From positions 23,618-87,617 of the forward strand of contig JACPOW010000011.1 in the NCBI GenBank assembly GCA_016191335.1: a stretch of DNA of 64,000 bases, in the 5' to 3' direction. This DNA comes from Elusimicrobiota bacterium (GTDB lineage Bacteria > Elusimicrobiota > Elusimicrobia > UBA1565 > UBA9628). The notes beneath the pieces are model-generated. The model was not told where the DNA came from and made no database searches. It was given only the letters and a program-made list of their open reading frames with translations. The first letter of the stretch is position 1. The number at the start of each line of letters is the position of its first letter. The position numbers and the translations under genes were made by a program. This document shows, piece by piece, positions 1-64,000 of this stretch.

Positions 1-2586
1 GCTCAAGGCGCCTGGATCATCACCTCCACCGCGACGATCACCCTCTCGGCCGACGACGCCCCGAGCGCAGGCGTCGCCTCGGGCGTGCGCTCGATTTTAT
101 ACGTGATCGACGCCGATCCGTTCTCACCGCCGTGCGAGAGCGTCCCGCTCAGCACGAGCGCCCCGAACGGCACGTGCGCCAATAAGCTGTACGCCGGGGC
201 GTTCACCCTCTCGGCGGGGACGCACACGGTCTACTTCCGAGCCGAGGACAATGTCGCCAACCTTGGCGAGTTGCACTCCAGCTCCTTCACGGTCTCCGCG
301 CCACCCGACGCCCTGCCGCCGCGCACGACCTTAATCGTCGGCGCGCCCCAGCTCAGCACTTCAACCGTGTATATCTCAAGCGTCACACCGCTGAGCCTAA
401 CGGCCTCGGATGACCATGTGGCTGCGGACGACGGCCTCGGCTCCGTCTCGCAGACCTTTATCGCCATCGACTCCGCGTCCTTCTCGGCCTACGCCGGCAC
501 GTTCACCGTGGTCGAGCAGGGAACGCACACGATCCAGTTCTACAGCATGGACGCCGCCGGCAATACGGAAGCCGTGCATGTCTCGACGCTCACCGTCGAC
601 ATCGCGCCGCCCGTCACGACCCTCCAAGTGGGGGGCCTGACAGCCTCGGCGACGAGCCTCGTGCTGATCTCGACGGACTCAATCGGCATGTCGGCCATGG
701 ATGCCGACGCCGGGGTCGGGGAAACGAGATACGCGCTCGACGGCGGCGGGCCGAACGTCTACGCCTCGACTTTCAGCTTGGCCGTCGGGACTTACACGCT
801 CGCGTATCAAAGCGTCGATTACCTTGGCAACACCGAAGTGCCCACGTCCGTTTTCCTGGCAGTCCTTGCCGTCGATACCGCCTCGCCGACGATTACGCTG
901 ACGCCCGCCGACCTCAGCACGGTAACGACCGCCTCGCCGCTGATCGTAGCGGTTTACTCGGATTCCGGCCGCGGCGTGAACCCGGCGTCGGTGCGGCTGA
1001 TCCTCGACGGCATCGACGTGACGACCTCGGCCGCCGTGACCCTGTCCTCGGCGGCGATTACGCCGAATCTGTCGCAGGGTACGCACACGGTGACGGTCGA
1101 GGTGGCCGACTTGGCGGGCAACCCCGCCTTCGCATCTTCCACCTTCACCGTCGACAGCTTGCCGCCCGTGACGACGCTTGAAATCGGCACGCCGCAGTTC
1201 GTCTCGTCGGCAACCTTCGTTACGACGGCGACGCCGTTCGGCTTCACCGCGACCAAGCCCGGGGAGACTTTCTACGCGGTTGACGGGGGGACTTTCGCGG
1301 TCTACACTGGGACGTTCGCGCTCACCTCGGACGGCGTTCATACGCTCCAATTCTTCAGCCTCGATTCGTTCGGCCATCAGGAATCGGCCCGGACGGCAGG
1401 TGCAACCGTGGATTCGTCGGCCCCAGTGACCCAGATCTCCATCGGCGGAACCCCCTACTCCTCCACCGCGACGGCGTTCGCGACCGTCGGCGCGAGCTTC
1501 ACTTTGGCCGCGCTCGACTATCCTGCCGGTGCGGGCCTCGCCTCGGGCGTGGGGGGGATCCGATTCCTGCTGGACGCGGCGCCCGACTCCTGCCCTCAGG
1601 GTATATTCGGTGTGCCCAACGGCGCGTCTCCCGCGGGAACGTGCGATAACGCGGTCTACTCAGGAGAATTCACCGTTTCCGTCGGCTCGCACTCCATTTA
1701 CTTCGCTTCCGTCGACAACCTGGGGAACCGGGAGCAAGTGCAATTCATCACCGTCCACGTCTCTTCGTTCGGCGCGCCGCAGGCGCTCGCGAACCTCGAT
1801 CAGGCCAAACGGTTCCAGGAATGGGTCAACGCGCGCCAGGCGCTGCTGGGCCTCAACTCCGATTCGCTGACCGCCTTGAGGGCTTATGTCGCCGATTCCG
1901 CGAAAGATGGACGAAAGCGATTCATCGCGCTCGAAGCCGTCGTGAACATCCTGCCGCCCGCCGACGGGGCGACCGAACTGATCAACGGCTTCCAGGACTC
2001 AGATCCGTTCTTCAGGTCTCCCGTCGCCATGAAAATGGGGCAGATCGGCCACGTTTCCTTCCAGCCGGTCCTGCTGGCCTCGCTGAACAACTCTCAGGAA
2101 GACGGGATGGTGCAGGTATCGGCGGCGGCCGGCTTGGCTATGATGGGCGATGCCACGGGCAAGCCCCGTGCACTTCAAGCGGTGACAACCGCGGAGCCCT
2201 GGTCAGAATTCGGGATGGTGGCGCTCGCATCACTCAACGCCACAGACACGCTGTCATCCCTGCAGTCCATCATGCAGTCGAGCGCGAATAATCACATCAG
2301 GAATAAATGCCGGCTCGCCATTTTGAGAATCAACTTGGTCGGCAAGACTCAGACCGAGCAGCTCCCTATTTTGCAGCAAGCTTTGCAGGAAAGCGGTTTT
2401 TCTGACGTTCACGCTTGGGCGGCGATGCGTCTTGAGACGTTTGGGAACAGTGGAGCCGGACAGGCGCTCGCTGCTGTCGTGAATAGTTCCGCACCCGGAC
2501 GTGAGGAAGCGTCGCGCTGGCTATCGGCCGGCATCGGAGACGGCTACTGGTCGCAGAATGACATCGCGCAATGGTTGAACAATTGA
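1..2586 (+). CDS. 5'-truncated secreted protein with OmpL47/Ig-like repeats and a C-terminal HEAT-like region
   Basis: Frame is open from base 1 (AQGAWIITSTATITL...) to TGA at 2586. Repeated YAVDGG..YAGTF.L..GTHT..F.S.D..GN motifs, then helical C-terminus. Confidence 0.85.
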   Translation, partial: AQGAWIITSTATITLSADDAPSAGVASGVRSILYVIDADPFSPPCESVPLSTSAPNGTCANKLYAGAFTLSAGTHTVYFRAEDNVANLGELHSSSFTVSAPPDALPPRTTLIVGAPQLSTSTVYISSVTPLSLTASDDHVAADDGLGSVSQTFIAIDSASFSAYAGTFTVVEQGTHTIQFYSMDAAGNTEAVHVSTLTVDIAPPVTTLQVGGLTASATSLVLISTDSIGMSAMDADAGVGETRYALDGGGPNVYASTFSLAVGTYTLAYQSVDYLGNTEVPTSVFLAVLAVDTASPTITLTPADLSTVTTASPLIVAVYSDSGRGVNPASVRLILDGIDVTTSAAVTLSSAAITPNLSQGTHTVTVEVADLAGNPAFASSTFTVDSLPPVTTLEIGTPQFVSSATFVTTATPFGFTATKPGETFYAVDGGTFAVYTGTFALTSDGVHTLQFFSLDSFGHQESARTAGATVDSSAPVTQISIGGTPYSSTATAFATVGASFTLAALDYPAGAGLASGVGGIRFLLDAAPDSCPQGIFGVPNGASPAGTCDNAVYSGEFTVSVGSHSIYFASVDNLGNREQVQFITVHVSSFGAPQALANLDQAKRFQEWVNARQALLGLNSDSLTALRAYVADSAKDGRKRFIALEAVVNILPPADGATELINGFQDSDPFFRSPVAMKMGQIGHVSFQPVLLASLNNSQEDGMVQVSAAAGLAMMGDATGKPRALQAVTTAEPWSEFGMVALASLNATDTLSSLQSIMQSSANNHIRNKCRLAILRINLVGKTQTEQLPILQQALQESGFSDVHAWAAMRLETFGNSGAGQALAAVVNSSAPGREEASRWLSAGIGDGYWSQNDIAQWLNN

Positions 2587-3110
2587 AAACCATTATTGAA
2601 CAGATAAAGGACTGGTTCCTGACAGCACCGCTAGGGCAGGCGGTATTATTGGCATTCATACAGGCCTATGGATGGTTCTGGATTCACGTTCTCTTCGTCA
2701 ATATGGGAACGTACGGACCAAACGCAAGTGCTGACGGGGGCCTAGGCACAATCGTTATGGGTTGGTTCTGGGCATTGATTTGGGGGTGGGTGGTCTGCTG
2801 GCCACTATCTCGTCGCATTATCGGCACTCCAAGTCTCAGTTCCTATATCTTTGCAGACTGCTTAGCCCCACCTGCTCTCCTCCCGTTGATGATTCTAATT
2901 GGGGCACTCGGGCCTGCCGGCATCGGCAATGTCTTTAAAGCCACATTCACTGTTTTGGGACTGGGTGTTCTTCCCGAGGGCAGACTGGGCTTCGCCTCGA
3001 TACATGCTCAGAGTTTTCTGGAAATTTTGTTTGCGAGTCTCATTGGCTTCTATTTGACTGCCAAACGACGAGTAGCGGCAGTTAGTGCTGTGAGTGGAAA
3101 CCATGATTGA
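2571..3110 (+). CDS. Small polytopic membrane protein, tandem paralogue of the N-terminus of the next ORF
   Basis: APLGQAVLLAF.QAYGW.WIH...WALxWGWVVCWPxSRRIIGTxS is shared with ORF 3094-18276. Confidence 0.7.
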   Translation: MVEQLKTIIEQIKDWFLTAPLGQAVLLAFIQAYGWFWIHVLFVNMGTYGPNASADGGLGTIVMGWFWALIWGWVVCWPLSRRIIGTPSLSSYIFADCLAPPALLPLMILIGALGPAGIGNVFKATFTVLGLGVLPEGRLGFASIHAQSFLEILFASLIGFYLTAKRRVAAVSAVSGNHD

Positions 3111-6100
3111 ACGGCTAAGGAATTGGTTCCTGAAAGCGCCGCTAGGGCAGGCGGTTTTGCTGGCCTTTGTTCAAGCGTATGGTTGGCTTTGGATACACGC
3201 CATATTCCAATTCCTTCTCTATGGTGGCGGCGGAGGAAATGGTCAGGACATGGGCCTGGGGACATCGGTTCCGGGCATTTTCTGGGCATTGGTCTGGGGT
3301 TGGGTGGTCTGCTGGCCGATTTCTCGCCGTATTATCGGTACCTCAAGCATCGCTTCCTATATCTTGGCCGATTGCATAGCGCCATTCACTGCACTTCCGG
3401 GACTGATTCTCATCGGTGCCTTCGGGCCCGCCGGTAGTTTCAAGTTATTTAAAGCTACGTTTACACTTTTAAGTCTTGACATTTTGCCTGAAGGGCGAAA
3501 GGGTGCCAGCTTGGACCATGCGTTCATATTCCTTGGTATGTTTGTATCCGGCCTCATCGGATTCTACCTGACAGCAAGAAAACATAAAAAGGCATCGTCT
3601 GTTTTGAAATGTTGGATCTTGACGGCCAGCTTGTTTGCTGGTTTTTCAAAATCCAGCCATGCCTATGACATTCCCACCCACAAGACCTTCCTGACAGAGC
3701 GTGCGGCGATCCTGCTCCATAAACAGCATGGCCAGAACCATCAGGAGTTGCTTGACTGGAAATTGACTCTAATGACGGGGACTGACGCGGAAGATTCTGC
3801 AGCTATTCAGAACGCACTCGAGCACTTCTACCGTCCAACCGATGGAGTTGGGCTATGGAGCGACGCGCGTGTGCCAAAACCGTTTGATACAAGTGCCCGC
3901 AATCGCCTGCTCGGGCAAAGCCCTTTAATGCGAGGTGAAAATGCGAGTCCGTTCTTCAGCGATGCGGTGAATCAGTATAAAGCCGGCCAAAAGAGCGCTG
4001 CCTACCTGTTGCTTGGCCACGCCCTGCACTTGGCGACCCAGGACATGTTCTCGCCGCCGCACACCCACAATGACGCCCATCTCGATATAAACGATAGGTG
4101 CTATTTTGGAAGTTTTGGCTTTGATCCGATTTGTCCGCTAAATTTTGCGCAGAACAGTTTCGAAGGATGGACGGCGGACAACTTCGCCCGCAACACCGCG
4201 GACCCTCGGGCCACAGGTGCAGTTGTTGATCCCTCGGCAGGGAACTTGGTGCCGACCGTTGCGGATGTCGGGGCCCTACTCGACCACAACGCGCAAACCA
4301 CCTACAAGTCTATTCGCATCGCGGGGACCTTAAACAAAAACGCGAGCAATCCGGCGAACGGGCCGCTCGGCAAAATGTTCCCGGCCTTCGATCCGGCAGC
4401 TAATCCCAACGGCATGACCTACGAGGTTGACTCAGGAAAATGGGGCGCCTTGTTCGACGCTAATATTCCTATGCACGTCTGGACGATCGCGGGCGTTGGA
4501 AGCATGCACGAGTCCGCAGGAGAGCAGGGAGATTCGCTCACGGATCATTGGTGGAAGGCGGAAAACTTCTCCGCCAACGACCCCGGCGAATACTACTACT
4601 TAGAGAATCCCAAGACCGCCTTCCCCCGGCAATATAACGGCGTGGCAACCAGCGGGGAAAGCCTGGCCGAACTCTGGGCGTTGGGACCGAGGGGACGCGC
4701 CCCGGAAACGGCCAAGGGCCTGATGGCGCAGTCCCAGGAGGCTTCCGCCGGCCTCATGAAGCGGTTCGCCGAATTCGTCGATCCGCTCCCGCCGGAGATA
4801 AAGATCCAAGATGGGCTGCTGAACGTCATCGCCGCCAACAACTCCACGAATGAACCCCGTCCTTACATCACCCTCACCGATCCTGTGTCCGTCGCCCAGC
4901 CCATGCCGTCAGGAATCTATAAGGCTGTCATCACGCAGGTCGGAGGACATTATTCGTCCACGCAGACATTCGGCGGCGCGCCGGACGGAGTGCTGGGACC
5001 GGACATACACACGGTTACGCCTCACACCTTCGACCACGGAACCTATATCGTCACGGCGCTCGACGGCCTCGGCAATCAGACCTCGCAGAAATTCACTATC
5101 AGCCCCTTCCCGCCGGTCGGAGATCTCAACGTCAAGAACGCCTCCACCGTGATCGACCCAATCGCGCAGACGTTCACGGCAAGCCTCCTGGTCGACCTCT
5201 TCGATCCGGCTGGCATCGCGACCGCGACTTTGACCCAGACGGCCTCTCCCGCGGACATCGTCACGAACCTCCCGGTCGACAGCAACGTTCAGGGCGCCAC
5301 CGCCAGGGTCAACCCGGTCATCACCGTCCCGGAGACTTACACTCTCAGCGCGACTGACCCGGCCGGGAACACTCCCGTGAACGTCGAATTTGACGTCAGC
5401 GGCCGCAACTACGTGTCCCTGTTCTCGTTCAACTCCGAGGGGCCGGCGACGTCGGCGATGACCGGCCTGCAAAGCGTGCCCGTCCCGGATCAGCCGTCGC
5501 TGTTGGAGCTGCAAAGCGGCTCCGCCCAGGGGACTTATCTGTCGGAAGTCATTCCGACGTACCGCCCCAAGTACGTCTTCTCCGGAATCGAAGAGCTGCT
5601 CCTCGGCGCCGTCATGACCGGGGCATCGTCGGGAGGAGGGGGCTCCCTGACCTTCCCAGGTCAAATCACGACGGTCTCCATGGGCCCGCGCAGCAGCACG
5701 GCTATCGCCGCCCAATCGAGAGTCGAGATCCGCACCGCGGACGCGGCTGCGGATTTGGAGACCGGCGCGTTCCAGACGATCGCGCTTACGGCCTGGCAGG
5801 CCGTCGACAACGACTGCATTTGGACCTTCGGCTCCCCTTGCTACCAGACGATCGATCAGACGCCGGCCGCCGCGTTCCCGCTGACCCTCAAGAAATACCA
5901 TCAGGTTCGAGTCACGATGCAGAATTTCGGCGTACCGCTGTGCCTGGACACGAACTGCTCGTCGGCCTGCCCTCCAGAGAACACCCAGTGCCACTCCTAC
6001 GCCAATCCCACGTATACGCCGAAGCTGGACCGCGTCGAAGCCGCCGGGTATTCCGTGGCGCTTCAGAAAGCGTCCAGGCTCACACCCGGCACAAACGTCA

Positions 6101-9100
6101 CTCTGACCGCGCCGGGCGCTTCGAACGTCACGCTGACGATCCCTACCATCAACCGCCTCGGAGGCCTCGTCGCCGGTCATTACATCGTGCCCGGGCCCTC
6201 CGACAAGAGCACGCTGCCTCTGGATCAAAGCGTCTCGATCCGCAACGAAGCGGACGTGACGGGTCCGGTCAAAATCAAGATTGACTACGGCGAGAGCGTC
6301 GCGCTGACCATAGAGGAAGCCGCCGGGCTTACGATCATCCGTACCGACCCCGTCACGGGCTTGTCCGCGGCGATAGACGCCGTCGTGGTCAGCACGCCGG
6401 ATCACACCGTCTCCGGCACGTTCGTCTTCAACGGCCCGGGCGATTTCGGCGCCTTCCAGGTCCAGTACCCGAAGATCGCGCCGCCCGCGCTCGTCGCGAG
6501 CCTCAACTGGGTCGGCGACGGTCCCGAGTTCCAAATCCTGGCCTCTCCGGGGGACCTCGCCGTCGCGAGCGTCCCACAAAGCGACCCGCGAGTTTCGGCC
6601 GCCATCCCCGCCGCCGCGACCGCCGGACGCAGCCTCATCAGCAACGTCTACCAGACCCAGACGAGCGCCGCCGCCTTCCAGCCGGCCGGCGCCGTCGTCT
6701 TCCGTTATAACTCCGCCTCGCCGGCGATGCAGTCGGTGATTCCCGCCTCCTTGAAGGTCTACCAACTCGACGCGACCCTCGGCGCCTTCGTCCTGCTTTC
6801 GCCTCAGGTCCTCGACCAGACGGCCCAGAGTATCACGGTCAACGTCAGCACGCCCGGCATCTACGCGATTTTCGGCAGTCCGCAGTCGACGCTGACGCCG
6901 ACTTCGGGCGTCGCGGGCGCGCCGTTTACGATCAACGGCAGCGGCTTCGGCCCCTTCGCCGGAAGCAGCACGCGCGTCCGTTTCGGCGTCGCGGGCTCCA
7001 CGGCGGCAGTGTCGCTCTGGAGCAACACCAGGATTGAGGCCTCGGTTCCGGACATCTCGACCGGCGCCTATGCGGTGTTCGTCGAGCGCCAGAGCAGCAC
7101 CACGCTCACGACGCTTTCGGCCGGGACCTTTACGGTCATCGTCCCCGCCGTCTCGAGCGGGCCGGTCCTGGCGCTGGCTCCGCGCGACGGCGGCACCGTG
7201 AACGCCTCGACGCCGACGATCGTTGCGGCTTACGCCTCAGCGGTCGGCGTGGACACGGCGACGGTTCGTCTCGCCCTGGACGGCGTGGACGTGACGAGCC
7301 TGGCGGTCGTGACGTCCCTCTCCGCGACTTTCGTTCCCACGGAAGCGCTGGCTGAGGGCACGCACACGGTGACGGCCGGCGTCTTGGATTCGGAGGCCAA
7401 CGCCGCGGCGTCGACCGCCACGTTCCTCGTCGATACGATTCCGCCCGCAACGACGCTTTCTATCGGCGGTCAACCGGCGGCCGCCATCTCGACGAGCGTA
7501 TTCACCACGGCGGTGTTCTCGCTTTCAGCCGCGGATGCGGGCTCCGGGGTCGCCGAAACCGAATTATTCCTCGATGTCGATGCCGCCTCGTGCGATCTCA
7601 GCTCCTATGATCCCGACGCGGCACCCGGCAGCTGCGCCAACCCGTTCTATGACGGCCCCTTCACGCTGGCGCCCGGAACCCACACGGTCTCCTTCTTCTC
7701 ATACGACGCGGCCGACAACGACGAAAGCTTGAACGCGTTGGCCGTGACCGCCGTCGCGCCCGCTCCACCCACCTTGACCCTGACGCCCGTCGACGGCAGC
7801 ACCGTGTCGACGACGATGCCGATGCTCGCCGCCTCATACGCCGCCGGCGACTACGCCCTCAGCACGGCATCCGTCCGCCTCGCCCTGGACGGCGTGGATG
7901 TGACGACGCAGGCGATCATAACGCTTTCGTCCGCGACGCACGTCCCGCAAGCGGCGCTCGCGCAAGGCACGCACACGCTCACGTCCTCGGTTTCCGATGT
8001 TTTGGGCGTAACGGTCAACGCGGCCTCGAGATTCCTCATCGACACGATCGCTCCCGCTACGGCGCTCCAGGTCAACGGACTTGCCGCCTCCGCGACGAGC
8101 CTCACCGTGATTTCGACGGATACGATCGGATTCGCGGCCGCGGACGCGGGCAGCGGCGTCTTCGAGACGCTCTACGCCCTCGATGGGGCGAGCCCGGCGG
8201 TATTCACCTCGACCTTCAGCCTCAGCGCCGGTACGCACACTTTGGCCTACCACAGCGCGGACAAGGCGGGGAACCTCGAGTCCTCCGCCGACGCCTTCCT
8301 CACCGTGCTCGAGATCGACACGACGCCGCCGAGTCTAGCTCTGTCGCCCATCGACGGCAGCACCATCAATACTCCCACGCCGCTACTCTTGGCTCTTTAC
8401 GCGGACTCGGGGCGCGGGCTGAATACAGCTTCATTCCAGCTGAGCATCGACGGGATCGACGTGACCACCCAGAGCCTCGTGAGTCTCACGTCGGCGACGT
8501 TCGTCCCGAGCGCCGCGTTGGCGCAGGGCGCCCATACGGTCGCGGCCTCGGTGGCCGATTTCGCAGGCAACCTGTCATCGGCAACGGCAACATTTAATAT
8601 CGACAGTGTGCCGCCCCTGACGAGCCTTGTGATCGGCGCGCCGCAGTTCAGCTCGAACACCGTATTCATCGCGGCCGTCACCCCGATCGGCTTCACGGTC
8701 TCCGACGAGGCTCAGACGTCTTACGCGGTGGACTCCGGCTCATTCACGGTCTTCAGCGGGACTTTCACGCTGAGCGCGGAAGGGGAACACCTCGTCCAGT
8801 ACTTCAGCACGGACTTTTTCGGCAACGTCGAAGCCGTCCAGCCGAGCACAATGACGGTCGACGCGACGGCGCCCGTCTCGGCGTTTGAGGTGATTGGATC
8901 GAGCCTCGAGGATTCTGGGCGCGTCGTCCTTTCGACCGACTCCGTCCTGAGCCTGTCGGCCGCGGATCCCGTGTCCGGCGGCGTCGCCTCAGGGGTGGGG
9001 GACATCCTCTACTCTCTGGACGGCGGCGACCCTCTGTCCTACGCGGCGCCGTTCTCGCTCTCTGTCGGGACGCACGTCGTTCGCTTCCATGCCGTGGACC

Positions 9101-12100
9101 GGGTGGCAAACGCCGAGACCGTGCGCACGGCGACGGTCGCCGTCCAGGAGCGCCCCTTCGACGTCCGGCCGCCGCGCACTACTTTGGCCGCGGGCTTCCC
9201 AAGCTATTCCTCGACGACGCTCTACGGCGCAAACGGCACGCCTTTCTCCCTGGCAACAGCCGACGACGCGCTCACGGTCGGCGACGGGACGGGCAAGGGC
9301 GCGGCGCGCAGCTTCCTGTCCATTGACGCGGAGGCGTTCGCCCTCTACGCCGGCACCTTCCCCGTTGTCGGGGAGGGCTCACATTCGATTTCCTTTTATA
9401 GCGAGGATGCGGACGGCAACTCGGAGACCGCGCAGAGCGCGGCGGTCGGCATCGACCTCACGGCGCCGGTGACGCGCGTGGAAGTCATCGGCTCCAGCGT
9501 GACGGACGCACAAGGCCGCGTGATCGTCTCGACGGACACCCTCTTGGCCTTGATCGCGAGCGATCCCGTTTCCGCCGGCATCGCTTCGGGAAGCGGGACG
9601 ATCTTCTACGCCGTGGACGCCGGCACTGAAGCGGCGTATGGCGCGCCGTTCATGCTGTCGGCGGGAACGCACACGCTGTATTACCGCGCACAGGACCGTG
9701 TAGCCAACTTCGAGGGCCTGCGGTCCGCCTCTTTCATGGCGGTGGCTCAGGACACTACAACCGCGCCTTCCCGCGTGCTGAACCTCGCTGCCTTCTCGAC
9801 GGGATACTACAGCATGCGGGTTCTCTGGACGGCTCCCGGCGATATCGGCGAGTTCGGACAAGCCTTGGCGTACGACCTTCGCGTCGCGACGTTCCCGATC
9901 AACGACTTGAATTTCGTCTCCGCGACCCCCGTGACGGCCGCTCCGCCGCAGTCCTTCGGCTTCTCCGAGGCCGCGGCGTTCAATGCGGCCGAGCCCGGCC
10001 GCTTCTATTACTTCGCGCTCAAAACCATCAACCACTCCGGGCAGGTGAGCCCGCTCTCCAATGTCGCCCAATCGTACTCCGGCGATTTCTTCGCCGCGCT
10101 CGATCCCGACGGCCGCCTGTGGCAGCTCGACGCCAACCAGAACAGCCTCAATCTCACCCGCTACCTGGGAACCAACGACCAGTCCAGCAGCATCAACGAC
10201 TTCCTCCCTTGGGGCTCGACGAGCCGCGCCCTGGGCTTCGACGCGGACGGCGGCGCCTACGTCTTCCTCACCATCGGCGGCGCGCAGCAGCAGGACAAGC
10301 CCCGCGCCGTCCTCTATACCGCCGATTCCGACGGCGTCTTCCTCTCTAGCCGGCCCTTCTTCGCCATCGGCGGCCAGCAGTCGGCCCTCAACCAGGCGCC
10401 CGGCGTCAATCTCGCGGCCTCCGTCGACGTCGACGGCATCGTCTGGGTCGCCGGCGACGCGGGCGGCTCAGGCCAGAACGTGGGCCTGTGGAAGGTCGAC
10501 GCGTCCGGCCTGAACCTGGCGGGCCTCTCCTCCGGAGCCACGGCTCACGCGGTGCTCGCACTCGGCGGCGGGCCGGTGTGGATGACGGGCACCGACGGCG
10601 AGCTCGTGTTCTGGCGCCACGACCCGGCGAGCGGGGACATGACGCGCTACCATTGGACCAACACCTTGGGTGCTGCTGGCAGCGGCGGGCGCGCCCTCGT
10701 CGAGACGGTCTCCGGTTCCGTGTGGATCGGCGGCTGGGCCAACACCGCCGCGGGCAGGAAGGCGGCGCTGTGGCGCTGGGAAAACGGCGTCATCGAGCTC
10801 GTGGCGACCTCGACCGGCGTCTACTCCGACGAGGCCTTGGGCCTCGACCTCGACGCGTCGGGCCGCTTCTGGCTCTCCGGGCGCGCCCAGGTCGACGGCG
10901 CGGGCGCGATCAGTCACGCCTTCTGGACGTATGCTTCGGGCGGCGGCGGCAGCGAACTCGCACTCGCGGGGCTCGACGCTAGCGTGCCGACACGGCTCGA
11001 CTTCGGGGTCGGCAACGCGCTCTCGCTCGCGCGCGGCCAGGCTTGGGGAATAGCCGGACCCTCGCCCTTCGGCACGCGCTCGCGCACCTTGGGCTTCGGC
11101 CAGCTCACCGGCAGCGTGACCTACGCGCCCGGCTTCACTGGCGGGAAGGTCGCTTTCTTCACGAGCCCCACCGCCAACTTCGACAGCGAGGTCTCACTCT
11201 TCACGCTACTCGACGCGCCTGCCGCCGGGACCTCGTTCGACTACACCCTCGAAGGCCTGCCCGCGCCCGCCACCTACTACCTCGCCGCAGTCTACGATCT
11301 GTCGGGAACAGTGACGGCCGGCGGCGAGAACCCCGCCCCCGGCGACCCGCTCGGCGCGGCGTTGACGCCCGCCTTCCTGCCGTTTGGCGGCGCCGCGTCC
11401 GTCGCCTCGATTGCGATGACGCCCGATACCACCGATCCGACCTTGGCCCTGCTCTCGCCGGTGTCGGGATCGACGATGACCGCGTCCTTGTTCACCATCT
11501 CCGGCACAGCCGCCGACGAGCATCTCGTCGGTGAGCTCAAGGTCGCCCTGGAGAACCTCGCCGACGGCTCCTGGTGGAACCCGCAAATGAGCACGTTCAC
11601 CGCCGGTGGAGAGCCCCTCTACGGCATCCAAGTCGTGCGCTACGGCCGCGCCGACGCGTTCGCCTGGTCCGTCGACATGCTCACGCTGCGGCAAGCCGTC
11701 GTCCCCGGCAAGTCCTATCGCGTCCACGCCCAGGTTTCAGACGTCTCCGGACACTCCGTCTCGGCCTCCGCGTCGCTGGTCGTCATCAGCACAGAGATTC
11801 CGTCCATCTCCACGCGCGCCGCCTCGCTCGCGATGAGCCGCGACGCGGCCGGCAACTTCTGGGTCGTCACCCAGGACTTCCTCGAAGAGCGCCCGGTCGA
11901 GTTCACCTTGCGCAAGTACGACGCGACGGGATTTGCCGTCTCCTCGACGACCTTACCCGGCGCCACCGCGGAAGGCAGCTTCGGCGTCGCCTTCGACTCC
12001 GCCGGAAACGCCTGGGTGGGGGGAAGCGCCTCCGGACCCAACGGCGCCGCGCTTGCCCTCTGGAAAGTGGACGCCACCGGCAACGTCCTGCTCGCCTCAA

Positions 12101-15100
12101 CGTCCATCCTCAATCCCAACGGGCCTCTCTTCAACGGAGGCATCGCCGTCGACGCCTCCGGCAACGCCTGGGTCTCGGGGGCCGAGGCCACCGGCCCCAA
12201 TCTCACCTTCCGCCACGGCCTCTGGAAGTTCGACGCGAACGCGGCCCTCGTCGCGGGTTATCCCGCTTACTTCCAGCGTACCGAAGGCGCTCTCAACGGC
12301 GTCCTCGACGGCGGTCTTGCGACCGCCATCGACCCCGCGGGCGATATCTGGTCGGCGGGCGTCAGCTCGAACCCCGTCACCGGACGCCTCGACCTGGCGT
12401 TATGGAAGCACGATCCCTCCGGCGCAATTCTCTCCGGCTTCCCCGTCTACCGCCCCGCCGCTTTCCTCGACATCCAAGGCGAGGGGGGTGCGGAACTCGG
12501 CATGACCATCAGCCCCGCTGGCACCGTCTGGGTCGCCGCCTCGCAAGCCTACCCGCCCTTCCAGGCCGCCGACATGGCGCTGCTGCGCTACGACCTCTCA
12601 GGCGTGCTCGTGTCCTCGAGTCTGTGGCACTCCGCAGACCAGTCCGTCGTCCAGGGCCGGGGCGTCGCGCTTGACCCCGCCGGAAATCCCTTCGTCATCG
12701 GCTCGCTGCGCCCTGGGTCGAACAACTCGCTGAATGCGTTGTGGAAGTACTCCGCCTCGGGAACCCTCGCAGCCGGCTACCCCAAGGCCATCGCCAACGG
12801 CGACGACCGTTCGCTCGCCGTCGACGGCGCCGCCACGCCCTGGATAGTCAATCAGGCTCGCCCCCAGGTCTTCGGCTCCACCTCAACCATCGCCGGCGCC
12901 TCCGGCCCCGGTTACTTCGCCACCGCCGGATTCTCGAATCTGTCTGGGACCCTCTCTTATCCCGCCGGCTTCGCCGCCGGCTCCACGGTCTCATTGGTCG
13001 TCTCTCGTGACGGCTTCGACAGCGATCCCGCCTTCTTCCCGCTCGTTGCTCCCGGCGGACCCAGCCTTCCGTACTCCGTCAGCCTATTGGCGCCCGCCAC
13101 TTATCAGATCCTCGCCTTTGTCGGCGTGGATCCCGAAAACCTCGCCCCCGGCACCCCCGTCGGCGTCTACGCCCATTACGCCGAGGTCGCGCTTACCACC
13201 GCCGCTCCCACGACCGGCGTCGACTTCGCTTTCTACATCGACACCACTCCGCCCGTCTCAGCGTTCAGCTTCGTCGCCGGCTCAACGCTCACGGCGCTTG
13301 CCACCATCCAAGGCACCGCCGCCGACGACACCGCCCTCATCGGCCCCATGCGCCTGGCCGCCCAGGACCTGGACAACGGCCTCTGGTGGGACGCATCCAA
13401 ACAGGACTGGGTCGTCAGCACCGGCCCGATCTACAAGCTCATCGGCGCCGGAAGCCTGCCCGGCCCGCTCGATTATCGCCGTTGGACCGTCGACGCCCGC
13501 GCCGGCTCGCCTCTGAGCGCCGACTACGGCTTCGGCGGCTTCAGCGACTTCCTGCCCTATGGGCACTCCTTCGCGCTCCACGAGAAGCAGATCGATATCG
13601 CGGGCAATGAGCAGTTTATCCCCGCGGTCAGCTCCTTCGTCTGGCGCGGCGCCAACGGCGCCTTCGGGCCGCCCGACGCCGTCGGCGACCTCTCCGTATT
13701 CAACGTCAGCTTCACTTCCGCTTCGCTCAGCTGGACCGCCCCGGGCGAGCACCAGAACATCGGCCAGGCGCTCGCCTACGACCTGCGCTACACCACCGCG
13801 GCGAACTACAACTTCTCGACTGAGTTCAGCTCATACACCGCCGCCGTCGGCCTGCCGGAGCCGCCTCCGGCGTACCAAAACTCGTCCTTCACCCTCACCG
13901 GACTGCTTCCCGGCAAGCGCTACTTCCTCGCGCTTAAGACCTTCAACCACGAAGGCGGCCTCAGCGGGCTCTCCAACGTCAGGCAGTTCGAGACCATCCC
14001 GTCTCAACTGACCTCGATCGCCGTGACGCCGTCCTCGGCATCCGTTCTCACGGGGACCACGGAGCAGTTTGCGGCTATCGGGTCATTCACCGACGGTTCT
14101 ACTCAGGCCGTCATCGCCGTCTGGTCGAGCGACGCGCCCACAGTGGCGACCGTCACGGCCTCAGGTCTCGTCACCGCGCTTGCGACCGGAACCGCTCAAA
14201 TCACCGCCTCATCGGGCTCCATCAACGGCCAAGCGGCCTTCACGGTGACAGCCCCTACGGAACCCGCCGACTCTATCGCGCCGGTCGTCTCGCTCGCCTT
14301 CTCGACGCCGAGCTTCACGGCTTCCGGCGGCCTAGTGACCATCGGAACGCAGGCCTTGGTCTCGCTGTACGCGGTGGACCCTTCGTCGGATACGCCCGTC
14401 TCGGGAGTAGCGCAGATCCTCTACGCGGTAGACTCGACGACGCCGAGCCTGGTTTACGCCGCTCCGTTCACCTTGGCGGCGGGCTCTCATACGGTCTACT
14501 TCTCGGCGACCGACGTTGCGGGCAACGCGTCCGCCGTCTCCTCGACGGCGCTGACGGCGTCCGAGAGCCCGTTCGTAGGCGCCTTCTCGCCTTCGAGCGG
14601 TCCGATCGGGATCGGCTATTCGTTGGGAGGCTTCGGCTTCGGGACGTATGGGGGAACCGCCACGCGGGTCAAGTTCGGCGTCAGCACGACTCCGGTGTCG
14701 GTGTGGAACGACGCGTCGATCATCGGCACGGTGCCGGGTCTGTCCACGGGGACCTATGCGGTCACGGTCGAGCGGCTGTCGGGCTCCACCTTGACGATCT
14801 CGTCCGCGGGAACGTATACGGTCACGCCGGTGATCCCGTCGCTGTCGATCACTTCCGGCCCTATCGGCCTGCCGTTCACGCTGACGGGAACCGGATTCGG
14901 GACCTACTCGGGCGCCAACTCGCGCGTGCTGTTCGCGGGGGCCACCGCGCCGATCTCGGTCTGGAACGACTCGACCATCCAGGGAACAATCCCCGGGGTT
15001 GCGGCCGGGACGACGACGGTGGTCGTCGAGCGGCAGACGACGGACGGGTTCGTGTCGGCCAGCGAGCCGCTGCCCTTCACGGTGACCGTACCGAGCATTA

Positions 15101-18100
15101 CGGCGCTCAGTCCGTCGTCGGCGCCGATCGGAGCCGCGTTCACGCTGACGGGTTTCTCGTTCGGCAATTACGCCGGGACGAACACGAACGTGCTGTTCGA
15201 CGGGGCGACCTCGCCGATCGCGGTGTGGAACGACAATACGATCACCGGCACCGTGCCCGGCGGCCTGGCCCCCGGTGCGCATGAATTGATCGTCGAGCGC
15301 CGCACGTCCGACGGAGGAGTCTCGCGCTCCGGCGGCGACGTTTTCATCGTGCAGGGCTTAGCACTCGCGACGATTGCTCCCTCCATCGGCGCCATCGGCA
15401 TACCGTTCACTTTGACGGGCACGGGCTTCGGCGCCTACTTGGGAGCCAACAGCCGGGTGAAGTTCGGAGTGAGCACGGCGGCGGTGTCGGTGTGGAACGA
15501 CACGACGATCTCGGGCACGGTGCCGACCTTGGCGACGGGCGCCTACACGGTCACCGTCGAGCGCCAGCAAGGGGCCGATGTATCGGTCAGCAACGCCTCG
15601 ACCTTCACCGTGATCGAGCTTTCGATCGCGTCGGTCGCGCCCTCGTCGGGTCCCATCGGCACGGTCTTCACGTTGTCGGGCGCGGGCTTCGGGCCTTACG
15701 CCGGGGTCAACACCTTCCTCCTGCTCGGCGGAGCGACCACGCCCATCACCGTGTGGAACGACACCACCATCACGGCCACGGTGCCCGGTCTCCTGACTCA
15801 AGGCGTCAAAGAACTCGTAGCGGTGCGCCGCAACACGGACGGAGGCTTGTCGGCCTCGAACACGGCCTATTTCGAGGTGACGGGCCTGAGCATCGCCGCG
15901 ATCTCTCCTTCCACCGGAGCGATCGGCATTCCGTTCACGATCACCGGCAGCGAGTTCGGCACCTACCTGGGGGCGAACTCGCGCGTGCGCTTCGGAGTCA
16001 GCACGGCGGCGATCTCGGTCTGGAACAATACGACGATTACGGGCACAGTGCCGACCTTGGCGACGGGCGCCTACGCGGTGACCGTCGAGCGCCAGCAAGG
16101 AGCCGACGTGTCGGTCAGCAACGCCTCCACCTTCACCGTGATAGAGCTTTCGATCGCCTCGGTGGCGCCCTCGTCCGGCCCCATCGGCACGGTCTTCACC
16201 TTGTCGGGCGAGGGTTTCGGGCCGTACGCCGGGGTCAACACCTTCCTCTTGCTCGGGGGGGCGACCACGCCCATCTCCGTGTGGAACGATACGACCATCA
16301 CGGCTACGATCCCCGGAGGTCTGACGCCGGGCGTGAAGGAACTCGTGGCCGCGCGCCGCAACACGGACGGCGGCCTGTCGATCTCGAACACGGCCTACCT
16401 CGAGGTGACGGGCATGAGCATCGCTTCGGTGTCGCCGTCCACCGGGCCCATCGGGGTTCCCTTCACGATCAAGGGCAGCCAGTTCGGCGTCTACCTTGGG
16501 GCCAACTCGCGCGTACGCTTCGGCGTGAGCACGGCGGCGGTGTCGGTGTGGAACGACACGACGATCTCGGGCACTTTGCCGGCCCTGGCCACGGGCACGC
16601 ACGCGGTCGTCGTCGAGCGCCAACAGGGAACGGACGTAACGCTGAGCGATTACTCCTCTTTCACGGTCACGGAGCTGGCCGTCGGAACGTTGACGCCCTC
16701 GTCCGGGCCCATCGGCGTGGCCTTCACAATCACGGGAGAGCATTTCGGGCCCTACGCGGGGACCAACACGCGCCTGCTCCTTGGCGGGACGACCGTGGCC
16801 GTCGCGGTGTGGAACGACACGACGATCACCGGCTCCGTGCCCAACCTCGAGGCCGGCAGCCAGCCTCTGTGGCTCGAGCGCAAGTCGGGTACGGGCGTGC
16901 AGTCGAGCGCCACCGCCTACTTCCTGGTGACGACGCCTGAGGTGGCGACGTTGGTTCCTTCGTCGGCGCCCATCGGCGCGCCTTTCTCGATTACCGGGAA
17001 CAACTTCGGCCCGTATGCCGGAACCAATACACGGGTCACGTTCAACGGCGTGTCCGCCCCGATCTCGGTGTGGAACGACCACGCGATCTCGGGCACGGTG
17101 CCCGGGGCCGTCTCGACCGGGCCCGCCGTGCTCGTCGTCGAGCGGGCGGCGGGGGCGGGCGTGTCGCAGAGCGCTACGCAGGCCTTCGAGGTCCTGCTCC
17201 CCGTCATCAGCACGGTCACGCCCGGCTTCGGCCCAGCGGGAACGGTCGTGACCTTGACCGGCCACGGCTTCGGCCCGTATGCGGGCACGGCGACCAAGCT
17301 CCTGGTGGGCGGCAGCACGGTGGCGGTGTCGGTGTGGAACGACACGACCATCCGCTGGACCGTAACAGCGGCATACCCCGACGGCGACTACGCCTTGGTG
17401 GTGCGGCGCACGCCCGTGGGGGGGACCGTGGACAGCGACTCGGCGACCTTCACGGTGGGAACGGGCTACAGCGGCGCCTCGTTCGGCTTCGCTTCGACGC
17501 TCTCCCTGGCGGCGCAGCCTGACGTCAACTTCGAGGGCGGCTTGAACCTGCCGGTCGACGAGGGCGGCCGCGTCGAAACGGCGTCCAAGGCCGCGGTGGA
17601 CGTGCCTCCGAACGCGCTGGAGGAGGACACGGAGATCACGCTCAAGCGCCTGCCCAAAGACGGCCTGCGCTCGGCCTCAGCCGAGGACGGCAAGAAGAGC
17701 GCGGCGGGCGAGGCCATCGAATTCGGCCCCGAGGGCACTCAATTCAACACGCCGGTGACTATCGAGCTCCCCTATGACCCTGCGCTTGTCGCCGACGAGC
17801 GCGCGCTGGCCGTCCACTATTTCAATCCACTGCGGCGCGCCTGGGAGGCCCTGCCGAGCGTCGTGGACCGCGCGCGCCGCGTCGTCAAGGCTCAGACCAC
17901 TCATTTCTCGATCTATCAGCCCATGGATCTGGCGCCGACCGTCGCCTCGCAGGACGAATTCGCCTTGCGTGACTTCTACGCCTTCCCAAATCCGTCACGC
18001 GACGGCTCGGCGGTCACCTTCCGCATCCAGACCGGCCTGGCCGACACGGTCGAGCTGCGAGTCTACGACCTGTCGGGTCGAAAGATCCACGCCTCGTCTG

Positions 18101-18276
18101 ACTTCACCTACCGCGGCGCGATCGACGATGGCAATGGCAAGGGCGCGCAGAACACCTACGATCATGTTTGGGGCGTCGGCGGCGTGGGCAGCGGGGTCTA
18201 CACCTATGTGATCAAGGCCAGCCGCGCGGGACATTCTCCAATCATCAAATCCGGCAAAGTGGGGGTAATCAAGTGA
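3103..18276 (+). CDS. Giant mosaic protein (~5057 aa): N-terminal membrane domain, zinc-phospholipase-C-like His-rich region, OmpL47/Ig-like repeats, beta-propeller repeats, IPT/TIG array, ZU5-like domain, FlgD/T9SS-like C-terminal domain
   Basis: Single open frame. HALHLATQDMFSPPHTHNDAHLD; many PSSGPIG..F.L.G..FG.YxG TIG motifs; GGRVETASKAAVDVPPNALEEDTEITL; C-terminal FPNPSRDGSAVTFRIQ...VYDLSGRKI. ATG at 3103 preferred over GTG at 3094. Confidence 0.8.
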   Translation: MIERLRNWFLKAPLGQAVLLAFVQAYGWLWIHAIFQFLLYGGGGGNGQDMGLGTSVPGIFWALVWGWVVCWPISRRIIGTSSIASYILADCIAPFTALPGLILIGAFGPAGSFKLFKATFTLLSLDILPEGRKGASLDHAFIFLGMFVSGLIGFYLTARKHKKASSVLKCWILTASLFAGFSKSSHAYDIPTHKTFLTERAAILLHKQHGQNHQELLDWKLTLMTGTDAEDSAAIQNALEHFYRPTDGVGLWSDARVPKPFDTSARNRLLGQSPLMRGENASPFFSDAVNQYKAGQKSAAYLLLGHALHLATQDMFSPPHTHNDAHLDINDRCYFGSFGFDPICPLNFAQNSFEGWTADNFARNTADPRATGAVVDPSAGNLVPTVADVGALLDHNAQTTYKSIRIAGTLNKNASNPANGPLGKMFPAFDPAANPNGMTYEVDSGKWGALFDANIPMHVWTIAGVGSMHESAGEQGDSLTDHWWKAENFSANDPGEYYYLENPKTAFPRQYNGVATSGESLAELWALGPRGRAPETAKGLMAQSQEASAGLMKRFAEFVDPLPPEIKIQDGLLNVIAANNSTNEPRPYITLTDPVSVAQPMPSGIYKAVITQVGGHYSSTQTFGGAPDGVLGPDIHTVTPHTFDHGTYIVTALDGLGNQTSQKFTISPFPPVGDLNVKNASTVIDPIAQTFTASLLVDLFDPAGIATATLTQTASPADIVTNLPVDSNVQGATARVNPVITVPETYTLSATDPAGNTPVNVEFDVSGRNYVSLFSFNSEGPATSAMTGLQSVPVPDQPSLLELQSGSAQGTYLSEVIPTYRPKYVFSGIEELLLGAVMTGASSGGGGSLTFPGQITTVSMGPRSSTAIAAQSRVEIRTADAAADLETGAFQTIALTAWQAVDNDCIWTFGSPCYQTIDQTPAAAFPLTLKKYHQVRVTMQNFGVPLCLDTNCSSACPPENTQCHSYANPTYTPKLDRVEAAGYSVALQKASRLTPGTNVTLTAPGASNVTLTIPTINRLGGLVAGHYIVPGPSDKSTLPLDQSVSIRNEADVTGPVKIKIDYGESVALTIEEAAGLTIIRTDPVTGLSAAIDAVVVSTPDHTVSGTFVFNGPGDFGAFQVQYPKIAPPALVASLNWVGDGPEFQILASPGDLAVASVPQSDPRVSAAIPAAATAGRSLISNVYQTQTSAAAFQPAGAVVFRYNSASPAMQSVIPASLKVYQLDATLGAFVLLSPQVLDQTAQSITVNVSTPGIYAIFGSPQSTLTPTSGVAGAPFTINGSGFGPFAGSSTRVRFGVAGSTAAVSLWSNTRIEASVPDISTGAYAVFVERQSSTTLTTLSAGTFTVIVPAVSSGPVLALAPRDGGTVNASTPTIVAAYASAVGVDTATVRLALDGVDVTSLAVVTSLSATFVPTEALAEGTHTVTAGVLDSEANAAASTATFLVDTIPPATTLSIGGQPAAAISTSVFTTAVFSLSAADAGSGVAETELFLDVDAASCDLSSYDPDAAPGSCANPFYDGPFTLAPGTHTVSFFSYDAADNDESLNALAVTAVAPAPPTLTLTPVDGSTVSTTMPMLAASYAAGDYALSTASVRLALDGVDVTTQAIITLSSATHVPQAALAQGTHTLTSSVSDVLGVTVNAASRFLIDTIAPATALQVNGLAASATSLTVISTDTIGFAAADAGSGVFETLYALDGASPAVFTSTFSLSAGTHTLAYHSADKAGNLESSADAFLTVLEIDTTPPSLALSPIDGSTINTPTPLLLALYADSGRGLNTASFQLSIDGIDVTTQSLVSLTSATFVPSAALAQGAHTVAASVADFAGNLSSATATFNIDSVPPLTSLVIGAPQFSSNTVFIAAVTPIGFTVSDEAQTSYAVDSGSFTVFSGTFTLSAEGEHLVQYFSTDFFGNVEAVQPSTMTVDATAPVSAFEVIGSSLEDSGRVVLSTDSVLSLSAADPVSGGVASGVGDILYSLDGGDPLSYAAPFSLSVGTHVVRFHAVDRVANAETVRTATVAVQERPFDVRPPRTTLAAGFPSYSSTTLYGANGTPFSLATADDALTVGDGTGKGAARSFLSIDAEAFALYAGTFPVVGEGSHSISFYSEDADGNSETAQSAAVGIDLTAPVTRVEVIGSSVTDAQGRVIVSTDTLLALIASDPVSAGIASGSGTIFYAVDAGTEAAYGAPFMLSAGTHTLYYRAQDRVANFEGLRSASFMAVAQDTTTAPSRVLNLAAFSTGYYSMRVLWTAPGDIGEFGQALAYDLRVATFPINDLNFVSATPVTAAPPQSFGFSEAAAFNAAEPGRFYYFALKTINHSGQVSPLSNVAQSYSGDFFAALDPDGRLWQLDANQNSLNLTRYLGTNDQSSSINDFLPWGSTSRALGFDADGGAYVFLTIGGAQQQDKPRAVLYTADSDGVFLSSRPFFAIGGQQSALNQAPGVNLAASVDVDGIVWVAGDAGGSGQNVGLWKVDASGLNLAGLSSGATAHAVLALGGGPVWMTGTDGELVFWRHDPASGDMTRYHWTNTLGAAGSGGRALVETVSGSVWIGGWANTAAGRKAALWRWENGVIELVATSTGVYSDEALGLDLDASGRFWLSGRAQVDGAGAISHAFWTYASGGGGSELALAGLDASVPTRLDFGVGNALSLARGQAWGIAGPSPFGTRSRTLGFGQLTGSVTYAPGFTGGKVAFFTSPTANFDSEVSLFTLLDAPAAGTSFDYTLEGLPAPATYYLAAVYDLSGTVTAGGENPAPGDPLGAALTPAFLPFGGAASVASIAMTPDTTDPTLALLSPVSGSTMTASLFTISGTAADEHLVGELKVALENLADGSWWNPQMSTFTAGGEPLYGIQVVRYGRADAFAWSVDMLTLRQAVVPGKSYRVHAQVSDVSGHSVSASASLVVISTEIPSISTRAASLAMSRDAAGNFWVVTQDFLEERPVEFTLRKYDATGFAVSSTTLPGATAEGSFGVAFDSAGNAWVGGSASGPNGAALALWKVDATGNVLLASTSILNPNGPLFNGGIAVDASGNAWVSGAEATGPNLTFRHGLWKFDANAALVAGYPAYFQRTEGALNGVLDGGLATAIDPAGDIWSAGVSSNPVTGRLDLALWKHDPSGAILSGFPVYRPAAFLDIQGEGGAELGMTISPAGTVWVAASQAYPPFQAADMALLRYDLSGVLVSSSLWHSADQSVVQGRGVALDPAGNPFVIGSLRPGSNNSLNALWKYSASGTLAAGYPKAIANGDDRSLAVDGAATPWIVNQARPQVFGSTSTIAGASGPGYFATAGFSNLSGTLSYPAGFAAGSTVSLVVSRDGFDSDPAFFPLVAPGGPSLPYSVSLLAPATYQILAFVGVDPENLAPGTPVGVYAHYAEVALTTAAPTTGVDFAFYIDTTPPVSAFSFVAGSTLTALATIQGTAADDTALIGPMRLAAQDLDNGLWWDASKQDWVVSTGPIYKLIGAGSLPGPLDYRRWTVDARAGSPLSADYGFGGFSDFLPYGHSFALHEKQIDIAGNEQFIPAVSSFVWRGANGAFGPPDAVGDLSVFNVSFTSASLSWTAPGEHQNIGQALAYDLRYTTAANYNFSTEFSSYTAAVGLPEPPPAYQNSSFTLTGLLPGKRYFLALKTFNHEGGLSGLSNVRQFETIPSQLTSIAVTPSSASVLTGTTEQFAAIGSFTDGSTQAVIAVWSSDAPTVATVTASGLVTALATGTAQITASSGSINGQAAFTVTAPTEPADSIAPVVSLAFSTPSFTASGGLVTIGTQALVSLYAVDPSSDTPVSGVAQILYAVDSTTPSLVYAAPFTLAAGSHTVYFSATDVAGNASAVSSTALTASESPFVGAFSPSSGPIGIGYSLGGFGFGTYGGTATRVKFGVSTTPVSVWNDASIIGTVPGLSTGTYAVTVERLSGSTLTISSAGTYTVTPVIPSLSITSGPIGLPFTLTGTGFGTYSGANSRVLFAGATAPISVWNDSTIQGTIPGVAAGTTTVVVERQTTDGFVSASEPLPFTVTVPSITALSPSSAPIGAAFTLTGFSFGNYAGTNTNVLFDGATSPIAVWNDNTITGTVPGGLAPGAHELIVERRTSDGGVSRSGGDVFIVQGLALATIAPSIGAIGIPFTLTGTGFGAYLGANSRVKFGVSTAAVSVWNDTTISGTVPTLATGAYTVTVERQQGADVSVSNASTFTVIELSIASVAPSSGPIGTVFTLSGAGFGPYAGVNTFLLLGGATTPITVWNDTTITATVPGLLTQGVKELVAVRRNTDGGLSASNTAYFEVTGLSIAAISPSTGAIGIPFTITGSEFGTYLGANSRVRFGVSTAAISVWNNTTITGTVPTLATGAYAVTVERQQGADVSVSNASTFTVIELSIASVAPSSGPIGTVFTLSGEGFGPYAGVNTFLLLGGATTPISVWNDTTITATIPGGLTPGVKELVAARRNTDGGLSISNTAYLEVTGMSIASVSPSTGPIGVPFTIKGSQFGVYLGANSRVRFGVSTAAVSVWNDTTISGTLPALATGTHAVVVERQQGTDVTLSDYSSFTVTELAVGTLTPSSGPIGVAFTITGEHFGPYAGTNTRLLLGGTTVAVAVWNDTTITGSVPNLEAGSQPLWLERKSGTGVQSSATAYFLVTTPEVATLVPSSAPIGAPFSITGNNFGPYAGTNTRVTFNGVSAPISVWNDHAISGTVPGAVSTGPAVLVVERAAGAGVSQSATQAFEVLLPVISTVTPGFGPAGTVVTLTGHGFGPYAGTATKLLVGGSTVAVSVWNDTTIRWTVTAAYPDGDYALVVRRTPVGGTVDSDSATFTVGTGYSGASFGFASTLSLAAQPDVNFEGGLNLPVDEGGRVETASKAAVDVPPNALEEDTEITLKRLPKDGLRSASAEDGKKSAAGEAIEFGPEGTQFNTPVTIELPYDPALVADERALAVHYFNPLRRAWEALPSVVDRARRVVKAQTTHFSIYQPMDLAPTVASQDEFALRDFYAFPNPSRDGSAVTFRIQTGLADTVELRVYDLSGRKIHASSDFTYRGAIDDGNGKGAQNTYDHVWGVGGVGSGVYTYVIKASRAGHSPIIKSGKVGVIK
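15358..16935 (+). repeat. Higher-order tandem repeat of TIG domain pairs (three units: 528, 528, 522 nt)
   Basis: Unit starts at 15358, 15886 and 16414; equivalent position of the next domain at 16936. Long near-identical protein stretches such as SIASVAPSSGPIGTVFTLSG.GFGPYAGVNTFLLLGGATTPI.VWNDTTITAT. Confidence 0.85.
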
Positions 18277-19172
18277 GGCTCCTGCTTTCGGCCGCCGCCG
18301 TCCTGCTCGCGGTCGCGGCGCGAGGCGCGGAAACCGCGTCCTACCTCGACATCGGCGTCGGGGCGCGCGGTCTGGGCATGGGCGGCGCTTACACGGCTCT
18401 GGCCGACGATGCGAACTCCGTTTATTGGAACCCGGCAGGCTTGGCGCGGCTCGAGAAGCGCGAGGTCACGGCGAGTCATACAGAGCTCGGCAACTCGACG
18501 CGCCACGACTTCCTGGCCTATGCGCACCCGACGAGCCAAGCTGTGCTGGCGGGAGCCTTCACCTACCTGAACCAAGGCTCCATCGCGGGGCGGGACGCGG
18601 CGGGGCGACAGACGGGGAGCTACGACGCCTCCGACGCGGCGGTCGCCTTCGCCGCGGGGCGCAAGACCGATCTCGTCGACCTCGGCTTGAGCGTCAAGTA
18701 CTTGCGCAGCCACATCGCCTCGACAGAGGCCCAGGGCTTGGCCGTGGACGCGGGCCTCAAGCGCGAGCTTCCGTCCGGTCCGGGCAAGTTCGTCCTGGGA
18801 GCGGCCCTGCGCAACATCGGGCCCGGCCTCGAGTACGGAGAGCAGCGCAACGACTTGCCTCTGCGCGCCGCCTTCGGCGGGGCCTACCGCTTCGCCGCGG
18901 GCCACGCGCTCGCCGTCGAGCTACAGGACGGCCCGCGTGGCGCGGGCTGGGAAGGCAGCGCCGGCGGCGAACTTAAGGCGTACGACGGCGTGTTCTTGCG
19001 CCTGGGGTACACGAGCAAGAGTTCGGCCGTCGAGGGCTCAGGCTTCGACGCGGCGCGCGGCCTGACTGTGGGCCTGGGGCTCAGGAAGGACGGCTTCGGC
19101 CTCGACTACGCCGCCCAGGCCGCGGGTGAACTCGGCAGCACGCACCGTTTCACGCTCTCGGCGCGGTTTTAA
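18273..19172 (+). CDS. PorV/UPF0164-like outer membrane beta-barrel protein
   Basis: GTG start overlaps the upstream stop. Signal peptide, then GVGARGLGMGGAYTALADDANSVYWNPAGLARL. Confidence 0.75.
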   Translation: MRLLLSAAAVLLAVAARGAETASYLDIGVGARGLGMGGAYTALADDANSVYWNPAGLARLEKREVTASHTELGNSTRHDFLAYAHPTSQAVLAGAFTYLNQGSIAGRDAAGRQTGSYDASDAAVAFAAGRKTDLVDLGLSVKYLRSHIASTEAQGLAVDAGLKRELPSGPGKFVLGAALRNIGPGLEYGEQRNDLPLRAAFGGAYRFAAGHALAVELQDGPRGAGWEGSAGGELKAYDGVFLRLGYTSKSSAVEGSGFDAARGLTVGLGLRKDGFGLDYAAQAAGELGSTHRFTLSARF

Positions 19173-19223
19173 ACGCGCGCAGAGGAGCAGGAAAATCTTC
19201 AGTCAAATTTTTGCACACAGGCC

Positions 19224-19475
19224 TCAGAAGAATCGTTTTACAGCGTCCTTGATCATATCCTCGGTCGCAAACGCAGGCGCCTTTGTGATTGTGAAGTATA
19301 TTTGTTGCCCATTCACATTGTAGGACCCCTCGATGTCGCCACTGACGGACCCCGAAGCGGTGCTCCCGGCAATCACAACCTTATGCTTGGACCTCGCGGC
19401 CTCTTGCTTCACTCGTTCCAAAGCTTTCGCCAAATCCGTTCCCGGCCAGAGATCAATGATGAAATTGAAAGCCAT
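19224..19475 (-). CDS. Small protein of unknown function (83 aa)
   Basis: Compact low-complexity-free ORF in an intergenic gap. Confidence 0.5.
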   Translation of the reverse strand: MAFNFIIDLWPGTDLAKALERVKQEAARSKHKVVIAGSTASGSVSGDIEGSYNVNGQQIYFTITKAPAFATEDMIKDAVKRFF

Positions 19476-19613
19476 GTATGCATTCTCCTCACAAATTGGC
19501 GGTGTGCTAGCGTTCGAATCGACTTTATTTTAGCACTCCTGCAAACGCTCTCGTTGGAGTCCTCGCCGCTAACGCCTTCGGCCCGATAGGCCTCAATGTT
19601 ATAAACTCACAAC

Positions 19614-21833
19614 GTGAAGCGTTCCAAAAAGCAAAGACTCGCGGAGATAACCACGACTGTCCCCGATTTCCCTCTATGGGGAATGATCGTCGTCTTTGCC
19701 TGGACAGGACTCGTCGCGGTTTGGTTTTTCAAGCAGGCCAAGATTCCCGTTGCGCTGATCCTCAATCAGTGGCTGAACTCACCGTGGGCAGTGCTTCCGA
19801 CTTTGGATGCCTCGCTGCGGCACGCGAAGCATTTTGCGGCGCTGGCAGGAGTGACGATCGCGCTTCTGGCGATCGGTCGCCGTCTCCTGGGCCTGGCGGG
19901 CGTCAGGCTCCATAACGCTTGGGAAGAGCTCGCGCTGAGCTTCGGGCTGGGCTATGGCGCGGCCGGCACGGTCCTGCTCCTGATGGGATTGGCCGGGCTC
20001 TGGTCGCGCGGCGTGCTGCTGGGCCTGCTGGCGGCAGCGCTCATCCTGGCCGCGCTCGACGGTTGGAGCCGCTATCGACGCGGCGAGTCGGCTCCCGCGG
20101 ATGGTAAAGCCGAACGATTCGACATTCCCAGCCTGTACGCGATCACCGGCGTTATCTTCGTCTGGCTCTGCACGGCGCGCTACGCGCTGATGCCCGAGAC
20201 CTTTTACGACGCCCTCCAGTATCACCTCGGCCTTCCCTCGATGTTCCTCCAACAAGGGAGAATCTTCCCGACGCCCGAGATCTCCTATTCAGGCATCCCA
20301 GGACTTCCGCAGATGCTGTACGGATGGGCGCTGGCCTTGGACTCTTGGGGAATCACGGCCTACCTGCTCCATCACAGCATGGCCCTGTGGGTCGGGATAG
20401 GAATGATCGGCTATTCGCGACGAGTCGGACGCGCTGCGGCCGGCCCCCTGGCGGCGGCGGCATTTTTCATCGTGCCGGTCGTTTTGACGGAGAGCTTCAG
20501 CGTCTCGGTCGGCATGGAGTGGGCGCTGCTCGAACTGTGCTGGTTCGCCTCGCTGGTCTACGCGCTCGCCGAGCCCCCGGGAGGCGCGGGCAGGAGGGCT
20601 TGGCTGATCGTCTCCGGGGCCTTCCTGGGCTTTGCCATGGCGACGAAATACCAAGCCTGGCTGCTTCCCGTCGCGATGGCCCCGCTGCTCTTCCTGCGCT
20701 TCTCGCCGCCGCCGACCGATACCCCGTCCGAGCCCGGCCGCTTGCACGGCGCGAGCGTCAATGAACTCCTTTGGGTCCTGGGGGTCGCCGCGGCGGTCCT
20801 AGCCCCGTGGGTCCTGAAGAACGTCTGGTTCTACAAGAACCCACTCTATCCCTTTTTCCACGAATTCTTCGTCGGCAAGGCGGACTTCATCCCAAACTGG
20901 CGCGGAATGGCCGCGGGCGGCATGAGCAAGAACTATTCATTGCTCAGCCTTTCGGGCTGGATGAGCTACGCTGCATTTCCCGCGCGCTTCCTTTTCTTGA
21001 AGGACATGTTCCAGTCCACCGGGCTCTTCGTCGCCTGCCTGACGCCGCTCGTGTTCTTGGCGAAGCTCCGGGACAGCGAGCGCTTGCTGGCGTGGACAGC
21101 GCTGCTTTCGTGGTTGTCCCTGAGCCTGCTGACGGAGATCACGCGCTACTTCATCCCGCATCTCGCCCTGGCGACGATACTCGTCTCCTGCGTCATCACA
21201 CAGATGCGGCCGCCCGCTTTCAGGACCGCCCTCTTGTGGGTCGCAGGCGCATGCTGCGCGGTCTATGGTCTGTTATGGGTGGGTCTCGCCGTGGATCAAG
21301 CCAAGCTCGGCGTCTACATGGGGAAAAAGGGCTTCAGCGAATATCTCACCCACTACGTCGTCTCCTACGTCAGCCCGCCCTACTCCGGTATCGAGTACAT
21401 CAACGAGCACACGCCCAAGGACAGCGGCGTCATCCTCTACGGCGATCCGCGAGGCTTTTATCTGCGCCGCCGATACAGAACGGCGTCCGACGACAACCCG
21501 TCCCTACTCGAGCTTTGGGCCGACCGCAGCGCCACCCCGGAGGATTTGCGGAGGCGGCTGAGGGCCGAGAGGCTGGACTACGTCCTGATCAACCTCAGTG
21601 AGATGGAGCGAAGGCGCTTGTGGGCGAATGTGCCGCCCTCCACATTCTTGAAGTTGGCGGCCTTCTGGAGGCGTTACGCCGTGCGGGAATTTGAAGTGAA
21701 GGTTTATCCTGAACGATGGGTCGCCGTTTACCGCGTCCTGGACGAGAACGAGGCCTCTCGTCCTCACCCGGCGGACCCGCTGTTTGACGGGCTGCTGAAC
21801 CGCTTTTCGATACCGCAACCTTCTCTTCGATGA
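19614..21833 (+). CDS. Polytopic membrane glycosyltransferase (GT39/PMT-like)
   Basis: About 12 hydrophobic segments; MPETFYDALQYHLGLPSMFLQQG and ATKYQAWLLPVAMAPLL are typical of the GT39-like fold. Confidence 0.55.
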   Translation: MKRSKKQRLAEITTTVPDFPLWGMIVVFAWTGLVAVWFFKQAKIPVALILNQWLNSPWAVLPTLDASLRHAKHFAALAGVTIALLAIGRRLLGLAGVRLHNAWEELALSFGLGYGAAGTVLLLMGLAGLWSRGVLLGLLAAALILAALDGWSRYRRGESAPADGKAERFDIPSLYAITGVIFVWLCTARYALMPETFYDALQYHLGLPSMFLQQGRIFPTPEISYSGIPGLPQMLYGWALALDSWGITAYLLHHSMALWVGIGMIGYSRRVGRAAAGPLAAAAFFIVPVVLTESFSVSVGMEWALLELCWFASLVYALAEPPGGAGRRAWLIVSGAFLGFAMATKYQAWLLPVAMAPLLFLRFSPPPTDTPSEPGRLHGASVNELLWVLGVAAAVLAPWVLKNVWFYKNPLYPFFHEFFVGKADFIPNWRGMAAGGMSKNYSLLSLSGWMSYAAFPARFLFLKDMFQSTGLFVACLTPLVFLAKLRDSERLLAWTALLSWLSLSLLTEITRYFIPHLALATILVSCVITQMRPPAFRTALLWVAGACCAVYGLLWVGLAVDQAKLGVYMGKKGFSEYLTHYVVSYVSPPYSGIEYINEHTPKDSGVILYGDPRGFYLRRRYRTASDDNPSLLELWADRSATPEDLRRRLRAERLDYVLINLSEMERRRLWANVPPSTFLKLAAFWRRYAVREFEVKVYPERWVAVYRVLDENEASRPHPADPLFDGLLNRFSIPQPSLR

Positions 21834-21912
21834 AGATCAGAGTTGCCCGTCATCGCTTTGCCACGTGCGGCCAATGACGTCCACTAAATAGAACGCCGGT
21901 GGTACCGACACA

Positions 21913-22317
21913 TCAGCGTCGTAAAAGGGCCTTAAGCCTCGCCATGAATACCTCGACTTGGAACGGCTTGGTCAAATAGTCGTCGGCGCCGCTTTCCAGT
22001 GCGCGAGCCTGATCCTCGCCCCTTGATCTGCCGCTGACCACCATGACGCGGATATCCCGCGTCTTCGGATGGGCGCGTAGAGCCTTCAAGAGCTCAGTCC
22101 CATTGATCGCGGGAAGATCCCAGTCCAATATCGCCGCTTCTATGCTTCCGTCCCGCAGGCGCTCACGCGCGGCGGACGCGCTCTTCTCGAAACGACAGGC
22201 GAACTCCTCCTTGTGCCTTCGGAACAGAGCTTTGTAGAAATTTCGGATCAAGTCGTCGTCTTGGACGACCAAGATACGGTGGGGACGCGTGCCGTCTCTA
22301 GGTGAAGGACTGGGCAT
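21913..22317 (-). CDS. Receiver-only response regulator
   Basis: RILVVQDDD...AAILDWDLPAINGTELLKALR...VMVVSGRS...GADDYLTKPF. Confidence 0.9.
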   Translation of the reverse strand: MPSPSPRDGTRPHRILVVQDDDLIRNFYKALFRRHKEEFACRFEKSASAARERLRDGSIEAAILDWDLPAINGTELLKALRAHPKTRDIRVMVVSGRSRGEDQARALESGADDYLTKPFQVEVFMARLKALLRR

Positions 22318-22360
22318 CTTTGAACTCCGTGCTATCCGCCGCGGCGGTTATCGGCACTTC

Positions 22361-22387
22361 ACCCTCCCGTGATCAATTTTTATGCTG
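22361..22387. promoter_or_regulatory. Conserved divergent-intergenic motif, copy 1: ACCCTCCCGTGATCAATTTTTATGCTG
   Basis: GTGATCAATTTTTATGCTG is identical to copy 2; 18/19 identical to copy 3. Confidence 0.7.
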
Positions 22388-22491
22388 CTTTGGGGGCAAA
22401 GGGTCAGCGCAACCGATCCTAAATTCGACCATCGGGCTTGACTGCCGGCTGAAATCGCCTTATCCTCGCATGACCCGGAAATATCAGGCCC

Positions 22492-23802
22492 ATGGAATCG
22501 GAAGTGACAATCCTCAGGCGTTCATTATCTGATGCCGAGGCCGCTATCGCGGCGGCGAAGCCTCTGGACGACCTGCCGCTTCAGCGGCTTCTCCTCAAGG
22601 CGCTGGCCGCGAAGGGACTGCGGACCGTCGGCGACTTGGCCGCCGCGCCGTTGGAGAGCCTCGTGCTGGGACCCTTCCAGATCCGCCGCGTGAGACAGGC
22701 TCTCCTCCTGGCCATCGCCGATGACGATACCCCGGCGCGCCTGGCGGAGACAGCCCTCGCGCGGCTGCCCGAGCGCGTCTGCGAGTTATTGGGACGGCTC
22801 GAGGACCGTCGGCGCGCCGTCATCGAAAAGGCTCACGGTCTTTGGGATGGGCATCCTATGGAGCGCACGCGAATATCAAGGACTCTGGGGCTCGCCAATC
22901 GCACCGTCCAGAGCGACATCGAGCGGGGGACGGCCGATCTGAGACGACTGCTCAAACCCGAGTCCGAGGAGTTCAAGCGCGCGCTCCGTTCGATCTATCT
23001 CAGACTTCTCGCCGCACGTCAGGGCATGGCCGGAATCCACGAGTGGAAGGCCACGACCTCCGTCCTCTGCAGAGGGCAGGAGTCGGCCGGTTTGGCCTTC
23101 GCTTTCCTCTGTCGCATCTCGGAGGTCAAGCCCGAGTTCCTGGTCACTATCGGCCTTGACGATGTGTGCTACGAGAGCGCCACGATCAAGTTCCGCCACG
23201 ATCAGATCATAGACGTCACCAAGGCCGCGCTGTTGAACCTTGGCCGGCCGGTGCCTCTCGACGAACTCGGGACGTTGCTCCGGAAGAAGAATCGCATCGA
23301 GACGACGCCCGATTTTCTGCGCCGGTGCTTTGAGCTCTCGCGCGAGCTCGGCCTCGAGAAAAGCGGCTCGGTCGGGCTGCGGAGCTGGTCCTACTTCGAC
23401 GCGGACAGCCTTCACGCCATGGCGCACGCGGCGTTGGTCGCGATCGGCAGGCCGGCGCATCACGACAAGATCGCCGCGAAAGTGGCCGAACTCTACCCTC
23501 ACCGCGCGCCCATAAATCCGGTCAGCGTCCATACGATGCTCGCCATCCACAAGGAGGAATTCGTCCATGCGCGGCATGGCGGCATCTTCGGTCTGCCGGA
23601 GTGGGAGGAGCGGGCGGTGACGAGCCTCAAGGACTTTCTCGTTGAGTTCCTGCGAGAGAAAGACGGCCGGGCCACGCGCCAGGACATGCTCGCCGCCGCG
23701 CGGGCGAAGGGCTACAAGCCATCGTCCGTCAGCTCGATCCTCAACGCGAACAAGGGGCTGTTCAGGCGCGCGAAGTGGGGGGAGTGGGAGTTGGCGCGAT
23801 AG
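22492..23802 (+). CDS. Transcription-regulator-like protein: alpha-CTD/HhH-like, sigma region 4-like and HARE-HTH-like segments
   Basis: LLLKALAAKGLRTVGDLAAAPLESLVLGPFQIRRVRQAL; RRRAVIEKAHGLWDGHPMERTRISRTLGLANRTVQSDIERG. Confidence 0.5.
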   Translation: MESEVTILRRSLSDAEAAIAAAKPLDDLPLQRLLLKALAAKGLRTVGDLAAAPLESLVLGPFQIRRVRQALLLAIADDDTPARLAETALARLPERVCELLGRLEDRRRAVIEKAHGLWDGHPMERTRISRTLGLANRTVQSDIERGTADLRRLLKPESEEFKRALRSIYLRLLAARQGMAGIHEWKATTSVLCRGQESAGLAFAFLCRISEVKPEFLVTIGLDDVCYESATIKFRHDQIIDVTKAALLNLGRPVPLDELGTLLRKKNRIETTPDFLRRCFELSRELGLEKSGSVGLRSWSYFDADSLHAMAHAALVAIGRPAHHDKIAAKVAELYPHRAPINPVSVHTMLAIHKEEFVHARHGGIFGLPEWEERAVTSLKDFLVEFLREKDGRATRQDMLAAARAKGYKPSSVSSILNANKGLFRRAKWGEWELAR

Positions 23803-23805
23803 GAG

Positions 23806-24225
23806 TCAGAGACCGCCTGCGCCCCGGAGAAGGCTCCGGATACGATCCAGAAAGGCCGCGACATCGAACGGCTTCGAGAAGTAGTCGCTGGCTCCGTTCT
23901 TGAGGGCGATGTCCATATAGCCGGGCCCGGTGCGCCCGCTGACCATCATGATCGGCAGCGCCTTCGTGGTTGGATGAGAGCGGAGAGCCTTCAACAGGTT
24001 GATTCCGTTGACCCCAGGCAGGTCCCAGTCCGTGATGATCGCGTCCACACGGTTCTCGCGCAGATAATCCAGCGCACCCTCGGCGTTCTCCTCCAAGTGA
24101 TAATCCAGATCGCGCGCGTGGCTTTTAAATAGGCGCTCATAGAAGACCCACATCAGCTTGTCGTCTTCGACGATCAGGACTCGGCGGTGTGCCGGACCCT
24201 CCCGGAGGGAGAATTCGTTCGACAT
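23806..24225 (-). CDS. Receiver-only response regulator (paralogue of 21913-22317)
   Basis: RRVLIVEDDKLMWVFYERLF...AIITDWDLPGVNGINLLKALRSHP...MMVSGRT...GASDYFSKPF. Start MSNEF at 24225 has a GAGAGG-type RBS; the 24276 start overlaps the conserved motif. Confidence 0.88.
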   Translation of the reverse strand: MSNEFSLREGPAHRRVLIVEDDKLMWVFYERLFKSHARDLDYHLEENAEGALDYLRENRVDAIITDWDLPGVNGINLLKALRSHPTTKALPIMMVSGRTGPGYMDIALKNGASDYFSKPFDVAAFLDRIRSLLRGAGGL

Positions 24226-24260
24226 GGATGGCCTCTCATTCGTCGTCGGCTCGCGACGTT

Positions 24261-24287
24261 TCACTCCGGTGATCAATTTTTATGCTG
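24261..24287. promoter_or_regulatory. Conserved divergent-intergenic motif, copy 2: TCACTCCGGTGATCAATTTTTATGCTG
   Basis: Identical 19-nt core to copy 1, about 43 nt upstream of the RR start and ahead of the + strand riboswitch. Confidence 0.7.
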
Positions 24288-24380
24288 TTGGATAGGACTT
24301 TTGGCCCCCGGATGAAGGAGGACCAATGCCCCTGTAAAGTCCGTAGCGCCCGACCTACACTGAAACAGACGCACGCAGGA

Positions 24381-24447
24381 CCTGTGTAGCCTGGGGAATC
24401 GGCCTCGGGGTATCCACGATCCCGCCGAAACGGGATGAGACCACGGG
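24381..24447 (+). ncRNA. Variant purine-riboswitch-family aptamer (2'-dG-like core), copy 1
   Basis: P1 24381-24386/24442-24447; P2 24390-24396/24403-24409, L2 AATCGG; J2/3 GTATCCAC; P3 24419-24424/24431-24436, L3 CCGAAA. L2 TCGG can pair with L3 CCGA. Confidence 0.65.
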
Positions 24448-24478
24448 AAACGACTACAATCGTTTCCCGTTTTTTATT
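24443..24478 (+). terminator. Intrinsic terminator overlapping P1 3' strand of riboswitch copy 1
   Basis: ACGGGAAACGA-CTACAA-TCGTTTCCCGT followed by TTTTTATT. Confidence 0.85.
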
Positions 24479-24528
24479 GTCCGGTGCCGTGCCGGGCCTT
24501 AAGGAACGGGGACAGGTGGGAGGTTCCT

Positions 24529-25023
24529 ATGGTTCGCAGTAGCATGTCGGAGTTGGTTAGTTCTGAATCGTCCCCGTCCGGTCACGCCGCAGAATGGCAT
24601 AGGAGGCCTGTTGATAGGTCTGAGGCGCACCAGTTCAATCAGGTGCTCCAGCGCGCGGAGGCTCCGAGCGTGGCCGGTGTTGGCCGCAGCCAATGGAGTT
24701 ATCTATTGGCGCTGGTCTGCTCAGAGTACGCCTACTGCACGATGTACGGCGTCAACATCGTAGATGGAAACATCGTCTCTTGCGAGAACATCCAGCGCAG
24801 CCTGACGTTCGGCCCCGCATCGGCAGGCGGGGAGGCGGCGCCGACCTTCGATGAATATTGGGACGCCCTGCGAACCCTGTGCTTCCGTGTCCGCAACGGG
24901 CGATTAGCTGAGTTGCGGTTCAATCGCGGAAGGCCGATAAGCGCGAAAACGAGCGAAGGAGGCCGACGCTTCAAGCGGTTGGTGAAGGAGCGTGAGGCCG
25001 GTCCAGGTTCAACCGCCGCTTAG
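24529..25023 (+). CDS. Unknown 164-aa protein downstream of riboswitch copy 1
   Basis: In-frame ATG at 24529 with GGGAGG RBS, after the terminator; the 24484 start in the ORF track lies inside the post-terminator leader. Confidence 0.6.
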   Translation: MVRSSMSELVSSESSPSGHAAEWHRRPVDRSEAHQFNQVLQRAEAPSVAGVGRSQWSYLLALVCSEYAYCTMYGVNIVDGNIVSCENIQRSLTFGPASAGGEAAPTFDEYWDALRTLCFRVRNGRLAELRFNRGRPISAKTSEGGRRFKRLVKEREAGPGSTAA

Positions 25024-25069
25024 TACGCGATCCGCGGGCGAATTCCCGTCCCACCATGAAAGGGGCGTT

Positions 25070-27106
25070 TCATGCGCTCCAGGGCGGCTCCTTGCCGACC
25101 ACGGCTCGGAGATGTTTGAGGCTTGTGAATTTCTCCGGGGGGTGCCCCGAGGCGAGATATATCTCGCTGAAACCCAGAGAGTGAATCCACAGCGACACCG
25201 CGGCTCCATCCAGACCGCCCGACAGGTTCACGTCCATGTAAATCGGCGTCCGCCTGTCGATCTCGCCGGACTCGCGCATGAAAGCCGCCGGGGAGGGGAA
25301 GGTGCGCAGCGTCTTCCCAAAATCGGAAGCCGCATTCTCCCATGTCATTCTGGTCAGGGGATCGTCGTCGATCAGGACGGCGTCAAGCCGCGGAGTCGCG
25401 GAGCCGTCGGCCGGAGCGGAGGCGACCACCCTGAGAGGGACCAGCAGCGCGGATTCTTTCGGGAGCATGCGGATTCCGAGCCGCTGGCATTCTTCCAGGA
25501 CTTTGACGTCGCCATGCCGTCCCGTGACCAATATCGCGCGCCTTTCAAGACCGAGTTCCGTGGCAAGGCTTAGGCCCGTCTCCGGGACGCCGGATAAATC
25601 GTGGTCCAGAAGAAACAGCGCGCGTGAAGCGTCGGCGGGGTGCTTCTTGGTCCAGTCTCGAAGATCCTGTGGCGTAAAAAAGCCGAGGACTTCGACGGCT
25701 TGCCCGTCGGAGCCCAGAGCTTGCAAACGGCTTCGCCAGACTTGGTGGATGCCTTCCTCGTCGTCGAGAATCACGACAACGCCGCCCCGAGCAGGAGCGA
25801 CCTCCGGAACGAACCAGCCCGGCGCGGACGCCGCCGGCAGAGCTAAAGTCACGGTCGTTCCTTCGCCGAATTCCGAGGCGATCTTCAATCGGCCGCCCCA
25901 GGACTCGGCGCTGGCTCGGGCGTGGTGAAGCCCCAAGCCCGAGCCGCCGGATTTGCCGAAGCTGACGCCGCGCTGACCGAGTTTCGCGAGCACATCCGGC
26001 GGAATGCCCTTGCCGTCGTCATTCACCGCGACGAGGATCTGGCCGTCCAACGCGGAAGCGGTCACGCGAACCGTGCCCGGACTCGCGCCCAGCGCTTCCA
26101 CGGCGTTGTTGATGAGGTTGGAGAGAACGCGCTTGAACTCCACGGGTTCGACCCGGACGAAGAGCCCGTAGGAGGCGGCGTCATCGGACGATTTGATGCC
26201 GATGACTGAGTCGGGTCCCAACGCCAAGCGCTTCTCGGAGATGATGGGCTCGATCAAGCTCGACAGCAATTGCGCGGAGGAATTCGGGCTATTCACGACG
26301 GGGTCGTTTTCTCTTCGGCGCCGATCGAGAAGGCCGTTGGCGATGTCCCGGATGCGGCCAAGGGCGCTTCGAATCTGAAGGCGCTTCTTCTCGGGCAACG
26401 CGGCCATGTCGCCTGTCGTGGCCTCTAGCGCGGTAAGCGGCGACCGGATGTCGTGCGCCACCTGCTCGGCGAGTTCCGCCCGGGCGCGGGTGTCGATCAG
26501 TTGGCGCTCCTGCGCTTGAGCCTGATCGAGGCGCAATCGGATGTCCCGCATATCCGCCATGATGCCGATGAGGTCGCGTCCGGAGTCGATCTCCACCCCG
26601 GATTTCCTCAGGAATTCGACGAGCGCCGCGGTCGTGCGGCGCTCGAGACGCCGAACGAAAATAAGGGAGAGGCCTGAGATCAGGATATAGACGAAAAGCA
26701 CCGCCAAGAGGGGAGTGGTCGAGAAACGGAACGGGCGGCATATCGTGACCCGTGCCTCGCTTGCCGCTCCGGCGCCACCGAGCGTGTAGGTCGCGTCGCT
26801 GCAGTGGCCGGAGGAGGAGAGCGTGCCGAACTGGTAGGCTTCATCGGCGATATTCAAGCGGACGTGGAGATCGGAGAACTCCCGGCCGACGCCTTCGACG
26901 AAATCCCGGAATCGGCGGTTCTTGATGTCCTCGAAGCGCGACTTGGTCAGGATGACGGCTTGGCTCGCGACGAGGCGCTGGTTGTCGGCCTGGGCCTGCC
27001 GATAGAGCGTATACCAGCTGCTGGCCGCCAGAGAGACGAACAGCGCGTTGAAAATGAGCCAGACGCGCAGCGGCGAGATGAGCGTCAGGCGAGAGGATGG
27101 GGCCAA
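25070..27106 (-). CDS. Membrane hybrid sensor histidine kinase with C-terminal receiver-like domains
   Basis: AEQVAHDIRSPLTALEATTGDM H-box; NDDGKGIPPDVLAKLGQRGVSFGKSGGSGLGLHHARASAESWGG; VVVILDDEE...LFLLDHDLSG; DAVLIDDDPLTRM. Confidence 0.88.
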   Translation of the reverse strand: MAPSSRLTLISPLRVWLIFNALFVSLAASSWYTLYRQAQADNQRLVASQAVILTKSRFEDIKNRRFRDFVEGVGREFSDLHVRLNIADEAYQFGTLSSSGHCSDATYTLGGAGAASEARVTICRPFRFSTTPLLAVLFVYILISGLSLIFVRRLERRTTAALVEFLRKSGVEIDSGRDLIGIMADMRDIRLRLDQAQAQERQLIDTRARAELAEQVAHDIRSPLTALEATTGDMAALPEKKRLQIRSALGRIRDIANGLLDRRRRENDPVVNSPNSSAQLLSSLIEPIISEKRLALGPDSVIGIKSSDDAASYGLFVRVEPVEFKRVLSNLINNAVEALGASPGTVRVTASALDGQILVAVNDDGKGIPPDVLAKLGQRGVSFGKSGGSGLGLHHARASAESWGGRLKIASEFGEGTTVTLALPAASAPGWFVPEVAPARGGVVVILDDEEGIHQVWRSRLQALGSDGQAVEVLGFFTPQDLRDWTKKHPADASRALFLLDHDLSGVPETGLSLATELGLERRAILVTGRHGDVKVLEECQRLGIRMLPKESALLVPLRVVASAPADGSATPRLDAVLIDDDPLTRMTWENAASDFGKTLRTFPSPAAFMRESGEIDRRTPIYMDVNLSGGLDGAAVSLWIHSLGFSEIYLASGHPPEKFTSLKHLRAVVGKEPPWSA

Positions 27107-28041
27107 GGATTGCCGCCCTCCTGAAGAGATTCTCGGCCCCAGCTGAGGACCGGCCAGCGCGGATTCTCGGCCGACGCGACGCAGGGGAACCCTTCGATGT
27201 CGACCAGGACGGCGGTCTCCGTGCCATCATAGCCGCCGAGCTCGATGCGCTCGGCCGGCGCGCCCGCCTCGTTCAAGAAATCGAAGGCGGCGAGGTTTGC
27301 CGGCTCCATGTAGAATTCTCTATGCGAGCGAGGAGAACCGCGCTCGGGGAGCGCCGCGTATGTGGCGGGCGATTGGTTCAGGACGAGGGCGGACCTAAGG
27401 AGCGAGCGAAGGACCTTGGTCTGGGCCTGACCCATAGCGACGCCCGCGCGCTGATAGACGCAGTCGAACAGCACTCCGCCGGATTTGCGGGTTCCCAGCC
27501 CGCAGATCACGTCTCCCAATTGTTTTTCTGACAGGCGAAACATCGCGATTTCCCACCCGAAGGCGTCGAGGGACGCGAGGAGAACGCGGTTCATGAGCCC
27601 GGTTGATCGGATCGGCACCCAACCCTTGCGGGCGTTCCACGCCGTCAGGTAGATCGCGCGCTCGATCAACTCGGCGCGCGCGGACGCTTCCGCCTCCTGC
27701 GGCGTCGCGCCGCAGGCGAAGCCGTTGCTGCTTCGCCGGGGCTTCCCGTCGCTGGTCGGCTCATCGCGCAGCAGGTCGAGCCACAGACGCTCCCAGGCCT
27801 CGGCGAAGGCCTGGGTGAGGGATTCCGTGTATAGCAGCCTGTCGCCGTAGCCGAAGGCCTCCCGGCCCATCCCGACGAGGCGGCACTCGACGACGGAGAT
27901 CGGAAGGAGCTTCGCGGGAACGGTGCGGATCGACCAGCTCAGCTTCTCCGCAAGGCCGGTCAGCGGGGACCTTATTTGCGCGGCGCCCTTGCGGATGAGG
28001 TTCAGGTCGAGGGACCAGCGGCTATTTCCACTGGACTTCAT
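27085..28041 (-). CDS. YcaO-domain protein
   Basis: SSNGFACGATPQEAEASARAELIERAIYLTAW (YcaO ATP-binding signature) and Pro-rich C-terminus NPWPHPLA. Overlaps both neighbours by about 20 nt. Confidence 0.8.
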   Translation of the reverse strand: MKSSGNSRWSLDLNLIRKGAAQIRSPLTGLAEKLSWSIRTVPAKLLPISVVECRLVGMGREAFGYGDRLLYTESLTQAFAEAWERLWLDLLRDEPTSDGKPRRSSNGFACGATPQEAEASARAELIERAIYLTAWNARKGWVPIRSTGLMNRVLLASLDAFGWEIAMFRLSEKQLGDVICGLGTRKSGGVLFDCVYQRAGVAMGQAQTKVLRSLLRSALVLNQSPATYAALPERGSPRSHREFYMEPANLAAFDFLNEAGAPAERIELGGYDGTETAVLVDIEGFPCVASAENPRWPVLSWGRESLQEGGNPWPHPLA

Positions 28042-29491
28042 AGAACCGGAGCCGCATATCGAAGGTATTGATACGGGAGAGGTCGACCCGCTTGCTGGCC
28101 GCGATGAGTCCAGGCTCGATGAACAGGGGCACGGCGTAGGCTTCCGTCAGGATGTGTTCGTGCAGCTCCCGAAGGCCGACCTCGCGGTTCGCTTTGCTGT
28201 CGGCGGCCATGATCTTGCCGAAGAGATGCTCGACTTCCGGGCGGTAATGCGTGAGGTCGCCGTGGCCGGGGGAGAACATGAACTGCCAACTCCCCATCGC
28301 GTCGCTCTGGTTGCCTGTGAATTGGGACATCTGCACGTCCGAGTCATCTCCCGAGGGTCTGCGCTCGGAGGCGAAGTGGAAGTCGAGGGTGGCACCGGCA
28401 CGGGAGAAGCCGGACGCGAGGGCTTCTCGGATCGGCGCGCCGTCGGAGAACGACGGAAGGAGGTTCACCTTGAGTCTTTTCCCCTTGAGCCGGCCGGAGG
28501 GGTTGCCCTTCGCGATGTCCCGGCCGTTCAGGCGTCCCGAGTAGCCCTCGGGAATCAACTGGCGCTCGCGCTTGAGGTCGGAGTATGCGAATCCCTCCAG
28601 CGAATCCTCGACGGCGAGAAGGAAATCGCGCCGTGCCTGAGCGTCGCGCCAGAACGGCTTCGCCGGGTTGAAGTGAAAATAGTAGATCCACGTCGGGTAG
28701 CCCTTTAGAACCTGGGGCGCCTTGCTTAGGATCTTCGGGTTGGCGCCTCGGAAAGTGGGAATGGGCACCTTTAGGAGGTCGATATCCACGGTATCGAAGA
28801 AGTCCCCGATCGTGTCCAGCGTGAAGGGAACGAGTTCCACTTGCTCCGGATAGTCGGTCGGCTCAGAGTGGTGTTCGTTTTTCCGCAAGACGAGCCGCTT
28901 GCCGGGTTCGTAGGCTTCGACTGAATACGGTCCGGAGGTGACGCTCCACCCTTTCGTGAGGTTGTCGGGATGGAGCAAGGCCGCGTCGGCAAGCCCCAAC
29001 TCGTGGATAAGCCCGTCGTTCGTCGGCGCGGAGAAGTCGAGGATGACGTCGTTTGCCTGGATCGTCGCGCTTCGGAGATTCTTGAGGTAGACGATATGAC
29101 GGTGCTTGTCTCGCGCCAACGACTCGAGGTGCGCCGCAATCATGCCTGGCTCTATCGGGTTGCCGTCGCTCCACGCCGCTCCCGGCCGTAAGTGGAAAAT
29201 CCAGCGCGTCGGCGACGGATGCTCCCATGACTGCGCGAGGCCGGGCGCGTAGCCCGAGGGCGATTGGCTGGAGTCCCGGACGAGGCCGACCGCCAGATTC
29301 TCGAGAAGATAGTAGTGGTAGACGAGTTCCGTGTTGTTGGGGTCGAGGATCCTTTGGTCCTGCCGCAAGACATACAGCGGGAAACCGACTCGGAGCGTCT
29401 TTGGACGTGTCATGATGAACCAGGAGTAAACCAAAATCGCCCCCAAGGCCGCGAACGCGAAAAGGGCGGTTCGATGTTTCTGTGCGTTCAT
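28022..29491 (-). CDS. Membrane-anchored family 5 extracellular solute (peptide)-binding protein
   Basis: Hydrophobic N-terminus, then NLAVGLVRD...YAPGLAQSWEHPSPTRWIFHLRPGAAWSDGNPI...TSGPYSVEAYEPGKRLVLRKNE. Start ambiguous between 29533 and 29491. Confidence 0.8.
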   Translation of the reverse strand: MNAQKHRTALFAFAALGAILVYSWFIMTRPKTLRVGFPLYVLRQDQRILDPNNTELVYHYYLLENLAVGLVRDSSQSPSGYAPGLAQSWEHPSPTRWIFHLRPGAAWSDGNPIEPGMIAAHLESLARDKHRHIVYLKNLRSATIQANDVILDFSAPTNDGLIHELGLADAALLHPDNLTKGWSVTSGPYSVEAYEPGKRLVLRKNEHHSEPTDYPEQVELVPFTLDTIGDFFDTVDIDLLKVPIPTFRGANPKILSKAPQVLKGYPTWIYYFHFNPAKPFWRDAQARRDFLLAVEDSLEGFAYSDLKRERQLIPEGYSGRLNGRDIAKGNPSGRLKGKRLKVNLLPSFSDGAPIREALASGFSRAGATLDFHFASERRPSGDDSDVQMSQFTGNQSDAMGSWQFMFSPGHGDLTHYRPEVEHLFGKIMAADSKANREVGLRELHEHILTEAYAVPLFIEPGLIAASKRVDLSRINTFDMRLRFYEVQWK

Positions 29492-29518
29492 GGTATGAGG
29501 CCGGAATAATCCACCTAG

Positions 29519-29558
29519 CAAACCGCCCGGCAATGGCTTGTCAGCCTTTGCCGGGCGG
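29519..29558 (-). terminator. Hairpin/attenuator between the 47-aa peptide gene and the SBP gene
   Basis: Minus strand CCGCCCGGCA-AAGGCTGACAAGCCAT-TGCCGGGCGG then TTTG: 10-bp GC stem plus short U-tract. Confidence 0.65.
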
Positions 29559-29587
29559 GAGCTTGGGGCGGGCGGCAGGAGGCGGTC

Positions 29588-29731
29588 TTAGAGGTCCCTG
29601 CAGTTGGAATCGGTGCCGGCAACGGAGACGCCGACCGAGGCCTTGGTGTAAACCAGGGCGGAAAGGGACGCCACGAGGGAGAACGCGCCCAGGATATAGC
29701 CGACGATGAGGAACGGGACCTTTTTGTTCAT
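29588..29731 (-). CDS. 47-aa small peptide MNKKVPFLIVGYILGAFSLVASLSALVYTKASVGVSVAGTDSNCRDL; candidate YcaO substrate or small membrane peptide
   Basis: Manual translation. GGAGG about 11 nt upstream of ATG; lies between riboswitch copy 2 and an attenuator hairpin; below the ORF-track cutoff. Confidence 0.65.
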   Translation of the reverse strand: MNKKVPFLIVGYILGAFSLVASLSALVYTKASVGVSVAGTDSNCRDL

Positions 29732-29782
29732 GTTCGTATGAACCTCCGTGAAGTTATGAGTCTACCAAAATTAGCGGTACGG

Positions 29783-29828
29783 AAAATAAAAAGCCAGAGG
29801 CCTGGCTTAATGCATGCCAAGCCTCTGG
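29783..29828 (-). terminator. Intrinsic terminator overlapping P1 3' strand of riboswitch copy 2
   Basis: Minus strand CCAGAGGCTTGGC-atgcattaa-GCCAGGCCTCTGG (13 bp) followed by CTTTTTATTTT. Confidence 0.85.
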
Positions 29829-29887
29829 TTTCATCCGATTTCGGTCGGATCGTGGATACCCCGGGGCCAATCCCCCGGATTACAGAG
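29823..29887 (-). ncRNA. Variant purine-riboswitch-family aptamer (2'-dG-like core), copy 2
   Basis: Minus strand CTCTG-TA-ATCCGGGG-GATTGG-CCCCGG-GGTATCCAC-GATCCGA-CCGAAA-TCGGAT-GAAAC-CAGAG. Same J2/3 and L3 as copy 1 with different stem sequences. Confidence 0.65.
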
Positions 29888-29981
29888 TCGCCATCACGGC
29901 GATAAAACAGTTTAGCCGGGGAGGTCGTTTCGGACGAGGGCCTATTGGCCTATCCGTGAATAGGCCCTGCTCCCTGGCCGG

Positions 29982-31445
29982 TCAGTTCGAGGCGGCTACC
30001 GCGCCGCCTCCCCGCGACCACAGCGGGGGAGAGCCGTCTAGTTGCGCCTGCGCGAGCTTTTCGTAGAATCGCCGGAATCTGCCCGGATCGATCTCGGCCG
30101 CGCGTTTGAAATCGGCGAGCGCGCGTCCTCTCTGCCCCAACGTTTCCAGAGCGATGCCGCGATAGAGCAGGGCGTCGGCAGATCGGCGGTCGGCCTTCAA
30201 GGCCAAAGTCGTCTCCTTGATCGTCTCCTCCGGTTTTCCCATCCGTGAGAATACCGCCCCTCGGACCATGTGAGCGGTCGCGTCATTGGGGTCGCTCTCG
30301 AGAGCGCGGGCGGCGTCCTCCAGAGCCTGCTTGTCCTCGCCCTTGCCCAGGCGGCTGCGCGCGCGCTGGCCGTAGAATCGTTTTTGGGCCACCTGGTAGA
30401 GGTTTCCGTAGCGTTCGGGGGAGACCCGAGCGGCCTGCTTGAGGTCCTCGAGAGCGAGGTCGTAGCGGCCGCGATCGCTCCACAGGAACCTGCCCCGGAT
30501 GGCAAGGGCGTCCGCGTCGCCGGGGTCGCCCTTCAGGGCGCGGTCGGCCCAGGCGAAGGCCTCCTCGCGGCGGCGCGCCTGCATCATGAGCATCGATCTT
30601 TGAGACATGGTCGCCGGCAGCTCCCGGCTGAGCGAGACGGCCTTGAGGGAGTCCTCGTCCGCCCCCTTGAGGTCACCGGACAGTCCACGCGCCATCACCC
30701 GCGCGTAATAGAGGGGGGCTGAATCGGCGTTCTTCCTGATAGCTCCGCTCAGGACCTGCTCGGCCCGGACGGGGTCGCCCCGGTCCATCAAGGCATAGCC
30801 GTTGACGAGCGCCGTTCGCGCGCCGGAACCAGGCTTAAGCGGACGAGCTCCGCCGGGGCGCTCCTTTTGAAGCTCGATGTTCCATTCACCTTCGTCCATG
30901 GTTTGTCCCGGCAGCCATTGCCGCCCGAACAGCTTCCGGCTCTCCGTCAAGGTCCGGTCGAAAATAGCCCGTATTTTCTCGTCGTGCAGCCGCAGCGTCT
31001 GCTGATTGCGGATCTCGCGCAGATCGGGGTCGTTCGGAAAGCGGTCCAGCGCCTCCATGAACAGGCGTTCGGCGGCGGGCGTATCGCCGCGGGTCAGAGC
31101 GTCGCGGATGGCGAGCTTGGCGGCGACGGCTTGAGGCTTGACGGCCGATGGGCGAGAAGCGGGCGGCACGGCCTGTACCGCCGCGACGGCCGAGACCACT
31201 CCGAGCCCCGCCGCCTGTCCCTTGATCTGGACCTTGGCCTGCGTCGTATCGGGCTCGGTCGCGCGATCCGATGACCGGAGCGGCGCGGACTCAGGCGCTT
31301 GCGGCGGGTCGTCTTCCTCAAGAAGACCTTCAGCAACAGGTTTATTCGAAGATAATGCGCCCGCCGTGTCATCGTTCTGGCAATGCGCGGAAGAAGCCGC
31401 GAAGAGGGCGAGGGTCGCGATCAGGAGGGAGGGCGCTCTGATCAT
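29982..31445 (-). CDS. Secreted TPR-repeat protein
   Basis: Signal-like MIRAPSLLIATLALFAASSAHC at 31445; repeated A..LY.RG.AL..LGQ...AL.D...A.....P TPR pattern. Confidence 0.8.
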   Translation of the reverse strand: MIRAPSLLIATLALFAASSAHCQNDDTAGALSSNKPVAEGLLEEDDPPQAPESAPLRSSDRATEPDTTQAKVQIKGQAAGLGVVSAVAAVQAVPPASRPSAVKPQAVAAKLAIRDALTRGDTPAAERLFMEALDRFPNDPDLREIRNQQTLRLHDEKIRAIFDRTLTESRKLFGRQWLPGQTMDEGEWNIELQKERPGGARPLKPGSGARTALVNGYALMDRGDPVRAEQVLSGAIRKNADSAPLYYARVMARGLSGDLKGADEDSLKAVSLSRELPATMSQRSMLMMQARRREEAFAWADRALKGDPGDADALAIRGRFLWSDRGRYDLALEDLKQAARVSPERYGNLYQVAQKRFYGQRARSRLGKGEDKQALEDAARALESDPNDATAHMVRGAVFSRMGKPEETIKETTLALKADRRSADALLYRGIALETLGQRGRALADFKRAAEIDPGRFRRFYEKLAQAQLDGSPPLWSRGGGAVAASN

Positions 31446-31585
31446 CCGTGGAAGTATAGCCCCGGCCACGGTAATTCGCAATGAAACGGGCGTCCAAAAG
31501 GCCCTCTTTTCGCGCGGGTCCATAATCGCCCGGTCCTTGCCCTTGCGGCCCAGGTGGAATAAGACCATCACGAGTACACTGAGGC

Positions 31586-32197
31586 ATGCTCACGAATCGA
31601 TCCCCTCTCATTGCCCTTCTGGTGTGTCTGCCGTTGACGGCGGCGGCCCAGGTCCGGGACGCGGGGGCGCTGTTGCGCGGACGAATCGAGGCTTTGGGTC
31701 AGGCCGGGTTCGCGGGGATGCAAGACGTTCCGATGCCGCAGGCTCCGAGCGCCGTGCCGGCCGCGCCGCTGTCCGCCCCGGCCGATGAGACTACGCAAGC
31801 CATCGCGGCCTTGATCGACGTCGTTCAAATGTCCGGGGTGGAAAGTAAGTCCGTTGGCGATACCTTGAGGAAACTGGGCGTTGCTTTCGATGGCGAATTC
31901 TTCCTCGCCAAAAACGTCAAAGGAACGGATCCGGCGACGATCAACCTTTTTTCGGTCACCACCGCGCGGGGCAAGACCGACATCCTCCTGGAGACCGTCG
32001 TTAAGGTCGACGGCAAGAAACAGCTCCGCTCATATTTGATCTCAACTGACGGGAAACTCCTCGGAGCTGCAGTGACGCGAAAAGAGGGTGGGGCATACCT
32101 CGCGGAATCGGTCCCCCTGGCGGAAGCCGAGGCCGGCTACCGGGAACAGCTTGATTTCTGGATGCGGTACTACCGCGCCAACCTGAAGAAGCCGTAA
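31586..32197 (+). CDS. Secreted protein of unknown function
   Basis: MLTNRSPLIALLVCLPLTAAAQVRDAG signal peptide. Confidence 0.7.
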   Translation: MLTNRSPLIALLVCLPLTAAAQVRDAGALLRGRIEALGQAGFAGMQDVPMPQAPSAVPAAPLSAPADETTQAIAALIDVVQMSGVESKSVGDTLRKLGVAFDGEFFLAKNVKGTDPATINLFSVTTARGKTDILLETVVKVDGKKQLRSYLISTDGKLLGAAVTRKEGGAYLAESVPLAEAEAGYREQLDFWMRYYRANLKKP

Positions 32198-32209
32198 GCG
32201 CGCCGGCGT

Positions 32210-33415
32210 CTAGCTGAAGTCGGAGTCGAGCATAGGCGCGACTCTTTCCGGCTGACGCCCGAACAGCCCCCAACTCAGGCACAACGCGGCGCATGCGGCC
32301 GCGGCGCCGATGAATAGGGTAGGCGGCGCAAACCACTTGAGCAGCGCTCCCGCGCCGGCCGCCGCCAGCGGAGCGGCGAAGAGAGTCACCGAGCTGATCG
32401 TGGCGAACACCTGGCCCGCGTTCGCGGGCGGAACGGAGCGCTGAAGCTGGGTGGCGACGGGAATCTGGAAGAACGGAAGGGCGGCCCCGATCAGAAGGAT
32501 GGCGACCGCGGCCTGGATGTAGGATTGGCTCGCGCCGACGGCGACGAGGCCGAACGCTATGGCGCCGAGGCTGGCGAGGACCGACTGCTCCCAGCGTGCC
32601 GTCCTGAGGAGTCTTCCCGCCAAAACGTTCCCGCCCACCGCGCCGGCCACGAAAAGGGCCATGGCGAAACCGAAGCCCTGAGGCCCCGCTCCGAGAGAGA
32701 GCATCAGCGGGGCAAGCGCCACGTTGATCGGCGCCAAAGCGAAGTTCAAGATGATGCCAAGGGCTACGAGCGCAAGGACGACCGGCATCGCCGCCAGTGA
32801 GCGGAACCCTTCCGTGTAACCGTCCATGCGCCGGTTCTCGCCGCTGCTTGCCTGCGGAAGCGGGAAGGTGACGAAATGCGAGACGGGCGTGTTGACGAGG
32901 AAGATCGCCGCGAAGACGGCACAGGTCCAGTTCAGTCCGTAGTGCGCCAGGACTGCCCCGCCCAACGCCGGGCCCGCTGCTGAAGCGATGAGGAACGAGA
33001 CGCCGCTCGACGCGTTGGCCTCGTGCATCTTCTCGGGGGTGAACATGGCGGGAATCGTTTTGGAGACGGCTGGCGCGTAGGCGAGGGAGAAGAGCGAACT
33101 GAGAAAGGCGAAGATCGCGGCGTGCCGTGCGACCGTCTGCGCGTCCAGGAAAACGAGCGCCAGCATGAGGGCGAAGCGCGCCAAGCAGGTCGCGCTCAGG
33201 ATGTCGCGCACGGGGTAGCGGTCGAGGCAGCGTCCAATCAGAGGGCCGAAGACGCAGGCCGCGGCGGAGCCGATGAAGACGCCGCTCATCGCCACGGTGC
33301 CGCGCTGCTCCAAAGTGATCCAGGCGAGGAGCATCCGCACGCCCGCGTCCCCAACGGTGGACAGGGCGTAGCCCGCGACGAGACGGCGGAACTCGCGACG
33401 ATGGATCAAGCGCAT
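32210..33415 (-). CDS. MFS transporter, candidate exporter
   Basis: About 12 TM segments; FRRLVAGYALSTVGDAGVRMLLAWITLEQRGTVAMSGVFIGSAAACVFGPLIGRCLDR. Confidence 0.85.
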   Translation of the reverse strand: MRLIHRREFRRLVAGYALSTVGDAGVRMLLAWITLEQRGTVAMSGVFIGSAAACVFGPLIGRCLDRYPVRDILSATCLARFALMLALVFLDAQTVARHAAIFAFLSSLFSLAYAPAVSKTIPAMFTPEKMHEANASSGVSFLIASAAGPALGGAVLAHYGLNWTCAVFAAIFLVNTPVSHFVTFPLPQASSGENRRMDGYTEGFRSLAAMPVVLALVALGIILNFALAPINVALAPLMLSLGAGPQGFGFAMALFVAGAVGGNVLAGRLLRTARWEQSVLASLGAIAFGLVAVGASQSYIQAAVAILLIGAALPFFQIPVATQLQRSVPPANAGQVFATISSVTLFAAPLAAAGAGALLKWFAPPTLFIGAAAACAALCLSWGLFGRQPERVAPMLDSDFS

Positions 33416-33441
33416 AGGATATCTTAAGAGGGAGAGGGCGG

Positions 33442-33474
33442 GGAGGCCGGCCCGCGAGGGACCGGCCTCCCCTG
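33442..33474 (-). terminator. Very strong GC hairpin after the precursor-like gene
   Basis: GGGGAGGCCGG(C/A)CC stem, ~14 bp with one mismatch, 5-nt loop, directly downstream of the stop at 33484; no clean U-tract. Confidence 0.5.
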
Positions 33475-33483
33475 ACGGAGCCT

Positions 33484-33627
33484 TTAGCAGCCGACCGCGA
33501 CGAAGATCGTGTTGCGGTTGGGCTTGTCTCCGCCGTTGACGGAGGCGGGACCGGCGGCGAGCTTGGCGAGCAGCTCCTCCTTGTTGAGGCGCAGCTTCGT
33601 CTTGTTCTCGGTCAGGGTCGGGTTCAT
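33484..33627 (-). CDS. 47-aa RiPP precursor-like peptide MNPTLTENKTKLRLNKEELLAKLAAGPASVNGGDKPNRNTIFVAVGC
   Basis: Manual translation. AGGAG RBS; 32 nt after the radical SAM stop; charged leader-like LRLNKEELLAKL then Gly-rich C-terminal segment ending in Cys. Confidence 0.75.
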   Translation of the reverse strand: MNPTLTENKTKLRLNKEELLAKLAAGPASVNGGDKPNRNTIFVAVGC

Positions 33628-33659
33628 GGGGTATCTCCTGTGCGTCATGGTGTTGCTTC

Positions 33660-35678
33660 CTACGCCGTAGCGCAGATCCGTGCCGATTGCGGCTCGGCGG
33701 AGGCCGTCCGGACGCGGTACATGTCCGGAGCTTCTTCAGAGAGTTCGAGCTCGCCGCTGCCCATGCGGTCGAACGAGGTCGCGATGCGGCTCAGGACGCT
33801 CGCGGGCAGCGCGTAGTTGCCGAAGCGGACCGAGAGGGCGAGGTGGAAGCCGTTGTCCTCGAGGAGCAGGCCTTCGCGCGTCATGACCTGGGCCAGCCGG
33901 GCGATGTCGGCCTCGTACTCGGCGTTCCCGGAGGCTTCGAGCCGCGCGGCGACGCCGCGTACGCTCTGGATCTGGTCGCAGGACTCGTACACCTCGCGCG
34001 CCCGGCCCTTCAGCAGCCACTGGCGGGGCTCGCCGGGGCCGCGCTGGTCCCAGATAAGCAGCCCATCGTCGGTCTCCAGGGACAGCATCTCGTTCTCACG
34101 GTAATCGCCGATCCAGGCGCGGACGGCGTCCTGAAGCGAGCGGACGTAGCCTCGCGGGTCGCGGCCGTCCTGGTAATCGAAGGAGAAATAGTAGGCGATC
34201 TTATGCAGCGAATCCTCGCTGAAGGTCGGGTAGAGATGGCCGTAGGAGGACCGGGCGCGGACGTTCGTGAAGCCCAGCGCCGCGGACTGGTCGAAATTGG
34301 GGCTGAAGCGGTCCAGACGGAGCTGCGCCGTGCTGCCGGGCGGCGGCAGGTGCGTCAGCAGGGGGATCCAGCGCGCCATCTTCTCGTACTCCGCCGCGTC
34401 CTCGCCGGGGAAGCCCCAGAGGATGTTCCAGTAGGGGGTGATGTTCAACTCCTTGCACCACTTGATGAGCTGGACGTTCTGGAGCCCGGTCGTGCCCTTG
34501 CGCATCAGCTTGAGGACGCCGCTGCTGAGGCTCTCGATTCCCGGCTGGATCTTGGTGATGCCGGCCTCGCGCATGAGCTGGAGTTGCTCCTTGCGCAGGT
34601 TCGCCTTGACCTCGTAGAACAGGTCGGTCTTCCCGCCCTTGTCGCGCAGGGCGGGGAGGAAGCGCTGGAAATAGGTCATGTCGAGGATGTTGTCCACGAC
34701 CGAGACCTCGATCCCGGGATAGCGGGCGAGCATGCCTTCGAGTTCGGACAGGGCGCGCTCCTGAGACTTGGCGCGGAACGCCATGTTGGAGCTGTTGAGG
34801 CCGCAGAAGGTGCAGTGGGATTTCTGGCCCCACCAGCAGCCGCGCGAGGTCTCGAAGAGAAGCCGCAGGTCGTGCGTGATGTCGAGACCGCTGGCGTGGA
34901 GCTGACCGAAGTAGTCGTCGTAGTCCACGATGGGCAGGTCGTCCATCGTCTTGGGCGACGGCGCGGTGAGGCGGGCGTTCGGGGGGAACACCTGGCGGCA
35001 GTTCGCCTGCGTGAAGACGCCCTGGACCCCTTCCATGGATTCGCCTTCCAGGAGGCGTAGGACGAGCTGCGGAAAGGCGATCTCGCCCTCGCCGGAGACC
35101 ACCGCGTCGACGAACGAGAAGTTGCGGAGCATCTCGAGTCCCATCACTCCCTCGCTGTTCGCTCCGCCGAAGACGATGGTGACTTCGGGGTGCGCGGCCT
35201 TGATGCGCTTGGCGAGCGCCAGGGAGGCGACGTTCTGCTGGAAGATGCTCGTGAAGCCGATGACGCGGTACTGTCCCCAGGGGATCTCCCGGGCGCAGCG
35301 CTCGATGAAGGCCGCGGCCTGCTCTCGGGCTCCAAGCGCCTTGGCGAAGATCGCATCGGTGTCGGCGGCCTTCTTGCCGCCGGCATGAAGGACGTTCTTT
35401 AAATAGTAATCCGGGTCGGTGAGGCCGGGGCTCAAAGTCTCGGCGAAGATCCACTCGCCGAGCATGTCGGCCGAGTCCGGCTTGCCAGAGGTGATGTCGT
35501 TGTAGAGGTCGGTGCCGATGGCCTTGGCGAAGGGGAGGGTCAGGTAAAGGCATTGCGACGCGACGTCCTTGTCCTTCAAGCAGGCCTGAAGGAGGGAAAG
35601 GCCGATCGAGGGCATGTTGAGGGGGCCGAACGGCATGCTGACCAACAGGACTTTCGCTTCGGGCTTGGTCTCGATCAT
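33660..35678 (-). CDS. B12-binding radical SAM protein, RiPP maturation radical SAM C-methyltransferase-like (rSAM_ocin_1 type)
   Basis: N-terminal B12-binding-like fold; ETSRGCWWGQKSHCTFCGLNSSNMAFRAKS (C-x7-C-x2-C); IQPGIESLSSGVLKLMRKGTTGLQNVQLIKWC. Confidence 0.88.
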   Translation of the reverse strand: MIETKPEAKVLLVSMPFGPLNMPSIGLSLLQACLKDKDVASQCLYLTLPFAKAIGTDLYNDITSGKPDSADMLGEWIFAETLSPGLTDPDYYLKNVLHAGGKKAADTDAIFAKALGAREQAAAFIERCAREIPWGQYRVIGFTSIFQQNVASLALAKRIKAAHPEVTIVFGGANSEGVMGLEMLRNFSFVDAVVSGEGEIAFPQLVLRLLEGESMEGVQGVFTQANCRQVFPPNARLTAPSPKTMDDLPIVDYDDYFGQLHASGLDITHDLRLLFETSRGCWWGQKSHCTFCGLNSSNMAFRAKSQERALSELEGMLARYPGIEVSVVDNILDMTYFQRFLPALRDKGGKTDLFYEVKANLRKEQLQLMREAGITKIQPGIESLSSGVLKLMRKGTTGLQNVQLIKWCKELNITPYWNILWGFPGEDAAEYEKMARWIPLLTHLPPPGSTAQLRLDRFSPNFDQSAALGFTNVRARSSYGHLYPTFSEDSLHKIAYYFSFDYQDGRDPRGYVRSLQDAVRAWIGDYRENEMLSLETDDGLLIWDQRGPGEPRQWLLKGRAREVYESCDQIQSVRGVAARLEASGNAEYEADIARLAQVMTREGLLLEDNGFHLALSVRFGNYALPASVLSRIATSFDRMGSGELELSEEAPDMYRVRTASAEPQSARICATA

Positions 35679-35705
35679 CTTTTCCTCGCGCTGCGTCTGG
35701 CGTCA

Positions 35706-35732
35706 ACCCTCACGTGATCAATTTTCATGCTG
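35706..35732. promoter_or_regulatory. Conserved divergent-intergenic motif, copy 3: ACCCTCACGTGATCAATTTTCATGCTG
   Basis: One difference from copies 1 and 2 in the 19-nt core; between the radical SAM and sigma54-activator genes. Confidence 0.7.
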
Positions 35733-35822
35733 TTGCACCGGCGGGGCGATTCCCTCGGGGAAATCCGTCTCCGCCGGCCTCGACCGCCAAACGGGACGAA
35801 TTTCCTGTAGAATTACAATCTC

Positions 35823-37184
35823 ATGCGAAAACTCAAGATATTGGTCGTCGAGGACGATCCTCTCGCGCGCAAGCTCGTCGAGGAGCAGCTGCGCGACCAC
35901 GAGGTGGACTTCGCCGCGGACCTGCCGTCCGGCCGGAAGAAGATCGGCGCTCGCCGCCACGACATCTGCTTCATCGATCTCAAGCTCAATAACAAGGCGG
36001 ACGACAAGTCCGGTCTGGAATTGGTCCCCCTGGCGGCCAATGCGGGGGCTTACTGCGTGGTCATGTCCGGCCATGACTCCGAGGCGGTCGTAGAGCGCGC
36101 CTATGAGCTGGGCTGCGACGACTTCTACGCCAAGGGCAACGAGGAGGAGAATGTGAGCGCGGTCGTCGCGCGCTTCTTGCGCAAGTGCCCCGAGGACGGC
36201 GAGGACCGTTTGTTTCAGGACCTGTTCATCACCGAGGACGCGGGCACCCGCGTCAGCGTCATCGAGGCGCTCAAGTACGCGGCCTCGGACCTGCCGGTCA
36301 TCATCCTGGGCCCCTCCGGAACCGGCAAGACGAGCCTGGCCGAGGTCATCCACGGCCGCTCCGGGAAGCGGGGACAGTTCGTCGCCATGAACTGCGCGGA
36401 TTACGCGACGGAGGACCTCCTTGAAGTCGAGTTGTTCGGCTACCGCAAGGGCGCCTTCACCGGCGCCGGGGATGGACGCAAGGGGAAGCTCCTCCTGGCG
36501 GACGGCGGGACGCTGTTCCTCGATGAGATCGGTTCCATGAGTCTCAACATGCAGGGCCGGCTCCTCAAGGCCATCGAAGAGAAGTCCTTCCATCCGGTCG
36601 GCTCGGACAGCGCCGTGAAGTCTCGCTTCCGCATCGTCAGCGCGACTTTGGAAAACCTCCAGAACCTCGTCAAGAAGGGACGACTGCGCTTCGACTTCCT
36701 CCAGCGCATCCAAGGCCTGACCGTCGAGTTGAAGCCCTTGGCCCGGCGCAAGGACGACATCCTCCCGCTCATCGCCTTCTTCACGCGCGGAGGGCGGCGG
36801 CTCGCCTTCTCGCAGGACGCCAAGCTGCTCCTCTTGAGCCACGGCTGGCCTGGAAACGTGCGCGAACTCAAGAAGTTCGTGGACTTGGCGGTTTCAGGGG
36901 ACCCCGGGCGCGTCACCGCGGACATGGCAGAGCGGTTCCTGGCGATGGCCCGGGCGGGCGCGGCATCCGACGACTTCCTGACCGAGCAGCAATACCGCGC
37001 AGTCCTCGAGGGCGGCCTCTACGCCGCGGTCAGGCGGTTCGAGGACGAGGCGATCCAGCGCAGCCTCGCGGACAACGGCGGCCGCAAGAACAAGGTCATG
37101 ACCGACCTGAAGATCGACACGGGATTGCTTTATAAGTCTCTTAAGAGAACCGGCAAGCACGGAGGCAAGAACGATGACGATTGA
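35823..37184 (+). CDS. Sigma54-dependent response regulator (receiver plus AAA+)
   Basis: LVVEDDPLARKLV; GPSGTGKTSLAEVIH; ELFGYRKGAFTGAGDGRKGKLLLADGGTLFLDEIG. Confidence 0.92.
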   Translation: MRKLKILVVEDDPLARKLVEEQLRDHEVDFAADLPSGRKKIGARRHDICFIDLKLNNKADDKSGLELVPLAANAGAYCVVMSGHDSEAVVERAYELGCDDFYAKGNEEENVSAVVARFLRKCPEDGEDRLFQDLFITEDAGTRVSVIEALKYAASDLPVIILGPSGTGKTSLAEVIHGRSGKRGQFVAMNCADYATEDLLEVELFGYRKGAFTGAGDGRKGKLLLADGGTLFLDEIGSMSLNMQGRLLKAIEEKSFHPVGSDSAVKSRFRIVSATLENLQNLVKKGRLRFDFLQRIQGLTVELKPLARRKDDILPLIAFFTRGGRRLAFSQDAKLLLLSHGWPGNVRELKKFVDLAVSGDPGRVTADMAERFLAMARAGAASDDFLTEQQYRAVLEGGLYAAVRRFEDEAIQRSLADNGGRKNKVMTDLKIDTGLLYKSLKRTGKHGGKNDDD

Positions 37185-37383
37185 TCCGTCGATCGAACTA
37201 GCGGACTTGCGCCACGACGTCAACGCCAAGTGCGGGAACCTCAAAACGGCCGCGGCACAGCTACGCGGAGAGTCCACCGAAAGGGAGTTTGAGCTGGCGC
37301 GGCTCATGGAGGAGCAGGCGCGCGTTCTCGCGGATCGCGTCGCGACCTACGCCGCGGCGATGCGCGGCGGCCGCCGAAAATGA
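37174..37383 (+). CDS. 69-aa HisKA/HPt-like mini-protein
   Basis: LADLRHDVNAKCGNLKTAAAQLR resembles an H-box helix; no ATPase domain; overlaps neighbouring genes. Confidence 0.5.
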   Translation: MTIDPSIELADLRHDVNAKCGNLKTAAAQLRGESTEREFELARLMEEQARVLADRVATYAAAMRGGRRK

Positions 37384-38435
37384 CGTTCCGGACCGGGACG
37401 TCCAGCCGAACCAGCGTCCAGGTCGGCATCAAGCTTGCCCGCCTTCTTGAGCTTCCCGAAGAGGAATTCGCCGGCCGCGTCCGCGAGCTGGAAGGCGACG
37501 TCCTCTTCCGGCGGCTCATTCATGCCAAGGTGATCTCGGTCCAACCCTACGCCGGCGCGGGTTTCATGGCGCAACGGTTCGGGGGGTGGGGGCTTCGGAC
37601 CGCCAGCGACGGCATCCCGGCCGCGCTCGATGGGCAAGGAGACCTGGCCCAACTCCTCCAGAAGGTCGGCGAGAAACTGTTCCAGGAGTGCTTCCTGAGC
37701 GACGAGGGTTATTCGGACGAGGAACGGGCGCGCCTGTGCCGGATCTCTAAAGACGAGGCCGGGCGGCTGCGCGAGTTGGTCAACAGCCTCTACGTCCAAG
37801 CCGAGTTCGACGGAGCCGCGTCGTCCGCCGCGCCCACGAAGACTTACAGCGCGGTTGCGGGGATCACGGTGGAGAAGGGGAAACCGGGCCTTGCCTTCTT
37901 CAATCGTCAGATTTGGAAAGGACGCTACCAAGTCGATGAGGACAAGAGCCGACGGATGCTCGAATCGCTCCCAGCGGCGGAAGCGCGTCGGCTGGAGGGG
38001 TTCCTTCGGGATATTGGGCTTCTTGACCGCCGCAAGAGCACGCTCTACCGCGTCCTCGAAGCTCTGATCGAGGCCCAGGCCCCGTTCTTTGTAAGCAGCG
38101 AGCCAGGCAAACGCCGCGCCATGACCCAGCGTGAGCTCTCGGACAAGCTCGACATCACGCCGAGCGTCCTCAACCGGCTGATCTCCAACAAGTCGGTCCA
38201 GCTTCCTTGGGGGCTGGAGGCCCCGATGAAGACCCTCTTGCCCAGCCGGAAGTCCTTGATCCGGGACCGCCTATACGATCTTGTCCACGCGTATCCGGAC
38301 GCGACGGACGAGAACCTATGCCGAAAGATCGACCGCCTGTACGGTGTCGAACTCTCCAGCAGATCCATCGCGCAGTATCGAGTCGAGTTGGGCATTGGCG
38401 GTCTTCGCAAGCGGCGGAAGATGACGAGGGGGTAG
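37380..38435 (+). CDS. Divergent sigma54 (RpoN)-like protein
   Basis: RAMTQRELSDKLDITPSVLNRLISNKSVQLPWGLEAPMKTLLPS resembles the RpoN DNA-binding region; C-terminal YGVELSSRSIAQYRVELGI resembles a degenerate RpoN box. Confidence 0.6.
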   Translation: MTFRTGTSSRTSVQVGIKLARLLELPEEEFAGRVRELEGDVLFRRLIHAKVISVQPYAGAGFMAQRFGGWGLRTASDGIPAALDGQGDLAQLLQKVGEKLFQECFLSDEGYSDEERARLCRISKDEAGRLRELVNSLYVQAEFDGAASSAAPTKTYSAVAGITVEKGKPGLAFFNRQIWKGRYQVDEDKSRRMLESLPAAEARRLEGFLRDIGLLDRRKSTLYRVLEALIEAQAPFFVSSEPGKRRAMTQRELSDKLDITPSVLNRLISNKSVQLPWGLEAPMKTLLPSRKSLIRDRLYDLVHAYPDATDENLCRKIDRLYGVELSSRSIAQYRVELGIGGLRKRRKMTRG

Positions 38436-38438
38436 TCT

Positions 38439-39662
38439 ATGCAGATGCGTCTAAGGCTGCCGTTCACTATCAGCCTCGCTGTGTGGGGAATGCTTGGTGT
38501 CGGCCTCATGGCGAACGCGGACGAACCCTTGCCGGCGGTCGCCCAAGACAAGGGGGTCCTCCTCGACCGCCTGATTTTGGCAGGCCTGGAGGACCCGGCT
38601 CTGACCTTCGAGGGGGCGAACGTCCTATTGAACTCCGGGTTTTTCGACAAGCCGCTGCGAGACGCCGCATTCGGTCGCAAGACCTGCGATGAACTCGACC
38701 CCGCTACAACCAGCGACGATTATAGGACCGACCGGATAAAATCCGCCGGTGACTATGCCCGGAGGATTGCGCGCCAGGACGCTTCGCATACGACCGAACT
38801 GCCCGAGAGCGAGGACTACCCGCGTCAAGCGGCAGCGTCTTTTGCTCGACTGCTCGAAGAGATCCGCGACTCCGGGGGTTTGAACGCGATCGACGGGATT
38901 CTGTCATCACCCGGGCTTGTCTTATTCCTGCTCGATCCGGAAGAGGCGGGTTATTGCCGCCGCGTCGCGGCTGGGTCCGTGGAGGATAGGCTTTCTCAAT
39001 CGCACGAGTTAAAACGGACCGGGGTTCGCCGGTTGGAACGTCTTGAGACAAGCGAGTCGGCGACCATTACCCTCTACCTTTACCGGCCTCGGCGTTTGGT
39101 CGATTCCATTCAGAGAGCGTCTCGCGATCCGTCGCCGCCCGGCGCAGACGAACTCCGGGGACGGCTGGCCGACTACGCGGCCCGCATGACGCCGCTGGAA
39201 CGGTTCGTTCGGGCGAATGTCGGCACGCGCGATCAGCATTCATCTCCGAAAGCCAAGTCGCGCACTGAGAATGTTTTGGACGACCCTCGAAACCGCCTAC
39301 CCTCCGAGTTGAAGTACGAACTGCAGATGAATATGCCAATCGAAATGGTCGCTCTGCGCCGAGAAATTACCGGGGGTAAGCGCCGCCCCTCCTTCAGCGA
39401 GGATCAATGGCGGGCGTTGGAACTCCTCACAACTTCTTGCGCGAAGTTGAGTAAAGCCCAGGATTTCTTCGTCCTCCGGATTGTGACCGATCCCGCGACG
39501 ACGGACGGTCGCTACATATCGAGGCTTGGAGACGATCGTCTCGTCGGGGTCTCGATTCAGCTCGCCTTGCTCAACCGTGTCGCCCACCTTGACCTTAAGA
39601 AGTCGCGCCCGCAACGCCGCGAGCTGGATTTTCTTTGCTCCGCGGTCGCCGCGGTAAAATAG
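38439..39662 (+). CDS. Secreted protein of unknown function (407 aa)
   Basis: Signal-like LRLPFTISLAVWGMLGVGLMANA; open frame immediately after the RpoN-like gene. Confidence 0.65.
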   Translation: MQMRLRLPFTISLAVWGMLGVGLMANADEPLPAVAQDKGVLLDRLILAGLEDPALTFEGANVLLNSGFFDKPLRDAAFGRKTCDELDPATTSDDYRTDRIKSAGDYARRIARQDASHTTELPESEDYPRQAAASFARLLEEIRDSGGLNAIDGILSSPGLVLFLLDPEEAGYCRRVAAGSVEDRLSQSHELKRTGVRRLERLETSESATITLYLYRPRRLVDSIQRASRDPSPPGADELRGRLADYAARMTPLERFVRANVGTRDQHSSPKAKSRTENVLDDPRNRLPSELKYELQMNMPIEMVALRREITGGKRRPSFSEDQWRALELLTTSCAKLSKAQDFFVLRIVTDPATTDGRYISRLGDDRLVGVSIQLALLNRVAHLDLKKSRPQRRELDFLCSAVAAVK

Positions 39663-39911
39663 ACGGCAACCTCCGCAATCGCGTCAGACGCTCGTTTAAA
39701 CGCCTAGCCGATGGCCGGGACGATTTTAGTCTCTATTGTTGTGACCATTGCGGGCTTGTTTGCACAGAACGCCGGGGCGCCGCTATCGCCCATGGGCACT
39801 CTAAACGGGACTCAGCTGTCGACCGAGAACTCCGTGCCCATGTACGGAGACAGTTTCAGTACAATTCGATCCGATTGCGGCAGGCGAAGTGCTAGCGGCT
39901 CAGGAGGGTAA

Positions 39912-40103
39912 ATGGGAACAGAATTCAATCAATGCCCAAATTGCGACCACACCGTCTCAGGCGGTATTCTTAGCGGTAGCCATTTTGAAATCTTTGAATG
40001 CAAAGATTGTGAGACATGCTACTGTTGGAAATGCGGCTCAGATCGATGCCCTGATTGTGGTTCCAAGAGCAGGAAAGTTGTTGGAGAAGTGTGGAAGAAA
40101 TAG
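39912..40103 (+). CDS. 63-aa zinc-ribbon protein
   Basis: CPNC...CKDCETCYCWKCGSDRCPDCGSK; AGGAGG RBS before ATG. Confidence 0.75.
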   Translation: MGTEFNQCPNCDHTVSGGILSGSHFEIFECKDCETCYCWKCGSDRCPDCGSKSRKVVGEVWKK

Positions 40104-40125
40104 TCCGTCAACATTACTGAATAGC

Positions 40126-41127
40126 ATGGTAAGCACGATTGCATCCAAGTTTGAGAAGGCGAAAGTTGCGGCTCTGGAAGCGACATCGTTGTTCACGAAT
40201 GCTGGGGAGCCCTACCACGGGCCAGTGAATCCAGTGGGGATCATATCTTGGGATACCGTAGCTCCTGATCATCTTGCTGCCGGCTATAAGCCGTCCCAGT
40301 TCTATCTCATTGTCGCGGAGCATGTCCCGTTACACGACTTCTCCCTAATCGGGTGCGATGACGATGATGACGGCGGTTATCCCCCAGGTACCGAGACTAT
40401 CGTCAAGGCAAGAATGGACGAGAACTTTGAGTTGCAGGATTGGGATGAGTCTAAAAAGGTGCTGACAGGGCTGATGGGATATGATTGCGATGGTGGCACC
40501 ATGGAGATGCTGCGTGCTCACTTGGACGGAACGCGCAACTTTAGGGTCAGAGTCTTATACGATGCGACGAAATCCTCCGAGCAGCAGGAAGCATCTTTGC
40601 ACCGTTTCTCAGGGAAGCAGTACACCGCCATTCCACATCCTGGCAAGTTCCGATTCCCTAGCCTCAAAGCCATCGCGGGTGGCGGTGCACTCATCATCCT
40701 CTGTTTCTGGCTTTTTAGCCGTCCGGTATCGCCATCCGGTCCATCGTTCGGAACTCGACCCGGATCAAAGCGCGCCGCGACCCCGACACACCGACCAAGG
40801 CGCTCGGTCGGACGCCCAGAGGGTGCTCGGAATTCGAACTCGTCATCAATACCCACGGTCGCGAGACAGCCTGCACCTCGGGCCATGATAATTGGAAGAT
40901 GGTTATGGGGCGACGGCACAGCTTCGACATATGAGCCGAACGGGTGGGTATATGCGACAAATTGGAGCGGCCAATGGAGCATAGAGGGCAATGAGTTAAC
41001 GATTGTGTTGTACAGCGCATTTGGCAATGGAGAGCGGTTGACCTTTGAGATCAGACAACTCACGGACAATACTCTTAATCTCCGGCGATCTGGAACCAAT
41101 GCGGATCAGGTGGGAACTCGACAATGA
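40126..41127 (+). CDS. Membrane-anchored protein of unknown function
   Basis: In-frame ATG at 40126 after the zinc-ribbon stop; one TM segment AIAGGGALIILCFWLFS. Confidence 0.6.
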   Translation: MVSTIASKFEKAKVAALEATSLFTNAGEPYHGPVNPVGIISWDTVAPDHLAAGYKPSQFYLIVAEHVPLHDFSLIGCDDDDDGGYPPGTETIVKARMDENFELQDWDESKKVLTGLMGYDCDGGTMEMLRAHLDGTRNFRVRVLYDATKSSEQQEASLHRFSGKQYTAIPHPGKFRFPSLKAIAGGGALIILCFWLFSRPVSPSGPSFGTRPGSKRAATPTHRPRRSVGRPEGARNSNSSSIPTVARQPAPRAMIIGRWLWGDGTASTYEPNGWVYATNWSGQWSIEGNELTIVLYSAFGNGERLTFEIRQLTDNTLNLRRSGTNADQVGTRQ

Positions 41128-41355
41128 CGAGCATCGGATTCGCCTTCCCAAACTTTCATTGGCTACTGAAATCATTTTGGATGGGATTGGCGCACCCGAG
41201 CGAAAACAGCCTGGAGATGGCCGGATGTTTTAGTCTAAGTGAAACAGTAGAAAGTTAATCCCGCGGACGCGTCCGAAATAAACGGGAATCTGCTGCATAT
41301 TTCAAATTCCTGACCGAACGAGTTACGAATTTTCTGAAACAGGGAGGGCGTCACG

Positions 41356-42897
41356 ATGACAACGTATAAATATGAGTGGCTGCCTGGTTCCCTCTGGGAA
41401 TCACAAGAGCTGATAGAAGAACTCTCTGACTTCTATTCCGCTCACTACGGGAAGTGGAGCGCTCAGAGTCCAGTCAATCCGGGTCAATTCATCAAACTTT
41501 CGGCTGCTCGTATCCGCGAATGGCTGTCTCCTCCGAACGTCAGCATTGCGTTGGCGAAGCTGAACGGCGAGTTGGTGGGCTATGCCATTGCTGTCCAAAC
41601 TAAAGTTGAGGACTTCGGAGTGGTTTCGTGGGTTACACAGCTTGTCGTTCATGAGGAGCATCGGCACCGTGGCGTGGGGAAGGAACTGCTTTTCTCAATC
41701 TGGAGTTTCACGGACAACGCAGCCTGGGGTCTCATCACCGCGAATCCATATGCTATTCGCGCCTTGGAGAAAGCAACTCGGCGCCGATGTCTCCCCCAGC
41801 GAATTGCTAAGAACAAGCGGCGTCTTCTAAAGTTAGGCGGAGATACCGTTCCATACGTGAAGACTGCCGCGGAAGTCGAGATTGGGACTGCCGTCTCGCG
41901 AATCAATACGAAGTTTCACCTGGACCACTCCGATATAAGTCAAATGCTGGCCCAAGCAACTAGTCTGGAAGCCCCATGGATGCTTGGAAGCCTAGATGAA
42001 GGTTGGGAATGGCTAGCATTTACTTTCCGTGACCAGGGGATATTCAGCCTCACGGCGGAGGAGATAGAAGGAATGCTCAGGGCAAGCGACCAGATTACAA
42101 AACAGGCTTATTCAAGGATGTTGCTGGATGCGTCTCATCGCTGGGCCCAACACACAGATAAAGAAGCCCGATTTGTTATCGAGCATTGCTGCATTGCTCC
42201 GGGCCAGAGTGTGCTGGATCTTGGTTGTGGCACCGGGCGCCATTCTATCGCGCTTTCTTTGTCAGGCTTCGACGTTACAGGCATCGATTACCTAAATGAG
42301 TTCATCAGCAGCGCTCAGAAAAAAGCGATTGAGGCTGGTGCGGATAAGGTCCGATTTATGGAGGCCGACTGTCGGGACGTCAAACTTGAACATCCCTTCG
42401 ACTCGGTCATCTGCTTGTATGACGTTGTTGGGACATACGCCGATGATGCGGAAAATCTGAAAATTCTAAAAACGGTTAGTCGCATGCTGCGTCCAGGAGG
42501 CCGAGCGCTCATTTCCGTTATCAACTTTACTCTGACCGAACGCAAAGCAAAACACTTTTTCTCGCTTCGAGATAACCCGGATCGACTGCTTAATCTTGCG
42601 CCAAGTCGAACGATGGAGGGTACGGGGGACATTTTCAATCCTGAGTACTACATGATCGACAAGGATACGCATGTGGTCTACCGCAAGGAACAATTTGCTG
42701 CTGGCCGATCTCTTCCGGCAGAATTGATAGTACGCGATCGGCGCTACACCAAGCAACAGATTGAGCGTCATTGCACAGATGTCGGCTTGAACGTTGAGTG
42801 GTCCCGATTTGTCCGGGCGGGGCAATGGGAAATCGCTCTCGCTGAGGACAACGAGCACGCAAAGGAAATCCTGCTGCTCTGCAGTAATCCGGGCTGA
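41356..42897 (+). CDS. GNAT acetyltransferase-SAM methyltransferase fusion
   Basis: QLVVHEEHRHRGVGKELLFSIW; VLDLGCGTGRHSIALSLSGFDVTGIDYLNEFI; GGGAGGG RBS. Confidence 0.85.
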   Translation: MTTYKYEWLPGSLWESQELIEELSDFYSAHYGKWSAQSPVNPGQFIKLSAARIREWLSPPNVSIALAKLNGELVGYAIAVQTKVEDFGVVSWVTQLVVHEEHRHRGVGKELLFSIWSFTDNAAWGLITANPYAIRALEKATRRRCLPQRIAKNKRRLLKLGGDTVPYVKTAAEVEIGTAVSRINTKFHLDHSDISQMLAQATSLEAPWMLGSLDEGWEWLAFTFRDQGIFSLTAEEIEGMLRASDQITKQAYSRMLLDASHRWAQHTDKEARFVIEHCCIAPGQSVLDLGCGTGRHSIALSLSGFDVTGIDYLNEFISSAQKKAIEAGADKVRFMEADCRDVKLEHPFDSVICLYDVVGTYADDAENLKILKTVSRMLRPGGRALISVINFTLTERKAKHFFSLRDNPDRLLNLAPSRTMEGTGDIFNPEYYMIDKDTHVVYRKEQFAAGRSLPAELIVRDRRYTKQQIERHCTDVGLNVEWSRFVRAGQWEIALAEDNEHAKEILLLCSNPG

Positions 42898-42917
42898 TCG
42901 CGCGGGAGCCTTAGAAT

Positions 42918-43475
42918 ATGGACAGCAAGAACTACGGGGACCAGATTGCAATTGACGCTCAATTCATGCGAATGGCACTGGATATTGCGCGCCGAGCACT
43001 TGAGGTCGGGGAACTCCCGATTGCAGCCATTCTTGTGTTGGATGAGGATGTCCTGGCTGGTGCCCACAATCTCGTCGCTGGAGATAATGATCGATTGGCC
43101 CATTCGGAACTGCTTGTACTTCGGGCTGCTTCACCGAAGTTGAAGGCAATGAAAATTATCGACCGCAGCCGGTTAGCGCTATACTCCACACTTGAACCCT
43201 GCATGATGTGCTTTGGCGCAATCATGAATCACAATATTGGGAAAGTCTGTTATGCACTTGAATCGCCCGGGGATGGAGTGTTGCCACTTGTCCTTCAGTG
43301 GGAGAAAAAGAGCGAGCAATTGCCGTATTACAAGACTCCCGCTATTGTGCCTGGCATCCTGAGAAGTGAGAGTGCAGGCCTATTCCGGGAGTTCGTACGG
43401 AAGCATCCCAAAAGTCGGTTCGCAAAGTGGGCTCACCAGCTATCAACTGTCTTGGGGCTGGATGCGGGTTCGTGA
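42918..43475 (+). CDS. TadA/cytidine-deaminase superfamily nucleoside deaminase
   Basis: LPIAAILVLDEDVL...AHSELLVLRAA...STLEPCMMCFGAIM zinc motif. Confidence 0.85.
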   Translation: MDSKNYGDQIAIDAQFMRMALDIARRALEVGELPIAAILVLDEDVLAGAHNLVAGDNDRLAHSELLVLRAASPKLKAMKIIDRSRLALYSTLEPCMMCFGAIMNHNIGKVCYALESPGDGVLPLVLQWEKKSEQLPYYKTPAIVPGILRSESAGLFREFVRKHPKSRFAKWAHQLSTVLGLDAGS

Positions 43476-43526
43476 CCTAGGAGTTCGTCCGAGTAATCGG
43501 AGTTGGCGAACTGATCTACGGCGATA

Positions 43527-43558
43527 GATAATCACTCGCACCGGCGCGAGTGATTATC
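43527..43558. repeat. Perfect 13-bp inverted repeat GATAATCACTCGC-6-GCGAGTGATTATC
   Basis: Arms 43527-43539 and 43546-43558. Confidence 0.9.
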
Positions 43559-43693
43559 ATTGAGAATAGATCACGAGACGAACTCAACGGCGTTTGCCCC
43601 CAACAGCCTGGCGGCCATCCGGCAACGCCGGACGCCTCAAATAACCGCTGAGCCCACCGAGAACCGGACGCCAAGTGAAGGGATGGTGCCTTC

Positions 43694-44425
43694 GTGGCCC
43701 ACACGCACAATGCCGTCGCCGTCGCCCCTGTCGTTGCCGTCGATTCCAAGCAAGACGTTGAGTTCTCCCACCGCGCCGCCGCGCTCCTGATCCGCCTCAA
43801 ACCCTGCCTCGACCCCGAGAAGGTCGTCCATGAACTGCTCTCCCAGCAGCGCTTGGAGAAGCTGGCGCGCGAGTCCCGCGGCCTAAACCATTGGAGCGAG
43901 CACGCCCCGCGGTTCCTGGCGCAGGTCGTCCGCCAGGCGCGACAGGATCGCTGGCGCCGCTACCAGGAAGCCGAGGCTTTCTATAAGGCCAGACACCGCG
44001 AGATCGTGCGGTTCGCGCGGGCCATCGTCGGCGACTCGGCGGCGGCCGAGACCGTCGCTTCCGACACGTACCGGGAGCTCCTCGAGGGCGGCGCGACCAT
44101 CCCCGGTTTCTTCGCGGCGCTCGTCTGCAACGCCCGGAACTACCTGGAGGCGGAGGCCTACCGGCGCGACAAGTTCGTTCCGCAGGACGAGGCCTTCGCC
44201 CCGAGTTTCGGCAACGCCGACAAGGATGGCGACGAAGGGGAAGTCCCGTCGTTCGAACCCATGTCCCAGCGCCTCGACGACCGAGATCCGCTCGAAATCC
44301 TGATCGCCCGCGAGGAAGAAGAAGCCCGCCAGCGGCTCGTGACGGCGGCCAAAGAAGACCCGCGCTGGCGCTACGTCAAGCGGCGGGATTGGGCCGCTCC
44401 GCTGGTGGGAAATGTGCGGAATTGA
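43694..44425 (+). CDS. Sigma-factor region 2-like protein
   Basis: RHREIVRFARAIVGDSAAAETVASDTYRELLEGG..IPGFFAALVCNARNYL; GTG start. Confidence 0.45.
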   Translation: MAHTHNAVAVAPVVAVDSKQDVEFSHRAAALLIRLKPCLDPEKVVHELLSQQRLEKLARESRGLNHWSEHAPRFLAQVVRQARQDRWRRYQEAEAFYKARHREIVRFARAIVGDSAAAETVASDTYRELLEGGATIPGFFAALVCNARNYLEAEAYRRDKFVPQDEAFAPSFGNADKDGDEGEVPSFEPMSQRLDDRDPLEILIAREEEEARQRLVTAAKEDPRWRYVKRRDWAAPLVGNVRN

Positions 44426-44558
44426 TCGACTCGCCGGATAGGTAAGTGCCGGGTCGATTTGCGGGCAGTCGGGTCGCCAGTCCGAACCAAACGGGGGAGC
44501 GAGCTTCCCCACCTGCCCCGCAGGTTTGACCCCTGATATCGAAAGCGAGGAAGGAGAC

Positions 44559-44777
44559 ATGAGCATGGACGAACCCACGGAAACCGGAGCCGCCGCGCGC
44601 GGCGGGAGACCGCCGAAGACGGTGGCGATCACGGTGAATCTCCCGGTGGCGGACCACGATAACCTCGCCAAGGCGGGCATGAAAAGGATGCGCCAGACCG
44701 GCGAGGACGTGACGCGCGACCGGCTGATCTCGGAGGCGATCCAGCACTACGCCAAGAGCCTCAGCGCGGGGGAATAG
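44559..44777 (+). CDS. Small ribbon-helix-helix-like protein
   Basis: RPPKTVAITVNLPVADHDNLAKAG..RDRLISEAIQHYAKSL; AAGGAGA RBS. Confidence 0.55.
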   Translation: MSMDEPTETGAAARGGRPPKTVAITVNLPVADHDNLAKAGMKRMRQTGEDVTRDRLISEAIQHYAKSLSAGE

Positions 44778-44892
44778 CCGCCAACAGACCCGCCAACGTG
44801 TTGGCGGGGGGATGCCTCGAAGTGGTGTGCCGAAATCGGACGGTTTTTGCTGGAGAAACTGCCTGCCTCTCAATCGGCTGGCGCCGATTTCG

Positions 44893-44945
44893 CCTCCCGA
44901 CCACTCACTCCCAACCATAAGGGTTGAGATTGAGTGGTCGGGAGG
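44893..44945. repeat. Perfect 15-bp inverted repeat with nested hairpin, candidate oriT or regulatory site
   Basis: CCTCCCGACCACTCA ... TGAGTGGTCGGGAGG, with CAACC-ataag-GGTTG inside. Confidence 0.85.
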
Positions 44946-45000
44946 GTGGCAGGCAGAGAGAGCAAAAACTGAAGTGAGTGGAAGTAAGAAAAAACAGAAA

Positions 45001-45073
45001 CGGAAAACAGCAACAACAACGGCAACAGAGAACGGAAACAGCAACAACGACGGCAACAGAGAACGGAAAACAG
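45001..45073. repeat. Tandem direct repeat, ~2.3 units of 32/31 nt
   Basis: CGGAAAACAGCAACAACAACGGCAACAGAGAA / CGGAAACAGCAACAACGACGGCAACAGAGAA / CGGAAAACAG. Confidence 0.85.
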
Positions 45074-45919
45074 ATGGAAAAGGAACAGATGAACGGTCAG
45101 AACGCGGACGGAAAAACCAAGGACATTCCATTGACGCCGAGGGACCTGAAAGTCCTGACGGCGCTGGAGACTTGGGGCGTGCTGGGCCTGGGACAGCTTC
45201 ACGGGATCGTGGCCGGAAAGGGAGTGTCGGCCGCGGAGAAGACGCGGCTCTTCTTCGATGAGACGGATCGCCGCGACTACTGGCGCTGGTTCTCGAAACG
45301 TCTCACGGTCCTCGTCCAATCCTCCTATATAAAGGCGCACTTCTTCATCAACCACCCCAAAATGTTCACCCTGGCCGAGAAGGGCCACGAGCTCCTTAAG
45401 AGGCGTGGCTTGGCGCGGATGCCCGGCTACCGGGACTCCATCGACGAGTCGCTGGTGGAGCATGAGTTGACGGTCGGCGCGGCGGGGCTCGTGATGACCG
45501 AGCTGCTGGGCCTGACGGTGCGCACCGAGCGCGAGCGTTTCCTGTGGAGCGACCATGGGGGACGCGGCCCCGCGCCGGAGCGGGGCGTCTCGGACCTCTG
45601 GATCGTGGACCACGCCCAACCGAAGGCGATCGAGATCGAGATGCACCAGAAGTCCGAGAAGCGCTACGAGGAGATCTTCGAGGCCTACCGGCGCAGGATG
45701 CCGGACGGTGGTGCCGTCCTCTATCTCACGGCCTGGCCTTCGGGCGTGCGCTGCATCCTGAGCCACGCACAGACCTTCCGCGCGCCTTTCATCTACGCCT
45801 GCTCCTTGGTGGATTTCCGCGGCAGCGCGGGGCGCGCTCCCTTTGAGAGCGCGACGGTCGAGGACGGCCCGATCAGCCTGGCGCCGAGCGCCGCGCGGGA
45901 GGCTTTGGCCGCGCGATGA
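45074..45919 (+). CDS. Replication-relaxation-like protein
   Basis: LTPRDLKVLTALETWGVLGLGQLHGIV winged-helix-like start; VSDLWIVDHAQPKAIEIEMHQKSEKRYEEIFEAY core. Confidence 0.6.
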   Translation: MEKEQMNGQNADGKTKDIPLTPRDLKVLTALETWGVLGLGQLHGIVAGKGVSAAEKTRLFFDETDRRDYWRWFSKRLTVLVQSSYIKAHFFINHPKMFTLAEKGHELLKRRGLARMPGYRDSIDESLVEHELTVGAAGLVMTELLGLTVRTERERFLWSDHGGRGPAPERGVSDLWIVDHAQPKAIEIEMHQKSEKRYEEIFEAYRRRMPDGGAVLYLTAWPSGVRCILSHAQTFRAPFIYACSLVDFRGSAGRAPFESATVEDGPISLAPSAAREALAAR

Positions 45920-47661
45920 GCGTCCTCTCCTTCCTCGCCGTCCTGTTCCTGCTGTTGGCCGGTTTCGGTCTGCTGAAGGCCGATTATAAGGTTCCGGGCG
46001 GAATCTGCTCCGGGCTCGCGGTCGCTGCGTTCTTGATCCTCATGCCCGGGCCCGCGGTTCGCCAGTTGGCGCGGAGCAACCGGGACTTCGCGGCGTGGTT
46101 CTTCCCGCGCCGGACGCGGGTGATCCTGGCCTGGAACGCCGCTTCCGTGCTGTTAGGCGCGGCCGCGGGGCTCGGCGCGGCGCGCCTGCGGCCCGGGAAA
46201 TCCCCCGCGGAACGGGAGATTCCGGACGACGGCAAAGCCGTGGACAAGAAGCTCGCGAGCGCTCTGAAGGACCGCACGCCCGAGGCCGGGACCTTCCTCG
46301 GCGTCACGCGATCCGGCCGGGCCGTGTCCGTCCTACCGATCGAGCGCGAGGGGCACATGCAGATCGTGGGGCCCACCCGCTCGGGCAAGTCGCAGCTCCT
46401 GCTCGCCCTCGCGGCCCAGGACATGGCCGACGGCTTCCCGGTCTTCTTTATGGAAGCCAAGGGCGACCGCGGCGACTTCGACCAGTTCCTCAAGACGGCG
46501 GGCCGCGCCGGCCGGGTGGGGGACGTGCGCTACTTCAACCCCCAGGACCCGCGCTCCATGACCTTCAACCCCATCCGCCCGGTCTCGGGGCAGGACCCGA
46601 CGGCGCTCGCCAACCAGGTCGCGCGGGCTATCGGACGCGAGCCCACCTCCTCGGGTGAGGGGCAGGACTACTACCGCGGCGTGGATTACGCCAAGATCCA
46701 GAGCATGGCCGAGGTGTTTTGCGCGACCGGCCGGGCCTTCACTCTGCGCGACTGCTACGACTATTTCGCCTTCGAGGAGGCGCGCAAGAAGGCATTCGAG
46801 CTGTGCGGGGATACCAAACTCGCGGACCTGGCGAACTCGGAGTTCAAGGCTAACGAGGACACGAGCTCGCTCACCTCGGCGCTGCGTCCGTGGACGACGG
46901 GGACCTTGGGCGCGCTCCTCAACAGCTACGCGCCGCAGATCCGTCTCGAGGAGTCTTTCGCGCGCGGCCAGGCCGTCTATTTCGCCGTCCCGGTGGGGCA
47001 TCTCCAGGTCCTCGCCAACCCTCTCGGCCGCATGGTGATCTCGGGGCTCTTGTCGGTCGCGGCCTCGCGTCAGCGCGCCGCGATCAAGCCCAAGCCGGCG
47101 ACCGTGATCTTAGACGAGTTCGCCGAGTTCGCCACTCCGGTCTTCGCCTCCTTCGTGGCGACCGTGGGCTCGGCCAAGCTCCGCACGATCCTCTCGCACC
47201 AGGACCTGGGCCAGCTCAAGCGCATCCAGGGGATGGACGCGGCCGCCTTCAACTCTGTCGTCTTCAACAACACCTCGGGGTGCAAGGTTTGCTTCCGTGC
47301 GCCGGACCCGGAGGACGCGGAGTTCTGGGCCGCGACCTTGGGCACCGAGTCGTCGCTCAGCGATACGGAGCGGGTTAAGAACGGCCTGTTGGGCGACGAA
47401 CGCACGGGCGAGCGGTCGCGCCGCGAGGTCGAGCAGTTCCTGATCCACCCCAACAAGATCAAGAGCCTGCCGCCCGGCGTGGCTTTGGTGGTGGCCCCGG
47501 GCCGGGAAACCTGCCTGATCCGCACGGCGCGCGTCCACGGTGTGATCAAGGATGTCGCCCTGCCGGAGTTGGCGGTCGTGGGCGAGGAGCCTCTCGACCT
47601 GCGCTCCGCCGTCAAGAACTTCACCAAGAAACTGACCGTCACGGGCGAGGAGAAGAAATGA
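45916..47661 (+). CDS. T4SS coupling protein (VirD4/TraD-like)
   Basis: Walker A GPTRSGKSQLLLALAAQD; TVILDEFAEFA; two N-terminal TM segments. Confidence 0.88.
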   Translation: MSVLSFLAVLFLLLAGFGLLKADYKVPGGICSGLAVAAFLILMPGPAVRQLARSNRDFAAWFFPRRTRVILAWNAASVLLGAAAGLGAARLRPGKSPAEREIPDDGKAVDKKLASALKDRTPEAGTFLGVTRSGRAVSVLPIEREGHMQIVGPTRSGKSQLLLALAAQDMADGFPVFFMEAKGDRGDFDQFLKTAGRAGRVGDVRYFNPQDPRSMTFNPIRPVSGQDPTALANQVARAIGREPTSSGEGQDYYRGVDYAKIQSMAEVFCATGRAFTLRDCYDYFAFEEARKKAFELCGDTKLADLANSEFKANEDTSSLTSALRPWTTGTLGALLNSYAPQIRLEESFARGQAVYFAVPVGHLQVLANPLGRMVISGLLSVAASRQRAAIKPKPATVILDEFAEFATPVFASFVATVGSAKLRTILSHQDLGQLKRIQGMDAAAFNSVVFNNTSGCKVCFRAPDPEDAEFWAATLGTESSLSDTERVKNGLLGDERTGERSRREVEQFLIHPNKIKSLPPGVALVVAPGRETCLIRTARVHGVIKDVALPELAVVGEEPLDLRSAVKNFTKKLTVTGEEKK

Positions 47662-50186
47662 AGCCGACCTTGATGATCCTGGCGCTGATCGCAGCGGCAT
47701 CGCCCGTGCGAGCGGCCTCCTACATGGAGCAGGCGACCTTCAACGTCGCCGCCTCCACCATCGCCGGCCTCGACCGCGACTCGGTGGGCAACCTTTACGC
47801 CCTCATGCTGGCCCCGGGGGCGACGACCTACTCGGTGACGGCCTACCGAACGCCGGGACTCGAACCGCTGTTCAGCTTCGACGCGGGCGCGCGGTCCCCG
47901 CTAGCCTTCGCCGTCGAGCCCTCGGGCGTCGTGGACGTGCTGGAGGGGGGGCAGGGCATCACGCTCAAGCGCTTCCTCAACACCGGCTACTTCCTCGGCC
48001 AGTCCACCTACTCGCTGGGCCCCTACATCAGCACGACTAGCCTGCTCTCGGCCGTCATCGACAAGGTCGGCGCCCGCCTTCTTCTGAGCTTTCAGAATCA
48101 GAAGACGTACTACTGCGTCCAATGCGTGGGCTGTCCTTGTCCGCCGAGCGGCCTTAAGGGTTACGTCAACGCGTACGATTTCTCGGGCAATCTCCTCAGC
48201 CAAGTCGAGCTGCCGGGCATCAGCGCTACGGCGACCAGTTGCTACACGCCGTCCAAGATAGCGATCGGTTCCCAACAGGAGCTCGTCGTTGCCGATGAGG
48301 GTTGCCAGGAGGTGCTGCGTTTTTCGAGCATCGGAACGCTCGACAACCAGACGCCCGCCTCGCGCTTCGGCGGGTTGGTCAACACCAGAGGGCTGTGGCT
48401 CGACGCGGACTCCTCGTTGTACGTGAGCCAGTTGGTCTGCGGCCCCGGCGGCTGCGCCCAGGGCATAGTCAAGGTCACCTCCGACGGAAATCCCGTGGCG
48501 ACATCGATGAGCGATTCCGCGTTCGGCTCGGCGTGGGATGGCCGCATCCTCTACCTCGGTTCCGCGGCTCGGTCGCCCCTGCGCCGCCTGATCCTCAACG
48601 AAGCTCCCACCGTCCCCGCGGCGTCCGCGCCGCTGGGGTTGGTCGTCCAACACTCCTCGGCGGCTTGGCTGCGCTGGCAGTCCTCGACGGACGGCGACAG
48701 CGACCCGCTCCTCTATACGCTCGAGATCGGGACCTCGCCCTTCGTGCTTCGAAGCACGGGGACCTCCGTGACCGCGAACTTCGTGACGGCGCCGCTCGCG
48801 TTCGGCACGACCTACTACTGGCGCGTGGCCGCGCGGGACTCCTATTTGGGACTGCCGCTTCAGAACCGTACCTCCTCGGTCGAGAACTTCGTGCTCGGAC
48901 GCACGAACGTGGCGCCCGGTCCCTTTTCCGTCATCAAGGGCACGGGCACGGTGCTGACCCGGGACCCTTTCGTGCTCCTCTCATGGTCCCGGGCCGTGGA
49001 CCCGGACGGCGATGTGCCGGTCTACGAGGTGTCCTGGCGCCGCAACGACCAGGCCCAACCCGCAATCGCCACGACGACCGCCTCTGCCGTGACCATGGAC
49101 GGCCTCGCCTTCGGCTCGACCTATTATTGGTCGGTCCGCGCCCTCGACGACTATCAAGCCGAAAGCCTCATGGACGGCGGCTCCGTTCAGAGCTACGCGC
49201 CGCTGCTCCGCAACACGCCGCCCACCGTGCCGGTCTATGTCTCCACGAGCGCGATCTCGACGCGCGAAAGCCGCTACGAGCTGCGTTGGCTTGCGTCGGA
49301 GGACGCCGACGAGGATCCGATCAGCTACCGGCTCTACCTCTCGACTGATCCCGCGGCCCAGCCGTTGGTCCAGGACGGCCCGCAGACCTCCTATCCGTTG
49401 GACCTCGCCTATGGCGCGACCGTCTACTGGCGCGTCGTCGCGGTCGACGGCGTGGGCGGCGTGTCCGACGCGGGGACGCGGACCTTCACGGCGACCTTCC
49501 TCAACTACCCGCCCGATCCCCTGCGCCTGACCGCGCCTTTCATGGCCGCGCCGACGGTCAAGACCATGCGCGACGGCGTCGAGGTCTCCTGGGAGAGGGT
49601 GACGAACCCGCAGGGCGACCCGATCTCCTACACGGCCTATCTGGGCGGCTCGCCGCAGGACCTCGCGGCCGTCGCCCGCGTCGAGCAGGCCGCCGGCGCG
49701 GGCGCCCTGCGCGCCTCGGCCCTGGGCGTCAGGCCCCAGGCCGAGGCGCTGGAGGATGGGAACACGGTGCGCCTGCGCCTCACCGGCCTCGACTACTACC
49801 GCAGCTACTACTTCAAGGTCACGGCCGAGAATCCTTACGGGGCGGCGAGCCAGACGCCGCTGCGGGCCTTCAGCCTGGCCGCGGCCGACAACTTCCCGCG
49901 CGTCTACAACTACCCCAACCCGTTCAGCCCGAGCCGAGGGGGGACGAACGTCGTCTTCAACGCTCCGACTTCCGGCTATACCCGCGCGGTGCTCACGGTC
50001 TACTCCGAGTTCGGCACGAAACTCTACGAGCGCGACTGCGGGCGCATACCGCCCGGCATCAGCGAGATTCGCTTCGACGGGCGCGACCAGCACGGCCTCG
50101 CCCTCCCGAACGGCAGCTACGTCGGCCGCGTGCGCTTCGAAGGACCTTCCGAGACGGCGACCTTCTTCCTCCTGGTGGTGAAATGA
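47658..50186 (+). CDS. Secreted FN3-repeat protein with FlgD/T9SS-like C-terminal domain
   Basis: FGTTYYWRVAARD repeats; C-terminal YNYPNPFSPSRGGTNVVFNAP...GRDQHGLALPNGSYVGRVRFEG. Confidence 0.8.
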   Translation: MKPTLMILALIAAASPVRAASYMEQATFNVAASTIAGLDRDSVGNLYALMLAPGATTYSVTAYRTPGLEPLFSFDAGARSPLAFAVEPSGVVDVLEGGQGITLKRFLNTGYFLGQSTYSLGPYISTTSLLSAVIDKVGARLLLSFQNQKTYYCVQCVGCPCPPSGLKGYVNAYDFSGNLLSQVELPGISATATSCYTPSKIAIGSQQELVVADEGCQEVLRFSSIGTLDNQTPASRFGGLVNTRGLWLDADSSLYVSQLVCGPGGCAQGIVKVTSDGNPVATSMSDSAFGSAWDGRILYLGSAARSPLRRLILNEAPTVPAASAPLGLVVQHSSAAWLRWQSSTDGDSDPLLYTLEIGTSPFVLRSTGTSVTANFVTAPLAFGTTYYWRVAARDSYLGLPLQNRTSSVENFVLGRTNVAPGPFSVIKGTGTVLTRDPFVLLSWSRAVDPDGDVPVYEVSWRRNDQAQPAIATTTASAVTMDGLAFGSTYYWSVRALDDYQAESLMDGGSVQSYAPLLRNTPPTVPVYVSTSAISTRESRYELRWLASEDADEDPISYRLYLSTDPAAQPLVQDGPQTSYPLDLAYGATVYWRVVAVDGVGGVSDAGTRTFTATFLNYPPDPLRLTAPFMAAPTVKTMRDGVEVSWERVTNPQGDPISYTAYLGGSPQDLAAVARVEQAAGAGALRASALGVRPQAEALEDGNTVRLRLTGLDYYRSYYFKVTAENPYGAASQTPLRAFSLAAADNFPRVYNYPNPFSPSRGGTNVVFNAPTSGYTRAVLTVYSEFGTKLYERDCGRIPPGISEIRFDGRDQHGLALPNGSYVGRVRFEGPSETATFFLLVVK

Positions 50187-52063
50187 TGACGAACATCCTC
50201 TTCAACTTCCTCATGCTTTACCTCGGCGCGCGGCCGCTGTACGCCGCGCCCACCATCCTGAGCCAAAGCCCCGGGGCGCAGGGGGCGGCGCTGGGCCGAG
50301 CCGCCGTGTCCGTGGTCCAGGACCCGACCGCGCTGCACTGGAACCCGGCGGGCCTGGCCGGCGCGGGCGGGGCCGTCACCGGCGAGCACCAATTCCTTTA
50401 TGACGGAGCGCGCTACGACTTCATCGGCCTGACCGTGCCCTCGCGCTTGGGTACCTTCGGCATGGGAGCCCTTCAGCTCTACCGAGGCGACATCACGGCT
50501 CGCGCCGCGATCGACGATCCTGGTTCTCAGGTCTCGGCCTCGCAGGCCGACTACATGGCGGGCTTCGGCAGGGGCTTCGGTGAACATTGGGCGGCGGGCG
50601 GGACGTTCAACATGATCAGCTCCGACTTCGCGGGCTACAAGGACCGCGGCTTCGGCGCGGACGCGGGGGCGCGCTACGAGTCTCCGAGCGACGACCTTTG
50701 GCTTCTGGGAAGGCCGCTGTGGTCGGCGGGTGCCGTCATCAAGAACCTGCTGGCGCCGCGCCTCAAGTTGGATTCGGACCCTGAGGTGCTGCCGCGCGAA
50801 CTGCGCGGCGGGGTGAGCGTCTCCTTTGATGGCTTCTCCCGGGTTTCCCTCACCGCCGGCTCGATCCGCAAGGATCGGGCGATGCTAGGTGTAGGCCTCA
50901 GCAAGCTGGTTGGCGAGACCGAGCTGCGCCTGGGCCTGGGTGCTTCCTACACGCTCCAGGACGTACTGACCTTGCGCTTCGGCCTCGATGAAGGTTTCGC
51001 CGTGGGAGTGGGCTTCAAGACCGCCGACGGCCGCTTCGGCGTGGACTACGCGCTCGAGGAGCGGCCCCTCGCCAAGAACCACCGCTTCACGCTCACTTAC
51101 CGCTTCATCAAGCCCGTGACCGCGCCCGCCGCTCCGGCGGCGGAGGTCCAAGACGAGGAGTATGCCCGCGCCAAGGGCCGTTCCGAAGGACTCGGCGCCG
51201 AGGCCTTCGCGCGGGGACAGGAACTGTTCAAGGCCCAGCACTACGAGGAAGCCGTGGAGAGCCTATCCTCGGCCGCGTTGCTCAAGCCCGAGGACCGAGA
51301 GGCGCGTGAGCTGTACCGTCGCTCGGTCGAGGTGCGCGAACGCGAGGAGATTCGCAATCTGCGAAAAGAACTCGACCGGCAGGCCTCGGCCGGGGATACG
51401 GCGGAGACTTATCGCATGCTCTCTAAGCTCCTGCGCCATAAGACCGCGGACCACGAGTACCTGCTCGACTTGGCGCGGCGCATCAGCGAAAAGCTCGACG
51501 CTGACGCTCTTGACGCGGTCTCGGCTAAGATCATGGCTGCCGGAGCGGAAGACATTCGCGAGGCCCTCGCGCGAGGCCTCGACGCGGAGGCCCTGAGCGA
51601 CGCGGTGTGGCTCGAATCGGTGGCGGCGAGCACGCAGACGGCCGCCGCCGCGCGCAAGCTGAGCGCCGAGACGGCGCGGCAGGCCAAGGAGCACCGTGCG
51701 CGGCTTGAGCGGGCCATCGCGAACGCCCGAAAGTCAGGACAGCACGGCCGGGCGTTGCTTGCGGCGTTCTCGTTGTCGCGCTCCTATCCGGATGACGCTG
51801 CGGCCGGCCGCGCGCTTGATGGGGCGCGGCGCGACTACGCAGACACTTTGCGGTTGAGCCCGAAGGATCGCATCTACGTCCGCAAGCTCTATTACCTCGC
51901 GGCCGTGGCCTGGAGCAAGAAGGACGCGGAGCGGGCACGCGACCTGCTCGACGAGCTGCGGCGGCGGGACGCGACGGACGCGGACGCGGCGGCCCTCATG
52001 GACGCGATGGTCCGCGCGGGCGCCGTCTACGAGACGTTCAACGACAATGGAGGTGCACAGTGA
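50183..52063 (+). CDS. PorV/UPF0164-like barrel with C-terminal helical repeat region
   Basis: SPGAQGAALGRAAVSVVQDPTALHWNPAGLAGA; then TPR-like helices. Confidence 0.75.
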   Translation: MMTNILFNFLMLYLGARPLYAAPTILSQSPGAQGAALGRAAVSVVQDPTALHWNPAGLAGAGGAVTGEHQFLYDGARYDFIGLTVPSRLGTFGMGALQLYRGDITARAAIDDPGSQVSASQADYMAGFGRGFGEHWAAGGTFNMISSDFAGYKDRGFGADAGARYESPSDDLWLLGRPLWSAGAVIKNLLAPRLKLDSDPEVLPRELRGGVSVSFDGFSRVSLTAGSIRKDRAMLGVGLSKLVGETELRLGLGASYTLQDVLTLRFGLDEGFAVGVGFKTADGRFGVDYALEERPLAKNHRFTLTYRFIKPVTAPAAPAAEVQDEEYARAKGRSEGLGAEAFARGQELFKAQHYEEAVESLSSAALLKPEDREARELYRRSVEVREREEIRNLRKELDRQASAGDTAETYRMLSKLLRHKTADHEYLLDLARRISEKLDADALDAVSAKIMAAGAEDIREALARGLDAEALSDAVWLESVAASTQTAAAARKLSAETARQAKEHRARLERAIANARKSGQHGRALLAAFSLSRSYPDDAAAGRALDGARRDYADTLRLSPKDRIYVRKLYYLAAVAWSKKDAERARDLLDELRRRDATDADAAALMDAMVRAGAVYETFNDNGGAQ

Positions 52064-52368
52064 GCAAGAAGATGACGGGCGCGGCCCTGGCGGCCGCGGG
52101 CATGACGATGACGGCGACGCAGGCCTTCGCTCAGTACGGCGGCAACGAGGGCCAGCTCGGCAACTTCCTCAACGGGTCGGCCAACTGGCTGATCACGATC
52201 CTGGGGCCGGGCGTGTTCCTGCTCGGCATCATCTGGGTCGGCATCAGCCTCGCCGCCGGCGACCAGGACGCGATGAGGAAGGGCGGCTTCGTAGTCGGCG
52301 GGGGCGCGCTGATCTTCCTGGCGCCCTCGCTCATGGCGCTGCTCAAGCGGCTGGCCGGCGGGTTCTGA
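52060..52368 (+). CDS. VirB2/TrbC-like pilin
   Basis: Signal-like N-terminus, two TM segments (WLITILGPGVFLLGIIWVGISLAAG; GGFVVGGGALIFLAPSLMALL). Confidence 0.8.
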   Translation: MSKKMTGAALAAAGMTMTATQAFAQYGGNEGQLGNFLNGSANWLITILGPGVFLLGIIWVGISLAAGDQDAMRKGGFVVGGGALIFLAPSLMALLKRLAGGF

Positions 52369-52369
52369 G

Positions 52370-52882
52370 ATGGGCGGTCACCAGTACCAAAGCGCCGGGG
52401 ATATCCTGGCGCCTTGGATGAAGAAGCTGAACGAAGGGAGGGAACGCATGGACAAGGAAGGAACGGACGGGGGGACGGTGCCGAGCATGCAGGAGGGCGG
52501 CGCGCCCATCGGCGAGGAGAACACGACGCGCCTGATCGGGCGGCTGACGCGCAAGCCGCTGATGGTGGAGGTCACGGGGGGCCACAAGAAGGCGATCTTC
52601 ACGCTGGCGGTGACGCGCAGCTACCGCGACAGCGCGAACCACGTCGGCCGGCAGAAGGCCTTCGTGCCGGTCGTGGCCTGGAGGTCGCTGGCGGCACAGG
52701 TCGAGACGCTCGGCAAGGACAGCGCGGTGCTCGTCGAGGGCCACCTGCGCACCTGGTCGGACCCGAAGGGCAAGAACTTCCGCTGGGAGGTGGCGGCGGA
52801 GGTGCTCGAAGTCCTCGAGCGCATCGAGTCTCCGACGGAGGAGCGCGCGCCGAAGAAGAAAAAGGAGGCGGTCGCCGCCTGA
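52370..52882 (+). CDS. ssb: Single-stranded DNA-binding protein
   Basis: RLIGRLTRKPLMVE...FTLAVTRSYRDS...AFVPVVAWRSLAAQVETLGKDSAVLVEGHLRTWS. Confidence 0.75.
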   Translation: MGGHQYQSAGDILAPWMKKLNEGRERMDKEGTDGGTVPSMQEGGAPIGEENTTRLIGRLTRKPLMVEVTGGHKKAIFTLAVTRSYRDSANHVGRQKAFVPVVAWRSLAAQVETLGKDSAVLVEGHLRTWSDPKGKNFRWEVAAEVLEVLERIESPTEERAPKKKKEAVAA

Positions 52883-52943
52883 ACACGGTCCCGGCCGGTC
52901 CGCGGCAAGAGAAGCCGCGGGCCGGTCGGGCCACGGCTTCATC

Positions 52944-53237
52944 ATGGAAAGCGTCAAGGTCTATCGCAGCGTGAACAGCGGGGACCGCTTTTTCGGCCTG
53001 GAGTTGGCCGATGGGGTGGTGCTCCTGCTCGTCTTCTTCCTCGCGTTCAGCTTCAACCGCGAGGGGTTGTTCGGCAACGGAGTGGTGCTCTTGCTGACGT
53101 ACTTCGGCATCCGGACGCTCAAGCGCAACAAGCCGGAAGGCTACGTGCTGGACCTAACGCGTTACGTCCTCGCGAGCCACTTTAAGGCGGTCTGTGCGTA
53201 TGACGACGCCGAGAGCATGAAAGGAGACAAGGCTTGA
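52944..53237 (+). CDS. VirB3-like protein
   Basis: Small two-TM protein between VirB2-like and VirB4-like genes. Confidence 0.65.
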   Translation: MESVKVYRSVNSGDRFFGLELADGVVLLLVFFLAFSFNREGLFGNGVVLLLTYFGIRTLKRNKPEGYVLDLTRYVLASHFKAVCAYDDAESMKGDKA

Positions 53238-55672
53238 ACCGAGTCGAGATGGGACTGACCACTCTGCGCCAGGCGATCCACGGGCCCAAGGTCCCGCCGC
53301 TGGCCCAGTTCCTCAACCTTTGGAGCCTGGGCGACGGGGTCTTGGTCGGGGTGGATCTCTCCATGTCCTCGGCCTACGAACTGGAGCTCGACAGCCTCCG
53401 CCTGGCCGACCCGGCGCGCGCCGATCTCTTCGAGACTCAGGCGCGGGCCTTCCTCAACGCGCTCCCGGCCGACGCGACGCTCCAGTTCGTCGTCCAGGTC
53501 CGCAAGGGTGACCCGGACGCTATCCGCGCCTTCCGCGGATCGAACGCGCATCCGGACGCCGACGCCCTGTCACGTCTCGTCATCGAGAAGAAGTGCGAGG
53601 CCCTGGAGCGCAAGTTCCTCCAGCGGCGGCGCTGCCTGCTCTTCGTGACGAGTCATCCCAAGGACGGGTTGGTGCCGGTCTCGCCCATCATCCCGCGCTT
53701 CAAGCGTCCGATACGCCAGGTCACGGCCGAGTTCGACGCGCTGCGACGCAAGGAGCACGCGGCGCTCGATCAGGTCGTCTCGGAGCGCCTACACAACCTC
53801 GGCCTCAAATCCCGGAAGCTCGACTCGCAGGAACTGCTCGACCTCGCCTACCGGCACTTGAACCCGGCCAAGACCGAAAGCCTGCCGCTCTCGCGTGTCT
53901 CGCCCCTGCGGACGCTGCGCGAACAGGCGGCGGCGACTCCCTTGCGCGAGGAGTTCGACCACGTGCGCGTGGGCGATGCGTACTACCGCGGCGTGAGCCT
54001 GCTGCGCCTTCCCGAGACGGCGCACCCGGGTTATGCCTGGCGGCTGCTCGACAGTCTGTGGCCGGACTGCGACCTGAACCTGACCGTCCACACGCTCGAC
54101 GCGGAAAAGGCGGTCTCAAGCCTCAAGCTCAAGAACAACATCACGCGCACGCTCGCCTTTTCGGCCATGAGCAAGAACTACGAGGCCGAGCGCAAGCACC
54201 AGGAGCTCGATGAACTGCTGACCGAGATCCGCGCCACGGCCCAGCGGCTGTTCCGCTTCTCGCTCTCGGTGCTCATGCGCGCGGAAGACCCCGAGACCTT
54301 GCGCGACAAGACGGCGGCGGTGCTCGGCTCCTTCCACGACTTCGCCTCGGCCGAAGGGCTTTCGGACGATATGAATCACTTCCGGCTCTTCCTGGGCTCG
54401 GTGCCGGGCCACGCGCGGCTCAACAACCGACAGTTCTATATCCAGACCGACGCCCTGTCGGGCTTCCTGCCGTTGTCGGGCTCGTGGCGAGGCAGCCGGC
54501 AGAAGAAGATGCTCTTCGAGACGCCACTCGGCGAGCTGGTCGGCCTCGACCCCTTCGACGACGACCTTCCCGCCAAGCACGGGCTCATCCTGGGCACTAC
54601 CGGCTCGGGCAAGAGCTTCACGACCAACTTCATCCTGAGCGCCTACTTGGCCGAGTCGCCCGAGAACCACGTCGTTGTCATCGACGTGGGCGGCTCCTAC
54701 CGCAAACTCGCCCGCGCCTTCGGTGGCGAGTACCTGGAGGTGGAGCTGTCGGAGAAGTTCGGCTTCAACCCTTTCCCGCCGCGATCCGAGATCGCGCCGG
54801 AGGGGGAGTTCGACGGGGACGCCGTGGCCTACCTCTCCCTTCTGATCTCACGCATGTGCCTCCGGCCCGGGGAAGGCGTGAGCACCACGGAAAAGGCATT
54901 CCTCGAGACCGCCATCAAGGCGGCCTACGCGGGCAAGGAGGAGGTGACGCTCTCGGACGTGCGCCGGGAGCTCTCGTGCCTGTCGGGCGAACGCCCGCGC
55001 GCCAAGGCCTACGCCGACGCCCTGGAGCTGTGGACGACGGGTATGTACGGCCGGCTCTTTGACCGCAAGGGGCGGCTCGACCTCAAGAACCGGCTCGTGG
55101 TCTTCGACCTTCAGAACCTCGAAAATCACCCCGACCTGCAGGGCGTGTACTTCTTTGTGATTCGCTCCGTTATCTGGGCCAAGCTGCAGAACCGACGCTT
55201 GAAGAAGATCATCGCCATTGACGAGGGCTGGAAGTTCTTCAACGACGACGTGGGCTCGGAGCTCATCGAGAACCTCTACCGCACCGCGCGCAAGTTCAAC
55301 GGGGCGATCTTCTCCATCTCGCAGTCGCCCAAGGATTTCCTCGATACGAAGGCGGCCAACGCCATCATCGCCAACTCCTACGTGAAGTACGTCCTCAAGC
55401 TCGCCAAAGGCCACGAACTGCTGTCTCAGTTCGACTTGAACGAGAACGAGGTGGAGGCGGTCAAGCTCCTGCAGTCCAAGCCCCGCGTCTTCTCCGACCT
55501 TTTCGTGAAGTTCGGCGGGCGCGCCGTCGTCGCCCGCGTCGAGCCCTGCCCGCTCGACTACTGGATCTGCACGACCGACGCCAAAGACCATGTGGCCGAG
55601 GATAAAGTCCGCGCGGAGAACCCCGGCCTGTCCGAGACGGACATCCTGCTAAAGCTCGCGGAGGGAAAGTGA
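53234..55672 (+). CDS. virB4: VirB4-like ATPase
   Basis: GLILGTTGSGKSFTTNFILSAYL; KKIIAIDEGWKFF; ARKFNGAIFSISQSPKDFL. Confidence 0.92.
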   Translation: MNRVEMGLTTLRQAIHGPKVPPLAQFLNLWSLGDGVLVGVDLSMSSAYELELDSLRLADPARADLFETQARAFLNALPADATLQFVVQVRKGDPDAIRAFRGSNAHPDADALSRLVIEKKCEALERKFLQRRRCLLFVTSHPKDGLVPVSPIIPRFKRPIRQVTAEFDALRRKEHAALDQVVSERLHNLGLKSRKLDSQELLDLAYRHLNPAKTESLPLSRVSPLRTLREQAAATPLREEFDHVRVGDAYYRGVSLLRLPETAHPGYAWRLLDSLWPDCDLNLTVHTLDAEKAVSSLKLKNNITRTLAFSAMSKNYEAERKHQELDELLTEIRATAQRLFRFSLSVLMRAEDPETLRDKTAAVLGSFHDFASAEGLSDDMNHFRLFLGSVPGHARLNNRQFYIQTDALSGFLPLSGSWRGSRQKKMLFETPLGELVGLDPFDDDLPAKHGLILGTTGSGKSFTTNFILSAYLAESPENHVVVIDVGGSYRKLARAFGGEYLEVELSEKFGFNPFPPRSEIAPEGEFDGDAVAYLSLLISRMCLRPGEGVSTTEKAFLETAIKAAYAGKEEVTLSDVRRELSCLSGERPRAKAYADALELWTTGMYGRLFDRKGRLDLKNRLVVFDLQNLENHPDLQGVYFFVIRSVIWAKLQNRRLKKIIAIDEGWKFFNDDVGSELIENLYRTARKFNGAIFSISQSPKDFLDTKAANAIIANSYVKYVLKLAKGHELLSQFDLNENEVEAVKLLQSKPRVFSDLFVKFGGRAVVARVEPCPLDYWICTTDAKDHVAEDKVRAENPGLSETDILLKLAEGK

Positions 55673-56373
55673 GAAACAAGCTCGTTTTGGCCGCTGCGCT
55701 GTTGCTCCTGTGGGGGCAGCCGGCGCACGCGCTCATCTTCGACACGGCCATGTCCGGCCTCCAGTACGCCGAGCAGAAGGCCTACCAAGCTTTCATGAAG
55801 CTCAAGGTCATCGAGCAGATCAGGGTCATGAAGCAGAACTACGACGCCTCCGTGCGCTACTACAAGGAGTTCGAGCGCCTCAACAGCGGCAAGGGGCTCC
55901 TTCACAACGTGGGGGACATGCTCATAACCACGGCCGAGCAGATGGGTGATGAGCTCAAGAGCAACGTGGACCGCGACTTCATCCACACCTACAACACCGA
56001 CACCAAGGTGGACCGCTTCTTCAACAGCATCGACCGCAGCATCGCCAACAACATGCGCTATGCCGGCGACGAGCTTGCCAATACGATCTCTAGCCGTAAG
56101 GTGGGCATCCAGATCGCCAAGCAGGCGAACGGGCTCTCGCCCAAGGACGCGGCGAACCTCTCGGCCAAAGCTGCGGGCCTTCAGATACAGATGATGACCC
56201 AACTCCACGAGGACAATCTGCGGCTCATCGAGATCTCATCCATGCGCCTGGCGGCCGAGATCCGCCAGCAGCAGGGCGAGCAGAAGCTCATCAACAGCAT
56301 CCGCAAGAGCGTCGAGAAGCGCGCGCCCGGGGCCTTGCCCCGGCAGACCGAGCAGGAGGGGGACGACAAGTGA
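55669..56373 (+). CDS. VirB5/TrbJ-like periplasmic protein
   Basis: Signal peptide, coiled-coil, position between VirB4-like and VirB6-like genes. Confidence 0.6.
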   Translation: MRNKLVLAAALLLLWGQPAHALIFDTAMSGLQYAEQKAYQAFMKLKVIEQIRVMKQNYDASVRYYKEFERLNSGKGLLHNVGDMLITTAEQMGDELKSNVDRDFIHTYNTDTKVDRFFNSIDRSIANNMRYAGDELANTISSRKVGIQIAKQANGLSPKDAANLSAKAAGLQIQMMTQLHEDNLRLIEISSMRLAAEIRQQQGEQKLINSIRKSVEKRAPGALPRQTEQEGDDK

Positions 56374-57374
56374 ACACGGGACTACTACTCGACATCACGC
56401 AGATTCCGGTGAAGCTCTCGGGCCTGGCCGCGGTCAGCAAGACGCTCGCCGTGGCAGGGCTGGGCTTCCTCATCCCGTTCACCATCCTCGAGATGAACGT
56501 CCGCTCGCTCCAGAGCAAGGAGTTCCCGAGCTACAGCGGCCTCATGACCCGCGTCCTCGTCGCGAGCATGTGCCTCATCTCGTACAAAGGCCTGTTCGGC
56601 TTCATCCTGAAGCTATCCCAGGTCATGTCGTTCGCAATCTTAAGCGAGGACCAGTGGGGGAACTTCCTGACCCAGAGCCTCAAGGGCAGTGACTCGACCT
56701 ACCCGACGTTGATGATTCTGCTCAAGAACGTGGCCTCGATCCAGGGCCTGCTCCTCTTCTTGACGAGCCTCCTGACCATGATCGTCCGCGAGGTCGTGGT
56801 CATGCTCCAGGCCTGTTTCCTGAGCCTGCTCTACGCCTTCGGGCCGCTGGCGCTGGCCTGCGCGGTCAACGAGAAGACTCTCCAGGTGACACGCGGCTGG
56901 ATCGTCAACACCTTCCAGGTGGCGTTCTGGAGCTTCTTCCTGCGCCTGGCCGTTCGCGTGTGGCTCACCCTCGCTCCCATGAGCGGTTCGACCGGAGCCG
57001 GGATGGCGGACGACTATATCGGCGTCCTAACCGTGAATGTGACCTTCCTCATCCTGATCCTGGGCACGCCGATCCTGACCGCGCGCCTGCTGTCCGGCGA
57101 GAACATCGCCGCCTTCGGCGAGGCCGCGATGGGTGCCGTGCAGACCGTGTTCGTCGCCCGCAAGATGGGGGCCGCGACGATGCTCAGTAAGGAGATCAGC
57201 GGCTACCGCAAGGCCAAGGCTGATGGGAAGGGGAAGGAGCCCTACTTCCAGCATCCGATCCCTTCTACCATGAGCCGGACCTACGAGACGATGTTCGGCC
57301 GCCGGAAACCTACTGCGCCGGTGGCGGCCAAGCCCGCCAAGCCTGCGACGGCACCGAGAGGTAAGGGTGCTTGA
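56370..57374 (+). CDS. VirB6/TrbL-like membrane protein
   Basis: Polytopic; YAFGPLALACAVNEKTLQVTRGWIVNTFQVAFWSFFLRL. Confidence 0.75.
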   Translation: MNTGLLLDITQIPVKLSGLAAVSKTLAVAGLGFLIPFTILEMNVRSLQSKEFPSYSGLMTRVLVASMCLISYKGLFGFILKLSQVMSFAILSEDQWGNFLTQSLKGSDSTYPTLMILLKNVASIQGLLLFLTSLLTMIVREVVVMLQACFLSLLYAFGPLALACAVNEKTLQVTRGWIVNTFQVAFWSFFLRLAVRVWLTLAPMSGSTGAGMADDYIGVLTVNVTFLILILGTPILTARLLSGENIAAFGEAAMGAVQTVFVARKMGAATMLSKEISGYRKAKADGKGKEPYFQHPIPSTMSRTYETMFGRRKPTAPVAAKPAKPATAPRGKGA

Positions 57375-58021
57375 AGACCACTACTCCCGACTCCGAAATG
57401 CTTCCGCTCGGCCGACCGGCCTACTACGAGGTGTGGGGCGGCCTGGAGAGCGCCAATAAGGCGCTGTGGACCGCGCTGTGGCTGGCAATCACCGTGGCGA
57501 TCTTGGCGCTGGCGCTTTTACGGGTCCAGTCGCGCCGGCCGCCCGTCGTCATCAAGGTGGATGGTAGCGGACAATCGGTCACGCTGCCGGGCATCGAGCG
57601 TCAGCCGCCGGTGGGGGAGGCTGAGGTCCGCAATTTCCTGGCTCTATTCGAGCGCTTCTTCATCGAGCTGAACGCCTACACCTACGATGCCGACCTGCGC
57701 TTGGCGTTCACGATGATGACGCCCGAGTACCAGGGCAAGGCCAATGACCTCCTCAAGCGCGAGAACACGGTCGAGAACCTGAAGTCGAACCAAACCAAGA
57801 CGACGCTGTTCCTGACCGAACTGCGCGTCCTCCGCGACACGCCCCAGGTCTTCGAGTGCAAGGTGAAGGGCTATCGGCAGGTGGGCTCATACAAGCCCGA
57901 CGCGGCGGCCGGCGAGGTGGTATTCGAACACGACGTCGTCCTCTTGAAGGTTCCCCGTTCCCAGGAGTCGCCCTACGGCATCCTCGTCCAGGACTTCCAT
58001 GAAAGCGTCTTTAAGAGATAA
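57371..58021 (+). CDS. VirB8/TrbF-like protein
   Basis: N-terminal TM then periplasmic domain; YYEVWGGLESANKALWTALWLAITVAILALALLRVQSRRPPVVIKVDGSG. Confidence 0.7.
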   Translation: MKTTTPDSEMLPLGRPAYYEVWGGLESANKALWTALWLAITVAILALALLRVQSRRPPVVIKVDGSGQSVTLPGIERQPPVGEAEVRNFLALFERFFIELNAYTYDADLRLAFTMMTPEYQGKANDLLKRENTVENLKSNQTKTTLFLTELRVLRDTPQVFECKVKGYRQVGSYKPDAAAGEVVFEHDVVLLKVPRSQESPYGILVQDFHESVFKR

Positions 58022-59047
58022 CGCCCCGGCGTTCCTGCTGGTGCTGGCGAGCGCGATCCTCGCGGTCGCGTTCGGCCTGCCCATCGGCGCTGAGCGCCTG
58101 GCGCGCACGCAGTACCAGCGATTGGAGGGCTTCGTCGGCTCCTTCGATTCAGCGAAGGCGCCGGACGCGGACGTGAAAGGCGCGCCCGCCACGGGAACAG
58201 AGACCTGGGGACTCGTGGCGCAGGCCGTACGTCAGCGGTATACGCCGATTGAGGCCAATGCCCTCCTGAGCCGCGTGGAGTCTTTGACCAAGACCAAGGA
58301 AACCACGGAGAAGGCCGCCGCGCGCTCGATTCGTCAGACGCGCAAGCGCGCCGTACCGGCGGCTCCGGCAGCGGTGGCCGCCAGTTCGGCCCCGATCACC
58401 CCGCAGTCGCCCGCGCCGCCTCCCGCCGCGACGCCCGCGCCTGAAACGGCAGACTCGATGGGGGAGATATACGAAAACGACCCGGCGAAATACTCCTTGG
58501 ACCCGAGCGCAGCGCAGGGCTCCATCGTCTTTCGCCTACGGGGATTGAGCCGCTCCGGCGGCCGCTACATCCTCAAGGTTTCCGTCACCAACCGCGGCGC
58601 CGACGACTTCTTCGTGAGGGAGTTCTCCCTTCGCGACGGCCAAGAGGTCATCGGCTCCAAGTCTTTCGTCCGGCTCTTCGTCGAGCCCGGGCGTACGCGG
58701 GAAGGTTTCGTCATCTTCGAAAAGCCCCGATCGTCGTCCCTCTGTTCCGCTTCGACTACAAGCGGCGCTACGAGGGCATCTTCACCAACCGGCACGACCG
58801 GTTCGTGTTGCGCGACGAGCACGTCGATGAGCTCAAGCGCGTGATGAAGGACTACAACCGCGAGCGACCGCGGCTGATGCCGGCGCTGAGCGCCTCGGAC
58901 ATCATCAACGCGGCGCTCGACTTCGCCTTCGAGCACCCGGTCGCCCTGGCCCGCCTGGGCAAGCCCGAGGAGTACCGCGACGCGCTGGCCCGCGAAGTGT
59001 ACCGCAAAGCCTACTTCCACTTCGCCTTCAATGACCTGCTTCCCTAA
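57999..59047 (+). CDS. T4SS envelope protein, possibly VirB9-like, split by an apparent -1 frameshift near 58724
   Basis: Continues as ...EGFVIFEK|APIVVPLFRFDYKRRYEGIFTNRHDRFVLRDEHVDELKRVM... only if the frame shifts at GAAAAG|GCC. Confidence 0.55.
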
Positions 59048-59711
59048 GCTACTGGCGGCGGTTTTGCTCGCGGCGGCGCCCGTCTCGGCCCAGGAGACGG
59101 TCGTCAGCCGCGCGTTCCGCGATAAAAAGGAATCCTCGGGACCCCCCGAAGGCTTCAAGGGCGTCACGCAGAAGACGCCCACGAAGACCAACTACTTCCT
59201 TCCGACCGGGTTCACCTTCCCGGTCCGGCTGGAAAACGCGATCTTCAGCTTCAATGTCGAGACCCCTGCGATCGCCGTCGTGGAGCGCGATGTGGTCTAC
59301 CAGAGGCGCGTGGTCATCCCCGCCGGCACACGCGCCATCGGCACGGTCGCGGTCCTCAAGAGCCACGATCGCGTGCTCGTCAACTTCCACACGCTCGTCT
59401 TCGATAAGGGCGATGAGGTGAAGTTCGGAGGCATGGCGCTGTCTCTCGATGGCGCGGCGGGCCTCAAGGGGAAGGTCGAGACCCACAAGGACGCGGCGGT
59501 CGCCAACACCGTTCTGCGCTCCTTCGTCAACGGGACGCAGGCGGCACTCGATTTGAGCGGCGTCAGCCCCATCGCTTCATCGGCGACGCAGGGGATCGCC
59601 CAAGAAGCGGTCAAGGAACTGGACGTCCAGCGCCAAGAAGTTACGCAGAGCATCACCATCGAGGCGGAGACTGGCCTGCGGATCTATATCCCGCAGCGGC
59701 TTGAATACTGA
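59031..59711 (+). CDS. VirB10/TrbI-like protein
   Basis: LPTGFTFPVRLENAIFSFNVETPAIAVVERDVVYQRRVVIPAGTRAIGTV...VNFHTLVFDKGDEV. Confidence 0.75.
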   Translation: MTCFPKLLAAVLLAAAPVSAQETVVSRAFRDKKESSGPPEGFKGVTQKTPTKTNYFLPTGFTFPVRLENAIFSFNVETPAIAVVERDVVYQRRVVIPAGTRAIGTVAVLKSHDRVLVNFHTLVFDKGDEVKFGGMALSLDGAAGLKGKVETHKDAAVANTVLRSFVNGTQAALDLSGVSPIASSATQGIAQEAVKELDVQRQEVTQSITIEAETGLRIYIPQRLEY

Positions 59712-59729
59712 GGTACCACAAGGAGGTTC

Positions 59730-60077
59730 ATGATGCCCGACGTTGTCCCTTTACAGACCGTGACGCCCAGACTCGATCAACATGGCGCCGATGCCGCCCG
59801 CATCGCGCTCGAAGTCGCGCGCGTGCTGCAGGAGAGCGGCTTTTCCGTTCCGGGTCAGAAGCCTTCGCAGTGGATCTCCCTCGAGGAGGCGGCGGAGACC
59901 TTCGGCTACTCCGTGTCCCGGTTCTACCACGTCTACAAGCATCTAGGTTTGGTCCCCAGCCGCGCGTCCAAACGCAAGCTGCGTTTCCATAGGCAGGAGG
60001 TTGAGGACGTGCTGCGAGAGCGCCAGCGAGGCAGCCGGGGCCGGCCTCGTCAAGCCGCGCCGCGCGAACGAAAATAA
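59730..60077 (+). CDS. Excisionase-like helix-turn-helix protein
   Basis: WISLEEAAETFGYSVSRFYHVYKHLGLVPSRASKRKLRFHRQEVEDVL. Confidence 0.7.
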   Translation: MMPDVVPLQTVTPRLDQHGADAARIALEVARVLQESGFSVPGQKPSQWISLEEAAETFGYSVSRFYHVYKHLGLVPSRASKRKLRFHRQEVEDVLRERQRGSRGRPRQAAPRERK

Positions 60078-60122
60078 CGGGAACAAAATGGCCTCTCAAT
60101 CGTAAGGTTATAGAGAATACCC

Positions 60123-61286
60123 ATGCAGGTCCATAAGATCAACGGGCAGTTCGAGTTCGACTTCACCTTCGAGGGAAGGCGGGTGCGGCGCACGATCGAC
60201 AGCGCCGAGCTCGTCCATTTCCTCGAGGGCGGGGACTTCTCCGAGATCAATGCCAACTTGGGGGCCGGCAAGGAGCCGACCTCCTTTTACGATTTCGTCT
60301 ATGACTTCTACTTGCCCCTGCACTCCCAGGCGAGTAAGAAGTCCGGCGTCTACAGGACTGACCGAACCACGATGAAGTCCCTCGCGGGTTACTTCGGCGA
60401 TATGCCCATACATCGCATCCAGGCCTCCGATTGGGAGGACTACAAGAAGGTCCGCATGTCCGGCGCGGTGCCTGTGCGATGCAAGCGCCTCGCCGAGAAG
60501 CCTCTCGACCCGCGCGCCCGACGGCTGAAGCCTGGGCAGAAGACCTCGCCCTGGACGATCAATCGCGAACTGTCCGGGCTCAACCAAGTCCTTGAGTACG
60601 CGCTGAGCCTCAAACTCGTCAAGGAGAACCCGATCCAGAACTGCCGCCGCCTGCCGGCCTCCGCGCGCAAGCAGTATTGGCTCCGACGGCACGAGATCAG
60701 CGTCTACCTCGACGCCATCCCGCTCGGACCCGCCGGCGCGGCCGCGGGCCAGGGCGTCTTTCGGGACCTGGGAGAGTTCTTGGTCCTCACCGGCGCGCGC
60801 ATCGGCGAGGCGTTGCTCTTCAACCACCGGCAGGTGGATTGGGAGAGGCGGGAAATCGAACTCGTCACCTTCAAGAAGAGGGGGAAGGAGCGTGAGGCCG
60901 TCTACCGCTACCTCTCAATCGACTCGCTCGGCCCGCGCTTCATCGCCCTGCTTCGCCGCCTGAACGCCCATCCTACAACCGGCTATTATTTCGCAGGGCG
61001 GCGGGGGAACCCTTTGCCTTATGCCTGGACGCGCAACCACTTGTCTGAGGGAGCGCAGAAGGTCAAGTTCTCATGGCTACGCCCGCACGATCTGCGGCAT
61101 ACCTTCGCGATGCACCGCGCCATCGTGGTCCGCGACTTCCGCCAACTCCAGATGGAACTCGGCCACGAGGACCCGGCCTCCGTGCAGTCCTACCTCGATA
61201 ACACCTCTCGAATGCGGCGGGAGGATTCGATCTTCCATGTTCCTTTCCGAGACGCCGCCATCCCCGCCCAAGCTCACACGCCCTAG
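60123..61286 (+). CDS. Tyrosine recombinase/integrase
   Basis: LTGARIGEALLFNHRQ; LRPHDLRHTFAMHR; LGHEDPASVQSYLD. Confidence 0.92.
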   Translation: MQVHKINGQFEFDFTFEGRRVRRTIDSAELVHFLEGGDFSEINANLGAGKEPTSFYDFVYDFYLPLHSQASKKSGVYRTDRTTMKSLAGYFGDMPIHRIQASDWEDYKKVRMSGAVPVRCKRLAEKPLDPRARRLKPGQKTSPWTINRELSGLNQVLEYALSLKLVKENPIQNCRRLPASARKQYWLRRHEISVYLDAIPLGPAGAAAGQGVFRDLGEFLVLTGARIGEALLFNHRQVDWERREIELVTFKKRGKEREAVYRYLSIDSLGPRFIALLRRLNAHPTTGYYFAGRRGNPLPYAWTRNHLSEGAQKVKFSWLRPHDLRHTFAMHRAIVVRDFRQLQMELGHEDPASVQSYLDNTSRMRREDSIFHVPFRDAAIPAQAHTP

Positions 61287-61395
61287 TATGCCTAAGGCTG
61301 GTCTGCATCAATTTCGCGATGCACGGCGAAAACCGCGATTCCAGCTCGGCCGCTTCCCGCGTCTGACGTGAACCCTTCTTGCTAGAATCTGATGC

Positions 61396-61430
61396 GCATC
61401 CCCTTTAGCTCAATCGGATAGGGCGACCAC
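61396..61430 (+). other. tRNA 5'-end-like remnant, putative att scar
   Basis: GCATCCCCTTTAGCTCAATCGGATAGGGCGACCAC resembles acceptor plus D-arm (GCTC...GGGC); no anticodon arm, T-arm or 3' acceptor follows. Confidence 0.5.
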
Positions 61431-63164
61431 ATGAACACGACTATTTCAAAGCGGTTTGAAAATATTCGGAATGAAGAGCATCGTTTGCTCGCTGAAGAGT
61501 TGCCGAAAATCGCCAGACAGATGGGTGCTCGGGGAATGCTCTATAGCGGCATACACATAAAGCAGGCTTACAAGGCGCATGAAGGCACAATCCGCGGCTT
61601 GGCACGGCGTCTGGTTGAATCGTACGAAGCCTATCACAAGGAGACTCGACGACCCGTCGACCAAGGTGTCGTCTCCGAAGGCAAGGGTGCCGTCAAGCAA
61701 GTCTTAGAGCAGGAGTGTTCTCGCGCAAGACAGTCCTTGATGAGCCTTTGTAAGACGCTAAACTCCGGAGGCACGGTAGAGCGAGAGATCGCCAAGAATC
61801 TGGAAGATTTATCCGCCTCGCTCTTACAGGAATCCGGACGGGCTTTCGAGGCCTGGCACGAAGTGGAGAGGGACAAACTCTTACCGCCAGAGCAAGAAGG
61901 ACAAATTAGGAATCGCATCTTCGTCATCATGGCGATAGGGCGTCCCGATATCAACCTTTTCTATTCTAAAGTCGTGAAGCCAGCTGCAGCCGCGCATGGC
62001 TTTGACGCACGTCCCGTCGATCTGACTGAAGGATTCGAGGGTATCACCGACCGCGCTCTCACTCTCATCGGACAATCGAAATTCGTCATCTGCGATCTCA
62101 CCTACGAACGGCCAAACTGTTATTACGAGGCGGGCTACGCTCGCGGCAAGGGCGTGTTGCCCATCATGACGGCGCGAAAAGACCACGACCCTCGCGCGCT
62201 GGGGCGTACCGAAGGCCAGCCAAAAGTACACTTCGACCTCGATCAGCAGAACATCACTTTCTGGGACGAGGCGGATTCCGAACGGAGCTTGACGGCGTTG
62301 AAGGAACGCATCCGTCTAGCTCTTGAATTGCCCGTTAGCCCTGATGGGAATGCGGACACCGATGAGGTCGTTCATCCCGAAGCCCTCGTAAACCCATTTT
62401 CCAAGCTGGACGTCGTGGTCCTTCAACGTCAAGAGAACGACAGCAAAATAGGCGTTTTCAGGAGCCGGTCCTCACATCAAGTCGGCGTAGAACCTTTGAG
62501 ACCGGTTCAAGTGAAGATCGACAACGCGACTGAACGCCGGCTAAGGACTCTCGCCGGCCGACACTTCGCACATGACACGAGGCTCCCGGGTAGCGAGATT
62601 TCTTCGGAGCCGGACTTGGCCCATCATTGCTTCGGCATAAGGAGCGATGAGTTTAATATCCATCGCAAATGGATAGTGACGGCAAACGGCGGCATCCTTT
62701 TTACAGCTACATTGGGTCGCACTAGCGAGAATGACCAGAGCATCGAAGCCATCGGAGACATCATCTTCGATGCGATAGCGACGTTCCGTCTCGCTCATCA
62801 GTGGCTCTCCGATGCGGGGTATCAGGGCGCGGTGCAGGTGGTGAATAAGATTGTCTGGCCAAATGTGAAACTGCTCGCGCTTGAGCCTCCAGACGTTGAG
62901 GATATTCGCGGCGACTTAAGCAGCTACGACCAAATTCCCGGCGTACGCTTCAACGAGCAGCAACCGGAGGATAGGCCGGCCGTTGGTTATGCTTCAAGAG
63001 TAGTGCCGATAAGCAAATTGATAGCGCCTGTCGAAGTCCTGGCGGACGCCTATGGCGGCTTTCTTCGCTCAACTCGCAAGGCAGCTATCACGACCGAACG
63101 CTGGCACGAGATGATCGCACGAGTCGCGGAAGCGCATAACGCGTCTCTGGCAAAAACGGCTTAA
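61431..63164 (+). CDS. Protein with nucleoside 2-deoxyribosyltransferase/TIR-like domain
   Basis: IFVIMAIGRPDINLFYSKVVKPAAAAHGFDARPVD...SKFVICDLTYERPNCYYEAGYARGKGVLPIM. Confidence 0.7.
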   Translation: MNTTISKRFENIRNEEHRLLAEELPKIARQMGARGMLYSGIHIKQAYKAHEGTIRGLARRLVESYEAYHKETRRPVDQGVVSEGKGAVKQVLEQECSRARQSLMSLCKTLNSGGTVEREIAKNLEDLSASLLQESGRAFEAWHEVERDKLLPPEQEGQIRNRIFVIMAIGRPDINLFYSKVVKPAAAAHGFDARPVDLTEGFEGITDRALTLIGQSKFVICDLTYERPNCYYEAGYARGKGVLPIMTARKDHDPRALGRTEGQPKVHFDLDQQNITFWDEADSERSLTALKERIRLALELPVSPDGNADTDEVVHPEALVNPFSKLDVVVLQRQENDSKIGVFRSRSSHQVGVEPLRPVQVKIDNATERRLRTLAGRHFAHDTRLPGSEISSEPDLAHHCFGIRSDEFNIHRKWIVTANGGILFTATLGRTSENDQSIEAIGDIIFDAIATFRLAHQWLSDAGYQGAVQVVNKIVWPNVKLLALEPPDVEDIRGDLSSYDQIPGVRFNEQQPEDRPAVGYASRVVPISKLIAPVEVLADAYGGFLRSTRKAAITTERWHEMIARVAEAHNASLAKTA

Positions 63165-63168
63165 CGCC

Positions 63169-63648
63169 ATGGCGATTACCCCTGAGTCCATTGCATCCCA
63201 CCTCGCAGCATTCCTGGTTGGCGCCGCAACTTCAGCTGCGGGAAAATACTTCGGCACAAAATATACAGAGGAGCGGCTTCGGAAGGAAGGCGGAGCCGCA
63301 ATGGCCGACAATTTCAAGGATCTGCATCTTCGAATGCCGGAACTTCTATTGGAGATGGCCAACGATGTTTGCGGGGATGAAAAAAGCCTAACACGAGAGA
63401 TTATAATGCTGCCCTCGCCTGGCGTTACTTTTAACGGCTCGAAAGTGCGTTTCACTTATTATGAATCGCAGCATGCCGACCTGGCGAACAAATTGTCCAT
63501 GATCGAAGAACGAGGCTTTATTACCCCGATCGTGCTGGGCAATGGTGATACTCCAGCCTACCGGATGACGGAGGCATTCGTGCGGCTTTTGAAGGGCTCT
63601 GAAAAAGCACGACCGCTGGCTAAAGATAGCGGCAAGCAGTCTTTCTGA
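63169..63648 (+). CDS. Small protein with hydrophobic N-terminus, probable partner of the preceding gene
   Basis: Starts 4 nt after the upstream stop; ESIASHLAAFLVGAATSAAGKYF then soluble domain. Confidence 0.65.
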   Translation: MAITPESIASHLAAFLVGAATSAAGKYFGTKYTEERLRKEGGAAMADNFKDLHLRMPELLLEMANDVCGDEKSLTREIIMLPSPGVTFNGSKVRFTYYESQHADLANKLSMIEERGFITPIVLGNGDTPAYRMTEAFVRLLKGSEKARPLAKDSGKQSF

Positions 63649-63865
63649 AACCAATCCCAGCGCTGGAACCGATCGCGCACATGATGTTATAATCAGGGCG
63701 CTCGGCTCCGATGAGGATTCCCAGGAGCTTTCCGCGCCGCGATTCCGGGCCGATCTTTCAGCCGTTTTTTGGAAAACTCGACAGAAAAGTCGACAATAAA
63801 TCCGCGAAAGTCATTTTCTGGGAGCGTGGATTTAAGCGAAAAGTCGTTTAAAAACAGTTGTTTTC

Positions 63866-63903
63866 GCGGGTGTAGTTCAATGGTAGAACGAGAGCTTCCC
63901 AAA
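63866..63903 (+). tRNA. tRNA-Gly(CCC) 5' half, truncated or interrupted after the anticodon loop
   Basis: GCGGGTGTAGTTCAATGGTAGAACGAGAGCTTCCCAA closely matches bacterial tRNA-Gly(CCC); the expected GCTCT anticodon-stem partner, T-arm and acceptor do not follow. Confidence 0.6.
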
Positions 63904-64000
63904 CCGCAAGCGGGCGGGGGATTCTCGCCGCTTGTTCACTCGGACTCCTTCCAGAATAAGCGTTTCCCTTGAGATGGATTTTGCCGCGATTTGCCTATTT

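Follow-up and report, generated by a model that had tools for sequence, protein, structure and literature searches.

What does the structured leader at the start of a small, domainless gene of an Elusimicrobiota bacterium recognize, and why would such a gene be placed under its control? The window analysed here, a stretch of 64,000 nucleotides from contig JACPOW010000011.1, contains this leader, which a preliminary description had taken for a variant purine-type riboswitch with features of the 2'-deoxyguanosine (2'-dG) class.

The aptamer, its terminator and its promoter

A cmscan comparison of the whole window with Rfam identifies the element, where the preliminary description had placed it, as a 2dG-II match (RF03165) at 24379–24449 on the forward strand, with a score of 74.6 bits (E=2.3e-17) and thus well above the gathering score of 60 bits. 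This aptamer, copy 1, is 71 nt long and aligns with the model end to end without insertions or deletions. The alignment bears out the purine-type three-way junction described earlier, with its J1/2 UA, J2/3 GUAUCCAC, GG in L2 and CC in L3, as well as the 2'-dG-type C51 equivalent, at 24415. The equivalents of C78 and of the G21–C79 pair, the junction-proximal pair of P1, are also found. The longer J3/1 (by two nucleotides) and the 6-nt loops, which had been read as deviations, belong to the published 2'-dG-II class, and the term "variant" is therefore dropped. On the strength of this alignment, copy 1 is a genuine 2'-dG-II riboswitch of known kind and not a new aptamer type; by analogy with the characterised class, its ligand would be 2'-dG. 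A second copy, absent from the preliminary description, lies on the reverse strand and matches more strongly (81.9 bits by cmscan; gathering score 60). Matches in the window to the structured sRNAs sroE, sodF and raiA-hairpin scored below threshold and were rejected. The elements of the two leaders are as follows (helices and C51 equivalent from the RF03165 alignment).

24319–24361, forward: promoter of copy 1, with box AGGACCAATGCCCCT (24319–24333), a 22-nt spacer and a −10-like TACACT (24356–24361); genome scan, zero mismatches
24379–24449, forward: 2'-dG-II aptamer, copy 1
24381–24386/24442–24447, forward: P1 of copy 1
24390–24396/24403–24409, forward: P2 of copy 1
24419–24424/24431–24436, forward: P3 of copy 1
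24415, forward: C51 equivalent of copy 1
24443–24478, forward: intrinsic terminator of copy 1, arms 24443–24453 and 24460–24470 followed by a U-run; the 5' arm shares five nucleotides (ACGGG) with the P1 3' strand
29794–29828, reverse: terminator hairpin of copy 2, its 5' arm overlapping the P1 3' strand (folding)
29820–29890, reverse: 2'-dG-II aptamer, copy 2 (RF03165)
29909–29951, reverse: promoter of copy 2, with box AGGCCAATAGGCCCT and a −10-like TAAACT; genome scan, one mismatch

The homologues retain the same architecture. Among 113 distinct gapless aptamers, for which TGTA, TCCAC and CCA were selection criteria and are excluded as evidence of conservation, the pairs of P2 and P3 and the inner five pairs of P1 are standard in 110–113, with many compensatory, two-sided changes, and L2 GG/L3 CC is kept in 112. 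Failure of the homologues to preserve the stems and the L2–L3 pairing was what the preliminary description had named as a test of its proposal, together with the covariance-model search; both outcomes favour it. The genome that contains the window carries seven copies, each of which scores above the curated cut-off, and 15 of the 19 genomes of the genus have matches. In Elusimicrobiota as a whole, matches occur in 101 of 345 genomes (about 30%; 92 above cut-off), with as many as nine per genome. Matches are found in 12 of 399 Bacteroidota genomes (two above cut-off) and in none of 125 Cloacimonadota genomes; none of 14 control genomes scores above cut-off. No aptamer matching a strict pattern and no relative of the regulated protein were detected in viral contigs, and there is therefore no evidence of a phage origin. 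At one peptide/radical SAM locus (L230, G166:C62) the P1 5' strand and P2 are missing, with P3 and the terminator retained; this is apparently a decayed riboswitch that lost its 5' half.

As had been described, the P1 3' strand of copy 1 (24442–24447) overlaps the 5' arm of the terminator (24443–24453), and the computed foldings agree. The ligand-free minimum-energy structure (−41.3 kcal/mol) includes an 11-bp terminator, of which merely a 6-bp remnant hairpin forms when P1 is enforced (−31.6 kcal/mol). In these calculations P1 and the terminator are mutually exclusive, which supports the proposed logic in which ligand would turn expression ON. All seven copies of the genome have a hairpin and U-run downstream, with the 5' arm of the hairpin re-using the P1 3' strand, and 102 of 110 high-scoring copies likewise show an overlap of terminator 5' arm and P1 3' strand (median stem 12 bp); the roughly 110 copies with downstream sequence are the top of a score-ranked list, to which such proportions apply. 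A few of the terminator calls are loose: L073 and L124 are counted, yet by eye resemble SD-sequestering leaders, and SD sequestration is probable in both. In four of the eight leaders without a terminator (L099, L140, L143 and L150) the SD region contains CGGAGGTGGAT, the exact complement of the J2/3–P3 core. Here the unbound aptamer core could mask the SD and the bound core could not, a putative direct-sequestration design for a translational ON switch. Since the two designs both imply that ligand switches expression ON, this is the direction to be expected in vivo.

Most 2dG-II leaders of the phylum share an inverted-repeat box (consensus TAGGYCCAAWGGCCCTT) at a fixed distance of 21 nt from a TANACT −10. 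In 87 of 108 leaders, box and −10 together reach a score of 12 or more, as against 3 of 108 shuffled sequences and 3 of 103 downstream controls. The combination box–N22–TANACT occurs 29 times in the genome of the window, compared with six times for a reversed control, and in 20 of these 29 matches a start codon follows just 6–11 nt past the −10; the genes are mostly those of exported proteins. Judging from these arrangements, the riboswitch appears to have been inserted between a widespread promoter for exported proteins and its gene, and the promoter-like element probably points to a common regulator or sigma factor. Many of the genome-wide matches (L257–L285) precede apparently leaderless genes for PLD-like, M28 peptidase, ChaN-like, TPR and other proteins.

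The regulated genes

The gene behind copy 1 encodes T165. The preliminary description had called it unknown and not recognisable as purine metabolism. The second point is borne out, and the first stands insofar as T165 has no match in Pfam, NCBIfam or PADLOC and a search of solved structures gave nothing usable (a single-sequence AlphaFold model, with pLDDT 39, was also unusable); its context, however, ties it to a system of peptide, maturase, solute-binding protein (SBP) and kinase. The genes between the two riboswitches are:

24529–25023, forward: T165, the regulated gene, 164 aa, no known domain, GGGAGG ahead of the ATG; a family of 12 loci
25070–27106, reverse: gene at the end of the opposing operon, encoding a histidine kinase (HATPase_c 6e-22) whose C-terminal domains are receiver-like (Response_reg below cut-off)
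27085–28041, reverse: YcaO-type protein, candidate peptide maturase (PF02624, 7e-8, above cut-off)
28022–29491, reverse: family-5 extracellular solute-binding protein (SBP_bac_5) of peptide-binding type (1e-21)
29588–29731, reverse: 47-aa peptide with a hydrophobic N-terminal stretch, candidate precursor; a similar peptide occurs in genome G010

The opposing operon is compact, since the YcaO gene overlaps both of its neighbours. Its histidine kinase gene is a conserved partner across related loci, and the peptide of G010 that resembles the 47-aa peptide (E=8e-4) is encoded between T165 and the SBP gene. The T165 family comprises 12 substantial loci in the phylum (one, G002:C37, split into two frames), nine with a 2dG-II aptamer directly upstream and three without an adjacent aptamer. 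In G010 and G235, T165 heads a single riboswitch operon with a small peptide, SBP_bac_5, a YcaO or radical SAM maturase and a kinase; in the window, G007 and G001 the corresponding set is divided into two convergent riboswitch units. T165 is therefore read as a putative component of a peptide maturation and sensing system.

Parts of such systems (peptide, maturase, SBP or kinase genes) are found at 38 of 109 riboswitch loci: maturase genes at 31, peptide genes at 28, SBP genes at 32 and kinase genes at 29, with the full set of peptide, radical SAM, SBP and kinase at twelve. Other first genes encode nine exported metallo-beta-lactamase (MBL)-fold proteins that match the ComEC C-terminus, four DSP-type phosphatases and one phospholipase D. 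An N-terminal hydrophobic stretch is present in the first or longest ORF in 90 of 107 cases. Of the Bacteroidota copies inspected, L286 lies ahead of the gene for an exported endonuclease I, and the protein start at L287 is very similar; L288 lies ahead of an exported endonuclease/exonuclease/phosphatase-type protein, and L289 has a similar start. The predicted theme of the regulon is thus one of exported proteins, several of which may act on DNA, under a DNA-derived nucleoside. A role in defence was considered and rejected, as the weak viperin and Avs1a scores of the radical SAM and MBL proteins reflect superfamily similarity; where NCBIfam states a specific cut-off (180 and 420 bits), they fall far short of it.

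Separately, the copies at L010 (G000:C10:3661-3731) and L153 (G216:C12) precede genes for sigma-like/helix-turn-helix, replication-relaxation-like, membrane ATPase-like and tyrosine recombinase proteins, which looks like an integrative element under predicted 2'-dG control.

Proposed mechanism and alternatives

We consider it probable that copy 1 is a transcriptional ON riboswitch of the 2'-dG-II class and that T165 belongs to a 2'-dG-induced system for peptide maturation and sensing. Without ligand, the nascent leader would fold the 11-bp terminator and transcription would stop. Binding of 2'-dG would hold P1 together at the cost of five mostly G–C terminator pairs, and RNA polymerase would enter T165. 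Copy 2, 5.4 kb away and facing copy 1, would likewise control the opposing operon, whose genes encode the small peptide, the peptide-binding protein, the YcaO maturase and the kinase. What other genomes combine in a single riboswitch operon would here be divided between the two units. Intracellular 2'-dG, perhaps derived from degraded DNA, would then turn on a programme of exported peptides. Several observations speak against this reading: the ligand of the class was assigned with other RNAs, three of the 12 T165 loci have no aptamer next to them, a profile search for the peptide gave ten additional loci, L230 among them, with an aptamer at only three, and G219 and G231 have aptamer and T165 but no partner genes nearby. 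A wider proposal, which we offer tentatively and regard as somewhat less probable than its negation, is a phylum-wide Elusimicrobiota programme in which a nucleoside from degraded DNA (of lysed neighbours, prey or phage-hit cells) induces exported nucleases together with a new class of riboswitch-controlled modified-peptide systems, equipped with a binding protein and a kinase of their own; T165 would be a new part dedicated to these systems.

The peptides are presumed to be modified and exported. Peptide and maturase genes adjoin at 25 of 109 loci, the gene-level arrangement of a RiPP, and in the main peptide family the N-terminal 40 residues are conserved (MTNKDKIIAAFLVSLGLFS..QA.QYVSSLS) whereas the tail is variable. 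Such a combination of conserved leader and variable tail is typical of RiPP precursors. Radical SAM and YcaO proteins, moreover, alternate beside different peptide types. These features argue against the possibility that the small peptides escape modification and are simply exported or membrane peptides, with the maturase-like proteins doing something else. That reading is unlikely but survives best of the alternatives: the hydrophobic N-terminus resembles a signal peptide, and the radical SAM and YcaO scores fall under the specific curated cut-offs (for the adjacent radical SAM, YydG is the best NCBIfam model, with E=4e-16 and 59 bits against an equivalog cut-off of 300).

A second alternative retains the aptamer class and the ON mechanism and changes the ligand. 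Both window copies have A rather than U at position 75, and in copy 1 the two-nucleotide J3/1 insertion is of a covarying sub-type with G24 and A75. In the crystallised 2'-dG-II RNA, U75 of the insertion contacts A24, and U75A lowers the affinity for 2'-dG 46-fold in the RNA studied (PMC8872408), which counts against 2'-dG. Positions 24 and 75 (aptamer positions 11 and 60) are A/U, G/A or G/C among the 113 copies, the last two combinations in 39; the covariation follows family lines, and shared ancestry may explain it. The G24/A75 sub-type might thus sense guanosine, a dG nucleotide or another nucleoside, and a guanine-riboswitch variant is known that binds 2'-dG and guanosine alike (PMC9295807). 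We judge this improbable, since every other pocket position, including the C51, C78 and G21–C79 equivalents, is as in the class, and both sub-types occur in the same genomes and before the same types of genes.

Less probable still is a chance arrangement, in which T165 has nothing to do with the peptide operon and the two riboswitch units just happen to lie side by side in the window. T165 lacks a known domain, and G219 and G231 have an aptamer and T165 with none of the partner genes detected nearby; against this, G010 and G235 join all the parts in one operon, and the kinase gene adjoins T165 in G000, G001, G007, G002 (C37 and C181) and G211. Finally, an ordinary guanine riboswitch (Purine, RF00167) with an unrelated target shares the three-way junction and clan but is very improbable, because the best score is for 2dG-II, far above threshold, C51 in place of U51, the G–C rather than A–U top pair of P1 and the J3/1 insertion are foreign to guanine riboswitches, and Bacillus copies reach the 2dG-II model only below cut-off.

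Relation to known systems

The preferred reading, a 2'-dG-responsive ON switch for peptide systems, places a known aptamer in an apparently new setting. Two papers, Weinberg et al. 2017 and Matyjasik and Batey 2019 (cited in PMC9295807 and PMC8872408), defined the 2'-dG-II class; its marks are extra J3/1 nucleotides and a G–C pair topping P1 (G21–C79), with Watson–Crick pairing of C51 and C78 to the ligand, and the phylum named is Bacteroidetes/Bacteroidota (PMC8872408). The window element shares its sequence and structure end to end, including C51, the G–C top of P1, the J3/1 insertion and the kissing loops. Copy 1 differs by A75 and G24 and by its Elusimicrobiota host. The few, mixed targets in the accessible literature leave the role of the class obscure, and the peptide-maturation systems that predominate among Elusimicrobiota targets are not among them; a search of open-access literature found no prior report of an Elusimicrobiota 2'-dG-II regulon. 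The pattern in this phylum, with about 30% of genomes, up to nine copies, ON logic and exported or peptide targets, suggests a testable role in sensing DNA turnover, and it singles out a putative family of signalling systems based on modified peptides, with predicted direct control by a nucleoside.

The 2'-dG-I riboswitch of Mesoplasma florum resembles the window element in ligand type and in the C at the 51 equivalent, but its loops and P1 pair are distinct, and its ligand terminates transcription (PMC11251524), whereas the architecture of the window element implies ON. In this respect the closer likeness is to pbuE-type adenine riboswitches, where a ligand-stabilised P1 likewise competes with a terminator that uses the P1 3' strand, though ligand and pocket differ. 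YydF/YydG epipeptide and YcaO-type RiPP clusters also place a short peptide gene, conserved at its N-terminus and variable in its tail, beside a radical SAM or YcaO gene. The Elusimicrobiota loci differ in their family-5 SBP and kinase partners, in riboswitch control, in a radical SAM protein far below the YydG cut-off and in a peptide with a signal-peptide-like stretch. The aptamer is thus of a known kind, and the new part is apparently the combination of ON logic with a regulon of peptide systems.
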